A DNA stretch of 64,000 nt from the NCBI RefSeq assembly GCF_900115545.1, contig NZ_FOWV01000004.1, positions 186,001 through 250,000 on the forward strand, given 5' to 3'. A program made the position numbers and the translations under genes. This document shows, piece by piece, positions 1 through 64,000 of this stretch. Position 1 is the stretch's first letter; each line of letters starts with the position of its first letter. The notes below the pieces were generated by a model that did no database searches, was not told where the DNA came from, and was given only the letters and a program-made list of their open reading frames with translations. Source of the stretch: Ralstonia sp. NFACC01 (GTDB taxonomy: Bacteria > Pseudomonadota > Gammaproteobacteria > Burkholderiales > Burkholderiaceae).

Positions 1-1
1 A

Positions 2-748
2 GACGAAGGGCAAGCCGCCAAGTGGCTGTCGGACGACACGCGCCACATGCTGGCCGACCTGACCCCGGCGCCCGACCAGGTGACCGTGGCGGTCAACACC
101 ACGCAGATGAACATCATGGAGTTGCTGTATCCGGCATATCTGGAGGGCACATCGCTGGCCAATCCAGCGCTGGCTGCAGCCTATGCAGAAATGACCGTGC
201 CCGCCGGCCCCGCCTGGCTAGAAGAACACCTGCGCCGTCTGCAGGCCTCCGGCGTGCAGCCGCACTTCCAATTGACCGGCATCCACGCGCTGGAAACGCT
301 GGAGCGCGTCGTCCGCAAGGGCGTCTACAAGGGCCCGCTCAACCTGACGTGGATCGGCATTGGCGGCGGCTTCGACGGCCCCAATCCGTTCAACTTCTTC
401 AACTTCATCCACCGTGCGCCGGATGGTTGCACGCTGACGGCCGAGTCGCTGCTCAAGAACGTGCTGCCGTTCAACATGATGGCCATGGCGATGGGCCTGC
501 ACCCGCGCTGCGGCATTGAAGACACGATCATCGATCAGCACGGCAATCGCATGACGTCCGTACAGCAGATCGAGCAGTGCGTACGCGTGGCGCATGAACT
601 GGGCCGTGAGATTGCCAGCGGCAAGGAAGCCCGCGCCATCTACCGCATCGGCGTGCAATATGACAGCGTGGAAGAAACGCTGGCGAAGAACGGCATGTCG
701 CCCAACCGTGCCCCGAACGTGAAGAACCTGCCGCTGCGCGCGGCCTAA
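2..748 (+). CDS. Beta-keto acid cleavage enzyme (BKACE/DUF849), 5' truncated
   Basis: The reading frame is open from base 2, so the gene starts upstream of the window; 248 residues are visible against about 300 for the family. BKACE enzymes are Zn-dependent and condense a beta-keto acid with acetyl-CoA to release an acetoacetyl-type product. The visible part covers the C-terminal two thirds of the TIM barrel. The segment HPRCGIEDTI matches the family's H-x-R-x-G-x-E-D region, which carries a metal ligand. The N-terminal HxH metal motif lies outside the window. It is followed by an MFS carrier, an oxidoreductase, a TfdA-type dioxygenase and a porin, which suggests catabolism of an imported organic acid. 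The substrate is unknown. Confidence 0.85.
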   Translation, partial: DEGQAAKWLSDDTRHMLADLTPAPDQVTVAVNTTQMNIMELLYPAYLEGTSLANPALAAAYAEMTVPAGPAWLEEHLRRLQASGVQPHFQLTGIHALETLERVVRKGVYKGPLNLTWIGIGGGFDGPNPFNFFNFIHRAPDGCTLTAESLLKNVLPFNMMAMAMGLHPRCGIEDTIIDQHGNRMTSVQQIEQCVRVAHELGREIASGKEARAIYRIGVQYDSVEETLAKNGMSPNRAPNVKNLPLRAA

Positions 749-819
749 ACTAAAAACCGCAGTATCACCGGGCCAACACAGGCGGCGCTCAACGCAAGCG
801 CCGCCACTCGGAGACAACC

Positions 820-2160
820 ATGAATCTGCATGCCGCCGACCCGCGCGCAGACCACCACGACGGCTACCTCGTCAGCCGACCCCAGGCGTGGTTTGCGTTT
901 GCAATGACCTTTGCACTGATGCTGTTCGATTACATCGACCGGCAAGTCATCGTGTCGCTGTTTCCGCATCTGAAGACCGCCTGGGCGCTGTCCGACAAGC
1001 AACTTGGCGCGCTCGTCTCGGTCATCTCGATCGTGGTGGCGGTGGGTGGCCTGCCGGTGGCGCTGTTGGCCGACCGCTACAGCCGCGTCAAGAGCATCGT
1101 CGTGATGGCCACCGTATGGAGTCTGGCAACGATCTCCTGCATGTTCACGCGCAATTACGGACAACTCTTCACCGCGCGCGCCATCGTGGGCGTGGGTGAG
1201 ACCGGCTACGGCTCGGTGGGCGCGGCACTGATTGCCAGCCTGTTCCCCAAGCGCCTGCGCGCCACGTTGATGGGCGCCTTCTTTGCCGCGGCATCTGTCG
1301 GTTCGGTATTGGGTGTGTTGCTCGGTGGCGTAATTGCAGCGCGCTGGGGCTGGCAGGCGGCGTTCGGCGTGGTGGGCGTACCGGGTCTGGTGCTGGCGCT
1401 GCTCTATGTATTCGTGCCGGACTACAAGACGGTGGCGATGGCGGCTGGCGGCCCGCAAGTGCGGCAGCCCGCAGGCACGCTCCTGCAAAGCGTTGCGGGC
1501 GCGCTCACCAGCTCGCGCACGCTGTGGTGGACGTGCCTGGGCGCAGCCTTCCAGTTGATCGTCGTGTCGACCATCTGGGCGTGGCTGCCGAGCTACCTGA
1601 ATCGCTATCACGGGACACCGCCGGACCGTGCTGCCATGCAAGCCGCACTGGTGGTGCTGTGCGGTGCGCTGGGCGCCTTCGTGTGGGGTGTGGTGGCCGA
1701 TGTGGTTGCAGCGCGCCGCCAGCGCAACCGGCTGATTGCCGTGGCTGTGCTGGCCGTGGTCACGCTGCTCGTATTCATGGCGGCGTTCGGCATGAGCATG
1801 CCGGCCAACCAGCAGTTCCTCATGATCGCCTTCGGCGGCTTCTTGATGACGTGCACGGTGGCGCCGGCTTCAAGCGTGGTGTTCGACGTAGTGCACCCTG
1901 GCGTGCGCTCAACAGGCGCTGCGGTGCTCTCGCTGTTCCAGAACTTGTTCGGCTTGGCCATCGGGCCGTTTGTGGGCGGCGCCATGTCCGACGCATGGGG
2001 TCTGCAAACCGCTCTGGCAGTGATGCCGATCTTCGGCGTGGTTGCAGCGGGCTGCTTCTTGCTCGCCGCACGTAGCTACGAAGCTGAACTCAAGCGCGTG
2101 GCCAACGTGTCGATCGATGCAGCGCCCACCGCCGCGCCGGCCGCCGTGGCTTCCGCATGA
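820..2160 (+). CDS. MFS transporter, probable organic anion carrier
   Basis: A 446-residue protein with about 12 predicted membrane segments. TM1 carries the motif DYIDRQVI and is followed by the cytoplasmic DRYSR loop, both typical of the major facilitator superfamily and especially of anion:cation symporter or Spinster-like members. The start is supported by GGAGA six bases upstream. The gene lies 71 bp after the BKACE gene and before the quinone oxidoreductase on the same strand, so it probably imports the substrate of this cluster. The family is clear; the substrate is inference. Confidence 0.85.
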   Translation: MNLHAADPRADHHDGYLVSRPQAWFAFAMTFALMLFDYIDRQVIVSLFPHLKTAWALSDKQLGALVSVISIVVAVGGLPVALLADRYSRVKSIVVMATVWSLATISCMFTRNYGQLFTARAIVGVGETGYGSVGAALIASLFPKRLRATLMGAFFAAASVGSVLGVLLGGVIAARWGWQAAFGVVGVPGLVLALLYVFVPDYKTVAMAAGGPQVRQPAGTLLQSVAGALTSSRTLWWTCLGAAFQLIVVSTIWAWLPSYLNRYHGTPPDRAAMQAALVVLCGALGAFVWGVVADVVAARRQRNRLIAVAVLAVVTLLVFMAAFGMSMPANQQFLMIAFGGFLMTCTVAPASSVVFDVVHPGVRSTGAAVLSLFQNLFGLAIGPFVGGAMSDAWGLQTALAVMPIFGVVAAGCFLLAARSYEAELKRVANVSIDAAPTAAPAAVASA

Positions 2161-2290
2161 CGCCCTTGCTCCGCTAACCGCGCGCCGCCTTCAAGGCACC
2201 CATCCCCTCTCCGCTTTGACAGCGTCTCGCCAGGCGAGCTGCGCTGGCGGCGCGCACCCCAAACATCAGAAAAGAACCCAGGAGATACCC

Positions 2291-3271
2291 ATGGCAACCG
2301 CAGTCCGCTTTCATGAAACCGGCGGCCCCGAGGTCTTGCGCTGCGAGACCGTCGAAGTGGGCCAACCCGGCCCCGGCCAGGTCCGTCTGCGCCACGAAGC
2401 CGTCGGCCTGAACTTTGCCGACACCTACTTCCGCTCGGGGCTGTATCCCGTACCCCGCCCCGCCGGCATGGGCGTGGAAGCGGCAGGCATCGTTGAAGCC
2501 GTGGGCGATGGCGTGAGCAACGTCGCCGTGGGCGATCGCGTGACCTATACGGGCTTCATCAACACGCTGGGCGCGTACAGCACCGAACGCCTCATTCCGG
2601 CTGCACCACTGATCAAGCTGCCCGCTGCCATCGCCTGCGAAACCGCCGCCGCCATGACCATGCGCGGCCTGACGTCGGCCTACCTGCTGCGCCGCATCTA
2701 CCCGTTTGCGCAGGGGAATACGATCCTGCTGCATGCGGCCGCCGGCGGCGTGGGGCTGATCGTCTCGCAGTGGGCCAAGCTGCTTGGGCTGACGGTGATC
2801 GGCACGGTATCGAGCGAAGCCAAGGCCGACATCGCCCGCGCGCACGGCTGCGACCACGTCATCAACTACGCGCACGAAGACGTTGCAAAGCGGGTGCGCG
2901 AACTGACCGACTGCGTGGGCGTGAACGTGGTGTTCGACAGCGTGGGCAAGGCCACCTTCGATGCCTCGCTCGATTCGCTCAAGCGACGCGGCCTGATGGT
3001 ATGCGTGGGCACGGCATCGGGCCCGATCCCGCCGTTCAACCCACAACTGCTGGCGATGAAGGGATCGCTTTACCTCACGCGCCCGGCCCTGGCCGATTAC
3101 ATCGCCGACCCGGCGGAGAAAGCCGAGCTTGCCGGCGAGTTGTTCGATCACGTGGCCGCCGGTCGCATCAAGATCGAAATCCACCAGCGCTACGCATTGG
3201 AAGACGCCGTGCAGGCACACCGCGATCTGGAATCGCGCAAGACGACGGGTTCGTCCGTCTTCGTCATCTGA
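2291..3271 (+). CDS. NADPH:quinone oxidoreductase, zeta-crystallin type
   Basis: A 326-residue member of the medium-chain reductase family. The N-terminal GroES-like fold has LNFADTYFRSG and the central Rossmann fold has HAAAGGVG. The cysteine set of the structural zinc site of alcohol dehydrogenases is absent, as expected for quinone oxidoreductases, which pass electrons from NADPH to quinones or other electrophiles. A longer frame begins upstream at 2042, but the ATG at 2291 follows AGGAGA and matches the usual family N-terminus. The TfdA-like gene starts 8 bp after its stop, so the two are co-transcribed. Its role in the cluster is not evident; related enzymes also act as enoyl reductases. 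Confidence 0.88.
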   Translation: MATAVRFHETGGPEVLRCETVEVGQPGPGQVRLRHEAVGLNFADTYFRSGLYPVPRPAGMGVEAAGIVEAVGDGVSNVAVGDRVTYTGFINTLGAYSTERLIPAAPLIKLPAAIACETAAAMTMRGLTSAYLLRRIYPFAQGNTILLHAAAGGVGLIVSQWAKLLGLTVIGTVSSEAKADIARAHGCDHVINYAHEDVAKRVRELTDCVGVNVVFDSVGKATFDASLDSLKRRGLMVCVGTASGPIPPFNPQLLAMKGSLYLTRPALADYIADPAEKAELAGELFDHVAAGRIKIEIHQRYALEDAVQAHRDLESRKTTGSSVFVI

Positions 3272-3279
3272 GGGCCGCC

Positions 3280-4128
3280 ATGCGTATCGAACAACTGACC
3301 AACGCCCTGGGTGCCGAGCTGACCGGCGTGCAACTGAGTGACGCGATCGAAGACGAAGGCCTGTTCGGCGAAATCCGCACCGCGCTGCTCAAGCACCGCG
3401 TGATCTTCCTGCGCGATCAGGACTTGAGCCGCCCGCAGCATGTGGCGTTTGCCCGCCGCTTTGGCGATCTGGAAGACCACCCCGTGGCCGGTAGCGACCC
3501 CGAGCACCCCGGCCTCGTGCGCATCTACAAGACGCCCGACCACCCGAACGACCGCTACGAGAACTGCTGGCACGCCGACACCACGTGGCGCGAAGCGCCG
3601 CAGTTTGGCGCCGTGCTGCGCTGCGTGGAATGCCCGCCCGTTGGCGGCGACACCATGTGGGCCAACATGGTGCTGGCCTACGAGAAGCTGCCGGACGACG
3701 TCAAGCGCGACATTGCGGGCCTGCGTGCCCGCCACAGCATCGAGGCCAGCTTTGGTGCCGTCATGCCGATCGACAAGCGTCTCGCACTCAAGGCGCAGTA
3801 CCCCGATCCGGAACACCCCGTGGTGCGCACCCACCCCGAGACCGACGAGAAGGTGCTGTACGTCAACGGTTTCACGACCCACTTCACGAACTACCACACC
3901 CCTGCGCGCGTGCGCTACGGGCAGGACGCCACGACAGGTGCATCGGAGCTACTGCGCTACCTGATCAGCCAGGCCTACATTCCCGAATACCAGGTGCGCT
4001 GGCGCTGGAAGCCGAACAGCGTGGCCATCTGGGACAACACCGCCACGCAGCACTACGCGGTCATGGATTACGCGCCGTGCCATCGGAAGATGGAACGCGC
4101 CGGCATCATCGGCGGCAAGCCATTCTAA
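3280..4128 (+). CDS. TauD/TfdA family 2-oxoglutarate-dependent dioxygenase
   Basis: A 282-residue Fe(II)/2-oxoglutarate oxygenase of usual family length. The 2-His-1-Asp facial triad is visible as H98-x-D100 (in CWHADTTW) and the distal H258. R269 is placed to bind the 2-oxoglutarate carboxylate. The segment YHTPARVRYG is typical of TauD/TfdA enzymes. Family members hydroxylate taurine, alkylsulfates, 2,4-D or quaternary amines. Here the neighbours (BKACE, carrier, porin) suggest oxidation of a small imported acid that later yields a beta-keto acid, which is inference. The start at 3280 is 8 bp after the preceding stop. Confidence 0.87.
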   Translation: MRIEQLTNALGAELTGVQLSDAIEDEGLFGEIRTALLKHRVIFLRDQDLSRPQHVAFARRFGDLEDHPVAGSDPEHPGLVRIYKTPDHPNDRYENCWHADTTWREAPQFGAVLRCVECPPVGGDTMWANMVLAYEKLPDDVKRDIAGLRARHSIEASFGAVMPIDKRLALKAQYPDPEHPVVRTHPETDEKVLYVNGFTTHFTNYHTPARVRYGQDATTGASELLRYLISQAYIPEYQVRWRWKPNSVAIWDNTATQHYAVMDYAPCHRKMERAGIIGGKPF

Positions 4129-4185
4129 CGATCGTCGGGACACATCGGACCCGTCGGCGATAACACCAAGAGGAGACCCTGCAAC

Positions 4186-5319
4186 ATGAAGACGAAGCAC
4201 ATCGCCCCCGCTGCACTGCTGGCCTGCGCCGGCGCGGCCTGCGCGCAATCCGGCGTCACGCTGTATGGCGTGGTGGATACCAACATCGAATATGCGACGA
4301 ACCTGCCGGGCGCCACACCGGGCAGCTCGGGCAATCGCGTGTCGATGCAAAGCGGCGGCCTGTCAGGCTCGCGCTGGGGCCTGCGCGGCGTGGAAGACCT
4401 TGGCGGCGGCCTGAGCGCCCTGTTCGTGCTCGAAAGCGGCTTTGCAAGCGACACGGGCCAATCGCAACAAGGCGGCCGGCTGTTCGGGCGCCAGGCCTAC
4501 GTTGGGCTCAAGAGCAGCACGATCGGGCAGTTCACTTTCGGCCGCCAGTACACGACGCTCTTCCAGTTGCTGGCCAACTGCGAGCCGATGGCGTATTCCA
4601 CGCAGTACGAACCGGCCGCCGTGCAGACCGGCGTGAATTTCCGGTCCGACAACACCGCCATGTACACGGGCAACTTCGGCCCGGTGACTGCGCAGGCGCA
4701 TTGGTCGTTCGGCACCGGTGCCCCGAGCGCCAACCCGACCGGCGGCGGCAACGGCGAGGTGCCCGGCCAGGCGCGGCGCGACAACGGCTACGGCGCGGGG
4801 GTGGCGTACTCGGCCGGCCCGCTTGGCGCCACGCTGGCGTATGACCAATACAACCCGAGCACACCGCTGGGCGGCGGTGCGTTCAGTTCCGGCACGGTGC
4901 GCAAGGCGGCGCTGGCGGGCAGCTACCTCGTTGGTGACGTGCTCAAGATCATGGGCGGCTACCGCTGGGGCCAGAACAAAAACGCCAACGGCAGCGTGGC
5001 GCTGCGCGACGACTATTTCTGGGCTGGTGCCAACTATCAGGCGACGAACGCGCTGATGCTCTCGCTCGAATACTCGTACCAGAAGATCAAGACCATCAAC
5101 AGCGCCCCGTCAACGCAGGCCAACCCGTGGCAGGTCGCGTTCATTGCCGACTACACCCTTTCCAAGCGCACCGATCTGTACCTGACCACGGCCTATGCGC
5201 GCAACGCGGGCCTCGCGCTGGACCAGGCCACGGTGGATCTCAACGCCACGGGCTATAGCCTCGCCGCAGGCAAGACCAGCATGCTCGGCGCGGCCGTCGG
5301 CATCCGTCACAAGTTCTGA
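4186..5319 (+). CDS. Gram-negative trimeric porin
   Basis: A 377-residue outer-membrane porin of the Burkholderiales OmpC-like family. A signal peptide of about 20 residues ends in ACAQS, followed by the typical mature start SGVTLYGVVDTNIEY. The protein ends in the expected C-terminal phenylalanine (IRHKF), used for BAM recognition. Conserved segments include LGGGLSALFVLESGF and GRQAYVGL. AAGAGGAGA lies just upstream of the ATG. It is the last gene of the BKACE/dioxygenase cluster and is followed by a strong terminator, so it probably lets the cluster's substrate enter the periplasm. Confidence 0.92.
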   Translation: MKTKHIAPAALLACAGAACAQSGVTLYGVVDTNIEYATNLPGATPGSSGNRVSMQSGGLSGSRWGLRGVEDLGGGLSALFVLESGFASDTGQSQQGGRLFGRQAYVGLKSSTIGQFTFGRQYTTLFQLLANCEPMAYSTQYEPAAVQTGVNFRSDNTAMYTGNFGPVTAQAHWSFGTGAPSANPTGGGNGEVPGQARRDNGYGAGVAYSAGPLGATLAYDQYNPSTPLGGGAFSSGTVRKAALAGSYLVGDVLKIMGGYRWGQNKNANGSVALRDDYFWAGANYQATNALMLSLEYSYQKIKTINSAPSTQANPWQVAFIADYTLSKRTDLYLTTAYARNAGLALDQATVDLNATGYSLAAGKTSMLGAAVGIRHKF

Positions 5320-5378
5320 GCGGCCGGCATCCAAAAGCACCACGGGAGGCGGACTCCGCCGTCTCCCCGGTCGGCATT

Positions 5379-5408
5379 CGAGGAGGGCGACCTCCTCGTT
5401 TTTTCTTC
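5379..5408 (+). terminator. Intrinsic terminator after the porin
   Basis: Perfect 8-bp stem CGAGGAGG/CCTCCTCG with a GCGA tetraloop, followed by TTTTTTCTT. It closes the porin transcript and sits immediately upstream of the hydrolase gene. Confidence 0.92.
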
Positions 5409-5421
5409 ATGGCGTTTCATC

Positions 5422-5997
5422 ATGACGTTGTCCAACCCTTCTCCCACCATCCTCATGGTGCCCGGCCTGCGCGACCACGTGGCCGAACACTGGCAGACGC
5501 TGCTCGAGGCCGAACTCCGGACGGCAGGCCACAAGGCCGTGTCGGTCCCGCCGCTGGAGGTCGACAAGTTGAGCTGCGCGGCACGGGTCGCAGCGTTGGA
5601 CAAGGCCATCAGTGCCATCGCGGGTCCGGTGATCCTGGTGGCGCATAGCGCAGGCGTGATGATCACCGTGCACTGGGCTCGGCTGCACACGCGCAAGATC
5701 CACGGCGCCCTGCTGGCCACCCCGGCCGATCTCGACACGCAGTTGCCGTCGGGCTACCCCACGCACGACGTGCTGCAAGAAAACGGCTGGCTGCCCTGCC
5801 CGCGGCATCCGCTACCGTTTCCAAGCATCGTCGCCGCGAGCCGGAACGACCCGCTGGCCTCGTTCGAACGCGTGGCCAGCATGGCCGCCGACTGGGGCAG
5901 CCGACTGGTCGATCTCGGGGATGTCGGACACCTCAATCCGGCATCGGGCTTCGGCCCCTGGCCGGGGGCGCAGGCACTCATCGCTGCCCTGCGCTGA
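5422..5997 (+). CDS. RBBP9/YdeN-type alpha/beta hydrolase
   Basis: A 191-residue serine hydrolase of usual length for the family. The nucleophile elbow is AHSAG (S76), with acid D143 in SRNDPL and base H170 in VGHLN, a complete triad in canonical order. Bacterial members are small cytosolic esterases of mostly unknown substrate. The start has no clear Shine-Dalgarno sequence and lies only 13 bp after the porin terminator, so translation may be inefficient or a later start (ATG at 5452) may be used. The Rieske gene begins 14 bp after the stop, suggesting a two-gene unit. Confidence 0.85.
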   Translation: MTLSNPSPTILMVPGLRDHVAEHWQTLLEAELRTAGHKAVSVPPLEVDKLSCAARVAALDKAISAIAGPVILVAHSAGVMITVHWARLHTRKIHGALLATPADLDTQLPSGYPTHDVLQENGWLPCPRHPLPFPSIVAASRNDPLASFERVASMAADWGSRLVDLGDVGHLNPASGFGPWPGAQALIAALR

Positions 5998-6011
5998 TTC
6001 GGGAGGCCAGC

Positions 6012-6323
6012 ATGTCGCACGCCGTGTCGATCCCCTTGGCGGAACTGCCGCAGGGTCAACGCAAGCTCATATGGATTGCGGACCGGTGCATCGCGCTGTT
6101 CAACATCGACGGCGCGGTCTACGCCATCGACAATGCGTGCCCGCATCAAGGGGCGGCGTTGGCCAACGGGCCACTGGAGGGCACGTGGCTGCGGTGCCCC
6201 GCGCATGGCCTGCGCTTCGATCTGGCGGCACCGGCCGCGGGCCTGTGCCTGACGCATGTGCCGATCAGCATCGCCGATGACACGCTGACCGTCACGCTCG
6301 GCGGCCCGCAAGACGGTGCGTAG
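6012..6323 (+). CDS. Rieske [2Fe-2S] ferredoxin-like protein
   Basis: A 103-residue single-domain Rieske protein. The cluster ligands are visible as C43-P-H45 (CPHQGAAL) and C62-P-A-H65 (CPAHG), in the usual CxH...CxxH order. Such stand-alone proteins pass electrons to an oxygenase, or resemble the NirD fold. GGAGG sits six bases before the ATG. No oxygenase lies beside it; the TfdA-like enzyme upstream does not need a Rieske partner. The partner is therefore unknown. It ends 13 bp from the convergent MATE gene. Confidence 0.88.
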   Translation: MSHAVSIPLAELPQGQRKLIWIADRCIALFNIDGAVYAIDNACPHQGAALANGPLEGTWLRCPAHGLRFDLAAPAAGLCLTHVPISIADDTLTVTLGGPQDGA

Positions 6324-6336
6324 CTCCACGGGCCCA

Positions 6337-7704
6337 TCACACCATGCGGCGGATGCCGAACCGCTGCGCACGGCGTCGCCACACGAGCGCGTAATACAGC
6401 CCTTGCATCACGAACATGGCGAGGAAGGCAGCCGGGTACGCAGCCCAGATGCCGTCGGTGCCGATATGCCGGCTCAGCACCCAGGCCACTGGCACTTCCA
6501 CCGCCGCAATGGCGAGGATGGAAATCGCCGTGGGCGCCATCACCGTACCGCTTGAGCGCATCACGCCCGAGAAGACGCTCGCCATGCCAAAGATGACCGA
6601 GCTCCACAGCGAGATATGCAGCAGGCTCTGGGCAAGGCTCATCACCTCCGTGTTGGTGGTGAACCAGCCGATGACAGCGCGCGAGAACAGCAAGGCCATC
6701 ACCACCAGCACGCCGGTAATGGCCACGTTGAGCCACAGCCCGGTGCGCGTGATGGCGTCAAGCCGCTCCGTATTGCCCGAGCCAATGGCTTGCGCGCCGA
6801 GGATGGATGCCGTGATCGCAATCGACATGGCGGGAAACTGCACGTAGCTGATGATCTGCGTGCCGGCGCCGTACGCGGCCGTTGCGTCGGAGCCGAAGCC
6901 GTTGACGAAGGACAGCAGCGCCAGCTCGGCAATCGAAATGACCACAAGCTGCACGCCCGTCGGCACGCCGATCCGCAGCACGGTTTTGAGCACACCCAGA
7001 TCGACCCACAGATGCCGCGCCAGCACAGCATCGGGCGCGAGCGGATGGTTGCGGCGGCGCAGGAAGAACGCGAGCCACACCAGCGCGATCGTGAACGAGA
7101 TGATGGTCGCCGCGGCGCCGCTTGCCACGCCCAGCTGCGGCAAGCCGAACCAGCCGCGAATGAAGGTCGGCGTCAGCACCAGCCCGATCGCCGTCGACAG
7201 CGCGAGCGTGCGCAGCGGCGTGCGTGTGTCACCCACGCCGCGCATCATCGCCGTGGCCAGCAGGTAGACGAACAGGCCCGGCATGGCATAGAGCATGACG
7301 CTGGCGTAGAGCGTGGCGTCTTGCAGGATGTCGGCCGGCGTGCCGAGCCACCCCAGCAGCGCGTTGGCGAAGGGGCCGCCCAGCAGTGCCACCGCCAGCC
7401 CGACGATGAAGCCCACCGACAACGTTGTGCCGGCCACGGTCTTGACCGCCTCGGGCTTCTTGGCGCCCCACGCCTGCCCGATCAGCACCGCCGCACCGGA
7501 CCCGAGCCCGATGATGAAAGCGATGAAGAAGAACAGGATCGGGAAGAACGCCGACACCGCGGCGAGTGCCTTCACGCCCAGCATGTGCCCCACATAGACG
7601 TTGTTGAGCGTGCCCGACAACGATTGCAGGATGTTGGCCAGGATCAGCGGGCCGAGGAATGCGATGAATGTTCGCCACAACGGGCGCGCAGCAGGCGCTG
7701 TCAT
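6337..7704 (-). CDS. MATE family multidrug/cation efflux transporter
   Basis: A 455-residue inner-membrane protein with 12 predicted helices in two MatE repeats. It starts with FIAFLGPLILANILQSLSG and has the typical VDTxxxG-like segment replaced by NNVYVGHMLG. MATE proteins export drugs or dyes in exchange for Na+ or H+. Its ATG overlaps the stop of the upstream DUF2239 gene by four bases (ATGA), so the two are translationally coupled and driven by the same promoter near 8350. The family call is firm; the substrate is unknown. Confidence 0.9.
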   Translation of the reverse strand: MTAPAARPLWRTFIAFLGPLILANILQSLSGTLNNVYVGHMLGVKALAAVSAFFPILFFFIAFIIGLGSGAAVLIGQAWGAKKPEAVKTVAGTTLSVGFIVGLAVALLGGPFANALLGWLGTPADILQDATLYASVMLYAMPGLFVYLLATAMMRGVGDTRTPLRTLALSTAIGLVLTPTFIRGWFGLPQLGVASGAAATIISFTIALVWLAFFLRRRNHPLAPDAVLARHLWVDLGVLKTVLRIGVPTGVQLVVISIAELALLSFVNGFGSDATAAYGAGTQIISYVQFPAMSIAITASILGAQAIGSGNTERLDAITRTGLWLNVAITGVLVVMALLFSRAVIGWFTTNTEVMSLAQSLLHISLWSSVIFGMASVFSGVMRSSGTVMAPTAISILAIAAVEVPVAWVLSRHIGTDGIWAAYPAAFLAMFVMQGLYYALVWRRRAQRFGIRRMV

Positions 7705-8315
7705 GCAGCCTCCTGTTGAGGATTGAAGGCCCGGCTCGCCAGTTCGCGTGCAAAGTCGCGCACGTCGGCGGGCCAGGAGTGTGTGAGGGATTCGAACGCC
7801 GCGGCATCTGCGGCAAACAGGGCGCGCGTGGCCTCTTCAAAGCCCGCGGCGTTGCCGGCCATCGCCGACATGAAACGGTACGCCGCCTCTTGCGCAGTCC
7901 GGCGGCGGTCGGCGCCTTCGGCAGCGCGGCGCGCATCTTCCACGAGTTTGCGCAGCGTAACCGATGCCCCGCCCGGCTGCGCGGCCAGCCAGTCCCAGTG
8001 GCGCGGCAGCAAGGTGACCTCGCGCGCAATCACGCCCAGCTTGGGACGGCCAGGACCACGCGGGCGACTATCGGACTCGGCCGGTTGCGTGGCAGACGGT
8101 GCGGTTGGATCGAGGCGCGCAAGCACGTCTTCCACCGTGCCGCGCAAGTCGAATTCCACGGGCTGCGCGGTGGTGCGGTCGAACACCAGCACCTGCGATT
8201 CGGGGTGTGCATCGACGTGGATCTTGACGGCCCGGGCGACGTCGCGGACGGGCCCGGCGGCCAGGCGCTGCGTGCCGGCAAACGCCGTGCACGCGTAGGT
8301 TGCTGCGGCATCCAT
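7701..8315 (-). CDS. DUF2239 family protein
   Basis: A 204-residue protein that matches the DUF2239 family as I recall it. The N-terminus contains TYACTAFAGTQRLAAG. A middle segment GPGRPKLGVIAREVTLLPRH and a helical C-terminus with many Ala/Glu/Arg follow. GPGRPKLG resembles an AT-hook-like basic patch. No enzyme motif is visible and no signal peptide is present. AGGAG precedes the ATG, and a near-consensus promoter lies about 35 bp upstream. It is coupled to the MATE exporter, so it may modulate or sense the exported compound; this is inference. Confidence 0.8.
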   Translation of the reverse strand: MDAAATYACTAFAGTQRLAAGPVRDVARAVKIHVDAHPESQVLVFDRTTAQPVEFDLRGTVEDVLARLDPTAPSATQPAESDSRPRGPGRPKLGVIAREVTLLPRHWDWLAAQPGGASVTLRKLVEDARRAAEGADRRRTAQEAAYRFMSAMAGNAAGFEEATRALFAADAAAFESLTHSWPADVRDFARELASRAFNPQQEAA

Positions 8316-8350
8316 GAGAAACGCTCCTGCTGAAGTTTCAACAGGAACGC

Positions 8351-8389
8351 ATTCTACCCGGGTTTAATTGGGTGTCAATATTACCCGGG
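8351..8389 (-). promoter_or_regulatory. Sigma-70 promoter with paired ACCCGGG sites for DUF2239-MATE
   Basis: On the minus strand a perfect -35 TTGACA (8373-8378) and -10 TAGAAT (8351-8356) are spaced by 16 bp. Two ACCCGGG heptamers at 8356-8362 and 8383-8389 lie 27 bp apart. One fills the spacer next to the -10; the other lies just upstream of the -35. The arrangement is typical of repressor operators. The regulator is not identified. Confidence 0.75.
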
Positions 8390-8425
8390 CAGAAAATAGC
8401 GCTCACGCATAAAGAGACGCAAGTA

Positions 8426-11191
8426 TCACGCCGCCTGCTGCACGCGCGCCTCCACCAGCAACCGCTTCAGCTCCGGCACACACGAGCCGCAATTGCCGCC
8501 CGCCTTCAGGCAGGCCGTGATCTCGCCGGTGGATTGCAGGCCCTGCGTGCGGATGGCATCGCAGATGGTGTTGCGGCCCACGCCAAAGCATGAGCAGACG
8601 GTGGGACCGACGTCGACGCCCGCTTCGATCGGCTGGCCGAGCAGCACGCCCGCCCGATCGACGTCTTCCAGCCGTTCTTGCGCGAAGAGGCCGGCCAGCC
8701 AGTTGCGCGACGGCAGGTCCGGGCGCGGTGAAAGAAACACGCAGGCTTCGATGCGGTCGTCCACGACGTGCACGGCGCGGTAGACGCGCGCGGTGGTGTC
8801 TTCGTATTCGAGCCAGTCGGCGTGCGGATCCGTCACGCCGAGCAGCGCACGCGCCCAATCGTGTACGGCACCCAGTTGCTGGCGACCGGCCAGCTCATAG
8901 CGCACGAACTGCTTGCCCTGGATGCGCGTCCACCACGTTGCATCGTCGGTGTCGAGCGCGCGGCGCGAGAGCACGAAACCGTGCCACGCCACATCGAACG
9001 GCTCGACCATCACCGGCGTGTGCTTGAACTCGGGCTCGCCGGACACCGGGTCGACCACCGGATTGACGACCGCACCCACACGCGCATCGGAAGCAAACTG
9101 GCCGTTCCAGTGGATCGGCACGAACACGCTGCCGCGCGCGATGCCGCCCGTCATGCGCACACGCGCCACCACGCTGCCCCAGCGCGAGGACACGCGCGCC
9201 AGGCCGCCCTCGCGCACGCCGGCCAGCAGCGCATCGTGCGGGTGCAGATCGACGAACGGTTCGGGCACGTGATCCGCCAGCTTGGGCGCGCGGCCGGTGC
9301 GCGTCATGGTGTGCCATTGGTCGCGCACGCGGCCCGTGTTGAGGATGAGCGGATATTCGCTGTCGGCCGCATGCGCCGGTGCGCGGGCCGGCGTCGGCAC
9401 GAAGCGCGCGCGGCCATCGGCGTGGGCGAAGCGGCCATCGCTGAAGAGGCGCGCTTCGCCGTTGCCCGACGCTGTGATGGGCCATTGCACCGGCAACATG
9501 CCGTCGTATGCATCGGCATCAAGCCCCGCCAGGCCGCCGAGATGGAAGGCGCGGCGAATGCCGCTCGCGCCGTTGGCGTAGGCGGACAGACGCGCGTGTT
9601 CGTCGAACACATCGCGCACGCGCTTGAAGTCGAAGCCGTCGTAGCCCATGCGGCGCGCGACGTCGGCGATGATGTCCCAGTCGGCGCGTGCCTCGCCGGG
9701 TGCGGGCAGAAAGGCGCGCTGGCGCGAGATGCGGCGCTCGGAGTTCGTCACCGTGCCGTCTTTTTCGCCCCAGCCGAGCGCCGGCAGCAGGATGTCGGCC
9801 AGCACGGTCGTGTCGGTGGCTTCAACGATGTCGGAAGCGACGACGAGCTCGCACTTGGCCAGCGCACGGCGCGCCTGGTCAGCATCGGGCAGGCTGACCA
9901 CGGGGTTGGTGCCCATGATCCACACGGCCTTGATGCGCCCGTCTTCAATGGCGTTGAACAGATCGACCGCCTTGAGGCCCACCTTGTCGGCCATGCGTGG
10001 TGCGCCCCAGAACGTCTGCACGAGGTCGCGATGCGAAGGCTCGTTCAGTTCCATGTGCGCGGCCAACATGTTGGCCAGACCGCCCACTTCGCGTCCGCCC
10101 ATCGCATTCGGCTGGCCGGTAATCGAAAACGGCCCCATGCCCGCACGGCCGATGCGACCCGTGAGCAGGTGGCAATTGATGATGCTGTTGACCTTGTCCG
10201 TGCCCGCTGTCGACTGGTTGACGCCCATCGAAAACGCGGTGATGGTGCGTTCGGTCTCGGCAAACCAGTTGTAGAACATCAGCAGATCGTCGAGCTTGAG
10301 CTTGCAGGCCTTGGCAACAGCTTCGATGTCGTGGCTCTCGGTGCCGGCGGCTTCCAGGGCGGCGTCCGGGCCGTTGGTGTGCAGCGTGACGAAGTTGCGG
10401 TCAACCACACCGCGCCGCGAGAGGAACGACAGCAGGCCATTGAACAGCCACACATCGGTGCCGGGTTTGATGGGCAGATGCAGATCGGCTAGCTCGCACG
10501 TGGCCGTGTGGCGCGGGTCAACCACCACCACCTTCATCTCAGGCCGCGCTTCCTTTGCGCGCACGATGCGCTGGAACAGGATCGGGTGACACCACGCCGT
10601 GTTGGAGCCCACCAGGACGACGAGGTCTGCCGTTTCCAGATCGTCGTAGCAGACGGGCACGAGGTCTTCGCCAAACGCGCGCTTGTGCCCGGCCACGGCC
10701 GACGACATGCACAGCCGCGAGTTGGTATCGATGTTGGCCGTGCCGATGAAGCCCTTCATCAGCTTGTTGGCGACGTAGTAATCCTCGGTCAGCAACTGAC
10801 CGGAGACGTAGAGCGCCACGGAATCCGGGCCGTGCTCTTCAGCAATGCGGCGAAAACCTTGCGCCACGGCATCGAGCGCGGTGTCCCACGAGACGCGCTG
10901 CAATGGCGCCGGCTTGGTGAGCTGCGCGGCGTCCACATCATGCGAGCGATGGCGCATGGCCGGGTGGAGCAGCCGGCCGTCCAGGCTGACGGTCTCGCCC
11001 AGCGCCGAGCCCTTCACGCACAGGCGCCCTGCGTTGGCGGGATGCGTCGGATCGCCTTGAATGCTGACACTGCCATCCGCCTGCGGGGTCGCGAGCACAC
11101 CGCAGCCGACACCGCAGTACGGGCAGGTGGTGCGCACCGTGTTGGCTGCGGTATCGACTGCCGGGTGGATGGGGATGGTCGTCATCGTCAT
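8426..11191 (-). CDS. nasA: Assimilatory nitrate reductase catalytic subunit
   Basis: A 921-residue molybdenum bis-MGD enzyme that reduces nitrate to nitrite in the cytoplasm. The N-terminal [4Fe-4S] site is C23-x2-C26-x3-C30...C58 (CPYCGVGC and GRLCVKG). The molybdopterin and MopB-binding domains follow. A C-terminal BFD-like [2Fe-2S] domain (VCSCFGVG... GGNCGSC) is present, as in Klebsiella-type NasA. The open frame continues upstream to 11683, but that part overlaps the FAD reductase gene and is not coding; the start MTMTTIPIHP at 11191 fits the family. It is the last gene of the nitrate operon, 32 bp after the reductase gene. Confidence 0.95.
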   Translation of the reverse strand: MTMTTIPIHPAVDTAANTVRTTCPYCGVGCGVLATPQADGSVSIQGDPTHPANAGRLCVKGSALGETVSLDGRLLHPAMRHRSHDVDAAQLTKPAPLQRVSWDTALDAVAQGFRRIAEEHGPDSVALYVSGQLLTEDYYVANKLMKGFIGTANIDTNSRLCMSSAVAGHKRAFGEDLVPVCYDDLETADLVVLVGSNTAWCHPILFQRIVRAKEARPEMKVVVVDPRHTATCELADLHLPIKPGTDVWLFNGLLSFLSRRGVVDRNFVTLHTNGPDAALEAAGTESHDIEAVAKACKLKLDDLLMFYNWFAETERTITAFSMGVNQSTAGTDKVNSIINCHLLTGRIGRAGMGPFSITGQPNAMGGREVGGLANMLAAHMELNEPSHRDLVQTFWGAPRMADKVGLKAVDLFNAIEDGRIKAVWIMGTNPVVSLPDADQARRALAKCELVVASDIVEATDTTVLADILLPALGWGEKDGTVTNSERRISRQRAFLPAPGEARADWDIIADVARRMGYDGFDFKRVRDVFDEHARLSAYANGASGIRRAFHLGGLAGLDADAYDGMLPVQWPITASGNGEARLFSDGRFAHADGRARFVPTPARAPAHAADSEYPLILNTGRVRDQWHTMTRTGRAPKLADHVPEPFVDLHPHDALLAGVREGGLARVSSRWGSVVARVRMTGGIARGSVFVPIHWNGQFASDARVGAVVNPVVDPVSGEPEFKHTPVMVEPFDVAWHGFVLSRRALDTDDATWWTRIQGKQFVRYELAGRQQLGAVHDWARALLGVTDPHADWLEYEDTTARVYRAVHVVDDRIEACVFLSPRPDLPSRNWLAGLFAQERLEDVDRAGVLLGQPIEAGVDVGPTVCSCFGVGRNTICDAIRTQGLQSTGEITACLKAGGNCGSCVPELKRLLVEARVQQAA

Positions 11192-11223
11192 GAGATGGCC
11201 TTGGGTGTCAGGCAGATCAGTGA

Positions 11224-12456
11224 TCAGGCGGCTTCTGCTTCGCACAGCGCACGGCCAAACAACAGGCGCTGGCGAATCGGTGTGATCGGGGTCTGGCGCT
11301 GGATCATGTCGAAGTACCACGGGCCGTCGGCCACATCGCCGTACAGCACCGCGCCGACAATGCGGTCCTCTTTCAGTACGAGGCGCTTGTAGACGCCGCG
11401 GCGCGGGTCGCGCAGCACGATGTCTTCGGTGCCATCGCCGCCTATGAAATCGCCAGCGGAATACAAGTCCACGCCCGTGACCTTCAGCTTGGTCGCCGTG
11501 GCCTGCTGGATATAGCGGCGGTGTCCGGCGCCAGCCAGGTGCGCGGCACACACGCGGGCCTGATCCCAGATTGGCGCAACGAGACCGAACGTTGCGCTGC
11601 GGTGTTGCACGCATTCGCCCACGGCGTAGATGCGCGGGTCGTAGGTTTGCAGCGTATCGTCGACGATGATGGCGCGTTCGCAATGCAGGCCGGCGGCCTT
11701 GGCAAGCTCGATATTCGGGCGGACGCCGGCAGTCATGACGACGAGGTCGGCGGGGATCTCAGTGCCGTCCTTGAAGCGGACGGCGGTCACGCGGTCGGTG
11801 CCAAGCAGCTCCGCCGTATGCGCGCCCAGCAGGAAGCGCAGGCCCTTGGCCTCCAGCGCCTTCTGCAACAGCTTGGCGGCCGGCTTGTCGAGCTGGCGCT
11901 CCATCAGGCTGTCGGGCAGGTGCACCACGGTCACGTCCATGCCCTGGCGCATCAGGCCGTTGGCGGCTTCCAGCCCAAGCAGGCCACCGCCGATGACGAC
12001 CGCGTGCCGGTGGTTGCGGGCCGCCTCCAGCATTGTCTCCACGTCCTGAATGTCGCGGAAGGCGATCACGCCCGGCAGCAGGTGCCCCGGCACCGGCAGG
12101 ATGAACGGCCGCGAGCCGGTGGCGATCAGCAGGCGGTCGTAGCGCACCTCCACGCCATCGCGCGAGCGCAGTGTGCGGCGCGGGCGATCGATAGCAACCA
12201 CCGGATCGCCCGCATGCAGCGTGATGTGGTTCTGGTCGTACCACTCGCGCGTGTTGAGCATGATGTCGTCAACCTGCTTCTCACCCGCCAGCACAGGCGA
12301 GAGCAGGATGCGGTTGTAGTTGCCGTGCGGCTCTTCGCCGAACACGGTCACGTCGTACAGGTCCGGCGCCAGCTTGAGCAACTCTTCGACCGTGCGCATG
12401 CCGGCCATGCCGTTGCCGATGACGACCAGCTTGGGACGTACGGTCTTGGCGTTCAT
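11224..12456 (-). CDS. FAD/NAD(P)-dependent reductase of nitrate assimilation (NasB-like)
   Basis: A 410-residue pyridine nucleotide-disulfide-type oxidoreductase. The FAD-binding GNGMAG lies at the N-terminus, the NAD-binding GGGLLGLE in the middle, and the second FAD contact is IYAVGEC. It resembles the N-terminal half of NirB but lacks the BFD and sirohaem parts. It sits between nirD and nasA, so it most likely feeds electrons from NAD(P)H to NasA, as NasB/NasC do in other bacteria. AGAGGG precedes the ATG. The family is firm; the electron-donor role is inferred from position. Confidence 0.88.
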   Translation of the reverse strand: MNAKTVRPKLVVIGNGMAGMRTVEELLKLAPDLYDVTVFGEEPHGNYNRILLSPVLAGEKQVDDIMLNTREWYDQNHITLHAGDPVVAIDRPRRTLRSRDGVEVRYDRLLIATGSRPFILPVPGHLLPGVIAFRDIQDVETMLEAARNHRHAVVIGGGLLGLEAANGLMRQGMDVTVVHLPDSLMERQLDKPAAKLLQKALEAKGLRFLLGAHTAELLGTDRVTAVRFKDGTEIPADLVVMTAGVRPNIELAKAAGLHCERAIIVDDTLQTYDPRIYAVGECVQHRSATFGLVAPIWDQARVCAAHLAGAGHRRYIQQATATKLKVTGVDLYSAGDFIGGDGTEDIVLRDPRRGVYKRLVLKEDRIVGAVLYGDVADGPWYFDMIQRQTPITPIRQRLLFGRALCEAEAA

Positions 12457-12562
12457 GCTGCCCTCTTCTGAAGGTTGTCGGTCATTTGATTCACTCAGTG
12501 CCGGCGGCCATCGGCATGCGCCGCCGTGTGTCTGCCCACTGCGCAGGGCAGCCGCTTACGGC

Positions 12563-12901
12563 TCATGCCGCTACCCAGACCTTGCCGTCTTCCACCTTGG
12601 TCGCGTACGCGTGCACGGAGTTGGCCGGCGCTTCCAGGCACTCGCCCGTGGTCAGATCGAAATGCTGCTTGTAGATAGGCGACGCGACGACAATGCGCTC
12701 GCCCAGGTTGCCGACCAGTCCGCGCGAGAGCACGGCGGCGTCGGAGTTCGGGTCGTAGTTGCCGATGGCGTACACGCTTTGTGGTGTGTTGCCGCCCACG
12801 CGGAACACGGCAACCTGGTCGCCTTCCACCAGCGCGCAGACGCCGGTGTTGGGAACGATGTCGTCCAGGGCACAGATCGGGGTCCAACGGGATGCTTGCA
12901 T
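12563..12901 (-). CDS. nirD: Nitrite reductase (NADH) small subunit
   Basis: A 112-residue NirD protein with a Rieske-like fold, for example SPIYKQHFDLTTGECLE, but without the cysteine/histidine ligands of true Rieske proteins, as usual for NirD. A longer start at 12931 would overlap the nirB stop. The ATG at 12901 follows AGGAGG at the right spacing and gives the usual N-terminus (MQASRWTPIC). It lies 26 bp after nirB and forms with it the cytoplasmic NADH-nitrite reductase that makes ammonium. A 106-bp gap separates it from the next gene. Confidence 0.93.
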   Translation of the reverse strand: MQASRWTPICALDDIVPNTGVCALVEGDQVAVFRVGGNTPQSVYAIGNYDPNSDAAVLSRGLVGNLGERIVVASPIYKQHFDLTTGECLEAPANSVHAYATKVEDGKVWVAA

Positions 12902-12927
12902 GACGTCCTCCTCTTCCTCTATCAAGC

Positions 12928-15483
12928 TCAAGCGGCTTCAGCAACAACGGGAATGCGCACGGGCCGCGTCTTGGCACGCTCCTCGACCGTCGCCGGGCGG
13001 ATCTGGCCACGCTCCTCGACGAAGACGACATTCGCATCCTTCGCTTCGCTGTTGACGAAGTGACGGAAGCGCTTGCGTACCTCGGGGTTGGTCACGGCCG
13101 TCTTCCACTCGTCTTGATAGGTGTCGACCACGTGCTGCATGTCGGCTTCGAGTTCCGCCACGATGCCCAGCTTGTCGTTGATGACCACGTCTTTCAAATA
13201 GTCGAGACCGCCTTCGAGGTTGTCGCGCCACGTGCTCGTGCGTTGCAGGCGATCGGCCGTGCGCACGTAGAACATCAGGAAGCGGTCGACATACTTGATG
13301 AGCGTTTCCTGGTCCAGGTCTGCCGCCAGCAGTTCGGCATGACGGGGTTTCATGCCGCCGTTGCCGCACACATACAGGTTCCAGCCTTTTTCGGTAGCGA
13401 TGATGCCGACGTCTTTGCCTTGCGCTTCGGCACATTCGCGCGTGCAGCCCGACACGCCAAACTTGATCTTGTGCGGCGAGCGCAGGCCCTTGTAGCGGTT
13501 CTCCAGCGCAATCGCAAAACCGACCGAATCACCCACGCCATAGCGGCACCACGTCGATCCCACGCACGATTTCACCGTACGCAGCGATTTGCCATACGCG
13601 TGACCCGACTCGAAGCCGGCCGCAATCAGCTCTTCCCAGATCAGCGGCAACTGCTCCAGACGCGCACCGAACAGGTCGACACGCTGGCCGCCCGTGATCT
13701 TGGTGTACAGGCCGTATTTCTTGGCGACCTGCCCCACGGCGATCAGGCCGTCTGCCGTCACCTCGCCGCCGGGCATGCGCGGCACCACGGAGTAAGTCCC
13801 ATCCTTCTGGATGTTGGCGAGGAAGTAGTCGTTGGAATCCTGCAGGCCGGCGTGCTCTTTCTTGAGCACGAAGTCGTTCCAGCACGAAGCGAGGATGCTC
13901 GCGACGGCCGGCTTGCAGATGTCGCACCCCATGCCGCTGCCATGCGCCTCCAGCAATGCTTCGAACGACTGGATGCGGCCCACGCGCACCAGGTGATACA
14001 GCTCCTGGCGCGAATACGGAAAGTGCTCGCAGATGTGATTGTTGACGGCCAGGCCTTGCTTCTTCATCTCGGCCTTCATCACCTGCGTCATGAGCGGCAC
14101 GCAGCCGCCGCACGAGGTGCCGGCCTTGGTCGCATCCTTGAGCGCGCCCACGGTGGTAGCGCCGGCACACACGGCCTGGCACAGCGCGCCCTTCGACACA
14201 TCGTTGCACGAGCAGATCTGCGCGCTATCGGGCAGCGCATCCACGCCCAGTGCGGGGCGTGCATTGCCATCGGCCTGCGGCAGGATCAGGAATTCCGGCG
14301 CCTCAGGCAGCTCGATACGGTTGAGCATCATCTGCAGCAGCGTGCCGTATTCGGCCGCATCACCCACCAGCACGCCGCCCAGCAGGTACTTGCCGTCTTC
14401 CGACACCACCAGCTTCTTGTAGATCTGCTTGCGCTCGTCGGTGAACTGCACGCTGCGGCTGCCCGGCGTCACGCCCTGCGCATCGCCCAGGCTGGCGACA
14501 TCCACGCCCATCAGCTTGAGCTTGGTGCTCATGTCAGCGCCGCTGAACTCTGCCGCATCGTCGGCCGCCAGGATCTGCTTGGCGGTGATGCGCGCCATCT
14601 CGTAACCGGGCGCGACCAGGCCGTAGACCTTGCCACCCCACAGCGCGCATTCGCCAATCGCGTACACGTCGGGCGCGGAGGTACGGCACTCGGAGTCGAT
14701 CACGATGCCGCCGCGTTCGCCCACCTCCAGACCGCAGGCGCGCGCCAGCTCATCGCGCGGACGGATGCCGGCCGAGAAGACGACCATGTCGGCTTCCAGG
14801 TGCGTGCCGTCGGCAAAGTTCAGGCGATGCGTCGCCGTTTCGCCGTCGACGATCTCCGAGGTGTTCTTCTGCGTGTGAACGGTCACGCCAAGATCTTCGA
14901 TCTTCCGGCGCAGCATGCGGCCGCCGCCGTCGTCCACCTGCATGGCCATCAGGCGGCCGGCAAACTCCACCACGTGCGTTTGCAGGTTCATGTCACGCAG
15001 CGCCTTGGCGCATTCAAGGCCCAGCAGGCCGCCACCAATGACGACGCCCGTCTTGGCGCGCTGGCCACATTCGGCCATCGCTTCGAGGTCTTCGATGGTG
15101 CGATAGACAAAGCAGTCTTTGCGGTCTTTGCCCGGCACCGGTGGCACAAACGGCGACGAGCCCGAAGCGATAACGAGCTTGTCATACGGCAGCACCTCGC
15201 CGGTGGAGGCCGTGACCGTTTTGGCAGTGGTGTCGATGGCCGTGGCGCGAGCGTTGAGCTTGAGCACCACGTCGTCGCGGTCGAAGAAGCCCGGGGCCAC
15301 GAGCGACAGATCTTCCGCCGTCTTGCCCGTGAAAAATTCCGACAGGTGCACGCGGTCGTATGCGGGGCGCGGCTCTTCGCACAGCACCGTCACCTCAAGG
15401 TGATGGCCCGGTGTGTGCAGCAGGCTTTCCAGAAACTTGTGGCCCACCATTCCGTGGCCAATGACGACGATCTTCATGGTCAT
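12928..15483 (-). CDS. nirB: Nitrite reductase (NADH) large subunit
   Basis: An 851-residue sirohaem enzyme that reduces nitrite to ammonium with NADH. In order it shows an N-terminal FAD domain (IVVIGHGMVGH), an NAD domain (GGGLLGLECAKAL), a BFD-like [2Fe-2S] domain (ICSCNDVS... CGGC), and the sirohaem/[4Fe-4S] domain with C-x5-C (CVGSTWC) and C-x3-C (GCTREC). AGAGGA precedes the ATG. The start is 14 bp after the transporter gene, so it belongs to the nitrate operon. A long open frame on the opposite strand (13060-15888) is a composition artefact. Confidence 0.96.
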   Translation of the reverse strand: MTMKIVVIGHGMVGHKFLESLLHTPGHHLEVTVLCEEPRPAYDRVHLSEFFTGKTAEDLSLVAPGFFDRDDVVLKLNARATAIDTTAKTVTASTGEVLPYDKLVIASGSSPFVPPVPGKDRKDCFVYRTIEDLEAMAECGQRAKTGVVIGGGLLGLECAKALRDMNLQTHVVEFAGRLMAMQVDDGGGRMLRRKIEDLGVTVHTQKNTSEIVDGETATHRLNFADGTHLEADMVVFSAGIRPRDELARACGLEVGERGGIVIDSECRTSAPDVYAIGECALWGGKVYGLVAPGYEMARITAKQILAADDAAEFSGADMSTKLKLMGVDVASLGDAQGVTPGSRSVQFTDERKQIYKKLVVSEDGKYLLGGVLVGDAAEYGTLLQMMLNRIELPEAPEFLILPQADGNARPALGVDALPDSAQICSCNDVSKGALCQAVCAGATTVGALKDATKAGTSCGGCVPLMTQVMKAEMKKQGLAVNNHICEHFPYSRQELYHLVRVGRIQSFEALLEAHGSGMGCDICKPAVASILASCWNDFVLKKEHAGLQDSNDYFLANIQKDGTYSVVPRMPGGEVTADGLIAVGQVAKKYGLYTKITGGQRVDLFGARLEQLPLIWEELIAAGFESGHAYGKSLRTVKSCVGSTWCRYGVGDSVGFAIALENRYKGLRSPHKIKFGVSGCTRECAEAQGKDVGIIATEKGWNLYVCGNGGMKPRHAELLAADLDQETLIKYVDRFLMFYVRTADRLQRTSTWRDNLEGGLDYLKDVVINDKLGIVAELEADMQHVVDTYQDEWKTAVTNPEVRKRFRHFVNSEAKDANVVFVEERGQIRPATVEERAKTRPVRIPVVAEAA

Positions 15484-15497
15484 GGTGATGTCCTCTT

Positions 15498-16820
15498 TCA
15501 GGCGTTGCCGGCGGCGGCCAGCGTGTTGTCGTACAGCGCTTGTTCGCGCGCCTTGTGTTCTGCCGAGAAACGCACGGCGATGGCGCAGATGGCCGACAGC
15601 GCCACCAGCACGCCGAGGATGGACAGCGTGGCCTGCGTATCGGCCATGCCCTTGAGCAGGAAGCCCGCCGCCACCGCGCCGGCGTTGCCGCCCGCGCCGA
15701 TGATGCCGGCCACGCCGCCCAGCGCGCGGCGGTCAATGAAGGGCACCAGCGCATACGTCGCGCCGCACGCCATGTGCGTGAACAGGCCGAAACCGAGCAT
15801 CGCGAGCACTGCCACCGTCACGCTTCCTGCATGGGCGAAACCGAACAGGCCCAGGCCCTCGCCCACCATCAGCACGCACAGCAGTTGAGTACGCGCATCC
15901 AGGCCGCGCTTGGCTGCCACGCGGTCCGACACGATGCCGCCCAGCGCGCGTGCAAACAGCGCCAGCAGACCGAAGCTCGCCGCAGCCATGCCCGCAGCCG
16001 AGAGCGACAGACCAAAGTGATCGACGTAATAGGTGGCGGCGATGTTGTGGATGAAGATTTCCACGCCAAAGCACGCGCCGTAGGTGATGAACAGCAGCCA
16101 CACGCGATAGTTGCCAGCGGCCGCCACGAAGCTGCCCCAGCCGCCCTTTTTGCCGCCTTCGATGGTCTTGCCGGCGGCGCGCAGCGCGCTGAAATTGCCT
16201 TCCGGGCAGTCTTGCGTATAGCGCCAGTAGAGCGCCGCGACGATCAGCATCGCCACGCCCGGCACCACCATGGCAAGGCGCCAGCCCATGCTCTGCGTCA
16301 CACCCATCATCACGATGGCGGTGAGCAGCAGCGGCATCGTGCCTTGTGCCACACCGCCGCCCGCATTGCCCCAGCCTGCAGCCGCCGCGTTGGCCGTGCC
16401 CACCACGTTGGGCGCGAACATGACCGACGTGTGGTACTGCGTGATGACGAAGCTCGCACCAATCGCGCCGATCGCCAGGCGGAAGAAGAGGAAGGTTTCG
16501 TAGCTTTGCGCGAGCGCCACGCCCAGCACCGGGATGGCGCCCAGCAGCAGCAAGCCGGTATAGGTCTTGCGCGGGCCGAAGCGGTCGCACAGCGGGCCGA
16601 CAATCAGCCGCACCAGGATCGTCACCGCCACCGCGGCGATGTTGATGTTGGCGATCTGGCCGGGCGTGAGGTGGAACTCGCCCTTGAGCACCGGCATGAG
16701 CGGCGCACAGGCAAACCATGCGTAGAAACACACGAAGAACGCGAGCCACGTCAGATGGAAGGCGCGCATCTGCGGCGTACGCAGGCTGAACAGGTCGATT
16801 CGGGTGGCTTTGCCGGTCAT
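15498..16820 (-). CDS. Nitrate/nitrite MFS transporter (NarK/NasA-transporter type)
   Basis: A 440-residue membrane protein with 12 predicted helices. It carries the nitrate-porter glycine motifs GWGNAGGGVAQG in TM5 and GIIGAGGNAGA in TM11. Arginine residues in TM2 and TM8 bind nitrate in this family. I chose the ATG at 16820, preceded by GGGA; a TTG at 16832 would add four residues. It is the first gene of the operon, directly downstream of the leader terminator, so uptake is made with the reductases. Whether it is a symporter (NarK1) or antiporter type cannot be told here. Confidence 0.92.
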   Translation of the reverse strand: MTGKATRIDLFSLRTPQMRAFHLTWLAFFVCFYAWFACAPLMPVLKGEFHLTPGQIANINIAAVAVTILVRLIVGPLCDRFGPRKTYTGLLLLGAIPVLGVALAQSYETFLFFRLAIGAIGASFVITQYHTSVMFAPNVVGTANAAAAGWGNAGGGVAQGTMPLLLTAIVMMGVTQSMGWRLAMVVPGVAMLIVAALYWRYTQDCPEGNFSALRAAGKTIEGGKKGGWGSFVAAAGNYRVWLLFITYGACFGVEIFIHNIAATYYVDHFGLSLSAAGMAAASFGLLALFARALGGIVSDRVAAKRGLDARTQLLCVLMVGEGLGLFGFAHAGSVTVAVLAMLGFGLFTHMACGATYALVPFIDRRALGGVAGIIGAGGNAGAVAAGFLLKGMADTQATLSILGVLVALSAICAIAVRFSAEHKAREQALYDNTLAAAGNA

Positions 16821-16842
16821 GTTGAATCCCAATCAGGGGCCG

Positions 16843-16899
16843 AAAAAAAAAAGAAAGGCGTCCGAGAGCCCGGCTGCAGTAGCCGGGGTCTGGGACGCC
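16843..16899 (-). terminator. Intrinsic terminator in the nitrate-operon leader (attenuator)
   Basis: On the minus strand, stem GGCGTCC (16893-16899) pairs with GGACGCC (16857-16863) and is followed by TTTCTTTTTTTTTT (16843-16856). A second stem-loop, CCCGGCT/AGCCGGG with loop ACTGC, is nested inside. It lies between the sigma-54 promoter and the transporter start, so transcription must pass it by antitermination. Confidence 0.88.
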
Positions 16900-16911
16900 G
16901 TTGTCCAAGTA

Positions 16912-16928
16912 GCCCTGAGCACCAGGGC
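16912..16928 (-). promoter_or_regulatory. Upstream leader hairpin, possible NasT/NasR (ANTAR) target
   Basis: Stem GCCCTG/CAGGGC with a 5-nt loop GTGCT lies 12 bp upstream of the terminator stem. Two tandem hairpins, the second overlapping a terminator, is the layout bound by ANTAR-domain antiterminators in nitrate operons. The loops I fold are five rather than six bases, so the match is imperfect. Confidence 0.5.
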
Positions 16929-16976
16929 CTTCACCACGAAGAGCACAGATCGCCTTTGACCCGCGCGATGGTGCTA

Positions 16977-16992
16977 TGCAACAGGTATGCCA
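16977..16992 (-). promoter_or_regulatory. Sigma-54 (RpoN) promoter of the nitrate operon
   Basis: Minus-strand TGGCATACCTGTTGCA fits the consensus TGGCAYR-N4-TTGCW in full, with GG and GC exactly ten bases apart. Transcription would begin near 16965, giving a leader of about 145 nt that contains the hairpin and terminator. Confidence 0.88.
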
Positions 16993-17078
16993 GGCGGGCA
17001 AAGCCTTGAGCTATCGCGGTTTGCAGGAGATTGAGGAGAAGTCGCCGCCCGCGCGTGCCTCATGCGGGAGCACCGCGC

Positions 17079-17095
17079 CGCACGGTTTCGGTGCA
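17079..17095 (-). promoter_or_regulatory. Probable NtrC enhancer site
   Basis: Minus-strand TGCACC-GAAAC-CGTGCG resembles the NtrC site TGCACC-N5-GGTGCA, with one perfect half and GTGC kept in the other. It lies about 115-130 bp upstream of the predicted start, a normal enhancer distance. Confidence 0.55.
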
Positions 17096-17208
17096 GATGC
17101 GATTCGCGATGGTGCGGCACAGCAAATGCGTGGGCCGCCACCAATGGCGACCGACACATCACGTGCATGACCGGTGGAAGGAGAAGCTGCCGGGATCCGT
17201 AACCGACG

Positions 17209-17502
17209 TCAGTAGCCGTGCGTCACGATCGACAGCACAGACAGATCCGGATGCGTGCCGTCAACAATGCTGCGCGCCACGTGCATGGCTTCCTCCATTG
17301 CCTCTTCGGGGCTGTGGAAGGTGTCGTCCCCGTCGGCATGAAAGGGCACGACGTGACCGGGCAACTGCGGATCGGCGCCAGGGTGGCACACGTAGCCGGT
17401 GTAGGTGTAGCGCGTGGAGTTTGCCCGCGTCGGGCTTGGCACAACGTGAATCTCGAACCCTTCGTAGAGTTCTTGCGGTGCGGTGGTGAGCTGGTCAGAC
17501 AT
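17209..17502 (-). CDS. Hypothetical protein, 97 aa
   Basis: A small acidic soluble protein that I do not recognise. It has no signal peptide or membrane segment. The sequence has a beta-rich first half (FEIHVVPSPTR, YTYTGYVCHPG) and a helical end (SPEEAMEEAMHVARSIVDG), resembling small conserved Burkholderiales proteins of unknown role. GAGG precedes the ATG at 17502 with good spacing. It is on the same strand as the GlsB-like gene, 161 bp upstream of it in the opposite coordinate sense, so any co-transcription is uncertain. Confidence 0.7.
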   Translation of the reverse strand: MSDQLTTAPQELYEGFEIHVVPSPTRANSTRYTYTGYVCHPGADPQLPGHVVPFHADGDDTFHSPEEAMEEAMHVARSIVDGTHPDLSVLSIVTHGY

Positions 17503-17663
17503 GGTGGCCTCGCTGGGTTAGCGTGTACCGGCCGCGCTGGTGCTTGTGGCGTGGCGCGACTGCCCTTGGTTCAACCAGTCTAGGTGATGAGGTGCATGTT
17601 GAAATCCGGCGGTTGGATGACATCCGCATCCACCGCCGTTCTTGGGTCTGGTGCTGCCTTGCG

Positions 17664-17918
17664 CTATGCGCGCTTGATCAGCCGAATGATGAACAGCAGG
17701 ATCACCGCGCCGATCACCGCCGTGATGATCGAGCCGATCCACCCGCCGCCCAGCGAGATGCCCAGCACCCCCGCCAGCCATCCGCCGATGAACGCACCGA
17801 CGATGCCGACCACGATGTCGACGAAGATGCCGAAACCGCCACCCTTGACCAGGATGCCGGCAAGCCAACCCGCCACCGCGCCGATGATCAACCAGGCAAT
17901 CAAACCGTGTGAGGCCAT
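17664..17918 (-). CDS. GlsB/YeaQ/YmgE family stress-response membrane protein
   Basis: An 84-residue glycine-rich protein with three predicted membrane helices. It has the family pattern of repeated GxxxG segments (GAVAGWLAGILVKGGGFG, GIVGAFIGGWLAG), also called transglycosylase-associated protein. Members sit in the inner membrane and rise under acid, osmotic or stationary stress; the molecular role is unknown. GGAG precedes the ATG. Confidence 0.9.
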   Translation of the reverse strand: MASHGLIAWLIIGAVAGWLAGILVKGGGFGIFVDIVVGIVGAFIGGWLAGVLGISLGGGWIGSIITAVIGAVILLFIIRLIKRA

Positions 17919-18030
17919 GTTCGCGCTCCAAAGAATGTGCGTTTTGAGGGACGTTACCGCACAGGCATAGTAGGCGAAGACCGCACAATCGCGATGTGGC
18001 GCTCACTCGGTTTTTGCAATTGCATCGTGC

Positions 18031-19575
18031 TCAACGGAACACGTTGACCGCCTCCACCAGGCGTGTGGCCTGAATGCGCAAGCCCTCGGCCGCCGCCGCG
18101 CTCTGGCCAACCAGCGTGGCGTTCTCCTGCGTGACCTGATCCAGATGGTTGACCGCCTGGCTGACCTGCGTGATGCCGTCGGTCTGCTGCGCCGTCGCCA
18201 GGCTGATATCGGCGATCATGGCCGAGACCTTTTTGACCTGCTCGACGATGTCGTCCATGGTCTTGCCGGCATCGTCCACCAGCCGCGAGCCCGATTCAAC
18301 CTTGTCGACACTGGTGCCGATCAGCTCCTTGATCTCCTTGGCTGCACCCGCGCTGCGCTGCGCAAGCGCACGCACCTCGCCTGCCACGACGGCAAAACCC
18401 CGACCTTGTTCGCCGGCGCGCGCGGCCTCCACGGCCGCATTGAGCGCCAGGATGTTGGTCTGGAAGGCAATGCTGTCGATCACGCCGATGATGTCGGCAA
18501 TCTGCTTGGCACTCTGCGTGATGGCGCTCATGGTGGCCACGACCTGCTCCATGGCACGGCCGCCATTGACCGCCGCCTGCGTAGCCGCGCTCGACAACGT
18601 GTTCGCCTGCCCGGCCGTCTCGGCATTGCTCGCCACCGTGGCGGTCATCTGCGTCATGGAGCTGGAGGTTTCTTCCAGGCTCGCGGCGGCCTGCTCGGTG
18701 CGGGTGTTGATGTCGCCGTTGCCCTTGGCGATCTCCTGGCTGGCCGATTGCACGTTGATGACCTGCTCTGCCACGTCGTCGATCAACCAGCGGAACATCA
18801 GCCCGAGCTGGCTGATCGTGCGCAGCGTCATGCCGATCTCGTCCACGCGGTCTGCGATGGCGACTTTCCGGCTCTCGCCCGAGGCCACGCTCAGCGCAAG
18901 TTCCTGCAGTTTTTCGAGCGGCGTGGCGATCTGCACCTTCAATGACCACGAGGCAATCGCCAAAGCCACAAGCAACGCGCCGGCAAAACCGCCGAGCGCC
19001 GCGCCAGAGAGGCCGAACGCCCATCCTATTGCCAACAGCGCGGGCAGCAATGTGAGAAACGTGAGCCGAATGCGCCAGCGCACCGGCATCACCTGAAACA
19101 CCGAACGCCAGGCCATCAGCCCGGTTCGCACGATCAGGCCCTTGTGAAACTTGCGGCTGCCCGCCTGGCCGGTGCGGAAATCTTTATAGAGCGCCTCGGC
19201 CGCCGCGATTTCTTCGCGCGTGGGCTTGGTGCGCACCGACATATAGCCGCTGGCCCGTCCGTTACGCACCACGGGCGTGGCGTTGGCACGCACCCAATAA
19301 TGGTCGCCGTTCTTGCGACGGTTCTTAACCAGCGCCGTCCAGGGCTGCCCCGCCTTGAGCGTGGCCCACATATCGGCAAATGCCTCGGTTGGCATATCGG
19401 GGTGCCGCACGATGTTATGTGGCTGGCCTTCAATTTCTTCGCGGGAAAAACCGCTCACCTCCACAAACGCTGCATTCGCATAGGCGATGTAGCTCTGGGT
19501 GTCTGTGGTTGACATGAGCGTGGCGTTGTCCGGGAACTCGTATTCGCGCTGGGTGACAGGTTCGTTGACACGCAT
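18031..19575 (-). CDS. Aer-like PAS-domain methyl-accepting chemotaxis protein
   Basis: A 514-residue receptor. The N-terminal PAS domain (about residues 10-110) has the Aer-type run [16 protein letters not shown], which suggests FAD-based redox or oxygen sensing. A hydrophobic region at about 160-200 anchors it, followed by a HAMP-like linker and a C-terminal signalling hairpin with [20 protein letters not shown], the CheA/CheW contact region. No periplasmic sensor domain is present, as in Aer. The ATG at 19575 follows AGGAGAT; the longer frame to 19620 lacks such support. A sigma-28 promoter lies upstream, tying it to the flagellar regulon. Confidence 0.93.
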
Positions 19576-19610
19576 GGGGGATCTCCTTTGATGATTTACT
19601 TCGCAACGGA

Positions 19611-19637
19611 TTATCGGCACATAACTGGATTTATTAA
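19611..19637 (-). promoter_or_regulatory. Sigma-28 (FliA) promoter of the chemoreceptor gene
   Basis: Minus-strand -10 GCCGATAA (19611-19618) is a perfect FliA element. TTAA (19634-19637) lies exactly 15 bp upstream where TAAA is expected. The predicted transcript starts about 28 nt before the coding sequence. Confidence 0.72.
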
Positions 19638-19839
19638 GACCCGATAACCTCGTTTTGCAACGCCCCGCAATTCAGCTGCCGTAGCAGATACTGCATTCTT
19701 GAAAATGATTCTTATCTGCCTTACCCGCCTTCTTTCTCGCCTCCGCCAGCAAAGCGATGCGGATTACTTCCGCACGCTGGCCTCGTAATACCTTATTTGC
19801 GTTAAATATTGTCAGATAAAAAAGATAAAAATCCCGATA

Positions 19840-19888
19840 TTGAGGCACCAAACGTTTTATTGTGAGCTTTTCTCACACTTGAGGCACC
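19840..19888 (+). promoter_or_regulatory. Repeat/inverted-repeat cluster upstream of the GbsR-like gene
   Basis: Two direct copies of TTGAGGCACC (19840-19849 and 19879-19888) flank a perfect hairpin TGTGAG-CTTTT-CTCACA (19861-19877). The surrounding sequence is AT-rich compared with the genome, as expected of a promoter region. These are candidate operators for the regulator or another factor. The rest of the 19576-19999 gap shows only the chemoreceptor promoter and an Fnr-like box. Confidence 0.5.
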
Positions 19889-19981
19889 TTCCGCATGCTG
19901 CCAACGCCCCACACGCCCCGCGACAGCGCGTCACATCCCAAGGGCGGAAAGGGGGGCTAAACTTTCAGAAATTCCTGAAAA

Positions 19982-19995
19982 TTGAGAAAGATCAA
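19982..19995 (+). promoter_or_regulatory. Fnr/Anr-like box overlapping the ribosome-binding region
   Basis: TTGAG-AAAG-ATCAA differs from the Fnr/Anr consensus TTGAT-N4-ATCAA at one base. It ends five bases before the predicted ATG at 20000. Binding there would block rather than activate, in line with Anr repression of cioAB known in Pseudomonas. Confidence 0.5.
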
Positions 19996-19999
19996 AACA

Positions 20000-20560
20000 A
20001 TGCAACTCTCCCCCTTGAAACAGCGGTTCGTTCTGCATTTCGGTGAGATGGGCAGCCGCTGGGGCATCAACCGCACCGTCGGGCAGATCTACGCCCTGCT
20101 CTACGCCGCGCGCGAGCCGATCAACGCGGACGAGATCGCCGAGGCGCTGGGCTTCTCCCGCTCAAACGTGAGCATTGGGCTAAAGGAGCTGGAGTCTTGG
20201 AAGCTCGTGCGGCTATCGCACAAGCCGGGTGACCGGCGCGAATACTTCTCCGCCCCGGACGACATCTGGACCATCTTCCGCACGCTGGCCGAGGAGCGCC
20301 GCAAGCGCGAGATCGATCCCACGCTCTCGTTGCTGCGCGACGTCATGCTCGAATCCCCCACCGATCCGGATGACCGACACGCTCAGGCGCGCATGAAGGA
20401 GATGTATCAGCTCATCACGCTCATGACCAACTGGTTTGACGACGTGCAGAAACTCGACGCCGAATCGTTGCAGCAACTCATGAAGATGGGCTCCAAGGTG
20501 CACAAGCTGCTGGAGATGAAGAACAAGCTTGCCGTGGTCGTTGGCGGCAAATCGAAGTAG
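20000..20560 (+). CDS. GbsR/MarR family transcriptional regulator
   Basis: A 186-residue winged-helix protein of the GbsR type. The DNA-binding part is about residues 25-85, with EALGFSRSNVSIGLKELESW as recognition region. A helical C-terminal part probably forms the dimer. A TTG start at 19982 is possible, but the ATG at 20000 gives the usual N-terminus. It lies only 18 bp upstream of cioA on the same strand, so it is almost certainly in the same transcript and likely controls it. The signal sensed is unknown. Confidence 0.88.
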   Translation: MQLSPLKQRFVLHFGEMGSRWGINRTVGQIYALLYAAREPINADEIAEALGFSRSNVSIGLKELESWKLVRLSHKPGDRREYFSAPDDIWTIFRTLAEERRKREIDPTLSLLRDVMLESPTDPDDRHAQARMKEMYQLITLMTNWFDDVQKLDAESLQQLMKMGSKVHKLLEMKNKLAVVVGGKSK

Positions 20561-20578
20561 CCCGTATCAAGAAAAACC

Positions 20579-21952
20579 ATGTCGCTCGATCCCGTTGTCC
20601 TGGCGCGCATCCAGTTTGGCGCCAACATCACGTTTCACATCCTCTTTCCTACCATCAGCATCGCGCTTGCATGGGTGCTGCTGTTCTTCAAGCTGCGCTA
20701 TCGCAAGACCGGTGACGAGGCCTGGATGGCCGCATATCGCCTTTGGGTAAAGGTCTTTGCATTGACGTTCGCGCTGGGCGTGGTGTCCGGCGTGACGATG
20801 AGTTTTCAGTTCGGCACGAACTGGCCGGGCTATATGAATACCGTCGGCAACATCGCCGGGCCATTGCTGGCGTATGAAGTGCTGACCGCGTTCTTTCTGG
20901 AGGCCAGCTTTCTCGGGATCATGCTGTTCGGCACAGGCCGCGTGAGCCCGCGCATCCATACATTCGCGACGTTCCTGGTTGCGCTGGGCACGACCATCTC
21001 GGTGTTCTGGATCATCGCGCTCAACTCTTGGATGCAGACACCCGCCGGCTACGTGATGATCGACGGTCGCGCACATCCGCAAAGCTGGCTGGCGATCATC
21101 TTCAACCCGTCGTTTCCATATCGGTTCACGCACATGCTGCTGGCCTCCGGCTTGACGGTGTCGTTCCTGCTGGCGGGCGTATCGGCCTACCGCTGGCTGC
21201 GCAACGACCGCGGAGGCGATGTGCGCGCCGCGCTCAAGACAGGCGTGGTGATCGCGGCGATGCTGATCCCGCTGCAGATTGCCGCCGGCGACGCGCACGG
21301 TCTCAACACACTGGAGCATCAACCGGCCAAGCTGGCCGCGATGGAAGGCATCTGGCAAACCGAACGCGGCGTGCCCGCCGTGCTGTTCGGCATTCCCGAT
21401 GCGGCCTCGCACAGCAACCGCTACGAAATCGCGGTGCCGAAGTTGGCGTCGCTGTATCTCACGCATTCGCTCGACGGCGAGGTGCGGGGGCTCGATCAGT
21501 TCGACCAGCACCCGCCCGTGCTGCCGGTGTTCTTCGCCTTCCGCCTGATGGTCGGCGTGGGGCTGCTGATGCTGGCGGTGTCGTGGACAAGCGCCTGGCG
21601 CCTCCGCCGCCACGGAGAACTGCCGAACTGGCTGGCACGCGCCCTCGTTGCCATGACGTTCTCAGGCTGGGTGGCCGTAGTGGCCGGCTGGTACGTCACC
21701 GAGATCGGCCGGCAACCGTGGCTTGTCTACGGCGTGCTGACCACCGCGCAGGCTGCGTCGTCCGTGCCCGCGCGGATGATCGGCAGCACGCTGGCGATGT
21801 ATCTCGCGCTGTACGCGTTCCTCATCGCCTCCTACATCGGCGTGGTGTTCTACCTGGCCCGCAAGGCCGGCGGCGCCATCGATCCGACGGATGCCGATAT
21901 CCCCGGCAAGCACACCTCTCAATCTTCTGCGCCCCTCGCGAGCCACGCATGA
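20579..21952 (+). CDS. cioA: Cytochrome bd-type ubiquinol oxidase subunit I (CioA type)
   Basis: A 457-residue integral membrane protein that oxidises ubiquinol and carries haems b558, b595 and d. The N-terminal RIQFGANITFHILFP contains the haem ligand His. H in PYRFTHML and the GRQPW motif after YVTE are the other signatures. The Q loop is short, as in cyanide-insensitive CioA rather than the long form of E. coli CydA. It overlaps cioB by four bases. High affinity and cyanide tolerance are family knowledge, not seen directly. Confidence 0.93.
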   Translation: MSLDPVVLARIQFGANITFHILFPTISIALAWVLLFFKLRYRKTGDEAWMAAYRLWVKVFALTFALGVVSGVTMSFQFGTNWPGYMNTVGNIAGPLLAYEVLTAFFLEASFLGIMLFGTGRVSPRIHTFATFLVALGTTISVFWIIALNSWMQTPAGYVMIDGRAHPQSWLAIIFNPSFPYRFTHMLLASGLTVSFLLAGVSAYRWLRNDRGGDVRAALKTGVVIAAMLIPLQIAAGDAHGLNTLEHQPAKLAAMEGIWQTERGVPAVLFGIPDAASHSNRYEIAVPKLASLYLTHSLDGEVRGLDQFDQHPPVLPVFFAFRLMVGVGLLMLAVSWTSAWRLRRHGELPNWLARALVAMTFSGWVAVVAGWYVTEIGRQPWLVYGVLTTAQAASSVPARMIGSTLAMYLALYAFLIASYIGVVFYLARKAGGAIDPTDADIPGKHTSQSSAPLASHA

Positions 21953-22980
21953 GCACCATCCCTGACCTCACCCAACCCGCCGGCTGGCTGCCGGTGGTCT
22001 TCATGGCCCTGATGGGCATTGCCGTGCTCGCCTACGTCGTGCTCGACGGGTACGACCTGGGCGTCGGCATCCTGCTGCGCCGCGCGGATGACGCCGAGAA
22101 AGACACCATGATCGCTTCCATCGGCCCGTTCTGGGACGCCAACGAAACGTGGCTCGTGCTTGGTGTCGGGCTGTTGCTGGTGGCGTTTCCGGCCGCCCAT
22201 GGCGAGATCCTGGGCGCGCTGTATCTGCCGGTGGCGCTGATGCTGTTCGGCCTCATCCTGCGCGGCGTGGCCTTCGACTTTCGGGTCAAGGCACGCGCGC
22301 ACCACAAGCCGTGGTGGAACCGCGCGTTTTACGCCGGCTCGGTCATCGCCACCGCAGCGCAGGGTCTGATGCTCGGGCTGTACATCACGGGGTTCCAGTA
22401 CGACGCGGCCAACGTTGTCTTTGCGATCTGCACGGCGGGCGGCCTGATTGCGGGCTACCTGCTGCTGGGCGCCACGTGGCTCATCATGAAGACGGAAGGT
22501 GCGCTGCAGCTGCGCGCGGTGCAATGGGCGCGCGGTAGCCTGTGGTTCACCGCGCTCGGCGTAGCCGCCGTGTCGCTGGCAACGCCGTGGGTCAGCACAC
22601 GCGTGTTCGACAAGTGGTTTGCACTGCCGAACATCATCCTGCTGGCGCCCGTGCCGCTGGTGACCATCGTGCTGTTCCTGCTGATCGACTGGGTCCTGCG
22701 CCGCCTGCCCCAGCAGATTTCCAAGGGCGATGAACACCTGATCTGGGCGCCGTTCGTCGGTACCGGGGCCATCTTCCTGCTCGCCTTCAATGGCCTGGCC
22801 TACAGCCTCTTCCCGTATCTGGTGGTGGATCGGCTCGACATCTGGCAAGCCGCCAGCGCGCCGGAATCGCTTGAGTTCATGCTGGTGGGCGTGGCGATTG
22901 TGCTGCCGACCATCGTCGGCTACACGATCTACTCGTACAAGGTGTTCCACGGCAAGGCGACGGAGTTGCGCTATTACTGA
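21949..22980 (+). CDS. cioB: Cytochrome bd-type ubiquinol oxidase subunit II (CioB type)
   Basis: A 343-residue membrane protein with eight to nine helices. It has the family start VLDGYDLGVGIL and the motif GPFWDANETWLV. It pairs with CioA to form the oxidase; subunit II has no haem ligands. The ATG overlaps the cioA stop (ATGA), showing translational coupling. The open frame continues far upstream to 21028, but that region is out of frame with the true cioA gene and not coding. No CydX-like small subunit is visible directly after it. Confidence 0.93.
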   Translation: MSTIPDLTQPAGWLPVVFMALMGIAVLAYVVLDGYDLGVGILLRRADDAEKDTMIASIGPFWDANETWLVLGVGLLLVAFPAAHGEILGALYLPVALMLFGLILRGVAFDFRVKARAHHKPWWNRAFYAGSVIATAAQGLMLGLYITGFQYDAANVVFAICTAGGLIAGYLLLGATWLIMKTEGALQLRAVQWARGSLWFTALGVAAVSLATPWVSTRVFDKWFALPNIILLAPVPLVTIVLFLLIDWVLRRLPQQISKGDEHLIWAPFVGTGAIFLLAFNGLAYSLFPYLVVDRLDIWQAASAPESLEFMLVGVAIVLPTIVGYTIYSYKVFHGKATELRYY

Positions 22981-22991
22981 TACTGAACACG

Positions 22992-23026
22992 CCGCCCGCA
23001 CACGGCATTGACCGGACTGCGGGCGG
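22992..23026 (+). repeat. Hairpin after cioB, part of a duplicated segment
   Basis: Perfect 9-bp inverted repeat CCGCCCGCA/TGCGGGCGG with a 17-nt loop. No T-run follows, so it may be a Rho-type or processing hairpin rather than an intrinsic terminator. Its right half is within sequence copied at 27161. Confidence 0.55.
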
Positions 23027-23066
23027 ACGTTTAGGCTGGTGCGCTCCCGACCTCACCATACGCGCC

Positions 23067-23372
23067 ATGATCACCTGCTACCTCCGCTACATCATCAACC
23101 CGGCACGGCTTGCCGAATTCGAAGCCTACGGAAAGATGTGGATTCCGCTGGTCGAAAAATTCGGCGGCCAGCACCACGGCTACTTTCTCCCATCGGAAGG
23201 GGCGAACAACGTTGCGCTGGCCTTGTTTTCGTTCCCGAGTCTGGCGACCTACGAGGTCTATCGCGAGCGCGCCAAGACCGACCCGGATTGCATGGCGGCC
23301 TTCCAGTACGCAGAAGACACCGGCTGCATCGTCAGCTACGAGCGCAGCTTCTTCCGACCGGTATTTTCCTGA
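23067..23372 (+). CDS. NIPSNAP family protein
   Basis: A 101-residue ferredoxin-like-fold (dimeric alpha/beta barrel) protein. Its N-terminus ITCYLRYIINPARLAEFEAY and the run YFLPSEGANNVALALFSF are typical of bacterial NIPSNAP proteins. Function in bacteria is unknown; the related fold is seen in antibiotic monooxygenases. It follows cioB by 86 bp on the same strand. Its upstream DNA and first 20 codons exist as a decayed copy at 27161-27285. Confidence 0.87.
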   Translation: MITCYLRYIINPARLAEFEAYGKMWIPLVEKFGGQHHGYFLPSEGANNVALALFSFPSLATYEVYRERAKTDPDCMAAFQYAEDTGCIVSYERSFFRPVFS

Positions 23373-23379
23373 CAGCCGT

Positions 23380-24498
23380 CTAGCCTTGCGGCCTGCGCTG
23401 CGACAGCACCCACAGCATCGCGCCCACGGCCTCCGCCTGCGAGCGCGTGCAGGTCTTTTCAAAGATGGCCCGTAGCTGCGAACGCACGGTCGACATGGCG
23501 ACGTTGGCGCTGGCCGCATATTCGTCAGGCGTCTTGCCGACGATCAGCGCTTCGCCCACCGCCGCCTCTGCCGCTGACAGACCGAACGCCTGGCGCAACT
23601 GCACGGCTGTCACCGGCGCCGCATCGCCCTTGCGCCGGGCCGTGACCAGCATGGCGGCATCCCCAAACGCGGCATGCGCGGCATTGGCGGGCAATTGCGA
23701 GATGCCAAGAAAGATCTCGTGTGGCGCCCCAAGCGCCGGCCGCACAGCGAAGCTCTCGCCCTTGCGTGACTTTGCCACCCGCGCCAGCGCGGCTTGCAGG
23801 CCATCGTTGTCGACAGCAAACGCGGCTGTCAGTCGGCCGTGCTCCAGCCGCAGGCAAGTCGATGCGCGCAGCAATGCTTCGGCTTGCACATTGGCAAAGA
23901 GCACGCGCTGGTCCCGCCCGAGCGCGAATACGGCCAGGCCAAGCTGCTCCATCAGTTCGGCGCCGAGTGCAGCATCGCGATGCAGCACGCGTGTATCCCG
24001 CCAGAGATTGATCGTGCGCTGCAGGTGGTCGGTCATGCCGGCCGCGTTGAAACGATCCTCGTCGGAAAATGGCGTCCGGCCGTGTGCCCGCAACATGCCG
24101 AGCAGGATGTCGCTGCTGCCGGGGCGCTCCAGGCGCACGCCCATCAGGTAACGGAAGCCCGCCGGAATCTGGTAGTCCTGGAAGAACTCGCTGCGCTCAA
24201 CATATGCATCGGACAGGTAATCCTGGCAGAAGGCAAACTCGCGCACACCCGCACGTTCGACAAAACCGCGGCGAGGGTCCAGTGCGCCGTAGTACCTGTC
24301 ATACAGCCCGATGGTGTCGTCCAGCCCCCGCTTCGGGGAGTAGACCGAAAGTTGAGGCGCATTGCGCACGGTGTCCCAACTGAACATGTGGAACAGGTCG
24401 GCACCAAGCGATTCGGTCACGCCCTGGAACACGTCCAGAAACCCTTCCTGCGTTACCGCAGCTTCGTACAGATCACCGATGAGCTGGTCTTTGAGCAC
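23380..24498 (-). CDS. LuxR-type HTH transcriptional regulator
   Basis: A 372-residue protein. The C-terminal LuxR/GerE helix-turn-helix is at about 300-365, with FGLSAAEAAVGEALIVGKTP and AMSTVRSQLRAIFEKT. The first 290 residues contain PAS-like stretches (for example LGLAVFALGRDQRVLFANVQ) but no receiver Asp pattern or AHL-binding signature that I can identify. The start is GTG at 24498, supported by GGGGAGGG. It is divergent from the large lipoprotein gene; a 14-bp inverted repeat lies between them and could be its site. Confidence 0.88.
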   Translation of the reverse strand: MLKDQLIGDLYEAAVTQEGFLDVFQGVTESLGADLFHMFSWDTVRNAPQLSVYSPKRGLDDTIGLYDRYYGALDPRRGFVERAGVREFAFCQDYLSDAYVERSEFFQDYQIPAGFRYLMGVRLERPGSSDILLGMLRAHGRTPFSDEDRFNAAGMTDHLQRTINLWRDTRVLHRDAALGAELMEQLGLAVFALGRDQRVLFANVQAEALLRASTCLRLEHGRLTAAFAVDNDGLQAALARVAKSRKGESFAVRPALGAPHEIFLGISQLPANAAHAAFGDAAMLVTARRKGDAAPVTAVQLRQAFGLSAAEAAVGEALIVGKTPDEYAASANVAMSTVRSQLRAIFEKTCTRSQAEAVGAMLWVLSQRRPQG

Positions 24499-24617
24499 GC
24501 GTCCCTCCCCCGAAGGATGGCTGTCTGGCCTTGGCGTCTGCCATGCTCACCCCGGGAAAACTGGGTGGCGGCGGACATGTTATGCGTGCAAACGTAGCAC
24601 GTGTGCGTATCCGTCAA

Positions 24618-24657
24618 CATCGTTCATTTGGCGACGCTTTCCTCCAAATGAATGATG
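24618..24657. promoter_or_regulatory. Long inverted repeat between divergent LuxR and lipoprotein genes
   Basis: CATCGTTCATTTGG (24618-24631) and CCAAATGAATGATG (24644-24657) match as a 14-bp inverted repeat with one G-T wobble and a 12-nt centre. It lies in the 252-bp divergent gap, 120 bp from the regulator start and 94 bp from the lipoprotein start. Confidence 0.5.
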
Positions 24658-24750
24658 CGGACGCTTGGGGCGCGCTTCGAGAATCTCCGTGCCGAATAAC
24701 GGAATAACGGCGTCGCACGCACGGCGCACCCACGATCCAGGGAGGACTCC

Positions 24751-26853
24751 ATGAAACTCACCCCCATTTCCATCGCACTCGCCACGCTTGCGCTGTCGGC
24801 TTGCGGCGGCGGCGATTCCGGCAGCAGCGCCAGCACAGCGCCCGGCACCACCGTTCCGGCAGCACAGACCGTCAGCGGCGTCGCTGCCACGGGTGCAGCC
24901 ATGCAAGGCGCCACAGTCACGCTGATGGATGCGAGCGGCAAGTCGGTCGACTGCCCCGCTAACGCCACTACGGGCGCCTTCCAGTGCACGGTCACGGGCC
25001 TTGCCGCGCCGTTCGTGCTGTCGGCGGCCGGCAACGTTGCCGATTCGCAAGCCACGCTGATCGCGCTGTCTGCCAGTGCCGGCACGCAGACGATCAACAT
25101 CACGCCCATCACCAACGCCATTGCAGCCACCATCGTGGGCGACAACCCGAGCAAGCTCCTGGGCAATACGGGCCTGCTGCAAAGCAAGGTGACCGCGCAG
25201 ACCGTCTCCAGCACCGTCGCCGCCTATGCCGCCGCGCTGGCCGACCTGCTGGCCGCCACCGGCAACACGGGGGCGGACCTGATCTCGGGCCCGTTGACTG
25301 CAGGCGCGCCGGGGCTGGACCGCCTGCTCGACCAGTTGAAGGTGAACGTGCTGCCGGACGGCAGCGTGCAGATCAGCTCCGTGGCCGGCGCGTCGAGCGA
25401 TACGCCCGCGCAGCTGCAACTCGCGCCAGGCGTAGCGCCCCAGCCCAGCGACAAGGCGAGCCTGCCCAGCGTGGCGACCATCAATGGCAACCCCGTCTCC
25501 AACCTGCCGACCGCCTCGGACCTGGCTGCGCTGCAAACTGCGCTGAACCAATGCTTTGCCGGCTCCACGGGTGCGGCGCGCACGGGCGGCAGCGTGCCGG
25601 TTTGCGGCCAAATCTTCGTGGATGACGTGGCCAACGGCGCGCTCATCAACGGCGTGCCGTCGGCCTACCTGAACAACGGCATGACGGCCGACCAGGAATT
25701 CGGGCCGGCATCAGGCGGGGGCAACCCAGGCCTGTTCGCCGATGATGCGATGAACAACGCCAGCTTCAGCCTGCCGGAGATCATCCGCGTGGCGTCCAAC
25801 AGCGGTGACACGCTGTGGGTCAAGCTCGCCTGGACCCGCGCCGACGGACTTCGCGACGGCATGCAGCAGCATGTGCAAGTGGCGGTACAACCTGCCTCTC
25901 GCGCCCGCGGCGACAACGGCTGGCGCATCGTCGGCAATCAGCGCGCGGTGCTCACGAAAGTCAACGCCAACGCGCAGAAGTGGGATTGGCTGAACAGCGC
26001 CACCGCAATGACGGGCACCAACGCGTTTGTCGATTCGATCAACATGCAGGTGGGCGTAGTGGATGCCGCTGGCACGCCCGTCGACTTTGCGATTGTTACC
26101 GGCCCCGGCCTGCGCAATGGCGTGTTCCTGCAGCCGTCGTCAGGCACGTGCGACACACTCAACATCCGCGCCCAGGTTGGCGCGAGCCAGACGGCAGCAC
26201 AGCTTGCCTTGCTGGCCAAGCAAAGCTCCTGCCGCAATAACTTCCGCCTGGCAGGTGTGGCCCAAGACCCGGCCAACCAGGGCAGCTTCACATGGCCCGG
26301 AGATGCACCGCGCAACAACACGGCATGGGCCAAGCCGCAACTGACGGCATCGGAGCTGGCGACCATCACGCCGTTCAGCGCCTACACGATCGCCATCTAT
26401 CAGGGCGGTGTCACGAGCCAGCCGTCCAAGACGTACACGGTGCGGCTGCGCACGCCGTCGCCCTCGCCTGATGCGCTGCGCCAATACACGTGGCAGGACA
26501 TCTCACAGGCCACGCGCGACATCCTCACTCCGGGTACGGGATCGACGTTTGCAGGCGGCGCCACGCTGCCCGTCACGTGGACGACCAAGGCGGGCGTGCC
26601 CTTCGTGAAGCGCGTTAACGTGCAGATCCGTTCCACGATGTCGGGCCAGTCGACGGTGTTCGTGAACGGGGTGGGCCGCGCCTCACCGGCAGCGCCCGGG
26701 ACCACGCTCACCGTGAATGTGGCGGGTGATCAGGGTGTGGCCTTCCCCGCCGTGACGGGCTGGACGGGCGCGCAGGACATGTCGTTCACTAACATGTCGT
26801 GGGCCGACCCGCTGGATCTGAACTTCACCACGTCGGTCGAGTACGACCGCTAA
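24751..26853 (+). CDS. Large lipoprotein of unknown function
   Basis: A 700-residue protein with a lipoprotein signal peptide: the lipobox is LSAC, with C18 as the lipidated residue, then a GGGDSGSSAS linker. An early beta-sandwich-like part (about 40-100, GVAATGAAMQGATVTLMDASG) resembles carboxypeptidase-regulatory/Big-type domains. The remainder has no motif I recognise. It has several paired cysteines (for example SCRNNF). GGAGG precedes the ATG. Likely anchored in the outer membrane facing the periplasm or surface. Divergent from a LuxR regulator. Confidence 0.85.
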   Translation: MKLTPISIALATLALSACGGGDSGSSASTAPGTTVPAAQTVSGVAATGAAMQGATVTLMDASGKSVDCPANATTGAFQCTVTGLAAPFVLSAAGNVADSQATLIALSASAGTQTINITPITNAIAATIVGDNPSKLLGNTGLLQSKVTAQTVSSTVAAYAAALADLLAATGNTGADLISGPLTAGAPGLDRLLDQLKVNVLPDGSVQISSVAGASSDTPAQLQLAPGVAPQPSDKASLPSVATINGNPVSNLPTASDLAALQTALNQCFAGSTGAARTGGSVPVCGQIFVDDVANGALINGVPSAYLNNGMTADQEFGPASGGGNPGLFADDAMNNASFSLPEIIRVASNSGDTLWVKLAWTRADGLRDGMQQHVQVAVQPASRARGDNGWRIVGNQRAVLTKVNANAQKWDWLNSATAMTGTNAFVDSINMQVGVVDAAGTPVDFAIVTGPGLRNGVFLQPSSGTCDTLNIRAQVGASQTAAQLALLAKQSSCRNNFRLAGVAQDPANQGSFTWPGDAPRNNTAWAKPQLTASELATITPFSAYTIAIYQGGVTSQPSKTYTVRLRTPSPSPDALRQYTWQDISQATRDILTPGTGSTFAGGATLPVTWTTKAGVPFVKRVNVQIRSTMSGQSTVFVNGVGRASPAAPGTTLTVNVAGDQGVAFPAVTGWTGAQDMSFTNMSWADPLDLNFTTSVEYDR

Positions 26854-26935
26854 CACGCAGGACCGCAGGGCACACACGGGGAAGTGCGGTGATCGGGCCC
26901 GCAAGGCGTCATGGCTGGCGCCCTGCGGGCCACGA

Positions 26936-27157
26936 TCAACCCACCGTCGCCTCGAACACGCGCCGGCAACTGCGCATTGCTGGTGAACACCGGCGGCCGG
27001 ATAAAACCGAGCATGTCGGTGCCCAGCCCCACGTGCGCCACGCCGACCACGTCGGCCATGCGCTTGATGCCCAGCGCCATGGCATCGAGATTGGGAAAAT
27101 CGGCCGCTTCGGGCCACACGCCAATCACGCCGCCAGTGTCCGCCACCGCGCGCGCAT
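26936..27157 (-). pseudogene. Remnant of membrane dipeptidase (peptidase M19), C-terminal part
   Basis: The minus strand encodes GGVIGVWPEAADF..., VGVAHVGLGTDMLG and PPVFTSNAQLP, clear M19 (renal dipeptidase) C-terminal sequence with the conserved GxGTD. After AQLPA the frame breaks, and the ending RRVFEATVG is found in another frame, so about 25 residues are deleted. Upstream it is cut at about 27158, where sequence copied from the NIPSNAP region begins. No start codon or N-terminal two thirds exist. Nearby 27728-27901 holds a second copy of the tail. Confidence 0.75.
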
Positions 27158-27160
27158 GCG

Positions 27161-27285
27161 GCATTGACCGGACGGCGGGCGGACGTCTAGGCTGGCGCGC
27201 TAACCCACCCGCATGCACGCGCCACGATCTTTTACTACGTCCGCGCCATCATCGGCCGGGCGCCGCTGCCCGGTTCCAAGCCTAC
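27161..27285 (+). pseudogene. Decayed copy of the NIPSNAP upstream region and 5' end
   Basis: This stretch aligns with 23005-23129 over its whole length with about one insertion and one deletion. Both begin GCATTGACCGGAC and end AAGCCTAC. The start codon of the intact gene (ATG) is ACG here, and the coding part has a frameshift after about 10 codons. The copy stops abruptly at the 3' end of the minus-strand gene that follows. Confidence 0.7.
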
Positions 27286-27584
27286 CAATCGACCTCAATG
27301 TTGGCATTGGTGGCGTTGTTCACGATGTTGTTGATCTGCGTCCAGACGGCGCGGTCGTAGTCATCTCGGTCGGTGTGCTCGACACGCATGATGGCGGGGC
27401 CGTTGGAGTAGAAGTGTCCGAGCAGATCGCGGAGTCCGCGCTCGTTCAGCCGAATACCGACGATGAAACGCTGATCACTCAGGGCGATGGGCGCAGCGTA
27501 CGTCTGCAGATTGGTATGCAGGCTGCCGGCCGAGACGTTGTTCTGGATGAATTCCAGTTGATAGATGCGCAATGCTTGGGGCAT
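27282..27584 (-). CDS. Hypothetical protein, 100 aa
   Basis: A small soluble protein I do not recognise. It begins MPQALRIYQLEFIQNNVSAG and ends NIEVDW. GGAG precedes the ATG at 27584 with normal spacing, and codon use looks genuine. The sequence SDQRFIVGIRLNERGLRDLLGHFY suggests a compact alpha/beta fold. It is embedded among broken gene pieces (M19 tail on both sides, NIPSNAP copy at its 3' end), so it may have arrived with a rearrangement. Confidence 0.65.
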   Translation of the reverse strand: MPQALRIYQLEFIQNNVSAGSLHTNLQTYAAPIALSDQRFIVGIRLNERGLRDLLGHFYSNGPAIMRVEHTDRDDYDRAVWTQINNIVNNATNANIEVDW

Positions 27585-27727
27585 GGTGGGCTCCGCAAAG
27601 AGTGAAAGAAATGCCCCCGACAGACAGCAAACCGCAGAGGGCGAGACCACTCTATGGGCGCCATCGCTTCTGCCCTATAGCGCTTGCGTACCACGCGTTG
27701 GCCCGTGAGAAAGAGCACGGGCCCCGA

Positions 27728-27901
27728 TCAACCCACCGTCGCCTCGAACACACGCCGGTAGTTGCCGCCCAGAATCTGGCCGGTCTCGACTGACGGGTCA
27801 GCGTCCAGCGGCATCGCCCAGCCTTCCATGTCGGCAACGGTGTCGTGCAGCGCGTCAGCCTCGCGCGTGGCGATGAGGGACCAATCGATAAGCATGCGCA
27901 T
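27728..27901 (-). pseudogene. Second M19 dipeptidase tail fused to unknown sequence
   Basis: A 57-codon frame ends with SVETGQILGGNYRRVFEATVG-like sequence, the C-terminus of an M19 peptidase, and shares its last bases with the remnant at 26936. The first 35 codons (MRMLIDWSLIATREAD...) do not look like the expected M19 region. The shared block is 33 bp with one mismatch (26934-26966 and 27726-27758), and both copies have a GGCCCG/CGGGCC hairpin after the stop. Probably a fragment, not a functional gene. Confidence 0.55.
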
Positions 27902-28005
27902 CCCGCAAAATTGAGCTGCGGTATTGTGCGCGCGATCGGTCCATCGCTCTATCGCCGTTGCTTACACGCCCCTACAAAGCATGACGATTTTGACGTTCAT
28001 GGCGC

Positions 28006-28515
28006 TCACCCCCAGAAGCCGATGTGCGATTGCGCGGCTTCGTCTTCGATAAGCGGACCGTGCACGTCGATGTGGCGCTGACCGCGTACAAACACCTCCC
28101 GGCATGGCAGCGAGAACGTCGGGTTCTCGGGGTGGTCGCCGGTGAGCGTCAGCAGGTGGTGCTCAGACAGCGCATAGACCACGCGGCCGATGTTGCACCA
28201 GTAGATGGCGCCCGAGCACATGCAGCAAGGTTCGGCACTGGTGTACAGCGTGCAGCGCGCGAGCTGCTCGGGCGACAGGACCTTGGCCGCTGCCGCCGCG
28301 GCAGCCAGCTCGGCATGCTGCGTGGGGTCGCCTTCGGGCGGCATCGAGTTGTTGCCAGCGGTGGCGATCACGTTACCGCGCTCATCGGCCACCAGCGCGC
28401 CGAACGGATGGCGGCCGCGCTTGCGCGCGTCGTCGGCCACCGCAATCGCCTGGCGTAACAGTGCCATGTCGAGTTCGGTCAGTTGGGATGGCGTGTGGGG
28501 CTCAGGTGCGGTCAC
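28006..28515 (-). CDS. Nucleoside/nucleobase deaminase (CDA superfamily)
   Basis: A 169-residue cytidine-deaminase-fold enzyme. The zinc motif is complete: H67-A-E69 (QHAEL) and P96-C97-x2-C100 (EPCCMC). Members include tRNA adenosine deaminase TadA, guanine deaminase and cytosine deaminase. The ending in HIGFWG and the length fit guanine deaminase-like or generic nucleoside deaminases better than TadA. The start is GTG at 28515 with AAGGA upstream. No pathway partner is adjacent. Confidence 0.88.
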   Translation of the reverse strand: MTAPEPHTPSQLTELDMALLRQAIAVADDARKRGRHPFGALVADERGNVIATAGNNSMPPEGDPTQHAELAAAAAAAKVLSPEQLARCTLYTSAEPCCMCSGAIYWCNIGRVVYALSEHHLLTLTGDHPENPTFSLPCREVFVRGQRHIDVHGPLIEDEAAQSHIGFWG

Positions 28516-28719
28516 GATGAAATCCTTGGCATGAGAATCGACGAAAGACGCGGGGGCAATTCAGCGGATGCGCGGCCTGGGAGGCTCCGGGCTGCCCGGC
28601 ACGCCACAAGATGCTGGAAAGTAACCGCAACGGCAATCCCACCACGCTGTAACCATGCCATTTGCGCTACGCTTACGGCCTTTCGCTTGCCCTCGCCTTC
28701 ATCGCTTTTGCGTCACCTC

Positions 28720-29151
28720 ATGCCCACGCTGCAACACGTCGACCTGCGCACGGACCCCGCCGCCCGCCCCTTCGTCAAGGACGAGACCGTCCACGTCGAC
28801 TTTGCCGCAGAAGCCGGCGAGCTGATGAGCCTGGAAGGCCCCAACCGCTACGCCCCCGGCGATGCGCTGATCACCGGCTCCACAGGCGACCGCTGGGTGG
28901 TCTCGCGCGAACGTTTCGATACGAAATACGTTCCCACCGATGCATCGCTCGCGCATGGGCAGGCCGGCGCCTATCGCAACCGCCCCAGCGTGGTGCTAGC
29001 CAGGCAGATGAGCGAAGCGTTCTCGATGGCGCGCTCCGAAGCCGGCGATGTGTTGCACGGCCAGGCCGGTGACTGGGTGCTCCAATACGCCCCGGGTGAC
29101 TACGGCGTCGTGCAGGCGCAGCGCTTCGCCAAGGTCTACCGCCCGGCCTGA
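28720..29151 (+). CDS. PGDYG-motif protein
   Basis: A 143-residue soluble protein that contains the motif PGDYGVV near the C-terminus, with related PGDALITG in the first half; this matches the PGDYG family as I recall it. The family has no assigned function. The ATG at 28720 has no clear Shine-Dalgarno sequence, and the frame stays open to 28483, so the start is uncertain. It converges with a secreted-protein gene 4 bp downstream. Confidence 0.72.
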   Translation: MPTLQHVDLRTDPAARPFVKDETVHVDFAAEAGELMSLEGPNRYAPGDALITGSTGDRWVVSRERFDTKYVPTDASLAHGQAGAYRNRPSVVLARQMSEAFSMARSEAGDVLHGQAGDWVLQYAPGDYGVVQAQRFAKVYRPA

Positions 29152-29155
29152 AGCG

Positions 29156-30082
29156 TTACTGCGCCGCCTGCTGGCGCTCGACTTCGTGGTGTTTCATCTG
29201 CAGATAGTCCTGCCGTTCCACTTCATGCAGTTGGCGCGGGTACTGCTCGGTGGCGTTGAACCACGTGTTCAGCCGCTGCTGCAAGCGCTTGTCCGGGGGC
29301 GCCGACAGCGACTTCAGATAGGCGTCGATAGCCAAGTAGTAGCGCATTGTGTTGCGCTCGAGCAGGCCGCGCACACCGCCCACATATTCCGGCTCTGCGC
29401 CCGATGACGAGTCCGCCGCCTTGGTAAAACCGACTTTGCCGCTGCCCACGGTGGCGAGGTACGTGCGCATCGCCAGGCGGCCGGCCGTACCGTAACCGTA
29501 CGCGTAGGTCAGATGCAGAAACGTGTGGTTACCCCCGCCCGGCGCGGGAATGGCCTCCAGCATGATGTGATAGTCCCGGGTGCTGAGCGGGCCGGTAGCC
29601 GCGCTGAGTTCCACGCGAAAATAATCCGCACTGCTGGCAACTGGGTGATAACCAAACTCCAAGCGATAGCTGCTGGAAAGCGAGTCCTCCACCTTGCGGC
29701 CCAGATTCACGTTCAGCACGCCGCCATCTGCGCCCTGCGTGGCGTGGCAGTACTTGATATTCAGATGCAGGATCAGCACGTCGCACCAGTTGGCAGCCCC
29801 GTGCTCCGGATCGCCCAGTGCGTTCTTGACGGTCGCGAAGGGGTAGTCGAGCACACTATAGATGTCACTCTTGAGCCGGTCAGGCGCTTCGGTGGATTCC
29901 AGGACCAACGGGCGATGGAACACGTTATCGGCCAACTGGGGCGCCACAGTCTGGTATTTGTCGCGCAGACCTTGCGCGCTGTCCGCCGCACGCAGGGGGA
30001 GGCTCAGGCATAGGCCTGCCACCAAAGCAAGAGCGGCAAGCGAGCCCAACCAGGCGGTATGTCGATGGGAGGTCATAGGCAT
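29156..30082 (-). CDS. Secreted periplasmic protein of unknown function, 308 aa
   Basis: A signal peptide spans about residues 1-32 (hydrophobic core LGSLAALALVAGLCLSLPL, cleavage near RAADS). The mature part resembles conserved beta/gammaproteobacterial proteins without assigned role. It contains ANWCDVLILHLNIKYC, two cysteines likely disulfide-bonded, then beta-rich segments such as YRLEFGYHPV, and a charged helical tail with QLHEVERQDYLQMKHHEVE. GAGAA precedes the ATG. It has no operon partner. Confidence 0.75.
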   Translation of the reverse strand: MPMTSHRHTAWLGSLAALALVAGLCLSLPLRAADSAQGLRDKYQTVAPQLADNVFHRPLVLESTEAPDRLKSDIYSVLDYPFATVKNALGDPEHGAANWCDVLILHLNIKYCHATQGADGGVLNVNLGRKVEDSLSSSYRLEFGYHPVASSADYFRVELSAATGPLSTRDYHIMLEAIPAPGGGNHTFLHLTYAYGYGTAGRLAMRTYLATVGSGKVGFTKAADSSSGAEPEYVGGVRGLLERNTMRYYLAIDAYLKSLSAPPDKRLQQRLNTWFNATEQYPRQLHEVERQDYLQMKHHEVERQQAAQ

Positions 30083-30266
30083 GGCGTTCTCGTGGAATCG
30101 TTCTTCATTCTAGGAGGCCCGGACAGACATGCCGTCGCAACAAATGGTCCTGCGAAGGCACATCGGCCATGCGGCGTTCTGTCATCACGATAGGTGCAGT
30201 GTGCCTCGATGCGGCTCGGTAAAATGGATGCTCCTTCGCCTCGTGCTTCCCGGCACTTCCGGCACC

Positions 30267-31163
30267 ATGCCCTCGCCACTCGTCGCCATTCGCGAACGCA
30301 TCGCCAACCAGGTCCGCGGCCTTACGCGTGCCACCGGCAGCCTCACCCTCGACATTGCATCGCCGCCTGGCGACCCCGGCCTGTTCGGCCCCGACGCCGT
30401 CTGCTGGAGAGTGCATGCCGATTTTCCGGCGATGATGGCCGGCGGCATCAGTGCGCTGTTGTTGCAGGCGTTGCACCCGCGTGCGCTGGCCGGCGTGTGG
30501 GACCACTCCAACTTTCGCGAAGACCTGCAGGGGCGCCTGGGGCGCACCGCGCAGTTCGTAGCCGGCACCACGTACGGCAGCCGCAAGGATGCGCTGGCGC
30601 TCATCGAGCGCGTGAAGACCATCCACGACCGCGTACAGGGCATCGCGCCCGATGGCCGGCCGTATTCGGCCAACGACCCGGACCTGCTCACCTGGGTGCA
30701 CGTGGCGGAGATGTCGAGCTTCCTGGCAGGCTATCTGCGTTACGTGGATGGCAACCTGAGCGGTGCCCAGCAGGATCGTTACTTTGAAGAGACTGCGCTG
30801 GTGGCCGAGATGCTCGGCGCGCGCGACGTGCCGAAATCGCGGGCGGCCGTGCAGACCTATCTGAATGCGATGCGCGCCGAGCTGGTGGCCAGCGATCGCA
30901 CGCGCACGGTGGTGGAGGTGTTGACGACGTGGCAGGCGCCGCGCCCCGGGTTGCGCCCAGCGGTACGCCTCTTCCTGGACGCGGGCATCCAGTTGCTGCC
31001 GCCGTGGGCAATACAAATGCTCGATCTCAAGCGGCCGCCGCTGCAGGCGGCCATTGCATCGGCAGCCATGCGCACCGTGGCGCCCACGCTGCGCTGGGCG
31101 CTATACGAGGGCAGCGTGGCGCGCCGGGCTCGACACCGCGCACTGGCGCCCGCAACAACCTAG
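30267..31163 (+). CDS. MpaB-like oxygenase family protein (DUF2236)
   Basis: A 298-residue protein of the family that includes fungal MpaB and bacterial latex-clearing protein-like haem proteins. It has the family pattern DAVCWRVHADFPAMMAGGISALLLQALHP, LAGVWDHSNF and DLLTWVHV. The histidines in QALHP and TWVHV are likely functional. The ATG at 30267 has no strong Shine-Dalgarno; an in-frame ATG at 30228 is an alternative. It converges with the exporter gene 13 bp downstream. Substrate unknown. Confidence 0.8.
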   Translation: MPSPLVAIRERIANQVRGLTRATGSLTLDIASPPGDPGLFGPDAVCWRVHADFPAMMAGGISALLLQALHPRALAGVWDHSNFREDLQGRLGRTAQFVAGTTYGSRKDALALIERVKTIHDRVQGIAPDGRPYSANDPDLLTWVHVAEMSSFLAGYLRYVDGNLSGAQQDRYFEETALVAEMLGARDVPKSRAAVQTYLNAMRAELVASDRTRTVVEVLTTWQAPRPGLRPAVRLFLDAGIQLLPPWAIQMLDLKRPPLQAAIASAAMRTVAPTLRWALYEGSVARRARHRALAPATT

Positions 31164-31175
31164 TGCGTCCGCGAG

Positions 31176-32756
31176 CTACTCGATGGCGTCGGCAAGCGAC
31201 ACCTTGCCGCGCAGCACCTTCTCTTCCAGCCGGATGATCAGCAGCGGCGAGACCACCGACACGGCTGCCGCAAAGAAGAACAGATGCCTGAAAGCGCTTT
31301 CACCCGCGCGCTGCAGAGCCTCGGCATCGGCACCGCTGCTGGCAAGCGCAGCGTGGAAAAGGTCCATCAGCACATCGCCGCCGGCCGCCACATGCGCTTC
31401 AGGCGCAGCCTGGCGCAGCAACGCAATCAGCACGGACGTCAGCACCGCCACACCCACCGCGCCCCCCAGCAGACGCGAGAAGGCCGTCAGCGCCGTGGCC
31501 AGGCCCACCGTCTGCGGCGGCACGGCGTTTTGCGTGGCGACCAGGCCGGTCGGAAACTGCACGCCAATCGCCAGACCGAGCACAATCATCGCAAGGGTCA
31601 GCGGTAATACGCTGTGCGGGTCCAACAAACCCAGCGAAGCCACGGCAAACGGCACCACGCATGCGCCACCCAGCATGAGCGGCTTGTAGCGGCCGCTGTG
31701 CGTCATCCACTTGCCGGCGATGAAGGCGCCAAGCGGAATTGACAGCGTGAGGGGCACGAGGCGCAGCGCCGCAGCATCGGGGCTGGCACCGGCCACCATC
31801 TGGAAGCGCAGCGGCATCAGCACCGACGTGGCAATCAGTTGGAAGAAGCAGAGGAACAGCGCGAGGCAGCAGATCGTAACCGTGCGAACCCGGAACATCG
31901 ACAGCGGAATGATCGGCTCGACGGCACGGCTCTCTTGCCAGACAAACGCGCCCAGCAGCACCACCGCGCCCGCCAGCAGGCCCAGGTTTTCGGGTTGCAT
32001 GAGCGGCGTGCCCTGCCCCACACGGGTAATCATCAACAACAGCGCAGTCAGGCCCCCGGCAAACAGCACCACGCCCGGCACGTCGATGGGGCGACGCTGA
32101 TGCGCCACCGGCAGATGCCGCAGCGTGCGGCGCACGACCAGCAGCGCGACAATCCCCAGCGGCAGGTTGATCCAGAAAATCCAGCGCCACGACAGGTAAT
32201 GCGTGAGATACCCGCCGATCACCGGGCCAGCAAGGCTGGCCATGGCCCACATGCCGCTCACGTAGCCCTGGTAGCGACCCCGCTCGCGCAGGGGCACCAC
32301 ATCGGCAATCGTGGCTTGCGATACCGAAATCAGGCCGCCGCCGCCCAACCCCTGGAGCACGCGGGCAAGCAGCAGCATCGGCATGCTGGTTGCCAACGCG
32401 CACGCCACGGAGGCCAGCACGAAGAGGACGATGGCCGTCGTCAGCATGGCGCGGCGGCCGTAGAGATCACTCAACTTGCCGTAGATGGGCGTCACCACGG
32501 TAGACGCCACCAGGTACGCCGACACCAACCACGCCATCAGCGCAAAGCCGTTGAATTCGCCCGCGATCACGGGCAACGCCACGGCAACAATGGTTTGCTC
32601 CAGCGCGCCCAGCAAGATGGCGAGCATCAGCCCGCCCATCACGGCCATCACCGGAATGTCGGCCACCGGCGGCGTATCCAGCGGGCTGGATACTGACGCG
32701 ATGGGCGCGGTCGGTGTGTCTGGCTTGGGCGGTTCGATGCTGGGGCGGGAAGACAT
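31176..32756 (-). CDS. MFS drug exporter, DHA2 (EmrB/QacA) family, 14 TM
   Basis: A 526-residue inner-membrane protein with 14 predicted helices. The DHA2 motif C region GPVIGGYLTHYLSWRWIFWI and motif A LSDLYGRR are visible, with the TM1 motif LDQTIVxxALP represented as LEQTIVAVALPVI. Members export drugs, dyes or bile salts by proton antiport. No membrane fusion partner (EmrA) is adjacent, so it probably acts in the inner membrane alone. The start at 32756 has no strong Shine-Dalgarno sequence. Confidence 0.9.
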   Translation of the reverse strand: MSSRPSIEPPKPDTPTAPIASVSSPLDTPPVADIPVMAVMGGLMLAILLGALEQTIVAVALPVIAGEFNGFALMAWLVSAYLVASTVVTPIYGKLSDLYGRRAMLTTAIVLFVLASVACALATSMPMLLLARVLQGLGGGGLISVSQATIADVVPLRERGRYQGYVSGMWAMASLAGPVIGGYLTHYLSWRWIFWINLPLGIVALLVVRRTLRHLPVAHQRRPIDVPGVVLFAGGLTALLLMITRVGQGTPLMQPENLGLLAGAVVLLGAFVWQESRAVEPIIPLSMFRVRTVTICCLALFLCFFQLIATSVLMPLRFQMVAGASPDAAALRLVPLTLSIPLGAFIAGKWMTHSGRYKPLMLGGACVVPFAVASLGLLDPHSVLPLTLAMIVLGLAIGVQFPTGLVATQNAVPPQTVGLATALTAFSRLLGGAVGVAVLTSVLIALLRQAAPEAHVAAGGDVLMDLFHAALASSGADAEALQRAGESAFRHLFFFAAAVSVVSPLLIIRLEEKVLRGKVSLADAIE

Positions 32757-32845
32757 GGGAATGTGCGCGAATGCCGCTCAGGCACCCGCGCCAATGGGAG
32801 AAGCGAAGCCGTTGATGATACTGCCGATTCCCATTCGTTGCAGAG

Positions 32846-33793
32846 TCAACGATCCGGTTGCCGGACGATGTCCTCATAACAACGGCTGACATTTGCCGTC
32901 ATGCCAGGCAACTCTTCTGCGAGGAATTCGATGAACGCGCGCACGGCCGGCACCAGCCCGCGGCGTGACGGAAACACCGCGTGAAACTGGTGCACTGGCA
33001 AGCGATATTCCGGCAGCAGCACGACCAGCCGGCCATCACGAACCGGCTCCGCGCACAGGTTGAACGGCAGTTGCGCAACGCCAACGCCAGCGAGCGCCGT
33101 CTGTCCCATCAGGTACAGATCGTCCGTCACCAGCGCGGGGGTGTAATCGATATCAACTGCGCCGCCTTCCGGGGCGGTCAGGCGCCAGCGCGTCCGCTCG
33201 CCGCCCGCACCGTCAAAGCCCACGCCAATCGCGCCGCGCATCGCTTCCGGCGTCTCGAACGGGCCATGCTCAGCAACAAACGAAGGGCTGGCGACGAGCA
33301 CCTGATCGCTCACGCCAAAGCTGCGCACGACGAGGTTGGAGTCGTCCAACGCCGAGCGCACACGCAGCGCCACGTCGTAGCCGTCGCCGATTACGTCGAC
33401 ACGGCGGTTCGTCACGTCCAGCTCCAGCCGTACATCGGGCTGGGCGCGCAGGAATTTCGACAGCACGGGGGCGATGAACACGTGCGCCACGCCAACGGGA
33501 CAGCTCACGCGCAAGCGGCCGGAAGGTTTTTCGCCTGCGTGCTCGGCCACCTCGAAGGCAGCGCGGGCCGCGTGCGTCATCGATTCGCAATGCGTAAAGA
33601 ACGCCGAGCCCACGTCCGTCACATGCACCGCCCGCGTTGAGCGCTGCAGCAGCCGCACGCCCAGGCGCGTTTCGAGATCGGCCACGCGGCGGCTCACGCG
33701 CGATTTGGGGATCCCCAGCGCCCGCGCGGCACCGGAAAAACTGCCGTGCGTCACCACACTGGCAAACAGGACGAGGTCGTTCAGATCTTCCAT
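32846..33793 (-). CDS. LysR family transcriptional regulator
   Basis: A 315-residue LTTR. The winged helix-turn-helix (about 3-62) has GSFSGAARALGIPKSRVSRRV, and the effector domain fills the rest. The ATG at 33793 follows GGAGAA; a longer frame to 33811 is unsupported. It is divergent from the azoreductase gene with a 126-bp gap, the classic LTTR arrangement, so it likely controls that gene. The type resembles CrgA-like regulators of quinone or thiol stress genes. Confidence 0.9.
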   Translation of the reverse strand: MEDLNDLVLFASVVTHGSFSGAARALGIPKSRVSRRVADLETRLGVRLLQRSTRAVHVTDVGSAFFTHCESMTHAARAAFEVAEHAGEKPSGRLRVSCPVGVAHVFIAPVLSKFLRAQPDVRLELDVTNRRVDVIGDGYDVALRVRSALDDSNLVVRSFGVSDQVLVASPSFVAEHGPFETPEAMRGAIGVGFDGAGGERTRWRLTAPEGGAVDIDYTPALVTDDLYLMGQTALAGVGVAQLPFNLCAEPVRDGRLVVLLPEYRLPVHQFHAVFPSRRGLVPAVRAFIEFLAEELPGMTANVSRCYEDIVRQPDR

Positions 33794-33919
33794 GGCCGTT
33801 CTCCAAAGCACGGGCGCATTGTCTCATCCATAGAACGAAGTGTGTCAATTCGACCCACTACTGGAACTCGCTGCATCGCACTATCTTTCCAGCAACCCAC
33901 CTTTTCTTGGAGAGACACC

Positions 33920-34546
33920 ATGCAAGTCCTTCACATTGATTCCAGCATCCTCGGTGACGCCTCGGCCTCGCGCATCCTGAGCGCCGCCATTGTTGATGAG
34001 CTGCGTCGCGAAAACCCCAGCACCACCGTCGTCCACCGCGACCTGTCGGTCGAAGCGATTCCGCATCTGGACGGCGCCATTGCTGCCGGCTTCCGCGCCA
34101 CGGGCGCCGACGATTTTGACGACGCCACCCGCGCCGAGCATGCCCGCTCAGAAGCGCTCGTAAATGAACTGCTCGCCAGCGATGTGATCGTGGTTGGCGC
34201 GCCGATGTACAACTTCTCGGTGCCGAGCCAGCTCAAGGCCTGGATCGACCGTGTGGCGCAAGCCGGCCGTACCTTCAAGTACACGGAGAACGGCCCGGTT
34301 GGCTTGGCCGGCGGCAAGAAGGTGATCGTTGCGTCGACGCGCGGTGGCATGTATTCCGCCGGCCCGGCAGCCGCCATGGATTTCCAGGAGGCCTATCTGA
34401 AGACCGTGTTCGGCTTCTTCGGCATCACCGATGTGCAGTTCGTACGTGCAGAACGCCTGGCGATGGGCCCGGACGCCCGTACACAAGCCTTGGAAGCAGC
34501 ACACGCCGCCATGCGCGACGTGGTGAGCCAGGCCGTAGCAGCCTGA
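33920..34546 (+). CDS. azoR: FMN-dependent NADH-azoreductase/quinone reductase
   Basis: A 208-residue flavodoxin-like enzyme of usual AzoR length. The FMN-binding parts are HIDSSILGDASASR at the N-terminus, PMYNFSVPSQLKAWIDR in the middle and STRGGMY in the third loop. It reduces quinones and azo compounds by two electrons, protecting against electrophile stress. TTGGAGAGA precedes the ATG. Divergent LysR regulator upstream and a strong terminator downstream make it a single-gene transcript. Confidence 0.93.
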   Translation: MQVLHIDSSILGDASASRILSAAIVDELRRENPSTTVVHRDLSVEAIPHLDGAIAAGFRATGADDFDDATRAEHARSEALVNELLASDVIVVGAPMYNFSVPSQLKAWIDRVAQAGRTFKYTENGPVGLAGGKKVIVASTRGGMYSAGPAAAMDFQEAYLKTVFGFFGITDVQFVRAERLAMGPDARTQALEAAHAAMRDVVSQAVAA

Positions 34547-34575
34547 GCGAGCACAGTTGCGGCGCAAAATGCCAA

Positions 34576-34615
34576 ACGGGCGCCAGCAGCAATGCGGCGC
34601 CCGTTTTCGTTTTTT
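34576..34615 (+). terminator. Intrinsic terminator after azoR
   Basis: Perfect 9-bp stem ACGGGCGCC/GGCGCCCGT with an 11-nt loop, followed by TTTCGTTTTTT. Confidence 0.92.
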
Positions 34616-34663
34616 ACCGGCGTGGCAAGAAGATTGGACCGGCGCAGATGGCCGATCGGCAAA

Positions 34664-34810
34664 TTACTCGTCGCGGTGTTCGCGTGCCTGGTGCATGGCT
34701 TCGAGCAGACGGCGCGTACGCAGCTTGCTCCACATAACAGGCACGACGATCGCGGTAGCGATCAGGCACGGTGCAGCCCAGGCGATGCTGGATTCCAGAA
34801 AATTCGTCAT
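34664..34810 (-). CDS. Small membrane protein, 48 aa
   Basis: A short frame with one membrane helix (about residues 8-25, IAWAAPCLIATAIVVPVMW) and a basic, charged cytoplasmic tail ending REHRDE. The ATG at 34810 is preceded by a G-run (GGGGGG) at the right distance. I do not recognise a family. It is convergent with azoR. Confidence 0.55.
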   Translation of the reverse strand: MTNFLESSIAWAAPCLIATAIVVPVMWSKLRTRRLLEAMHQAREHRDE

Positions 34811-35257
34811 GATGCATCCCCCCGATATGTTGCCGATGCGCCCAATTGGGTGGCGCGCATCGTATGGTCCCCGCAGGGCTTTGCTATCTCGATTGGGCCG
34901 AGATGCCCTGACATCTATATGAACGGCTATCGGCGCTGTGCGTTCAAACTTGAAGCCCAACGTTTGCCGTTTGTTGTATTTCCCGCCAGTCTCGACGATC
35001 TGTCAATAGTGTGGCGATAAGTTCGTGGAACATTGTGGCGCTGCGCTGACAGTGCCCGAAGACGCCCGAACTGCTCCACAGTCCGATCGCAAAGGTAACG
35101 GCAAATTACTGCGGCCGTGACGCAAGCGTTGCCAACCCGGGGCGGGCCGTCGATTACCGGCCTGGGCGTCACAGTTTTTCTTACAAACGGTAAAGCGCGG
35201 TTGCGAAGCGTTTCCATACAGTGAGGCCAAGTCCAACGATAACCACGGAGCCTCACC
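34811..35257. other. Intergenic region without a recognised gene
   Basis: This 447-bp stretch has no open frame that I trust. It contains the leader and terminator-like hairpin of the small lipoprotein (35117-35179). The rest shows no repeat or promoter I can defend. Confidence 0.5.
35117..35179 (+). terminator. Terminator-like hairpin in the lipoprotein leader
   Basis: Outer stem GTGACGC (35117-35123) pairs with GCGTCAC (35166-35172), with a smaller GGCCG/CGGCC stem nested inside, then AG and TTTTT. It ends 78 bp before the lipoprotein start, so it may be an attenuator or the end of a short RNA. Confidence 0.45.
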
Positions 35258-35389
35258 ATGAAACGCACCATCGCCCTGCTCATCCTTGCTGCTGCCGCTA
35301 CCTCTGCGCTGAGCGCATGCGTGGTGGTGCCGGCAGGCGGCTATTACGAACGCCCGCATTACTACCATCCGTATTACCGCGGCTATTGA
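35258..35389 (+). CDS. Small lipoprotein, 43 aa, tyrosine/histidine-rich
   Basis: A 43-residue protein with a complete lipoprotein signal: basic start MKRT, hydrophobic core, lipobox LSAC with C21. The mature part is only 22 residues, VVVPAGGYYERPHYYHPYY and the end RGY. Similar tiny Tyr/His-rich lipoproteins occur in many proteobacteria and are of unknown role, possibly in metal or envelope stress. GGAG lies upstream of the ATG with normal spacing. Confidence 0.75.
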   Translation: MKRTIALLILAAAATSALSACVVVPAGGYYERPHYYHPYYRGY

Positions 35390-35426
35390 TCCACGCGGTG
35401 CGCGGCGCGGCCTGCATGCCCGCCGC

Positions 35427-37007
35427 TCAGGCCTTGCGCGCCTGCAGCATACGGATGCGCGCGACGGCCTGATGGTCGGTCGTGGCGGCGTCGTAAAGGC
35501 GCGCCAGATCGGCCTTCAATGCCGTGCGCGAACCACCGTCCAGGTACACCATGTGGCCCGACGGATAGAACCCCGCGGAGAGGTTCTTGCGCACGCCGGC
35601 ATCCAGCAACGGCATCGCCTTCAGGTCCAGCATGGTCTGGTAGAACGGCGTGACGAAGTCGTAATAGCCGTTGGCGGAGAACACCTTCAGATCCACGTTG
35701 AGGCTCATCGTGGCCGCAAGGTCACCCGCGGTGTAGAGCGCGACATTGCCGTTGGCGTCGAGCCCCTTCTGCGCGCCGGTCGGGTCGGTGTGACGGAAAT
35801 CCCAATGGCGGAAGGCCTGGTCGTTCAAGTCCGTAAAGGCGGAGTTGGACGTGAACTTCAGGTCGTCGTTCAGGTAGGTGTTCCACATGGCGGTGTAGAC
35901 GCCGGACACCGCCGTCATGGTCGGATCGTTGCCTCCGGAGTTCGGATCAACGCTAGCCGCAATGCCGGTGTGGATGCCCGTGACCCGACCGTCATACGCA
36001 CCCAGCGACAAGCCTTTGTCTGCCAGCAGCGTGGTCAGGAACAGCGACGTGCCCGCGCCGTCAGACGCTGCCACATCCAGCCGCCAGCCTTGCAACGTAG
36101 CCGCATCGATGCCGGTGTAGGCAGACAACGCTTTGAGCACGGCCGGATCGGCATGCGTGGGTTTGGCGAGCGCTTTTTCGTAATCGGTGCTGGCAAATAC
36201 GGCGGCGGCTTCGGCAAAGTTGCCCACGTCAGCCGGCAGCGGGCCGCCTTTGGGTGAAGCTGCACGCTTATGGAACCACGCATCTGCGGCACACGTCGGC
36301 AAGAGCCCGACCGGGTTGCCCGCCTGCGTGTAGTCGAGGATGGACGATTGCAGCGTGATGCCGTTCAAATCCACCCCGTCTTCATGCAGCACGTATGAAA
36401 GCACGCAGGAACGCGCCGTGCCGTAAGACTCGCCAAACAGGAACTTGGGCGAATTCCATCGATCATTGGCCGTCAGCCAGCGCTTGATGAACTGCGCGAT
36501 GCTGCGCGCGTCCTGATCGACGCCCCAGAAATCGAGGTTGCGCTTGGGCGCAATGGCCGTCGAATAACCGGTGCCGATCGGGTTAATGAAAACCAGGTCC
36601 GAGCGATCGAGCAGGCTGTCGGGATTGTCTTCCATGCGATACGGCGCGGGCGGCGTGAACGACGGCATCGACGTCACGATGCGGCGCGGCGCAAACGACC
36701 CCAGCAGCACAAATACGGCCGAAGACCCCGGCCCGCCGTTATAGAAGAACGTCACCGGCCGCGCCTGCGTGCCGCCCGCTGGCGTATCTGCCACAAAGGC
36801 CACGTGGAACATCTTGGCCACGGGCTGCGAGCTGCTCGGGTCTACCGTGACGAGGTGGCCGGCATGCGCGGTGTAGGCGATGTCGCGGCCGCCAATGCGC
36901 ACGGTGTGGTGCGTGATCGCCATGCCCTCGCTGGTGTCGGTCACGCTGTCGTCGGGGCCGTTGCCGTAAGCGGTGGGGTCAAAGAACGGCTGGTCGGTGG
37001 TGGTCAT
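35427..37007 (-). CDS. Peptidase S10 (serine carboxypeptidase-like) protein
   Basis: A 526-residue S10-family hydrolase. The oxyanion region is FFYNGGPGSSAVF, the catalytic Ser is in GESYGT, the Asp in NGYYDFVTPF and the His in PSGHMVYLD, so the triad is complete. S10 enzymes cleave C-terminal residues at acid pH. No standard signal peptide is visible at the chosen start; the ATG at 37007 follows GAGG, and the longer frame to 37280 only overlaps the S53 gene. It starts 13 bp after the S53 protease, so the two are one operon. Confidence 0.88.
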   Translation of the reverse strand: MTTTDQPFFDPTAYGNGPDDSVTDTSEGMAITHHTVRIGGRDIAYTAHAGHLVTVDPSSSQPVAKMFHVAFVADTPAGGTQARPVTFFYNGGPGSSAVFVLLGSFAPRRIVTSMPSFTPPAPYRMEDNPDSLLDRSDLVFINPIGTGYSTAIAPKRNLDFWGVDQDARSIAQFIKRWLTANDRWNSPKFLFGESYGTARSCVLSYVLHEDGVDLNGITLQSSILDYTQAGNPVGLLPTCAADAWFHKRAASPKGGPLPADVGNFAEAAAVFASTDYEKALAKPTHADPAVLKALSAYTGIDAATLQGWRLDVAASDGAGTSLFLTTLLADKGLSLGAYDGRVTGIHTGIAASVDPNSGGNDPTMTAVSGVYTAMWNTYLNDDLKFTSNSAFTDLNDQAFRHWDFRHTDPTGAQKGLDANGNVALYTAGDLAATMSLNVDLKVFSANGYYDFVTPFYQTMLDLKAMPLLDAGVRKNLSAGFYPSGHMVYLDGGSRTALKADLARLYDAATTDHQAVARIRMLQARKA

Positions 37008-37020
37008 GCGTGCCTCGCTG

Positions 37021-38619
37021 CTAGAAAAGGTTTGCGATCGCGTCGCCCTTGGGGCTGCCCAGGCCGGTGCAGGCATCCCAACCGGGCGCGGCGGCAAAGG
37101 TGCCGTTGTTGCCCCGCTTGATGTCGTTGAACGCCCCGGGGTTCTGATACAGCCGCGCATGCAGATAACCCGCCGGGCGCCCCTTGATGGCGTTGATGCG
37201 CGCGATGAGCGCGGCCCATAACGGTGCCGCGGCGCTGGTGCCGCCCACCACGCCGGACTCGCCATCCACGCGGACGGCATAGCCGGTCAATGGGTCGGCA
37301 TCGGCCGATACATCAGGCACGCCGCGGCGCGCCAGCGGCACACTTTCGCCGCCGGTCTGCTGCGCGGCCAGGCCCTGCTGCCAACTCGGCAGTGCAAAGA
37401 CGGTGCTCACCCCGCCGCCGCCCGCGCCGCCTCGTGCGCCGTCGTTCCAGACGGTTTCCTCTGCGATGCGGTTTCCGCTGGCACGCACGCTGGTGCCGCC
37501 GCATGCCAGCGCGTACGGGCTGGAGGCGGGAAAGTCGACGTGATCAGCGCGATCAGGCTGGCCGTCGCTGGAGCCGCTGTCGCCCGAGGCCGCACACACC
37601 GTCACGCCCATCGTTGCGGCGCTCTGCAACGCGGCGTTGACGGCCTGCATGGCTTGCGGCGTCCAGGCGCTTTCAGGCGCACCCCAACTGATGGAGACCA
37701 CCGAGGGCCGCAGCTTGGTGTCATGGATGGCGGCGTTGATGGCCTGCACAAAACCGGCGTCGGTATTGACCGTGAAGTACACGGCCAGCGTGGCGCCCGG
37801 CGCCGCGGCGCCTGCCACTTCCAGGTCAAGCATGACTTCGCCGTCGGGACCGCCGGGGTCCCCCGTGGGACGGTTGGCGCCCTGCCCGACCGGTATGGCC
37901 GTCACCTTGGGCATCGGCACGCCCAGCTCCTGGAAGTACGCACGCAGATCGTCTTCTCGGTAGCCGCCGCCAAGTTCAATAAACGCAATGCACTGACCCG
38001 CGCCGTCGCCCTGCGGAAAGCCGTAGAGCTGCGCGAGCTGAACCGGCGTGTACGACGCGGTGGGCGCCGCACGCGCGGGCCGTATGCCTCCCGGCTCAAC
38101 CGGCCCGGTCGGCAGCGGCACGAAGCGGAAATGCGGCGCCGCCTGCGGGCGCGAGTCGAGCCCCAGCACGGCCACGACCACGTCCTGCAACGACTCCGGC
38201 AACCGCAGCGGGCCGGAGCGCCCGCGGTATTCGCAGTCGCCATGTGCCACGCGGTGCAGATGCGTATCGAAGGCCCTGCAAAATTGTTCGACGGAGCCTT
38301 CGAGCGTGACGGTAGCAGCCGCAACGTTCACTTCGACCACTTGCAGGCCATGTTCGCGGGCAAACGTGCGGACGGCGTCGATGTCGTCCGTGGTGGCGCC
38401 GAACTGTGCGGCCCACTCTTCGCGGGTCAGGGGTGTGGGCGATGGCGTTCCCGCGGCATGCGCGTGGACAAATCCGGACAGGCGCGCATCGAGTTCAGCC
38501 TCGTTGGGGCGGCGCAATTGCACGAGCGCCCGGATTTGTTCTGCCGGATGCGCATCGCCGAGGATGCGTGCGTCTTCAGGAATGGTGCGCTCGCTGCCGC
38601 GCAGGGTGTGCCGGACCAT
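37021..38619 (-). CDS. Peptidase S53 (sedolisin/kumamolisin-type) proprotein
   Basis: A 532-residue acid serine-carboxyl protease. The N-terminal activation propeptide spans about 1-175 (LTREEWAAQFGATTDDIDAV). The catalytic domain shows E-x3-D (GEVMLDLEVAG), the SWG segment with oxyanion residues, and the Ser motif GGTSAAAP. These are the Glu-Asp-Ser triad of sedolisins. The ATG at 38619 follows GGAGA. No N-terminal signal peptide is evident, as in several kumamolisins. It is co-transcribed with the S10 peptidase. Confidence 0.9.
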   Translation of the reverse strand: MVRHTLRGSERTIPEDARILGDAHPAEQIRALVQLRRPNEAELDARLSGFVHAHAAGTPSPTPLTREEWAAQFGATTDDIDAVRTFAREHGLQVVEVNVAAATVTLEGSVEQFCRAFDTHLHRVAHGDCEYRGRSGPLRLPESLQDVVVAVLGLDSRPQAAPHFRFVPLPTGPVEPGGIRPARAAPTASYTPVQLAQLYGFPQGDGAGQCIAFIELGGGYREDDLRAYFQELGVPMPKVTAIPVGQGANRPTGDPGGPDGEVMLDLEVAGAAAPGATLAVYFTVNTDAGFVQAINAAIHDTKLRPSVVSISWGAPESAWTPQAMQAVNAALQSAATMGVTVCAASGDSGSSDGQPDRADHVDFPASSPYALACGGTSVRASGNRIAEETVWNDGARGGAGGGGVSTVFALPSWQQGLAAQQTGGESVPLARRGVPDVSADADPLTGYAVRVDGESGVVGGTSAAAPLWAALIARINAIKGRPAGYLHARLYQNPGAFNDIKRGNNGTFAAAPGWDACTGLGSPKGDAIANLF

Positions 38620-38743
38620 GGGCCATCTCCATGTAGGTAGGTGGCCCGTGCGTCGCAACCGGCGTGCCGAGGGTGCCGACAGGATGCGGCGCCACCTCCA
38701 ACCACGTTAGGCGATGGCTTGCCCGCTTGATCTGCGAGGCTGG

Positions 38744-39802
38744 TCAGTCGGCAAAATCGGCGGCGCCCCCGCTTTCTGCGGGATGCTGCGGCTTGCCCTC
38801 GGCAAAGGCACGGCGGATCAGTGCGCCGCATGCCGCGCTGCGCACATAGGCGCGTGGGGCAAGGGTCTCGCGTACGAGCATGCCGTAATGGCGCTTGTCA
38901 GCGGTGATCCAAGGATAGAAGCCGAAAGCGCCGGCCGAGCTGAACGCGCCGTCGCCGCCGGGCTGGTCCTCGATCCAATAATTGAGCGCGTAATGCCACG
39001 GCAGGGCAGCCGGGGTGCTGACAGCAGTCGAGCACGTGCCCGGCTCGGTGCAAACGGCATGTTGACCGAGCATCTTGCCGAGCTGGTATTCCCCGCGGAT
39101 GAGACGACGCAAGAACTGACCATAAGCAGCCGGCGTGGCGATCATTCCGCCGGCAGGCTCCGGTGCGAGGTAACGGATGTCCAGGGGCTGGCCGGCATCG
39201 CGCATGCCTGGGGTATTGGCAAGCTGGCGATCGAGGTCGTTGTTGAGCGCATCGGCATCGGCGCGGCCCAGGCCGAGATCGATCAACAGCTTCTGATCAT
39301 GGCCACCGTTGTAGCTGAAACGGCCGACGTGGCCGGGCGTGAAAGTCGCGTTGCGCCCTCGCTCAAAGCAGCTTTGCACGGTGTCGTTGCGATTGCACAG
39401 CAGAGGGTTAAGCCCGTCGTAGCCTGAGCGCATGGTGAGCGCATCGATTTCGCCGGGCGTCGGCTTGCCTTGCGCACGCTCGACCACGTAGGCGCCAAAC
39501 ACCCATTTGGATGCCGATGCCAGCCGCACCGTCTTGTTCGCGCTGATGCGCTGGCCCTGCTGCCCGTGCATCAGCGCGCCATGAGCGTCCCCAATTTCCC
39601 AGTAATAATCGCCCAGGCGCTGGCAACTGCCTGCATGCGCCAGCGTCGATTCCACGGCAGCACGGCGCGTTGCCAGGCTTGGCGCGGCGGCTTGGGCCGC
39701 GGCGGTTGCCACCAATACTGCCGATGCCACCAAAGCGGCACGCCCCCCTCGCCCAATCCCTGCAAACGCCCTGATGTTCCGGACGTGTCTTGCTTGCCTC
39801 AT
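38744..39802 (-). CDS. Exported SxxK serine hydrolase (beta-lactamase/PBP-like)
   Basis: A 352-residue protein with a probable signal peptide (about residues 1-37, core ALVASAVLVATAAAQA). The catalytic SxxK is SASK in LASASKWVFGAY, and a Y-x-N element is in FSYNGGHD. These fit the class C beta-lactamase/penicillin-binding protein fold, though the third KTG motif is not obvious. It may be an esterase or peptidase rather than a true beta-lactamase. The start at 39802 was chosen over the longer frame to 39937 because it gives a clean signal peptide. Confidence 0.78.
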   Translation of the reverse strand: MRQARHVRNIRAFAGIGRGGRAALVASAVLVATAAAQAAAPSLATRRAAVESTLAHAGSCQRLGDYYWEIGDAHGALMHGQQGQRISANKTVRLASASKWVFGAYVVERAQGKPTPGEIDALTMRSGYDGLNPLLCNRNDTVQSCFERGRNATFTPGHVGRFSYNGGHDQKLLIDLGLGRADADALNNDLDRQLANTPGMRDAGQPLDIRYLAPEPAGGMIATPAAYGQFLRRLIRGEYQLGKMLGQHAVCTEPGTCSTAVSTPAALPWHYALNYWIEDQPGGDGAFSSAGAFGFYPWITADKRHYGMLVRETLAPRAYVRSAACGALIRRAFAEGKPQHPAESGGAADFAD

Positions 39803-40221
39803 ATCGATGTCCCGCTCATTCTCTGCTGCCTTGCCAGCCCGGCGGCACTGTACCGCAGCGCGCGTGGCATTTCGCTGTTTTCCGCTGGGCGTCGATCGTT
39901 GTGCAGTCTTGCAACATGCCACCTGCGAAATGCGCATGACTGTATCGGCGGCACCTTGCAGGCAGTTTGCGAGGCGCGAGCGGCGCCCGTTTCAAACGTA
40001 AGCGTTTGCGCATCGATTAATCATCTTGGAAGGTGATGAAAATCGTTTCATATTCGCTCCCCCAATATGTCCTAAACCTCCCGTTTATGAGCCAAATGGA
40101 GGATAAGAATCGTGCCAAGGCACGCTGGCGGTCTGCGTAGAGTGTCCTAGAATGCAATGGAAGAAAAGCAGAATTAAATAAAAGTAAATACGCGGCAGCG
40201 GCGAGCCTTCGGGAGCGGACC
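39803..40221. other. Intergenic region without a recognised gene
   Basis: No trusted open frame in this 419-bp stretch. A 16-bp palindrome CAAACG-TAAG-CGTTTG lies at 39993-40008 and could be an operator. The last 200 bp are AT-rich for this genome, probably promoter sequence for the small gene at 40222. Confidence 0.45.
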
Positions 40222-40422
40222 ATGGGAACAATCAAACGGGGAACAGCGGGCTTGACCGCTCGCTTGGGGTGGGAACGTCACACTGCCAATTGGCAGGTGA
40301 TTCCTACGCGTCGGCGCCTTTTTCAAACACGCCTTCCGGCGACGCGCACCTCCACCGTTTTGCTTTGGCTGGTAGCTTTCTCGATTGCCATAGGCGTCGG
40401 GCTGCTGCACAGATTGTGGTAA
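40222..40422 (+). CDS. Small putative membrane protein, 66 aa
   Basis: A 66-residue frame with a basic N-terminal half and one C-terminal helix (about 45-64, STVLLWLVAFSIAIGVGLLH). GGGAG lies 6-10 bases before the ATG. No family recognised. The AT-rich upstream region supports real expression, but the basic half is also what a chance frame would give. Confidence 0.5.
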   Translation: MGTIKRGTAGLTARLGWERHTANWQVIPTRRRLFQTRLPATRTSTVLLWLVAFSIAIGVGLLHRLW

Positions 40423-40690
40423 CCAAAAAACATAACTGAATTTTGTACGGGGAAGGTCGCAGCGCGAGAGCGAACCCGCAGTCAACTACCGAATTAACAG
40501 ACCGTATAACGGCACCGAGGGATAGTCCGACCCGCGTCACTGGGTCAATCGCATCCGGATGGATTCAACATCTGGAGCATCGTCATCCCTCCATTCGGAA
40601 ACACGCTCCTGCATGTGATCACTTGCGCCGCGAAAGCGGCATGTGGGGCACGCCGCTCAAACGGCACGCCTGATCAATGGGGGGAGCATC

Positions 40691-41032
40691 ATGAACATTT
40701 CATTCACTGGCAAGACCTTCAGGTCCGTAGGCGACCTGTTCTTCCAAGCCATTGTCGACGGCAAGGTCTTGAGTTGTTTCGTCACGTCTGAAGCGCTGTC
40801 GCTCTGCGATTGCGCGCATCAGAAGATCACGGCCGAAGAGGTCTATCGCAATTACCGCGACTGGATTGAGCTGGCTGCGTCGGACCTGATCCGCGCTGGC
40901 TCGCTCGCACCGGTCATCGTGCGCGGCCGCGACCTGGCCGCTTCACGTGCATCGCTGCCGCACGGTGGCGTGCCAGCTTACGATCTGGATCGCTCGCGTC
41001 AACTGCGCCTGGTCCCGCGTTCGTCGCGCTGA
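40691..41032 (+). CDS. Hypothetical protein, 113 aa, DUF1488-like
   Basis: A soluble protein whose order of elements (short beta start MNISFTGKTF, then FFQAIVDGKVLSCFVTSEAL and a helical stretch EEVYRNYRDWIELAASDLI) resembles the DUF1488 family. I am not certain of that assignment. GGGGAG sits before the ATG at 40691; the frame stays open to 40643. No function is known. It converges with the acyl-CoA synthetase gene across a hairpin. Confidence 0.6.
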   Translation: MNISFTGKTFRSVGDLFFQAIVDGKVLSCFVTSEALSLCDCAHQKITAEEVYRNYRDWIELAASDLIRAGSLAPVIVRGRDLAASRASLPHGGVPAYDLDRSRQLRLVPRSSR

Positions 41033-41053
41033 TATCCGTCAGCGCTGGCGCAG

Positions 41054-41085
41054 CGGAACGTGCGGTCGGGGGGCTGCACGTTCCG
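41054..41085. terminator. Hairpin between convergent genes
   Basis: Perfect 10-bp stem CGGAACGTGC/GCACGTTCCG with a 12-nt loop between the ends of two convergent genes. No T-run on either side, so its strength as a terminator is uncertain. Confidence 0.6.
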
Positions 41086-41109
41086 TGGGTGCCAAGCACA
41101 CCGCGCAAA

Positions 41110-42807
41110 TCACTCGGCCGGGAAATCCTCTTCCCAATATTCCTGCATGTTGCGTACGCCCGCGGCGCTTTCGCTGCGCGCGGCTTCGCGCATGCGCAGT
41201 TCGACGCGACGGATCTTGCCCGAGATGGTTTTGGGCAGATCGGCAAATTCGATGCGGCGCACGCGCTTGTAGGAAGCCAATCGGCTGCGGCAAAACCCGA
41301 GGATGTCGCGCGCCAGTTCCGGGCCGGCTTCGTGCCCCGCACGCAGGACCAGAAACGCTTTCGGCACGGCCAGGCGCAACGGGTCGGGACTTGGCACAAC
41401 AGCGGCCTCAGCGATTGCCGGGTGTTCGATCAGCACGCTCTCCAGCTCAAATGGGCTGACACGGTAGTCCGATGCCTTGAATACGTCATCGGCGCGGCCG
41501 ACGTAGGTCAGGTAGCCACTGGCATCGCGCGCGGCAATGTCGGAGGTGTGATACACGCCGCCGCGCATGGCTTCGGCCGTTTTGTCGGCGTTGCCGGCGT
41601 AGCCCTCCATCAGGCCGGTCGGGCGTGAATTCAATTCGATGCAGATCTCGCCCTCTTCCGCCTCGTGGCCGTCGGGGTCGCGCAGCGTGATGCGGTAGCC
41701 CGGCAGCGGCCGGCCCATCGAGCCCGCCTTGACCGGTTGCCCGGGGCTGTTGCCGATCTGGCAGGTGGTTTCGGTCTGGCCGTAGCCGTCGCGAATGGTG
41801 ATGCCCCACGCCGCGCGCACGCGTTCGATCACCTCTGGGTTGAGCGGCTCGCCGGCGCCCACGAGTTCGCGCAGCGCGGGCTTCCATGCGGCCAGGTCTT
41901 CCTGGATCAGCATGCGCCACACCGTGGGCGGGGCGCACAGCGTCGTCACCTTGGCGCGGCAGAGCACATCGAGCGCCGCCTTGGGTTCGAAGCGCGCGTA
42001 GTTGTAGATGAAGACGGTGGCGCCGGCATTCCACGGCGCGAAGAAGCAGCTCCACGCGTGCTTGGCCCAGCCGGGCGAGCTGATGTTCCAGTGCACATCC
42101 CCCGGGCGCAGGCCGATCCAGTACAGCGTGGACAAATGCCCGACCGGATAGCTCGCATGCGTATGCATCACGAGTTTGGGTTTGGACGTGGTGCCAGACG
42201 TGAAATACAGCAGCAACGGATCGTTAGCCTGCGTTGGCGCGTCGGGCGTGAATTTGGCGGATGCATCGTAGGCATCTTCAAAGCGGTGCCAGCCGGGCGG
42301 CGCCTTGTCCGTACCGACCGCGATGCGCGTATAGGTGCCCGAGACCACGTCGAGCTTGGCGCAATCTGCCCCGCCCACCACCACGTGGCTCACCTCGCCC
42401 ATGGCAATGCGTTCACGCAAGTCTTCGGCGGTGAGCAGTGTCGTGGCTGGGATGATGACCGCGCCAATCTTGATGCTGGCGAGCATCACATCCCAAAGAC
42501 CGGGCACGTTGCCGAGCATGAGCAGGATACGATCGCCGCGCTGCACACCCAGCGCCCGCAAGTGGTTGGCCACGCGCGCCGAGCGCTCGGCCATCTGCGC
42601 GAACGACAACCGCGTTTCGTTGCCCTGATCGTCGACCACCCAGAGGGCGATGCCGTCGTTGCCACGCGCCATGGCGTCGAAATAATCGAGCGCCCAGTTG
42701 AAGCGATCCAGCTTGGGCCATGCAAAATCGCGCACGGCGGTGTCGTAATCCTCACGGTGCGCGAGCAGAAAGTCGCGGCACCGCAGGAAGGCGTCCAGCG
42801 ATGTCAT
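41110..42807 (-). CDS. AMP-forming acyl-CoA synthetase
   Basis: A 565-residue ANL-superfamily ligase. The P-loop-like motif is YFTSGTTSKPK, followed by DGYGQTET and the C-terminal catalytic Lys in KTISGKIRRVELR. Its overall pattern (for example FNWALDYFD at the N-terminus, HTHASYPVGHLST) is that of medium-chain acyl-CoA or benzoate-type ligases. It activates a carboxylic acid with ATP and CoA; the substrate is unknown. AGGAGA precedes the ATG. A hairpin (42826-42846) lies just upstream in its 5' region. Confidence 0.9.
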   Translation of the reverse strand: MTSLDAFLRCRDFLLAHREDYDTAVRDFAWPKLDRFNWALDYFDAMARGNDGIALWVVDDQGNETRLSFAQMAERSARVANHLRALGVQRGDRILLMLGNVPGLWDVMLASIKIGAVIIPATTLLTAEDLRERIAMGEVSHVVVGGADCAKLDVVSGTYTRIAVGTDKAPPGWHRFEDAYDASAKFTPDAPTQANDPLLLYFTSGTTSKPKLVMHTHASYPVGHLSTLYWIGLRPGDVHWNISSPGWAKHAWSCFFAPWNAGATVFIYNYARFEPKAALDVLCRAKVTTLCAPPTVWRMLIQEDLAAWKPALRELVGAGEPLNPEVIERVRAAWGITIRDGYGQTETTCQIGNSPGQPVKAGSMGRPLPGYRITLRDPDGHEAEEGEICIELNSRPTGLMEGYAGNADKTAEAMRGGVYHTSDIAARDASGYLTYVGRADDVFKASDYRVSPFELESVLIEHPAIAEAAVVPSPDPLRLAVPKAFLVLRAGHEAGPELARDILGFCRSRLASYKRVRRIEFADLPKTISGKIRRVELRMREAARSESAAGVRNMQEYWEEDFPAE

Positions 42808-42825
42808 GCCTGTCTCCTGGGGTTC

Positions 42826-42846
42826 GGAGCGTGTTGTGCACGCTCC
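42826..42846 (-). promoter_or_regulatory. Hairpin upstream of the acyl-CoA synthetase start
   Basis: Perfect 8-bp stem GGAGCGTG/CACGCTCC with a 5-nt loop TTGTG, 18 bp before the start codon. Could be an operator, or the terminator-like end of the upstream gene. Confidence 0.45.
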
Positions 42847-42956
42847 AACTGCACGCGCCTCGTCCGGGCGCTACGGAAACGCACCTGCAACCGACATCGC
42901 CACTTATAGGAGGAATTCTTCCGCCAGACCAGCCCGGATTGTCCCGAGCCATGCGC

Positions 42957-43478
42957 TCATTGCGAGCGCGGCGGAAAACGCAGCGAACGGCCGCCACCCA
43001 GGCTCAGCCACGCCCAGGCCGTTGCGGCAACCACGACACCCAGCACGACGATCCACTGGGCGCTGACCAGCATCAGCTCAATCGTGCCGGCCATGTCCGG
43101 CAGTATCTGCGGCCAGGCGGGCGCAAGCCAGCCGTCGGCGTCGAACCATGCGCCGCGTCCGGCACCCGTGGCCAGTTCCACCGCGAGCAGCGCCGCATTG
43201 ATGGCCGCGAATGCCATGCCGCTGTGTGCCAGCAGGCGGCTGAACACCGGCAGTTCATACAGGGGCTTCATATATTGGATGTGCCGCGTGAGCGACCACG
43301 CGCACACGATGAGCAACGCAACGCCGATGGCAACCATGGGCGCCGGGCTGCGCAGGCACACGCCCAGCGCGATCCACGCCAGCGCATTGACCTCGTGGCG
43401 CCGATAGATGCGCAACGCACGCGCCGCGTGCAGCAGGCCAATCGGCGGAACACCAGGGGGAACACCGGCAGACGCCAT
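42957..43478 (-). CDS. Integral membrane protein of unknown function, 173 aa
   Basis: A hydrophobic protein with about four membrane helices (for example LIVCAWSLTRHI, WIVVLGVVVAATAWAWL). The ATG at 43478 is preceded by GGAG, which lies inside the codons of a longer frame running to 43592. I do not recognise a family. Upstream genes face the other way or are far off, so no operon partner is visible. The product is likely in the inner membrane. Confidence 0.65.
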   Translation of the reverse strand: MASAGVPPGVPPIGLLHAARALRIYRRHEVNALAWIALGVCLRSPAPMVAIGVALLIVCAWSLTRHIQYMKPLYELPVFSRLLAHSGMAFAAINAALLAVELATGAGRGAWFDADGWLAPAWPQILPDMAGTIELMLVSAQWIVVLGVVVAATAWAWLSLGGGRSLRFPPRSQ

Positions 43479-43623
43479 GATGTGCTCCATGAGCAGAGGG
43501 TTGGTGCGGCGCCGCACGCCTGTGGCGCTGTGCGGCCCGCAACTGCTTGCAGTGTACCGACGCGTTTTCACACGCGCGAGTTCAAACAGCATTCCTCAGC
43601 CAAATGACGGACGCGCAACGCGC

Positions 43624-44529
43624 TCAGGCCTCGCGCAAATGCTCGATCAACTGGCGTGCGAAGACGGGCAGGTCATCGAAATGACGCACGCAGATGCGCA
43701 GCAGGCGCGTCGCCCAGGCGTCGGTCAGCCGCACACGGCGGATGCCCATGGAACGCTGCAACCGGATCGCCGCATGCTCGGGAATGACGCCCACGCCCAC
43801 GTTGCGTTCCACCATGCGGCAGACGGCGTCGAAGCTGCGCAACCGCACGCGGTATTTGAGCCGGTGACCGGCGCGCGCAGCATGCCCCGCGAGATACGCC
43901 TGCAAGGCGTTGTCGCCCGTCAGGCCGACGAAATCTTCCTGCAAGGTTTCAACGAAGGCCAGCTCACGGCGATCGGCCAGCGGGTGGTCGCGCGCGGTCA
44001 CCAGCACAAGGCGGTCGTGGCGGAACGGAAAGGTCTCCAGCCCGGACAAGTCCACCGCGTCGTTGACGATGCCGATGTCTGCCCGCCCCTGCGCAATTGC
44101 TTCGACAATCTCGTGGCTGACCAGCTCTTCCAGGTCGATATCCACTTCAGGATGTGCAGCCAGGAAAGCGCTGAGCGTTTCCGGCAAGAACTCGGTCATG
44201 GCTGCCGTGTTGGAAAGCAGCCGCACGTAGCCCTTGAGGCCACGCGCATATTCGCCCAGCTCGCCACGCATGCGATCCATCTGCTGCAGGACGACGCGAG
44301 CGTGATGGACGAGCGTGCGGCCGGCAGCGGTCGTTTCCACGCCACGCCGGTTGCGCGTGAGCAGCGGCACGCCCAGTGTGTCTTCCATGCCGCGGATGCG
44401 CGCGCTGGCAGACGCCAATGTCAGGTGCGCACGCTCGGCCCCCGCCGTGATGCTGCCGGCTTCGGCGGTATGGAGGAAGAGTCGCAGGTCGGTCAGATCA
44501 AAGCGCACGATGCATCTCAAAATTGGCAT
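43624..44529 (-). CDS. LysR family transcriptional regulator
   Basis: A 301-residue LTTR with the helix-turn-helix near the N-terminus (FLHTAEAGSITAGAERAHLT). The typical ALSAFLAAHPEVDIDLEE opens the effector domain. Two starts are possible: ATG at 44529 or GTG at 44508, which removes seven residues. It is divergent from the TauE/SafE gene with a 110-bp gap that holds matching palindromic sites, so it most likely controls that exporter and itself. Confidence 0.88.
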   Translation of the reverse strand: MPILRCIVRFDLTDLRLFLHTAEAGSITAGAERAHLTLASASARIRGMEDTLGVPLLTRNRRGVETTAAGRTLVHHARVVLQQMDRMRGELGEYARGLKGYVRLLSNTAAMTEFLPETLSAFLAAHPEVDIDLEELVSHEIVEAIAQGRADIGIVNDAVDLSGLETFPFRHDRLVLVTARDHPLADRRELAFVETLQEDFVGLTGDNALQAYLAGHAARAGHRLKYRVRLRSFDAVCRMVERNVGVGVIPEHAAIRLQRSMGIRRVRLTDAWATRLLRICVRHFDDLPVFARQLIEHLREA

Positions 44530-44531
44530 GA

Positions 44532-44605
44532 GCCTCAGTTTCACACTGAGGCAGGGTCAATGTATCGCAGATTGCCGCGCAATTCCCAGTGCCGGAAACT
44601 GAGGC
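44532..44605. promoter_or_regulatory. Operator sites shared by the LysR and TauE/SafE genes
   Basis: A perfect 8-5-8 inverted repeat GCCTCAGT-TTCAC-ACTGAGGC covers 44532-44552. The half-site ACTGAGGC recurs at 44598-44605, 53 bp downstream, next to the TauE start. This is the usual layout of a LysR recognition and activation site. Confidence 0.65.
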
Positions 44606-44639
44606 ACCCAAAAACAGAACATCCCCAAATTCGCCCCCA

Positions 44640-45398
44640 ATGGAATCCGCCACGCTGCTGCTTTTTGGCGCGGGCCTGCTCGCCGGCATGATGAATGCGC
44701 TGGCGGGCGGCGGCTCGTTTGTCACCCTGCCCGCGCTCATGTTCGCGGGTGTGCCCTCAGTCTTTGCCAATGCGTCGAGCACGGTGGCGCTGCTACCCGG
44801 CGCGGCCACCTCGGCGTGGGCGTACCGCGCGGACTATCGCGGGTTCGGGCAGGTCTCGATGCGCGCCATGGTGGGGATCAGCCTTGTCGGCGGGCTGCTC
44901 GGCGCGCTGCTGTTGATGAACACGTCGTCCCGCGCGTTCGATTTCATCGTGCCGTGGCTGCTGCTGATCGGCTCGCTCGCATTTACCTTCGGCAAACAGG
45001 CCGGTGTGTGGCTGCGCCAGCGCATGCAAATCGGACGGACCACGCTGCTGGTCTCGCAAGGTGCGTTGGCCATCTATGGCGGCTATTTTGGTGGCGCGGT
45101 CGGGATCATGATGATGGCCGTCTGGGCACTGTTCGGCCACGACGACATCAAAGCATTGAACGCCTCCCGCACGCTGCTCGTGGGCGCAACCAACCTCGTG
45201 GCCGTGGTCTGTTTTGCCCTGGCCAAGATGGTGTTGTGGCCGCAGACGCTGGTCATGCTGGTGGCTGCTGCGCTGGGCGGCTATCTGGGCGCCCATGTGG
45301 GCAAGCGTTTGCCGGTGCCGATTGTGCGGGCGCTGATTTCCACCTTCGGCTTTTCGATGACGGCGCTGCTGTTCTGGCGCGCCTGGTCACACGTTTGA
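44640..45398 (+). CDS. TauE/SafE family anion exporter/permease
   Basis: A 252-residue membrane protein with about eight helices. The repeat signature is LLAGMMNALAGGGSFVTLPAL in the first half and GGYFGGAVGIMMMAVW in the second. Family members move sulfite, sulfoacetate or other organosulfur anions. GTTCCGC-type Shine-Dalgarno is not clear before the ATG. It is divergent from its likely LysR regulator and is followed after 17 bp by a small membrane protein gene. Confidence 0.88.
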   Translation: MESATLLLFGAGLLAGMMNALAGGGSFVTLPALMFAGVPSVFANASSTVALLPGAATSAWAYRADYRGFGQVSMRAMVGISLVGGLLGALLLMNTSSRAFDFIVPWLLLIGSLAFTFGKQAGVWLRQRMQIGRTTLLVSQGALAIYGGYFGGAVGIMMMAVWALFGHDDIKALNASRTLLVGATNLVAVVCFALAKMVLWPQTLVMLVAAALGGYLGAHVGKRLPVPIVRALISTFGFSMTALLFWRAWSHV

Positions 45399-45415
45399 GT
45401 ATGAGGAGAACCGCC

Positions 45416-45700
45416 ATGTCGCACATGCAACCTCATCCGACGCACCGCACGCTCGCGCCACGCGCCTATCGTGATCCGCATCCCCATCGAGATCGGGCAG
45501 CGCGCAATGCCTGGCACGCCCATCTTGCTGAAACCACCTCTGCCAAGCCGGAAATGACGGGTGCGCAAGCGGTGTTCTACATCGCGCGTGGTGTTGCTCT
45601 TTTGCTGGCCGCCGTGGCGATGGGCCTGGGCGCGGCATCCACTGATGCGGAGCGCGCGTCCGAGCAATACCCCCCTTCTTCGCACGCGACAACGCGCTGA
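45416..45700 (+). CDS. Small membrane protein, 94 aa, downstream of TauE/SafE
   Basis: A 94-residue protein with a His-rich N-terminal part (MSHMQPHPTHRTL, DPHPHRDRA) and one membrane helix (about 52-74, AVFYIARGVALLLAAVAMGLG). GAGGAGA precedes the ATG, the strongest Shine-Dalgarno in this area, so it is real. It starts 17 bp after the TauE/SafE stop and is probably co-expressed. I do not recognise a family. The His/Pro-rich head could bind metal, which is speculation. Confidence 0.7.
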   Translation: MSHMQPHPTHRTLAPRAYRDPHPHRDRAARNAWHAHLAETTSAKPEMTGAQAVFYIARGVALLLAAVAMGLGAASTDAERASEQYPPSSHATTR

Positions 45701-45765
45701 GGGCGCGTTATCATCCGCCCCCCGCAGCACAGGCCCGTTCAATACAAATCCAGTATCGACCGGGC

Positions 45766-45878
45766 AAAGAAAAAGCCCGCGGGCCGGGGGGCGGGCGGGC
45801 TTAACATCTTCAGCCTTTGACGACGAAAGATGGTCGGGTGTGCTTTGTGAACGAGCAATGCGCCGGAATTCACAAAGC
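45766..45878 (-). ncRNA. Candidate orphan small RNA, about 113 nt
   Basis: Minus strand. A perfect -10 TATAAT (45885-45890) ends six bases before 45878. From there the RNA would begin with a 10-bp hairpin, GCTTTGTGAA pairing with TTCACAAAGC (45842-45878), and run about 113 nt. It ends in an intrinsic terminator: AAGCCCGC/GCGGGCTT (45773-45802) followed by TTTTTCTTT. No gene lies between promoter and terminator, and the next minus-strand gene ends upstream at 45949. The -35 region is poor. I do not recognise the family. Confidence 0.65.
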
Positions 45879-45948
45879 GAGGCCATTATAAAAAGTGCGC
45901 GCCCCCCGCCATACCCCAACAACGAGGGGGGTCCGCGTCGTTTTCTGA

Positions 45949-46467
45949 TTAATCCCTGAGCGCTGTGTCCAGTGTCTGCGGCGTCAGCAACCCGCTCGAT
46001 GCATGGCGCTTGCCGTCCGGGCGCAAGATGATCGTGCGCGGCATCTCGCCCTGCCAGCCAGGGTCGAGCGCGGCGCGCAGCCGCTCCGGCATGTCTTCGG
46101 CATTGGCGTACTGCGGCACGCGGGCAATGTCGATCTTCCTGTCGCGGGCCAGCGGCGCCAGCGCGCGGTTCAGCATCTCGGCCTGGTCGGGCCCGTCCAT
46201 CGACACCATCACCACATCCACATCTTGCTTGGCGCTACGCCGCCATTGCGCGATACGCGCGATGTTCTCGCGGCAGTAGCTGCATTCCAGTGACCAGATT
46301 TCGACGATGAGCGGGCGCGCGGGTGGCGTCTGCAGCAGCGCCGGCACATCACGCGCATGCAACGGCTGGAACTGCAGCGCACCTGCGGCCTGCGCGGCGA
46401 AGGTGGCGGTAAAGGCGGCGGCGGATAGCGCCACGCCCATCGCAAACGATTTCCATCGAATCTTCAT
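45949..46467 (-). CDS. Periplasmic thioredoxin-like protein (TlpA/Sco type)
   Basis: A 172-residue secreted protein. The signal peptide covers about 1-28 (core GVALSAAAFTATFAAQA). A thioredoxin-fold active site C62-S-Y-C65 follows W58 (WSLECSYCREN), as in TlpA/ResA or copper chaperone relatives. It is the last gene of the TonB-receptor operon and its ATG overlaps the preceding stop by four bases. Likely keeps cysteines reduced or handles metal for its neighbours; the exact role is inference. Confidence 0.85.
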   Translation of the reverse strand: MKIRWKSFAMGVALSAAAFTATFAAQAAGALQFQPLHARDVPALLQTPPARPLIVEIWSLECSYCRENIARIAQWRRSAKQDVDVVMVSMDGPDQAEMLNRALAPLARDRKIDIARVPQYANAEDMPERLRAALDPGWQGEMPRTIILRPDGKRHASSGLLTPQTLDTALRD

Positions 46468-47717
46468 TTCGATGCCTCCAATGATGGATTGGACGGGCTG
46501 ACATTGCCGATGTCGATCAGCCGGTAGCCCTCGGCCTGCGTGCGCCACGATAGGTAGACACGGCCATCGCGCGCGAGCAGTTGCGGGTGATCGCTTCCGC
46601 CATCGGTGTTTGCCACGCTGGCCGGCGCTGTCCAGTGCGCGCCGCCATCGGTCGATTTGCGCAGCAGGATCTGCATGCGGTCTTCAGCAAACTGTTTCCA
46701 GACGAGCCACAGTGCGCCATCCTCCGCGAGCAGCGCGGGGTGCGACGCCTGCGCACCAGCTTGTGCCGAACCGGCAAAGGACCATGCGCCGCCGATCGGC
46801 TTGCCGCCGGCCGAGAGCCGGCTGTAGAACAGGCCAGGCTTGTCCTGCAGCACCGAGAACCACGCCATGTGCCGCACGCCATCCGCCGTAACGGCCAACG
46901 CGGGGCCATGGTGCGGACACGCATCGACGCGCCATTCCGAGAACGTCGCCCGCGTAACGGCAAGCGGCGCGTTACCAATCGGTAATGTTGTCAATGCGTG
47001 GTCGCGGATCTGCCCCGCAAACACGTTGCGCCACAGCGCGAGCATGTGGCCGTCGGCATCGGGCGCCAGCGCAATGCGGCAGCATTCGCAGGTCTGGTCG
47101 ATGACCTTGCGTTCGGGTGCGAAGGTGGCGCCGCGGTCGGTGGAAACGGTGTAGTACACCGCCGCGCCGTCGTACGGCTGTTTGGCCGCCTGCGCGCGCA
47201 GCAGGTCGCGCTTGTCGATCCACGTGACGAAGATATGACCGGCGCGGTCGACCGCGATCGAATCGAAGCGGTGCGTGATCGGCTGGCGGTCGTGGTGGAC
47301 GGTGACTGGCGCGCTCCATGTCTTGCCGCCGTCAAGCGAGCGCGAGAAACGCACGAAGCCCGTGTACGGCGCATCGAGCGGGCGCGACCAGCTTACATAC
47401 AGCGCGCCGTCCGGGCTGGCGATGACTTTCGGACGGTTCTCGCCGTCGGTATAGATCGGCTCGGGTTGCGGGTTCACACGCTGCGGCTTGGAGAGCGTCT
47501 TGCCGAGGTCATCGGATGAGGCGATCACCACGTGCTGCCCTTCTGCCCACGTCACCCACAAGCGCCCTGCCTTGTCGAACGCCGCGGTCGTCGCAAGCTG
47601 CGGCTTTGCGGCAGACTTGGCTGCCATGGCGCCGTGGTCGTGGCCTTCGTGCGCGGGCGCCACCGTGGCCGCGAGCGCCAGCAGCGCACCGGCAAGGAAT
47701 CGAGGAATCGACTGCAT
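46464..47717 (-). CDS. Periplasmic Asp-box (BNR/exo-alpha-sialidase-like) protein
   Basis: A 417-residue beta-propeller protein with a signal peptide (about 1-22). The mature N-terminus is HEGHDHGAM, a His-rich metal-binding-like start. At least four Asp boxes are visible (SSDDLGKTL, SLDGGKTW, STDRGATF, STDGGAHW). A CECC cluster lies at 210-213. The Arg triad and catalytic residues of true sialidases are not evident. It begins in a TAATG overlap with the receptor gene. I favour a metal-binding periplasmic role over sialidase activity. The start at 47729 is an alternative. Confidence 0.82.
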   Translation of the reverse strand: MQSIPRFLAGALLALAATVAPAHEGHDHGAMAAKSAAKPQLATTAAFDKAGRLWVTWAEGQHVVIASSDDLGKTLSKPQRVNPQPEPIYTDGENRPKVIASPDGALYVSWSRPLDAPYTGFVRFSRSLDGGKTWSAPVTVHHDRQPITHRFDSIAVDRAGHIFVTWIDKRDLLRAQAAKQPYDGAAVYYTVSTDRGATFAPERKVIDQTCECCRIALAPDADGHMLALWRNVFAGQIRDHALTTLPIGNAPLAVTRATFSEWRVDACPHHGPALAVTADGVRHMAWFSVLQDKPGLFYSRLSAGGKPIGGAWSFAGSAQAGAQASHPALLAEDGALWLVWKQFAEDRMQILLRKSTDGGAHWTAPASVANTDGGSDHPQLLARDGRVYLSWRTQAEGYRLIDIGNVSPSNPSLEASK

Positions 47718-50035
47718 TACAGACGCCATTTCAGTTGTCCATAGAAGGTGCGCGACGGATACGGGTGGTACACGAAATACCGCCGGTCGGTCAGGTTGTC
47801 GACGCCCAGCGCCAGCGTGATGTGCTTGTCGATACGGTAGCTGGTCTTGAGGTCCACGGTGAAGAAGCTGCTGGTGCCGCCGTAGACATTGGGCAGCACA
47901 TCGGTGTTGTCGAGCGTGCCGTATTGCCGCCCCGAATAGCGCACGCCTGCGCCCACCGTCCAGTCGGGCGTGGCATGCCAGCTGGCAAACATGTTTGCAC
48001 GCACGCGCGGCATGCGCGGCCAAGTCTTGTCGACGTAGGTGGGGTTGGCGGCGTCGGCCAGCGTTTTCGATTGTGTGAAGGCAACGTTGGCCTCTAAGTC
48101 AACGCCGCGCACACCTGCATCCTGCAGAACGTCCTGCCCTGAATACGCCAGTTCGATACCGCGCGTGCGCACGCGGTCCACGTTCTGTACGTTCGTCACG
48201 TTGGGTGTGACCGTGATGTTGGTCTGCGTGTAGATGCTGTCGCGCACATCGCTCTGGAACAGGCTGGTACGCAGCACGCCGTAGGGCACGGCCTGCTCGA
48301 CGGTGAAGTCGAAATCATTGGCGCGTTCAGGCTTGAGATTCGGATCGTTGTTGACGATCGTGTTGCCGCTGATCGTGCCCTGAAACAGCTCCGCCACCGT
48401 CGGAAAGCGCACTGCACGGCCATACGACAAGCGCAGCAGCGTGTCTTGCGTGGCCTGCCATTGGATAGCCGCCTTGGGCGAGAACGCGTCTTCAGTACGG
48501 CTGGCGTAGCCCAACGTGCTCGTGCCGTTGCCCAACTGGCCGTTGTAGGCGCGCCAGCTTTCGTAGCGCAGGCCCAGCGTGGCGAGCCAGCGCGGCGCAA
48601 ACGCCCACGCGTCCTGCAGGAAGACGGCCTGCGTTTGCGTGTCGCCCTGGTAGCTGGACTTCAACGTGGATAGCGTTTCCGTCGACCAGTTGGTCGCGTT
48701 GAAGGTCTGGTTACGCAGGTGGTATTGGTCGTAGTGGTAGCCGGTCGTGAAGGTGTGGCCGGACACCGTGGGCGACGTTGCCTTGATGTCGAAGTTGGAC
48801 CAGCCGGTGCCGACGCCGTAGAACACCGTGCCGGGTCCATTGCCGGCCGCCGTGTTCGACGCGCGCAGGATGTCGCGCGAGACGTTGTAGGCCGACGCGT
48901 TGGTGTCGATCTTCCAGCCGCCGATCTTGCCTTTCACGCCCAGGCCGTAGAGCCAGTTTTCCTGGTCGCCGTTTTGCGGGGCGAAGGTGTTCGGGGCGAT
49001 CGTATAAGGCGTGCCGTTGATCAGCACATTGCCACCCGTGACGGTGTTGCCGGCGGCGTCGCGCAGGAAACTGAGCGCCTGATCGTTGAAATGGTTTTCC
49101 CAATGGCCCAGCGTGAGCGATGCCTCCAGGCTGTCGCTGAACACGTAGCCGAATCGCAGCGTCTCTTGCAGCTGCTGCGTGCGCTCAAGCATCTGGGGCC
49201 CGAGAATCACGCGCGGCTGGCCGTTGGGGCCGAGATCCTGCCGCGCACCCGTGACCGGCACGGGCGTGCTGCCTGCGGTGAACCTCGAGTTGGGCGTGGC
49301 GTATTGCATCGGCTGGCTGTCGTTCTCCAGCCGGTCGACCGACAGCGCATACCAGAACTTGCCAATCCGATCGCCCAGCGACGCGCTCTCGTGGTTGCCG
49401 GTGACGTTGCGCGAAAAGCCGTAGGCATCGTTGTAGCGCTGGCTCATCACCTGCGTCTGCGCGGCGGCCTCGAATTTTTCGGGGCGGCGCAACGTCATCG
49501 CGATGGTCGTGCCCATCGAATTGCCCGGCAGCAGCGCCGAGAACGGCCCATACAAAATATCGACGCGCGCCAGGTCGTCCGGCCCGACCATCGACCAGCG
49601 TGGCGGGTAGCTGTAGCTCGAGCCCAGCAGGTTCGAGAGCAGGATGCCGTCGGCGTACAGCAGGCCGCGTGCGCTTTGAATTTCGTTGAAATCGCGGCCG
49701 GCAAAGATGGAGTTGCGGTCGCCAATGAAGCGGCGGCGCACCATCACGTTGGGCTGGTATTTGACCGCGTCTTCGGTGGTGACGACGTTGCGGTCGGCCA
49801 GTTGATCTGCCGTCACGCTTTGCACGACTGCGGGCGTATTGCGGGCGAACGGCGCGGGGTTGGCGTTGGCCCGCACCACGGTGGGCGCGAGTTCCTGCGT
49901 GACTGGCACGGGCACGGGGGCCGCATCTTCAGCAGCAAAAGCGGACAGCGGTGCCGCCGCGCTCAGGGCGAGCGCAGCACGGCACACCAGCGTGCGCTTA
50001 GGAGCAGCGGCCCCAGCGCGCTTGTGGAATGACAT
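47717..50035 (-). CDS. TonB-dependent outer-membrane receptor
   Basis: A 772-residue receptor with signal peptide (about 1-35), plug domain (LADRNVVTTEDAVKYQPNVM, then RRRFIGDRN and DILYGPFSALLPGNS) and a 22-strand barrel ending in LTDRRYFVYHPYP and the C-terminal KWRL. It matches receptors for metals or metallophores. GGAGA lies before the ATG. Its upstream neighbour is a DUF2946 gene and its downstream genes are metal-like periplasmic proteins, so I infer copper uptake. Iron-siderophore uptake is the main alternative. Confidence 0.93.
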   Translation of the reverse strand: MSFHKRAGAAAPKRTLVCRAALALSAAAPLSAFAAEDAAPVPVPVTQELAPTVVRANANPAPFARNTPAVVQSVTADQLADRNVVTTEDAVKYQPNVMVRRRFIGDRNSIFAGRDFNEIQSARGLLYADGILLSNLLGSSYSYPPRWSMVGPDDLARVDILYGPFSALLPGNSMGTTIAMTLRRPEKFEAAAQTQVMSQRYNDAYGFSRNVTGNHESASLGDRIGKFWYALSVDRLENDSQPMQYATPNSRFTAGSTPVPVTGARQDLGPNGQPRVILGPQMLERTQQLQETLRFGYVFSDSLEASLTLGHWENHFNDQALSFLRDAAGNTVTGGNVLINGTPYTIAPNTFAPQNGDQENWLYGLGVKGKIGGWKIDTNASAYNVSRDILRASNTAAGNGPGTVFYGVGTGWSNFDIKATSPTVSGHTFTTGYHYDQYHLRNQTFNATNWSTETLSTLKSSYQGDTQTQAVFLQDAWAFAPRWLATLGLRYESWRAYNGQLGNGTSTLGYASRTEDAFSPKAAIQWQATQDTLLRLSYGRAVRFPTVAELFQGTISGNTIVNNDPNLKPERANDFDFTVEQAVPYGVLRTSLFQSDVRDSIYTQTNITVTPNVTNVQNVDRVRTRGIELAYSGQDVLQDAGVRGVDLEANVAFTQSKTLADAANPTYVDKTWPRMPRVRANMFASWHATPDWTVGAGVRYSGRQYGTLDNTDVLPNVYGGTSSFFTVDLKTSYRIDKHITLALGVDNLTDRRYFVYHPYPSRTFYGQLKWRL

Positions 50036-50060
50036 CGGAAAGGTCTCCGGATTGCGATGG

Positions 50061-50074
50061 CGTTGGCCGCAACG
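50061..50074 (-). promoter_or_regulatory. Small hairpin between DUF2946 and TonB-receptor genes
   Basis: CGTTG/CAACG stem with a 4-nt loop in the 84-bp gap between the DUF2946 stop and the receptor start, ahead of the receptor's Shine-Dalgarno. It could couple translation of the leader gene to the receptor. Confidence 0.4.
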
Positions 50075-50119
50075 AGGGCCAGACGCAAAGGCGCCACGGA
50101 GTGCATCCCCGCAGGCGCG

Positions 50120-50521
50120 TCAGATCGACAACGACGGAGAAGCGGGAGGCGCGCGCGACTCGGCCACACGCAGCGCGCTGCGCGCGTAGACGGGCGCCGG
50201 GGTGGCCGGCGGCCGCACGCGATAGACGAAATGGGCGGAGGGAACATCCAGCGCCGGCAATGAGGCCAGCGCCAGCCCGGCTGCAAACCCCGGGCAATAT
50301 AGACAGTGCGCCACGCTGTGGTGGGCGGCCGAATCGTCGATAGAGCCATCGCCTTGCAGGTCGATGGCAACCTGCACGGTGCTGCCATGCGGGGCCGTTA
50401 CGCTGCACAGCTCGACGGCAAGGGTGCCCGTGGCCGCCGCACGGGCGGAAGCGAGCACCGGCGACAGTACGTTCAGTACGATCGCAAGCCAGACGAGGAA
50501 GAGCCAGCGGCGATGGAGCAT
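50120..50521 (-). CDS. DUF2946 protein, probable copper-responsive leader gene
   Basis: A 133-residue protein with an N-terminal signal/membrane segment (about 5-27) and the family motif H67, H68, H72, C73-L-Y-C76 in AHHSVAHCLYC. In Bordetella a DUF2946 leader gene (CruR) ahead of a TonB transporter operon represses it post-transcriptionally when copper is present, through its CxxC motif, as I recall. The arrangement here is the same: leader gene, 84-bp gap, receptor. The start at 50521 gives a good signal segment. Copper control is inference for this copy. Confidence 0.82.
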   Translation of the reverse strand: MLHRRWLFLVWLAIVLNVLSPVLASARAAATGTLAVELCSVTAPHGSTVQVAIDLQGDGSIDDSAAHHSVAHCLYCPGFAAGLALASLPALDVPSAHFVYRVRPPATPAPVYARSALRVAESRAPPASPSLSI

Positions 50522-50661
50522 GGGTGGACAACGTCAGAATGTGTGGAGTATAGCGCTGCACACAGTTCCCCGAATTGCCTGCGGCACAGTGCCGCGCAAC
50601 GGCAAATCGACGGAGATCAACTGGCAATTCGATCGGAATTAGCCTTAATTATTGGATCAAC

Positions 50662-50667
50662 TATAAT
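50662..50667 (+). promoter_or_regulatory. Possible -10 element of the AAA ATPase gene
   Basis: A perfect TATAAT in an AT-rich stretch (about 50635-50700), 42 bp upstream of the start. The -35 is weak (TTAGCC). Confidence 0.45.
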
Positions 50668-50708
50668 TTATACCGACTTCCATAATCAGGTCTAAAACAG
50701 GGCTTTCC

Positions 50709-51899
50709 ATGGATTCCCGAATCGACTCCGGCGACACCGCCCGCTTCAACTTCCACCGCCAGGACCTTGCCAACACGCTGTGCGACAGCCTGGAAGGCAA
50801 GGGTTTGGCCGACGCGCGCTCGGGACTGTTCCTGGCGGCGCCCCGGCGCACCGGCAAAAGCACGTTCCTGCGCGAAGACCTGGTGCCCGAGGTCGAGCGC
50901 CGGAAGTGGATCGCCATCTACGTGGATTTATGGGCCGACCGCGCCCGCGACCCTGGCCTGCTGATCGCCGATGCCATCAAATCGAAGCTGGCCCAGTACG
51001 ACGGGCCGATCGCGAAGCTGGCCAAGCAGGCCGGGATGGAAAAGGTCGACGTGCTGCGCACCTTCACCTTCAACCTCGGCAAGATCGGGCTGCCGCCGGG
51101 CATCACCCTGGCCGACGCGCTGGATGTGCTCTACAAGGCGGTGCAGCGGCCTGTCGTGCTGATCATCGACGAGGCGCAGCACGCGCTGTCCACCGAGGCC
51201 GGCACCAACGCCATGTTCGCGCTCAAGGCGGCGCGGGACCAGATGAACCAAGGCGTGGACGAACCCCGTCTCTTCCTCGTCTTTACGGGGTCGAACCGTG
51301 ACAAGCTCGCCAACCTGCTGCTCAATCGCACACAGCCGTTTTTTGGCTCGCGCGTAACCAACTTTCCGCTGCTGGGGCGGCCGTATGTGTCAGCGTACAC
51401 GGCGTGGGTCAACCAGCACCTGGCGCCGAATAACCAGTTCAAGGAAGACGACATGTTTGCCGCCTTCCAGTTGGTCGGCCACCGGCCCGAGATGCTCAAA
51501 GGCATCGTCAGCGAGATCGCCCTGGAGCTGGGTGAAGCCGCCAGCCTGGGCGAGTTGCTCAAGCGCGGCGCGCAGGGTTTTCGCGATCGCATCTGGGGCG
51601 AGATCGAAAGCGATTACAGCGCGCTGACCGAAATCCAGCGCGCCGTGCTGGCGGTGCTGATCGAGCGCGGGCAAAGCTATTCGCCGTTCTCTGAGGATTC
51701 GATGAAGGCGTATGCGGCAAAGCTGGGCCACAGCGATTTTTCCACCGCCACGGTGCAAGCTGCGCTGGATGCGCTGCGCGACAAGAACCTGATCTGGAAG
51801 GAATCGCGCGGCGCCTACGCGCTGGAAGACGAAAGCCTGGCGCTGTGGTTTCGCGAGACGCGGGGGGCGCATGCCGTGCCGCCGCGGTTGAGCGAGTAG
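50709..51899 (+). CDS. Orphan AAA/STAND-type ATPase
   Basis: A 396-residue P-loop ATPase. Walker A is APRRTGKST (44-52) and Walker B is VVLIIDEAQHAL with D154/E155. A sensor-like GSNRDKLANLLL follows. The C-terminal third is a winged-helix-like region (TEIQRAVLAVLIERG). It resembles the archaeal-type ATPase (COG1672) group seen in transposition, defence or regulation. No partner gene is adjacent, so the role is unknown. The Shine-Dalgarno is weak (AGGG). Confidence 0.85.
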   Translation: MDSRIDSGDTARFNFHRQDLANTLCDSLEGKGLADARSGLFLAAPRRTGKSTFLREDLVPEVERRKWIAIYVDLWADRARDPGLLIADAIKSKLAQYDGPIAKLAKQAGMEKVDVLRTFTFNLGKIGLPPGITLADALDVLYKAVQRPVVLIIDEAQHALSTEAGTNAMFALKAARDQMNQGVDEPRLFLVFTGSNRDKLANLLLNRTQPFFGSRVTNFPLLGRPYVSAYTAWVNQHLAPNNQFKEDDMFAAFQLVGHRPEMLKGIVSEIALELGEAASLGELLKRGAQGFRDRIWGEIESDYSALTEIQRAVLAVLIERGQSYSPFSEDSMKAYAAKLGHSDFSTATVQAALDALRDKNLIWKESRGAYALEDESLALWFRETRGAHAVPPRLSE

Positions 51900-51911
51900 C
51901 ACGCCAGATCG

Positions 51912-53432
51912 TCAAACAGCCGCCACCGGCACCGCCTGCGTGCGGCCGAGCAGGCTCCACACCACCACCGCCGACACCACGGATACGACGGCCAGCGCAT
52001 GGGCAATCTGCGCAAACGCGGCAACGTAGGCCGAGATGAGCGTCGGCGCCGATCCGGCCGGCAGCAGCGTCAACGCTGCGGGTACGTTGCCCATGGCGGT
52101 GCGATGTGCGGCCTCCATCCAGGTCGCTACGTTCGCACGGCCCGACGCGCCGGCCTGCGAAACGATGAGCGCCGTCAGCACCGCGCCCACCACGGCCAGC
52201 GCAATCGCCTCGCCAGCCACGCGCGTGGTGCTGAAGATGCCGGTGGCCATACCTGCGCGCTCCTTGGGCACCACGCTCACCGACAGACCATCCATCAGCC
52301 CCCACGCGAAGCCCGTGCCGAAGCCCGTGAGCAGCATCGGCAGAATCCACGCAGCGGCCGGCTGGCCTGGCGCGACATCGCCCAGCCACCAGAAGCCCAT
52401 CGCCGCCACCACCAGCCCGCCGCACGTCAGCGCCGCCGCAGACCACCGATGCGCGAGTTGCACCGCCAGCAGCGGCACCACCAGCAACGGGAGCGACAAG
52501 GCAATCATCGTGATGCCTGCCTCGGTTTCGCCCTGCCCCTCGATGCCGATGAGGCGCGCGGGCAGCAGTACCAGCATCGCCACGTAGCACGCCGTGGCGA
52601 GCGGCAAGAACTGCACGCCGACAAAACGACGGAAGCGGAAGAGCGACAGATCGAGCATCGGCCTGACCACGCGCTGCTCGATGGCGACGAACACGGCCAG
52701 CCCAAGCGCCGACGCAGTGAACAACGCCAGCACCACGCCGTCGCCCCAGCCGCGCTCGGGCACTTCCATCAGCGCCCACGTGAGCAGGACAAGCGTGGCC
52801 GTAAAGCTTGCGGCGCCGGCCCAGTCGACGCCGCGCGCATCGGGATCGCGCGTTTCCCGCATGCGCGGCACGCCAAACACAAAAGCCAGCGCGCCCACCA
52901 CCGCGCACAGCACGAAGATGGCGCGCCAGCCTTGCGTCTGCACCAGCGCGCCCGCAATCAACGGCCCGAAGGCCAAACCCACGCCAAAGGTCGTCCCCAG
53001 CAGGCTGAAGGCGCGAATGCGCGCATGCCCATCAAACTCCTGTGCCAGCGCAGCCGAGCCACCCGCCAGCGACATCGCCGCCGCCACGCCCTGCAGCGCG
53101 CGCAGCCATCCGATGGCGTTCACGCTGGGCGCCAGCGCGACGCCAATCGATGCCAGCACGAACAGCGCGATCCCACTGGCGAACACGCGCTTGCGACCAT
53201 ACGAATCGGCCATCGCACCTGCCACCATCAGACAACTGCCGAAGGCCAGCATGAAGCCATTGACCACCCAGTTGAGCGCCGTGGCACTGCCGCCCAACAC
53301 GCGGCCGATGGCCGGCGTGGCCACCGCCGCACCGGTGAAAGACAGCGGCAGGACCAGTCCTGCCATGCAAACCGCCGCCAGCACCAGCCAGCGCCCGGCG
53401 TGTTGTGGGCGATGCGAAATCGTCGTATTCAA
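51912..53432 (-). CDS. MFS drug exporter, DHA2 family, 14 TM
   Basis: A 506-residue transporter with 14 helices. The DHA2 TM1-type start SFTGAAVATPAIGRVLGG and motif A region ADSYGRKRVF are visible, and GPLIAGALVQTQGWRAIFVL is motif C. Similar proteins export biocides such as methyl viologen or quaternary ammonium. The start is TTG at 53432 with GAGG before it. It is divergent from a TetR repressor, with operator-like repeats between. Confidence 0.9.
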   Translation of the reverse strand: MNTTISHRPQHAGRWLVLAAVCMAGLVLPLSFTGAAVATPAIGRVLGGSATALNWVVNGFMLAFGSCLMVAGAMADSYGRKRVFASGIALFVLASIGVALAPSVNAIGWLRALQGVAAAMSLAGGSAALAQEFDGHARIRAFSLLGTTFGVGLAFGPLIAGALVQTQGWRAIFVLCAVVGALAFVFGVPRMRETRDPDARGVDWAGAASFTATLVLLTWALMEVPERGWGDGVVLALFTASALGLAVFVAIEQRVVRPMLDLSLFRFRRFVGVQFLPLATACYVAMLVLLPARLIGIEGQGETEAGITMIALSLPLLVVPLLAVQLAHRWSAAALTCGGLVVAAMGFWWLGDVAPGQPAAAWILPMLLTGFGTGFAWGLMDGLSVSVVPKERAGMATGIFSTTRVAGEAIALAVVGAVLTALIVSQAGASGRANVATWMEAAHRTAMGNVPAALTLLPAGSAPTLISAYVAAFAQIAHALAVVSVVSAVVVWSLLGRTQAVPVAAV

Positions 53433-53446
53433 GGGAGCCTCTTATT

Positions 53447-53522
53447 TTTGTATCGATCGGTATACAAATTAACGAGGCGACACGGCCGACGTCAAGGATT
53501 AATATATTGACCGGTACAGAAA
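53447..53522. promoter_or_regulatory. TetR operator repeats between exporter and repressor genes
   Basis: TATCGATCGGTATACAAA (53451-53468) and TATTGACCGGTACAGAAA (53505-53522) agree at 14 of 18 positions, 54 bp apart. The first lies in a near-palindrome TTTGTAT...ATACAAA (53447-53468). One site is near the exporter start and one before the repressor gene. Confidence 0.65.
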
Positions 53523-53543
53523 TAAGGATTTCAGGACTTCATC

Positions 53544-54155
53544 ATGGCGACACGAGGACGCCCCCGCACCTTTGATCGCGACGAAGCCTTGCGCCAGGCC
53601 ATGACCGTGTTCTGGGCGCGCGGCTACGAAGGCACCACGCTCGACGAACTCAAGCTGGCGATGGGCGGCATCACCGCGCCGAGCTTCTACGCGGCATTTG
53701 GTTCGAAGGAAGCGCTCTTTCGCGAGGCCGTTGCGCTGTATCGGCAGACGGCCGGCAGCACCACGGCCATCGCCCTGACCGAACCGGCTACCGCGCGCGA
53801 ATCCATCGACGCGCTTTTGCGCAGCAACGCCCTTGCCTTCAGCCAGCCCAACGCGCCGCGCGGATGCATGGTCGTGCTCGGCGCGCTGCTGTGTTCGGCC
53901 CCCAATCAGCAGGTGCAGGAGGACTTGCGCGCGATCCGGCTGGAAACCATCGAGGCCATCCGAACGCGCATCCGCCGCGGCATGGATGAAGGCGACGTGC
54001 CTACCACGGCCAACGCCGATGCACTTGGCGGTTACTACGCGACCGTGCTCAACGGCCTGTCGATCCAGGCGCGCGACGGCGCCCCGCGTGAAGCATTGAT
54101 CGCGACCGTCGATTGCGCGATGGCCGCGTGGGACGCGATGGTCTGCGCCCGCTAA
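53544..54155 (+). CDS. TetR/AcrR family transcriptional repressor
   Basis: A 203-residue TetR protein. The helix-turn-helix is at about 25-55 ([20 protein letters not shown], then [13 protein letters not shown]). The C-terminal ligand domain has [14 protein letters not shown], common in the TetR subgroup next to MFS exporters. AAGGA lies upstream. Divergent from the exporter, so it most likely represses that gene and itself until the drug binds. Confidence 0.92.
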
Positions 54156-54196
54156 ACTGCACAGACGACCACAACAATATTTCGGGGAGCAGCCAA

Positions 54197-55225
54197 ATGG
54201 CACGCAATCGCACCACGTGGCGCGCGCTGGCGGCCGCGCTTTTTCTGCTGATGGGCGCGGGCGCCGCCCTCGCGCAAGACGCAACGCCAGCACAGGCACA
54301 AGCACAGGCCCCGGCCGCGAACTGTCCGCCCCCGGCCTCCAGCTTCATCCCCAAGGACGGCTGGGCCGCCGCCGCGCAACGCGCGACCGACCACGGCCTG
54401 CTTTGGCGTATCGAAAAGAACGGTCACACGTCGTGGCTCTACGGGACGATCCATGTGGCACGAGCTGACTGGATGCTGCCCGGCCCGACCGTGCGCAGCG
54501 CGCTTCAGCAGGTGGATAGCATCGCGCTCGAACTCGACCTGCTCGACAAGGACGTCGACCGCAAGCCGCTCACAGCACAAAACAGCGCAGAAGATCGCCG
54601 CCTCATGGCTGGCCGGCGCGGTGAACGCTTCAACAAGCTGCTCTCCGCGGCTTGCCTGCCCGATACGGCCCTCACACAGATCCGCAAATTCCAGCCGACC
54701 ATGCAGTTGGCCTCGCTGGCGGTGCTGGGGGTACGCACGGACGGTCTCTATCCCGATTTCGGCATCGACCTGTTTCTGACGACCTACGCCAAGAGCGTGC
54801 ATTTGCCCATCGTGCCGCTCGAAACGCTGGCGCAGCAGGTGCGCGTGCTCAACGAGATCGTGCCGAAGAACGAGGTTGCGCAGCAATTCGACACCGTGCT
54901 CGACGCGATTGAATCCGGCGAGGCGCGTACGCAGACGCTCACGCTCGCCAATGCCTGGGCCGACAGCGACATCAGTACGCTGGAGCACTATCCGCAGTGG
55001 TGCGATTGCCTGAAGACGGCGACGGATAAACGCGCCTTCCAACGCCTGGTGACGAATCGCAACCGCGCCATGGCTGACAACATTGCGCGCGTGCACAACA
55101 GCGGCCAGCGCGTGTTTGGCGCAGTCGGCGCGTTGCACATGATCGGGCCGAAAGGGATTCCGGCGCTGCTGGCCGCGCACGGATACAAGGTCACGCCGGT
55201 GTTGCCGGCGGCTGCACCGCGTTAG
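54197..55225 (+). CDS. TraB/GumN family protein, exported
   Basis: A 342-residue protein with a signal peptide (about 1-26, core ALAAALFLLMGAGAALA) and a Gln/Ala-rich linker. The family motifs are WLYGTIHVARADW near the N-terminus and VGALHMIGPKGIPALL near the C-terminus. They form the paired histidine-glutamate sites of the EreA/TIKI-like superfamily, which includes proteases. GGGGAG precedes the ATG. Role in this organism unknown. It starts 41 bp after the repressor gene. Confidence 0.87.
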   Translation: MARNRTTWRALAAALFLLMGAGAALAQDATPAQAQAQAPAANCPPPASSFIPKDGWAAAAQRATDHGLLWRIEKNGHTSWLYGTIHVARADWMLPGPTVRSALQQVDSIALELDLLDKDVDRKPLTAQNSAEDRRLMAGRRGERFNKLLSAACLPDTALTQIRKFQPTMQLASLAVLGVRTDGLYPDFGIDLFLTTYAKSVHLPIVPLETLAQQVRVLNEIVPKNEVAQQFDTVLDAIESGEARTQTLTLANAWADSDISTLEHYPQWCDCLKTATDKRAFQRLVTNRNRAMADNIARVHNSGQRVFGAVGALHMIGPKGIPALLAAHGYKVTPVLPAAAPR

Positions 55226-55229
55226 ACCC

Positions 55230-55538
55230 TCAGCGCTTTTCCGGCGGCGTGGCTCCAACAGCCGCCGCCAGTTCGGCATGCGCGGCCAAGTCTGCGCGAC
55301 GATGCTTGACCGTCGTGCTGGCCGGGTGCTTGCCCAGGAAATTGCCGTTTCTCCAATCTTTCGACGGGCGGATCGGCCGCGCCGTAAAGCCGCCCCCGCA
55401 GTTCGGGCAGACATTGCCGAACACGCCGTCCGCGCACGTCGCGCAGAATGTGCATTCGAATGAGCAGATGCGCGCGTTGGTCGCGTTGGGCGGCAGCGCC
55501 GTGTTGCAGTGTTCGCAAGTTGGGCGGAGTTCGAGCAT
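55230..55538 (-). CDS. DUF1272 zinc-ribbon-like protein
   Basis: A 102-residue cytoplasmic protein. The DUF1272 part is about residues 1-50, with four CxxC-like pairs (CEHC, CSFECTFC, CATC, CPNC), a likely zinc-binding double knuckle. The rest is a charged tail with HRRADLAAHAELAAA. GAGGA precedes the ATG. Function unknown. It converges with the TraB/GumN gene 4 bp downstream. Confidence 0.85.
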   Translation of the reverse strand: MLELRPTCEHCNTALPPNATNARICSFECTFCATCADGVFGNVCPNCGGGFTARPIRPSKDWRNGNFLGKHPASTTVKHRRADLAAHAELAAAVGATPPEKR

Positions 55539-55559
55539 TGCGTCCTCGGTGTGGTGGGT

Positions 55560-56513
55560 TCAGTCCATTGCAGCCAGAATCCGCTGCGCGGACGCTTCGT
55601 CGGTCACAAGACCGGTCAGCCAGCCGCCTCGCAACGCCGCCCCGATCGCGCCCGCCTTGGCCACGCCGCCAGCAATGGCGATGACCGGGCGAGATGGCAT
55701 CGGCTTGAGCGGCAAGCTGGTGATGCGGGTCTGCAGTGGTACATCCAGCAAGCGCCCCTGGGCGTCGATCGGCCGGCCGATCAACTCGCCTGCCGCGCCA
55801 TGGGCAAGCAGATCTTCCACATCCTTCGCACTGATGAAGCCATCGACCTGCAATGCGCAACCGGGCCCGATCGTGCCGACCCCAATGAAGGTGACATCGG
55901 CCTGCGCAGCCAGATCGGCCACCACGCCGTAGAGCCGGTGCTGGCACCACTGCCGGGTGTCTTCGGCGCTGTCTGCAACGAGCGGCGCAGGAAGCTGGTA
56001 ATAGCGGCTGCGGGTTTTCTCTGCCGCGGCAAGCGCGACGTCGTAACGGTTGGACGAGCCATCCGCCGCAATCGCCCCGACCATCGAGACGATGCGATGC
56101 TGCGGCCGGTCAAGATCGGGAAGTTGGTCGATCGCGGCGCGCAGCGTGCGGCCCGAGCCGACATTCACCACGCGCGGCGCGTCGGCCAGCAGGTGACGCT
56201 CCATGATTTCTGCGGCGGCCACGGCAATCATGCGCTGGGCGGCGTCGGCGTCGTCGGCACTGGCCGGCACCACATGGCAGGTCTCCAGCCGGAAACGGCT
56301 GCGCAGGTTCTCCGCCAACTCCAGACACGCTGACACCGGGTGCGTCACGCGCACCTTCACCAGCCCGTGCTCCACCGCATAGGCGATCAGCCGCTGCGCG
56401 ATCTGGCGCGACACGCCCAACTGCTCGGCGATGTCGTGTTGCGTGTGGTTGCCGACGTAGTAAAGCCACGCCGCACGCGCGGCCTGGTCTCGTTTTTCCT
56501 GCTGCTTGGACAC
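55560..56513 (-). CDS. SorC/DeoR-type sugar-binding transcriptional regulator
   Basis: A 317-residue regulator. The N-terminal helix-turn-helix is at about 20-45 (HTQHDIAEQLGVSRQIAQRL), and the sugar-binding SorC domain fills the rest (VNVGSGRTLRAAIDQLP, FIGVGTIGPGC). Such proteins sense phosphorylated polyols. The start is GTG at 56513 with GAGGAGG before it. It is divergent from the polyol ABC operon, so it most likely controls it, as SmoC does for sorbitol/mannitol genes in Rhodobacter. Confidence 0.9.
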   Translation of the reverse strand: MSKQQEKRDQAARAAWLYYVGNHTQHDIAEQLGVSRQIAQRLIAYAVEHGLVKVRVTHPVSACLELAENLRSRFRLETCHVVPASADDADAAQRMIAVAAAEIMERHLLADAPRVVNVGSGRTLRAAIDQLPDLDRPQHRIVSMVGAIAADGSSNRYDVALAAAEKTRSRYYQLPAPLVADSAEDTRQWCQHRLYGVVADLAAQADVTFIGVGTIGPGCALQVDGFISAKDVEDLLAHGAAGELIGRPIDAQGRLLDVPLQTRITSLPLKPMPSRPVIAIAGGVAKAGAIGAALRGGWLTGLVTDEASAQRILAAMD

Positions 56514-56583
56514 GCAGCGCCTCCTCTAGAACCCTGGCGATATGGGATGCATCGTAGCGTGCTTTTGCCCTTTTACCGAGCAT

Positions 56584-56642
56584 TTGCTTGACAAGCGCAA
56601 CACCGCATCCGATTATTTGCTCACAACACGGACAATTGCTCA
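56584..56642 (+). promoter_or_regulatory. Promoter and operator repeats of the polyol operon
   Basis: -35 TTGACA (56588-56593), 17-bp spacer, -10 GATTAT (56611-56616). Overlapping it, TTGCTTGACAAGCGCAA (56584-56600) is an imperfect palindrome. TTGCTCA repeats lie at 56617-56623 and 56636-56642, 19 bp apart, possible SorC-type sites. Confidence 0.6.
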
Positions 56643-56705
56643 AAACCCGAAGCAAGTCCAGGCGGTGCGCCCGCATCGCCACATTCCAAGAAAGGAGACG
56701 ACTGC

Positions 56706-58055
56706 ATGTTCCGCACGCTTCTGCGCGGGATGGCCCGCCCATCCCAACTACTCAAGCTGACCGCCCTCGCTGCCTTCCCCGCTCTCTGCGCTATCACTGC
56801 GCATGCCGCGCCCACCACGCTCACGATTGCCACGATCAACAACCCCGACATGATCGTGCTGCAGAAGCTGTCGAGCCAGTTCGAGCAGGCGCACCCCGAC
56901 ATCAAACTGCGCTGGGTCACGCTGGAAGAAGGTGTGCTGCGCCAGCGCGTGACCACCGACATCGCCACCGGCAGCGGCCAGTTTGACCTGATGACGATTG
57001 GCGGCTATGAAGCGCCGCTGTGGGCCAAGAAAGGCTGGCTCGCCCCGCTGGACATGCCCGCCAGCTACGACACGGCCGACCTGCTGCCGACGGTGCGCGA
57101 TGGGCTCTCGCAGGGCGGCAAGCTCTTCGCCGTACCGTTCTATGCCGAAAGCTCGATGACGTACTACCGGCGGGATCTGTTCAGCGCAGCCGGCCTGAAG
57201 ATGCCCGAGCAGCCCACGTATGACGACATTGCCAAGTTCGCCGCCAAGCTGCACGACCCCGCCAAAGGGGTGTACGGCATCTGCCTGCGAGGCCGTGCGG
57301 GCTGGGGCGAGAACATGGCGCTGATATCGACCATGGTGAACACGTTCGGCGGCCGCTGGTTCGACGAGAAATGGCAACCGACCATCGACACGCCGCAGTG
57401 GAAACAAGCGGTCAACACGTATGTCGACCTGCTGAAGAAATACGGCCCACCCGGCGCAAGCAGCAACGGCTTCAACGAAAACCTCGTGCTGTTCTCGGGC
57501 GGCAAGTGCGGCATGTGGATCGACGCGACCGTTGCCGCCGGCATGGTCAGCAGCACGAAGGATTCCAAGGTGGCCGACAAGGTGGGCTTTGCGAATGCGC
57601 CCATCGCCAGCACACCGAAGGGCTCGCACTGGCTGTGGATCTGGGCGCTCGCGGTGCCGAAGTCGTCGAAATCGCCGGAGGCTGCCAAGACGTTTGCGGC
57701 GTGGGCGACATCCAAGGAATACATCCGCGCCGTGGCCAAGGCCCAGGGCTGGGGCGAGGTGCCGCCGGGCACGCGTGCATCGACGTATGACGACCCGGCC
57801 TACCAGAAGGCTGCGCCGTTCTCGAGCTTCGTGCGCCACGCCATCGAGACTGCCAACCCGAACGATCCGTCTGCGCAGAAGGTGCCGTACACCGGCGTGC
57901 AGTTCGTGACGATTCCGGAGTTCCAGTCGCTGGGCACGGTGGTTGGCCAGGCGATTGCCGGCGCGCTCACAGGCAAGACGACTGTGGACGACGCGCTCCG
58001 TGTTTCGCAATCGCAGGCCCAGCGGGCGATGCGCCAAGGCGGCTATCTGAAGTGA
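56706..58055 (+). CDS. mtlE: Polyol ABC transporter substrate-binding protein
   Basis: A 449-residue periplasmic protein with signal peptide (about 1-33, ending near AHAAPT). It has the family-1 solute-binding pattern VTLEEGVLRQRVTTDIATGSG, LRGRAGWGENM and WIDATVAAGM. The close match to mannitol/sorbitol binding proteins (MtlE/SmoE) is from overall sequence pattern. AAGGAGA lies before the ATG. First gene of the operon, 18 bp from its permease partner's GTG alternative. Mannitol, sorbitol or D-arabinitol are the likely ligands. Confidence 0.88.
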   Translation: MFRTLLRGMARPSQLLKLTALAAFPALCAITAHAAPTTLTIATINNPDMIVLQKLSSQFEQAHPDIKLRWVTLEEGVLRQRVTTDIATGSGQFDLMTIGGYEAPLWAKKGWLAPLDMPASYDTADLLPTVRDGLSQGGKLFAVPFYAESSMTYYRRDLFSAAGLKMPEQPTYDDIAKFAAKLHDPAKGVYGICLRGRAGWGENMALISTMVNTFGGRWFDEKWQPTIDTPQWKQAVNTYVDLLKKYGPPGASSNGFNENLVLFSGGKCGMWIDATVAAGMVSSTKDSKVADKVGFANAPIASTPKGSHWLWIWALAVPKSSKSPEAAKTFAAWATSKEYIRAVAKAQGWGEVPPGTRASTYDDPAYQKAAPFSSFVRHAIETANPNDPSAQKVPYTGVQFVTIPEFQSLGTVVGQAIAGALTGKTTVDDALRVSQSQAQRAMRQGGYLK

Positions 58056-58084
58056 CGCAGCCGCTGCTGCGCCCCGGAGGTTTC

Positions 58085-59038
58085 ATGGAACACGTATTGG
58101 AGTCGCACCCGAAATCGCAGATGAGCGGCGTGGGTGGTACGCCGTCACCGGCCCAGCCACAGCGCGCCCGGCGCTGGCTGCCGACGCTGCTGGTGTCGCC
58201 GTCGGTACTGGTCCTGCTGCTGTGGATGACGGTGCCGCTGGCGATGACGCTGTATTTCTCCGTCAGCCGCTACAACCTGCTCAACCCGGATCAGACCGGC
58301 CTGGCGGGGCTCGACAACTACCGCTTCCTGGTCGAAGACCCCGCCTTCTGGCCGGCCATCGGCAACACGCTGGTGCTGATCGGCTCGGTGCTGGTGATCA
58401 GCGTCGTGGCGGGCACGTTGCTGGCTGTGCTGTTCGACCAGCCGTTTGCGGGGCGCGGTGTGGCGCGCATTCTCGTCATCAGCCCGTTCTTTGTCATGCC
58501 GACGGTGGCGGCGCTCATCTGGAAGAACATGATGCTGCACCCCGTGTACGGGCTGGCCGCGTGGGTGGCGCGCCTGTTCGGCGTCGAGCCGGTGGATTGG
58601 CTCGCGACACAGCCGATGCTCTCCGTGATCATCATCGTTGCGTGGCAGTGGACGCCGTTTGCCTTCCTGATCCTGCTGACGGCGCTGCAATCGCTCGACC
58701 CCGAGCAGAAGGAAGCCGCGCAGCTCGACGGCGCGAGCCCCGTGCGCATCTTCTGGCACATCGTGCTGCCGCACCTGAAGCGCGCGATTGCGGTGGTGGT
58801 GATGATCGAGACCATCTTCCTGCTGTCGATCTTCGCCGAAATCCACACCACCACCGCGGGCGGCCCAGGCACGGCCACGACCAACCTCGCCTACTTTGTC
58901 TACAGCCTCGGCTTGCAGCAGTTCGACATCGGCATTGCGTCGGCCGGCGGCATCGTGGCCGTGGTGCTGGCAAACGTGGTGGCGTTCTTCCTCGTCCGCA
59001 TGCTGGCGCGCAACCTGAAGGGAGTGCACGAGCAATGA
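58085..59038 (+). CDS. mtlF: Polyol ABC transporter permease 1
   Basis: A 317-residue inner-membrane permease with six helices. The ATP-binding-subunit contact (EAA loop) is EAAQLDGASPVRIFWHIVLP. I chose the ATG at 58085, preceded by GGAGG at five bases; a GTG at 58052 overlapping the mtlE stop would add 11 residues. It overlaps the next permease by four bases, so they are made as a pair. Confidence 0.9.
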   Translation: MEHVLESHPKSQMSGVGGTPSPAQPQRARRWLPTLLVSPSVLVLLLWMTVPLAMTLYFSVSRYNLLNPDQTGLAGLDNYRFLVEDPAFWPAIGNTLVLIGSVLVISVVAGTLLAVLFDQPFAGRGVARILVISPFFVMPTVAALIWKNMMLHPVYGLAAWVARLFGVEPVDWLATQPMLSVIIIVAWQWTPFAFLILLTALQSLDPEQKEAAQLDGASPVRIFWHIVLPHLKRAIAVVVMIETIFLLSIFAEIHTTTAGGPGTATTNLAYFVYSLGLQQFDIGIASAGGIVAVVLANVVAFFLVRMLARNLKGVHEQ

Positions 59039-59856
59039 GCACCCTCACCTCAACCTGGCGCACGCGGCTTGCGGGCGTTCTGGCGTGGGCGATTGCCCTG
59101 GCGCTGTTCTTCCCCATCGCCTGGGCAACGCTGACCGCCTTCAAGACCGAGCAGGACGCCTATACGCCCACGCTGTGGTTCACGCCCACGCTCGACAGCT
59201 TCCGCGAGGTGTTGGAGCGCGCGCACTACCCGAGCTTCCTCGGCAACTCGCTGGCGGTGTCGATCCTCTCCACGCTGCTGGCGCTAGCGATCGCCATTCC
59301 GGCGGGATATGCGATGGCGTTCTTCCCGAACAAGCGCACGCAGCAGGTGCTGCTGTGGATGCTGTCGACCAAGATGATGCCGGCCGTGGGCGTGCTGCTG
59401 CCGGTGTACCTGCTGGCAAAGACGGCGGGGCTGCTGGATTCCATCACCGCGCTCGTCATCGTCTACACGCTCGCCAATCTGCCGATTGCCGTGTGGATGG
59501 TCTTCACCTACTGCAACGACGTGCCGCGCGAGATTCTGGAGGCTGCGCGCATGGACGGCGCCAACCTCTGGCAGGAACTGGTCTACGTGTTGCTGCCGAC
59601 GATGCTGCCGGGACTGGCCTCCACGGCGCTGCTCCTGCTCATCCTGTCGTGGAACGAAGCGTTCTGGAGCCTGAACCTGACCAGCATCGATGCCGCGCCG
59701 CTCACCGTGTTCATTGCGTCGTACTCCAACCCGGAGGGGCTGTTCTGGGCGAAGCTGTCTGCGGCCTCGGTTCTGGCCATTGCGCCGATCCTCGTGCTGG
59801 GCTGGCTGGCACAACGGCAACTCGTGCGCGGCCTGACGTTCGGGGCCGTGAAATGA
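59035..59856 (+). CDS. mtlG: Polyol ABC transporter permease 2
   Basis: A 273-residue permease with six helices. The EAA loop is EAARMDGANLWQELVYVLLP. It starts in an ATGA overlap with mtlF and ends in an ATGA overlap with the phosphatase gene. Together with MtlF it forms the membrane channel for the polyol. Confidence 0.91.
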   Translation: MSTLTSTWRTRLAGVLAWAIALALFFPIAWATLTAFKTEQDAYTPTLWFTPTLDSFREVLERAHYPSFLGNSLAVSILSTLLALAIAIPAGYAMAFFPNKRTQQVLLWMLSTKMMPAVGVLLPVYLLAKTAGLLDSITALVIVYTLANLPIAVWMVFTYCNDVPREILEAARMDGANLWQELVYVLLPTMLPGLASTALLLLILSWNEAFWSLNLTSIDAAPLTVFIASYSNPEGLFWAKLSAASVLAIAPILVLGWLAQRQLVRGLTFGAVK

Positions 59857-60569
59857 CGCCACATGCCAACGAATATGCCAACGCACGCGCGCCCGCCTAT
59901 CTGATCTGCGATTGCGACGGCGTGCTGATCGACAGCGAATCGGTGGCGTTGCGCGCGCTGATCCGCACGTTGGGTCCGCACATACCGCATCTTTCATCCG
60001 CCGCGCTGGAAGACATGCTTGAACCGCGTCTGGGCATGAACACGATGGCACTGCTGAGCGAGTTGCAGAGCAGCGTCGGCTTTCATCTGTCCGACGCGCA
60101 ACTAGCCAAGGTGCTGGCCGACGTCGAACACGACTGCGCCACGCAATCGCAGCCGGTGCCCGGCATTGCCAACCTGCTCGCCACGCTGCCGCAGCCCAAG
60201 GCCGTCGCCAGCAACAGCAGCCGCCTGCGCATTGAAGCGAGCCTGCGTCGCGCCGGACTGCGCGAGCTGTTTGGCGAGCATATCTATAGCGCCTACGAAA
60301 CACCGCGGCCCAAACCGGCACCCGACGTGTATCTCGCCGCCTGTGCGGGCCTGCGTGCCAGCCCCGCGCAATGCCTCGTCATTGAAGACAGCGACACCGG
60401 CGTGCGCGCCGCCCGCGCTGCCGGCCTGACCGTATTCGGCTTTGCCGGCGTTGCGCATGTGCCGGCAGTCGCCACGCAGCGCCTGCTGGCTGCCGGCGCA
60501 CGCCACGTCTTTACCGACATGCGGGCACTGGCCGATGCGCTTTCGTCGACGCTCGCCACGCCCGCCTGA
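59853..60569 (+). CDS. HAD-superfamily sugar phosphatase in the polyol operon
   Basis: A 238-residue HAD-IA phosphatase. Motif I is DCDGVLIDSE with nucleophile D20 and acid D22, motif II is ASNSSRLR, motif III Lys is in RPKPAPDVYL, and motif IV is EDSDTGVRAA. It is coupled to mtlG by an ATGA overlap. It may dephosphorylate a sugar or polyol phosphate, for example one that accumulates when polyol catabolism stalls; the substrate is unknown. Pseudomonas mtl operons do not have this gene between permease and ATPase, as I recall. Confidence 0.87.
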   Translation: MTPHANEYANARAPAYLICDCDGVLIDSESVALRALIRTLGPHIPHLSSAALEDMLEPRLGMNTMALLSELQSSVGFHLSDAQLAKVLADVEHDCATQSQPVPGIANLLATLPQPKAVASNSSRLRIEASLRRAGLRELFGEHIYSAYETPRPKPAPDVYLAACAGLRASPAQCLVIEDSDTGVRAARAAGLTVFGFAGVAHVPAVATQRLLAAGARHVFTDMRALADALSSTLATPA

Positions 60570-60603
60570 CCCGCACACAGAACACGCCCAAGGAGACCTC
60601 GCC

Positions 60604-61704
60604 ATGGCCAGCCTGACCCTGCGCAATCTGCAGAAGCGTTACGAGCAGAACACCGTCCTGCACGACATCAACCTCGACATTGCCGATGGCGAATTCGTTG
60701 TCTTCGTCGGGCCATCGGGCTGTGGCAAATCGACATTGCTGCGCACGATTGCAGGCCTGGAAGGCATCGACGCCGGCGATCTGTTGATCGGCGATACGCG
60801 TGTGAACGATGTGGTGCCCGCCAAGCGCGGCATTGCGATGGTGTTCCAGTCGTACGCGCTGTATCCGCACATGAGCGTGTACGACAACATGGCCTTTGGC
60901 CTGAAGCTCTCGGGCATGAAGCGCGAGGCTATCGACACTGCCGTGCGCCGTGCCGCCGAAGTGCTGCACATCGATGCGCTGCTCGATCGCAAGCCGCGCC
61001 AGCTCTCCGGGGGCCAACGCCAGCGCGTGGCCATTGGTCGAGCCATCACCCGCGAGCCGAAGGTCTTCCTGTTTGACGAACCGCTCTCCAACCTCGATGC
61101 CGCGCTGCGCGTGAAGATGCGCCTGGAGTTTGCCCGCCTGCACGACGCATTGAAGACGACCATGATCTACGTCACGCACGATCAGGTGGAAGCGATGACG
61201 CTGGCCGACAAGATCGTCGTGCTGCGTGACGGACGCATCGAGCAGGTCGGCTCTCCACAAACGCTGTATCACCACCCGGCCAGCCAGTTTGTGGCCGGCT
61301 TCATCGGCTCGCCCAAGATGAACTTCCTGCGTGGCGTCGTCGATCGTGCCGATGCGTCGGGTGTGTCCGTAACGCTTGCGGGGGGCCAACAGCCGGTGGC
61401 CGTGTCGCCGGGTGAACTGCGTGCGGGGGATGCCGTCACGCTCGGCATCCGCCCGGAGCATCTGCATCTCGACACGGCCGGCACCCTGCGGGGCACCGTC
61501 ACGCATATCGAGTCCCTGGGCGACGTGGCCTATCTGCATGCCGATTGCGAAGCCGCACCCGACGGTCTTGTGCTGCGCGTGCCGGAATCGACCCGGCTCG
61601 CGCACGGCAGCGCCATCACGTTGTCTGCCGACGCCGCGCACTGCCACCTGTTCGACGCCGAAGGCCGTGCGCTGGCGCGCCTGCAAGCGCAACTGGCCGC
61701 CTGA
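60604..61704 (+). CDS. mtlK: Polyol ABC transporter ATP-binding protein (MalK type)
   Basis: A 366-residue ATPase. Walker A is GPSGCGKST (36-44), the Q-loop is in VFQSYALYPH, the signature LSGGQRQRVAIGRAI, Walker B VFLFDEPLSNLD, and the C-terminal TOBE domain follows. AAGGAGA lies upstream of the ATG at 60604. It energises MtlFG. The long frame from 60442 is not coding before this point. Confidence 0.93.
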   Translation: MASLTLRNLQKRYEQNTVLHDINLDIADGEFVVFVGPSGCGKSTLLRTIAGLEGIDAGDLLIGDTRVNDVVPAKRGIAMVFQSYALYPHMSVYDNMAFGLKLSGMKREAIDTAVRRAAEVLHIDALLDRKPRQLSGGQRQRVAIGRAITREPKVFLFDEPLSNLDAALRVKMRLEFARLHDALKTTMIYVTHDQVEAMTLADKIVVLRDGRIEQVGSPQTLYHHPASQFVAGFIGSPKMNFLRGVVDRADASGVSVTLAGGQQPVAVSPGELRAGDAVTLGIRPEHLHLDTAGTLRGTVTHIESLGDVAYLHADCEAAPDGLVLRVPESTRLAHGSAITLSADAAHCHLFDAEGRALARLQAQLAA

Positions 61705-61737
61705 GGTTCACACCGCCCAACGTTGCTCTCCCCGATC

Positions 61738-63156
61738 ATGCCCTCCCCCAACGCTTCTTCCACCTGGCTGCACCTGGGTGCCGGCTCCTTCCATCGCGCG
61801 CATCAGGCGTGGTATCTGCATCGCCTTCGCGAGACCGGCGACACGTCGTGGCGTTTAGCGCTGGCCAATATCCGCGACGATACCGGCCCGCTGCTGCATG
61901 ACCTTGCCGCTCAGCACGGCGCTTACACGCTGGAGACCGTCGACACCGCCGGCCATCGCGCGTACACGCGCGTCCAATCCATCGATGCCGTCGTGCCGTG
62001 GGATACCGAACTTGCCGCGCTGTGCGAGATCGGGGCGGCGCCCGATACGCGCGTGATCTCCTTTACCGTGACGGAGGGCGGCTACTACCTCGACGAGCAG
62101 CACCAGCTCGACGCGACACAGCCAGATATCGCCGCTGACCTGCGCGGCGGTGCCTGCACGCTATACGGCGCGCTGGCCCGTCTGCTGCACCTGCGCTTGC
62201 AGCGTGGCGGCGCGCCCCTCACGCTGCTCAATTGCGACAACCTGCGCCACAACGGCGAGCGCTTCCGAAGCGGCCTGCGCCAGTTCCTCACGTTGCGCGG
62301 CAGGCCCGGCGACAGCGGCCTCGTAGCATGGCTCGACGCATATGCCAGCACGCCCAACACGATGGTCGACCGCATCACGCCACGCCCGACCGACACCTTG
62401 CGCGAACGCGTTGCCGCACAGACCGGCTGGCCAGACCGCTGCCCCGTGATGGCCGAGACCTTTGCGCAATGGGTGGTGGAAGACGATTTCCGTGCCGGGC
62501 GGCCTGCGCTCGAACGCGTGGGCGTCGAGTTCGTCCCTTCGGTACTGCCGTACGAAGAAGCAAAGATTCGCGTGCTCAACGCCAGCCATAGCTGCATCGC
62601 CTGGGCCGGCACGCTGTTGGGGCTGCACACGATTGACGAAAGCGTTGCCGTGCTGTCCATCCACCGCATGGCGTGCGACTACGTGACCGACGATGTCATC
62701 CCGTGTCTCACGGCCAATCAGCCCAGCCCCGTCGACCTGGCCGCCTACCGCGACACCGTGCTCGACCGTTTCGCCAATCCGCACATCAGGGATACCAACC
62801 AGCGCGTGGCGGCGGACGGTTTTTCGAAAATCCCGGGGTTCGTCACGCCCACGCTGGCGGAATCCTTTGCGCGCGGGCATGTGCCGCTTGCCACGGCAAT
62901 GCTGCCGGCGCTGTTCTTCGTCTTCCTGGAGCACTGGCATGCGGGCACGCTGCCGTATGCCTATCAGGACGGCCAGTTCGATCCCGTTGCCGCGCAAGCC
63001 ATGCTTGAGGCCGATGACCCGGTTGCGGTGTACTGCCGGAACGCCGCACTGTGGGGCAGCCTCGCGGGCACGGAAACGCTCACGAGCCTTGTTCGCAACG
63101 CCATCGAGCATGTGCGAGCGTGGCTGGCAGTCGAACAAGCCGCAACGGCCGGTTAG
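61738..63156 (+). CDS. Polyol 2-dehydrogenase (mannitol/D-arabinitol dehydrogenase family)
   Basis: A 472-residue long-chain polyol dehydrogenase. The NAD-binding part starts [18 protein letters not shown]. The catalytic Lys is in [16 protein letters not shown], with Asn and His in the family K-x-R-x-L-N-x-x-H-S pattern. Members oxidise D-mannitol to fructose or D-arabinitol to D-xylulose. The close match to DalD-like enzymes and the xylulokinase next door favour D-arabinitol, but mannitol is also likely. The ATG at 61738 has a weak Shine-Dalgarno; a TTG at 61723 is possible. Confidence 0.9.
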
Positions 63157-63224
63157 TTGCCAACCAACGTATCAGCGGATTCGCGCGACAATCCACGGTT
63201 CAAGCAACCGGACCCGGCGGCCTC

Positions 63225-64000
63225 ATGTACCTCGGCATCGATCTCGGAACCTCGGAAGTCAAAGTGCTGTTGCTGGACGCGGCGGGCTCCATCGTCGGCA
63301 CGGCGGGCGAGCCGCTCACCGTATCGCGGCCGCATCCGGGTTGGGCCGAGCAGACGCCGGAAGACTGGTGGCAGGCCACCAGCGCCGCTATCGGCAAGCT
63401 GCGCGAGGCCGCACCGGAAGCCTTTGCCGCCACGCGCGCGATCGGCCTGTCGGGCCAGATGCACGGCGCGGTGCTGCTCGACGCACGCAACCGCGTGCTG
63501 CGTCCCGCCATGCTCTGGAACGACACACGCAGCACCGTGGAATGCCTTGAACTCACCCGCCGCGTGCCCGAGCTGCATACCGTTGCCGGCAACCTGGCAA
63601 TGCCCGGTTTTACCGCGCCGAAGCTGCTGTGGAGCGCACGCCATGAGCGCGATGTGTTCAACGCCATCGATTGCGTGATGCTGCCCAAGGATTACCTGCG
63701 CCTTCGCCTGACGGGCGAGCGCGCATCCGACCCATCGGACGCGGGCGGCACGCTGTGGCTGGACGTGGCACAGCGCGCGTGGTCTGACGAACTGCTCGCC
63801 GCGACGGGCTTGTCACGCAGCCAGATGCCACGCCTGGTAGAAGGCAGCGCGCCCAGCGGCACGCTGCTGCCCGAGGTGGCCGATGCATGGGGCCTTGCGC
63901 GTGGCGTCGTCGTTGCTGGCGGCGGTGGCGATGGTGCGGCCAGCGCTGTGGGCATCGGTGCGACCCAGCCGGGCGATGGCTTTCTGTCGCTGGGCACGTC
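63225..64000 (+). CDS. xylB: Xylulokinase, 3' truncated
   Basis: The first 258 residues of a FGGY-family carbohydrate kinase; the gene continues past the window. It begins MYLGIDLGTSEVKVLLL, the N-terminal ATP-binding phosphate motif, then GLSGQMHGAVLLD and MLWNDTR. The catalytic Asp is in GGGGDGAASAVG. These match D-xylulokinase. It follows the polyol dehydrogenase by 68 bp and would phosphorylate D-xylulose made from D-arabinitol, as in mtlY of Pseudomonas. The Shine-Dalgarno is weak (GGCGG). Confidence 0.9.
   Translation, partial: MYLGIDLGTSEVKVLLLDAAGSIVGTAGEPLTVSRPHPGWAEQTPEDWWQATSAAIGKLREAAPEAFAATRAIGLSGQMHGAVLLDARNRVLRPAMLWNDTRSTVECLELTRRVPELHTVAGNLAMPGFTAPKLLWSARHERDVFNAIDCVMLPKDYLRLRLTGERASDPSDAGGTLWLDVAQRAWSDELLAATGLSRSQMPRLVEGSAPSGTLLPEVADAWGLARGVVVAGGGGDGAASAVGIGATQPGDGFLSLGT

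What the first reader, a model, noticed from the sequence alone, without database searches (positions are those of the whole stretch)
45949..50521. DUF2946-TonB receptor-Asp-box-thioredoxin operon, probable copper uptake with a leader-gene sensor
Four genes are coupled on the minus strand: TAATG and ATGA overlaps link the last three, and an 84-bp gap with a small hairpin follows the DUF2946 gene. The set has a metal theme visible in the sequence: H-rich and CxxC (C73/C76) in DUF2946, HEGHDHG and CECC in the Asp-box protein, and CSYC in the thioredoxin-like protein. The DUF2946 leader before a TonB transporter matches the Bordetella CruR-type copper switch as I recall it. The Asp-box and thiol proteins as a downstream processing pair are not something I know to be characterised.
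Basis: partly seen in the sequence, partly recalled or inferred. Interest (0 to 1): 0.75.

Follow-up and report, generated by a model that had tools for sequence, protein, structure and literature searches.

The report
Copper-sensing leader operon with swapped partners
A Ralstonia operon begins with a gene resembling a known copper-sensing leader, followed by an outer-membrane transporter and an uncharacterised propeller-plus-thioredoxin pair that, in related operons, gives way to a proposed copper reductase.

Summary
The four genes are real, on one strand and in the order described; 16 of 16 Ralstonia genomes searched carry them. The copper-leader reading is well supported by sequence, not by experiment.

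The transporter is not CrtA, the Bordetella one: the solved CrtA chain is in the library searched and gives no match at E up to 10. Among 55 other genomes of the order with this transporter class, an Asp-box gene lies beside it in 25 (thioredoxin too in 21) and PepSY_TM, a proposed copper reductase, in 13; both together in none of the stretches fetched. On the transporter tree the partners changed several times. YcnI follows in five.

The conserved core of the Asp-box protein is its four cysteines (CECC and CP); HEGHDHG is not conserved. My reading: the Asp-box/thioredoxin pair is a thiol-based substitute for the heme-based PepSY_TM step in periplasmic copper handling. Metal, redox chemistry and regulation are inferred. 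My literature searches listed no description of this pair.

The parts
50120..50521 (-). DUF2946 leader gene (CruR-type), 133 aa, hydrophobic export-signal-like N-terminus (by eye)
   Evidence: PF11162 54.7 bits; the one DUF2946 match in the genome; present in 16 of 16 Ralstonia genomes
50294..50305 (-). codons of CLYC (C73-C76), the putative copper-sensing CXXC
50144..50155 (-). codons of RAPP (R123-P126), arrest motif in CruR, 46 residues after the CXXC, 7-residue tail
   Evidence: role from PMC9426467
50036..50119 (-). 84-nt intergenic region, richer in C than G, weak hairpins
47717..50035 (-). TonB-dependent transporter, 772 aa, non-CrtA class ('class W' in this report)
   Evidence: tree
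46464..47717 (-). apparently exported Asp-box (BNR) propeller-type protein, 417 aa, four Cys in all
47079..47090 (-). codons of CECC (C210-C213)
   Evidence: invariant in 24 of 24 rows of A1; CxCC in 23 of 23 ORFs
46905..46919 (-). codons of CPHHG (267-271): Cys and Pro conserved, the two His vary
45949..46467 (-). TlpA/ResA-like, apparently exported thioredoxin-fold protein, 172 aa
46273..46284 (-). codons of CSYC (C62-C65), redox motif
   Evidence: both Cys invariant in 19 of 19 rows

Best explanation
This is a copper-acquisition operon under a CruR-type leader. When copper is scarce, the nascent DUF2946 peptide stalls at RAPP and keeps the message open; copper bound by CXXC releases the stall and shuts off the downstream genes (mechanism shown in Bordetella, inferred here). 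The transporter, of a class distinct from CrtA, brings a copper complex into the periplasm. There the Asp-box propeller takes the metal at a four-cysteine site (C210, C212, C213, C267), and the TlpA/ResA-like thioredoxin keeps those thiols reduced so that Cu(II) can be taken up as Cu(I) and passed to oxidase assembly factors. The pair thus does with thiols what the heme-type PepSY_TM protein is proposed to do in sister operons. Shown: gene set, motifs, conservation, exchange of the two partner modules around one transporter class. Inferred: metal, binding, redox steps, destination, regulation.
For: Leader: DUF2946, CXXC-46-RAPP (45 in B. pertussis), CLYC and RAPP in 7 of 7 named Ralstonia loci, C>G excess over leader and gap. 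Copper context: of 55 class-W transporter loci, DUF2946 lies upstream in 26, PepSY_TM beside in 13 (Pfam confirmed for L173, L199 and L205; the rest by my own profile), YcnI next in 5, with PCuAC following in 2. Exchange: Asp-box 25, PepSY_TM 13, both 0 of 55 in the stretches fetched; tree with supported sister swaps; in 5-6 of 6 independent pairs absence of one goes with presence of the other. Tight module: of 80 named Asp-box loci, thioredoxin follows in 77 of 79 with room, a transporter precedes in 61 of 75, all three in 59 of 74. Site: the only four Cys of the protein are kept almost throughout. CxxC and a Pro of the cis-Pro kind (recalled) are invariant in the thioredoxin.
Against: DUF2946 does not prove copper: in Caulobacter it heads a zinc-efflux operon. 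The leader is optional: 17 of 25 Asp-box-linked class-W loci lack it and 38 of 61 named ones, and it shows no association with the Asp-box partner on the tree. 9 of 26 class-W leaders lack R[AG]PP at the expected spacing, among them 3 of the 4 in PepSY_TM operons. The 84-nt gap is shorter than the 162 nt of Bordetella and the hairpin is weak. The closest solved transporter to the class profile is a heme receptor, PhuR. The window's own genome has three PepSY_TM genes elsewhere, so replacement is shown beside the transporter only, not for the whole genome. Four Cys in an exported protein could simply be two disulfides. 10 of the 55 transporter loci have no recognised copper neighbour.
Confidence: 0.5

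Rival explanations
1. Copper operon, but the Asp-box protein is a plain periplasmic copper store or chaperone whose four Cys form disulfides or a structural site, and the thioredoxin only helps it fold; no redox chemistry on copper.
For: Strict Asp-box/thioredoxin adjacency (77 of 79) suits a client and its dedicated thiol reductase; exported proteins with an even Cys number often hold disulfides (general knowledge).
Against: Exchange with PepSY_TM, a proposed reductase, suggests more than folding help.
Confidence: 0.25
2. The operon handles another metal or metal complex: iron/heme or zinc, with DUF2946 sensing that metal.
For: Best solved match to the class profile is the heme receptor PhuR (E 2.7e-35); a DUF2946 gene heads a zinc-efflux operon of Caulobacter; CutF-like leaders are not all copper-specific.
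Against: YcnI, PCuAC and PepSY_TM neighbours of the same transporter class; P0002 has no His between H439 and H687, the stretch in which heme receptors carry a conserved one (motif recalled, not tested).
Confidence: 0.17
3. The Asp-box protein is an enzyme of the sialidase-like superfamily that breaks down an imported copper chelate to free the metal.
For: Profile match to sialidases (E 1.7e-7); BNR_2 over cut-off.
Against: No RIP motif typical of sialidases in P0003 (motif recalled); the best profile matches cover about 100 positions only; Cys are among the most conserved residues.
Confidence: 0.06
4. The leader works by the CutF mode (copper switches downstream translation on via a stem-loop over the ribosome site) rather than the CruR mode.
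For: CutF is a DUF2946-like leader with the opposite sign; a stem near the transporter start is predicted.
Against: Stem is weak (z -1.93); acquisition genes should be repressed, not induced, by copper; CXXC-RAPP spacing matches CruR.
Confidence: 0.1

Closest known systems
cruR-crtA-crpH operon of Bordetella pertussis (PMC9426467, PMC12914433, PMC13038864)
   Same: DUF2946 leader with CXXC and C-terminal RAPP at 45-46 residues, then a TonB-dependent transporter, then a periplasmic or periplasm-facing partner
   Different: Transporter of another class (no match to CrtA 9RVQ at E up to 10); partner is Asp-box plus thioredoxin instead of PepSY_TM; gap 84 nt instead of 162
Class-W transporter operons with PepSY_TM (e.g. 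L173, L177, L199, L204)
   Same: Same transporter class (45% identity to L173, 37% to L199) and a DUF2946 leader in those four
   Different: PepSY_TM protein in place of the Asp-box/thioredoxin pair; of the four leaders only that of L177 has R[AG]PP at the expected spacing
Periplasmic thioredoxins in CuA/ScoI copper-site maturation (as cited in the discussion of PMC13038864; TlpA/ScoI detail recalled)
   Same: A TlpA/ResA-like thioredoxin paired with an exported Cys protein linked to copper
   Different: Here the client would be an Asp-box propeller, not ScoI or CuA
CutF leader of Rhodobacter capsulatus (PMC9973294)
   Same: DUF2946-like exported leader with a copper-binding motif and a C-terminal Pro motif
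   Different: CutF raises expression of a copper oxidase with copper; this operon encodes uptake-type genes
TccA of Caulobacter vibrioides (PMC12617631, passages)
   Same: TonB-dependent receptor proposed to feed copper to an oxidase
   Different: Sequence not compared here; the words BNR, sialidase and TlpA do not occur in that paper's main text

Membership tests
CruR-type leader | DUF2946 domain | tested here: met
   54.7 bits, cut-off 23.7
CruR-type leader | CXXC and C-terminal RAPP spaced about 45 residues | tested here: met
   46 residues between, 7-residue tail
CruR-type leader | first gene of an operon-like set with a TonB transporter | tested here: met
   order in 16 of 16 Ralstonia; a joint transcript was not tested
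CruR-type leader | long intergenic region and C>G bubble | tested here: inconclusive
   gap 84 nt against 162; C>G present: leader skew 0.094 against mean 0.009 of 48 long open frames of the window, 1 of 48 as high; leaders exceed their transporter in 20 of 26 loci
CruR-type leader | copper-dependent Rho termination | not testable with these tools
   needs RNA and reporter work
CrtA transporter family | sequence relation to CrtA (9RVQ/9RVX) | tested here: not met
   P0002 no match at E up to 10; class profile no match at 1e-10; 9RVQ is in the library
CrtA transporter family | followed by PepSY_TM (over 75% of crtA loci in PMC12914433) | tested here: not met
   Asp-box follows
CrtA transporter family | binding-site residues Y130, W265, E337, Q356, H358, R395 | not tested
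   no alignment to CrtA to place them on
OprC (TIGR01778) | NCBIfam equivalog score | tested here: not met
   50.6 bits against 472.45
Sialidase (GH33) | Asp-boxes | tested here: met
   at S127, S192, S355 and a weaker one at S68
Sialidase (GH33) | RIP motif (recalled) | tested here: not met
   absent from P0003
TlpA/ResA-like thioredoxin | CxxC and cis-Pro (recalled) | tested here: met
   C62, C65, P143 invariant in 19 of 19; profile hits ResA 5.4e-6, TlpA 2.6e-5
TlpA/ResA-like thioredoxin | Pfam AhpC-TSA cut-off | tested here: not met
   24.5 against 26 bits

The most novel reading that the evidence does not exclude
The Asp-box/thioredoxin pair is a new, widespread thiol-driven copper reductase-chaperone of the periplasm that has repeatedly changed places with the heme-driven PepSY_TM protein beside the same transporter class: two chemistries for one step.
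Probability: 0.35. Interest if true: 0.75.

Novelty: new variant of a known kind. Interest (0 to 1): 0.52.

Why it matters
How bacteria get copper across the outer membrane and hand it over in the periplasm is poorly known; the CrtA structure and the CrpH study appeared only in 2026. This work points to a second transporter class under the same kind of leader and to an uncharacterised four-cysteine propeller family that is common in beta- and gammaproteobacteria (564 relatives among the matches returned by a capped scan of species genomes). The repeated exchange with PepSY_TM turns the open question of whether CrpH is a copper reductase into a comparison of two unrelated proteins in the same slot.

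Tried and rejected
HEGHDHG as the metal site was dropped because it is not conserved. The gap hairpin as a regulatory element was dropped as weak. Promoter and terminator scans gave no more than chance. CrtA as the transporter's family was rejected. A first iterated thioredoxin profile drifted onto out-of-frame ORFs and was replaced by one built from the clean cluster. My first context tally (Asp-box 20, PepSY_TM 10) missed partner genes lying upstream of the transporter and was replaced (25 and 12, plus L205 by Pfam). Leaders missed by the profile were sought by motif in loci without DUF2946; the few candidates looked like out-of-frame ORFs. The exclusivity p-value (Fisher 8.6e-5) ignores relatedness; the tree-based sign test gives only 0.03-0.06. 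No association of the leader with the Asp-box partner was found.

Full report
What is there. Four minus-strand genes lie end to end: DUF2946 (50120-50521), a TonB-dependent transporter (47717-50035), an Asp-box protein (46464-47717) and a thioredoxin-like protein (45949-46467), the last two with export-signal-like N-termini by eye. The last three genes overlap by TAATG and ATGA; an 84-nt gap follows the first. The named loci at 86-95% identity to the Asp-box protein are all Ralstonia (7 loci), so the window is from that genus or very near it. All four genes lie together and in order in 16 of 16 Ralstonia genomes searched, the window's own included. The own genome holds one DUF2946 match.

The leader. 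CruR of Bordetella pertussis (PMC9426467; abstract, first third of the Results, sections on conserved features and synteny, discussion, passages) senses copper by CXXC in the nascent chain; copper releases stalling at a C-terminal RAPP and lets Rho stop transcription before the transporter gene. The CXXC-RAPP spacing there is 45 residues. Here it is 46, with a 7-residue tail. All 7 named Ralstonia loci keep CLYC and RAPP. Of 26 leaders before transporters of the same class, 17 have CXXC and R[AG]PP 42-46 residues apart; 9 do not, and end in forms such as QAPP, RDPP or TGPP; those 9 include 3 of the 4 leaders of PepSY_TM operons. The leader's sense strand is richer in C than G: skew 0.094 against a mean of 0.009 (sd 0.053) for 48 long open frames of the window (stop to stop, 150 aa or more, a proxy for genes), 1 of 48 as high; in 26 other loci the leader exceeds its transporter gene in 20. 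This fits a Rho site but does not show one. The hairpin in the gap is weak.

The transporter. It is not CrtA. The CrtA crystal structures 9RVQ/9RVX (PMC12914433, data section) are in the sequence library used, since two other DUF2946-linked transporters match them, but P0002 gives no match to them at E up to 10, and a profile of 13 members of its class none at 1e-10. It also scores far below the OprC equivalog. I call its class W. The best solved relative of the class profile is the heme receptor PhuR, so heme is a rival reading. Of the His, Met and Cys of the window protein, apart from the first Met, only H427 (50), H434 (41) and H757 (53) are shared by more than 40 of 55 aligned rows (one short row, L247, was left out of 56).

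Partners of class W. I searched 399 genomes of the order with P0002; 56 matched at E <= 1e-80, the window's own among them. For the other 55 I used fetched surroundings of mostly 8-9 kb (7 of the 55 had been fetched as DUF2946 loci), scored with profiles of my own and, for selected genes, Pfam. An Asp-box gene lies beside the transporter in 25 (thioredoxin as well in 21), PepSY_TM in 13 (12 by profile, L205 by Pfam; Pfam also confirms L173 and L199), both in 0. YcnI (DUF1775) is next in 5 (L175, L228, L234, L239, L241), followed by PCuAC in L239 and L241; ExbB in L176; a cupredoxin-like protein slightly under its Pfam cut-off in L240; 10 have no recognised partner (following ORFs read by eye, one of them, L232, by Pfam). 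DUF2946 lies upstream in 26 of 55: 8 of 25 with Asp-box, 4 of 13 with PepSY_TM, 14 of the 17 others. In a tree of 55 transporters (window included) the three partner labels need 9 changes (shuffled mean 24.2), and supported forks include the sister pairs L205 (PepSY_TM)/L207 (Asp-box) and L204 (PepSY_TM)/L206 (Asp-box). Of 6 independent pairs differing in Asp-box, PepSY_TM went the other way in 5-6; the sign test is 0.03-0.06. Fisher's 8.6e-5 ignores relatedness. Against a genome-wide replacement: the window's own genome has three PepSY_TM genes elsewhere (two full, one in two pieces of one frame), of unknown role.

The PepSY_TM protein CrpH (PMC13038864; abstract, subfamily section, discussion) supports heme-copper oxidases and is speculated by its authors to be a periplasmic copper reductase. 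If two modules take turns beside one transporter class, often under one kind of leader, the simplest reading is that they do related work.

The Asp-box/thioredoxin pair. The loci come from Ralstonia, Burkholderia, Paraburkholderia, Cupriavidus, Massilia, methylotrophs, Nitrotoga, Rhodanobacteraceae and others. In A1 (24 rows: P0003, 2 Ralstonia and 21 of the 29 relatives fetched; rows with a stop inside and four more were left out) CECCR and CPHHG are invariant. Among 23 Asp-box ORFs over 350 aa in loci fetched by transporter or DUF2946, a choice blind to these motifs, CxCC is in 23, CECCR in 21 and CPHHG in 19; three of the four exceptions keep Cys-Pro but change a His (CPEHG, CPHQG, CPHNG) and the distant L188, not class-W-linked, has CSCC and CPVNG. 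So the four Cys, the only ones in P0003, are the core. Split ORFs under 350 aa were not counted. The fold is of the sialidase Asp-box kind by profile without the RIP motif (motif recalled). The thioredoxin is TlpA/ResA-like with invariant CxxC and Pro in 19 rows, 18 of them chosen from the named loci.

Reading. Copper complex in through class W, copper taken by the four-Cys site, thiols kept reduced by the thioredoxin, hand-over to oxidase assembly. The leader closes the operon when copper is ample. Only the anatomy and the exchange beside the transporter are shown; metal, redox chemistry and regulation are inferred.

What is in print. CruR-headed operons with transporters, PepSY_TM, PCuAC, ScoC, YcnI, CopC, MbnP/H and AhpC_TSA genes are described; the last may include this thioredoxin. 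The main texts of PMC9426467, PMC12914433 and PMC9973294 contain neither BNR nor sialidase. Searches for DUF2946 (10 papers) and for sialidase, BNR and Asp-box terms with copper and TonB listed no paper whose title or abstract start tells of this pair; the listings are capped and I did not open most of the papers. Supplements could not be read and most subscription papers are not held, so absence is not proven.

Noticed in passing
L065, L067, L074, L078, L082, L083, L084, L088, L091, L099, L106, L117 (Rhodanobacteraceae): A histidine kinase and a response regulator (in many also a POT-family transporter) lie upstream of the transporter-Asp-box-thioredoxin genes where others have DUF2946. Assigned by clustering; Pfam was run on one of each kind only (Fis-type regulator in L065, kinase in L081, POT in L066). 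A two-component system may replace the leader.
   Followed up: partly
L066, L070, L077, L081, L089, L092, L093, L098, L116 (Luteibacter): The Asp-box/thioredoxin pair stands without an adjacent transporter, suggesting the pair is a unit of its own.
   Followed up: partly
L169:2545-3135 and L189:2981-3577: A half-length Asp-box ORF (196 and 198 aa) lies on the opposite strand just before a DUF2946-transporter-PepSY_TM-like operon whose transporter is not class W; a remnant or a half-size form.
   Followed up: no
L183: Three DUF2946 genes in one 8.7-kb stretch at about 3.3-3.4-kb spacing in an unnamed same-family genome.
   Followed up: no
L079, L127, L235, L236, L237; L204, L206: Leaders of methylotroph and similar loci end in QAPP and two others in RDPP instead of RAPP, while the operon order is kept; arrest-motif variants worth testing.
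   Followed up: no
L208, L231: Gene order Asp-box, thioredoxin, transporter instead of transporter first: the module is kept although permuted.
   Followed up: partly
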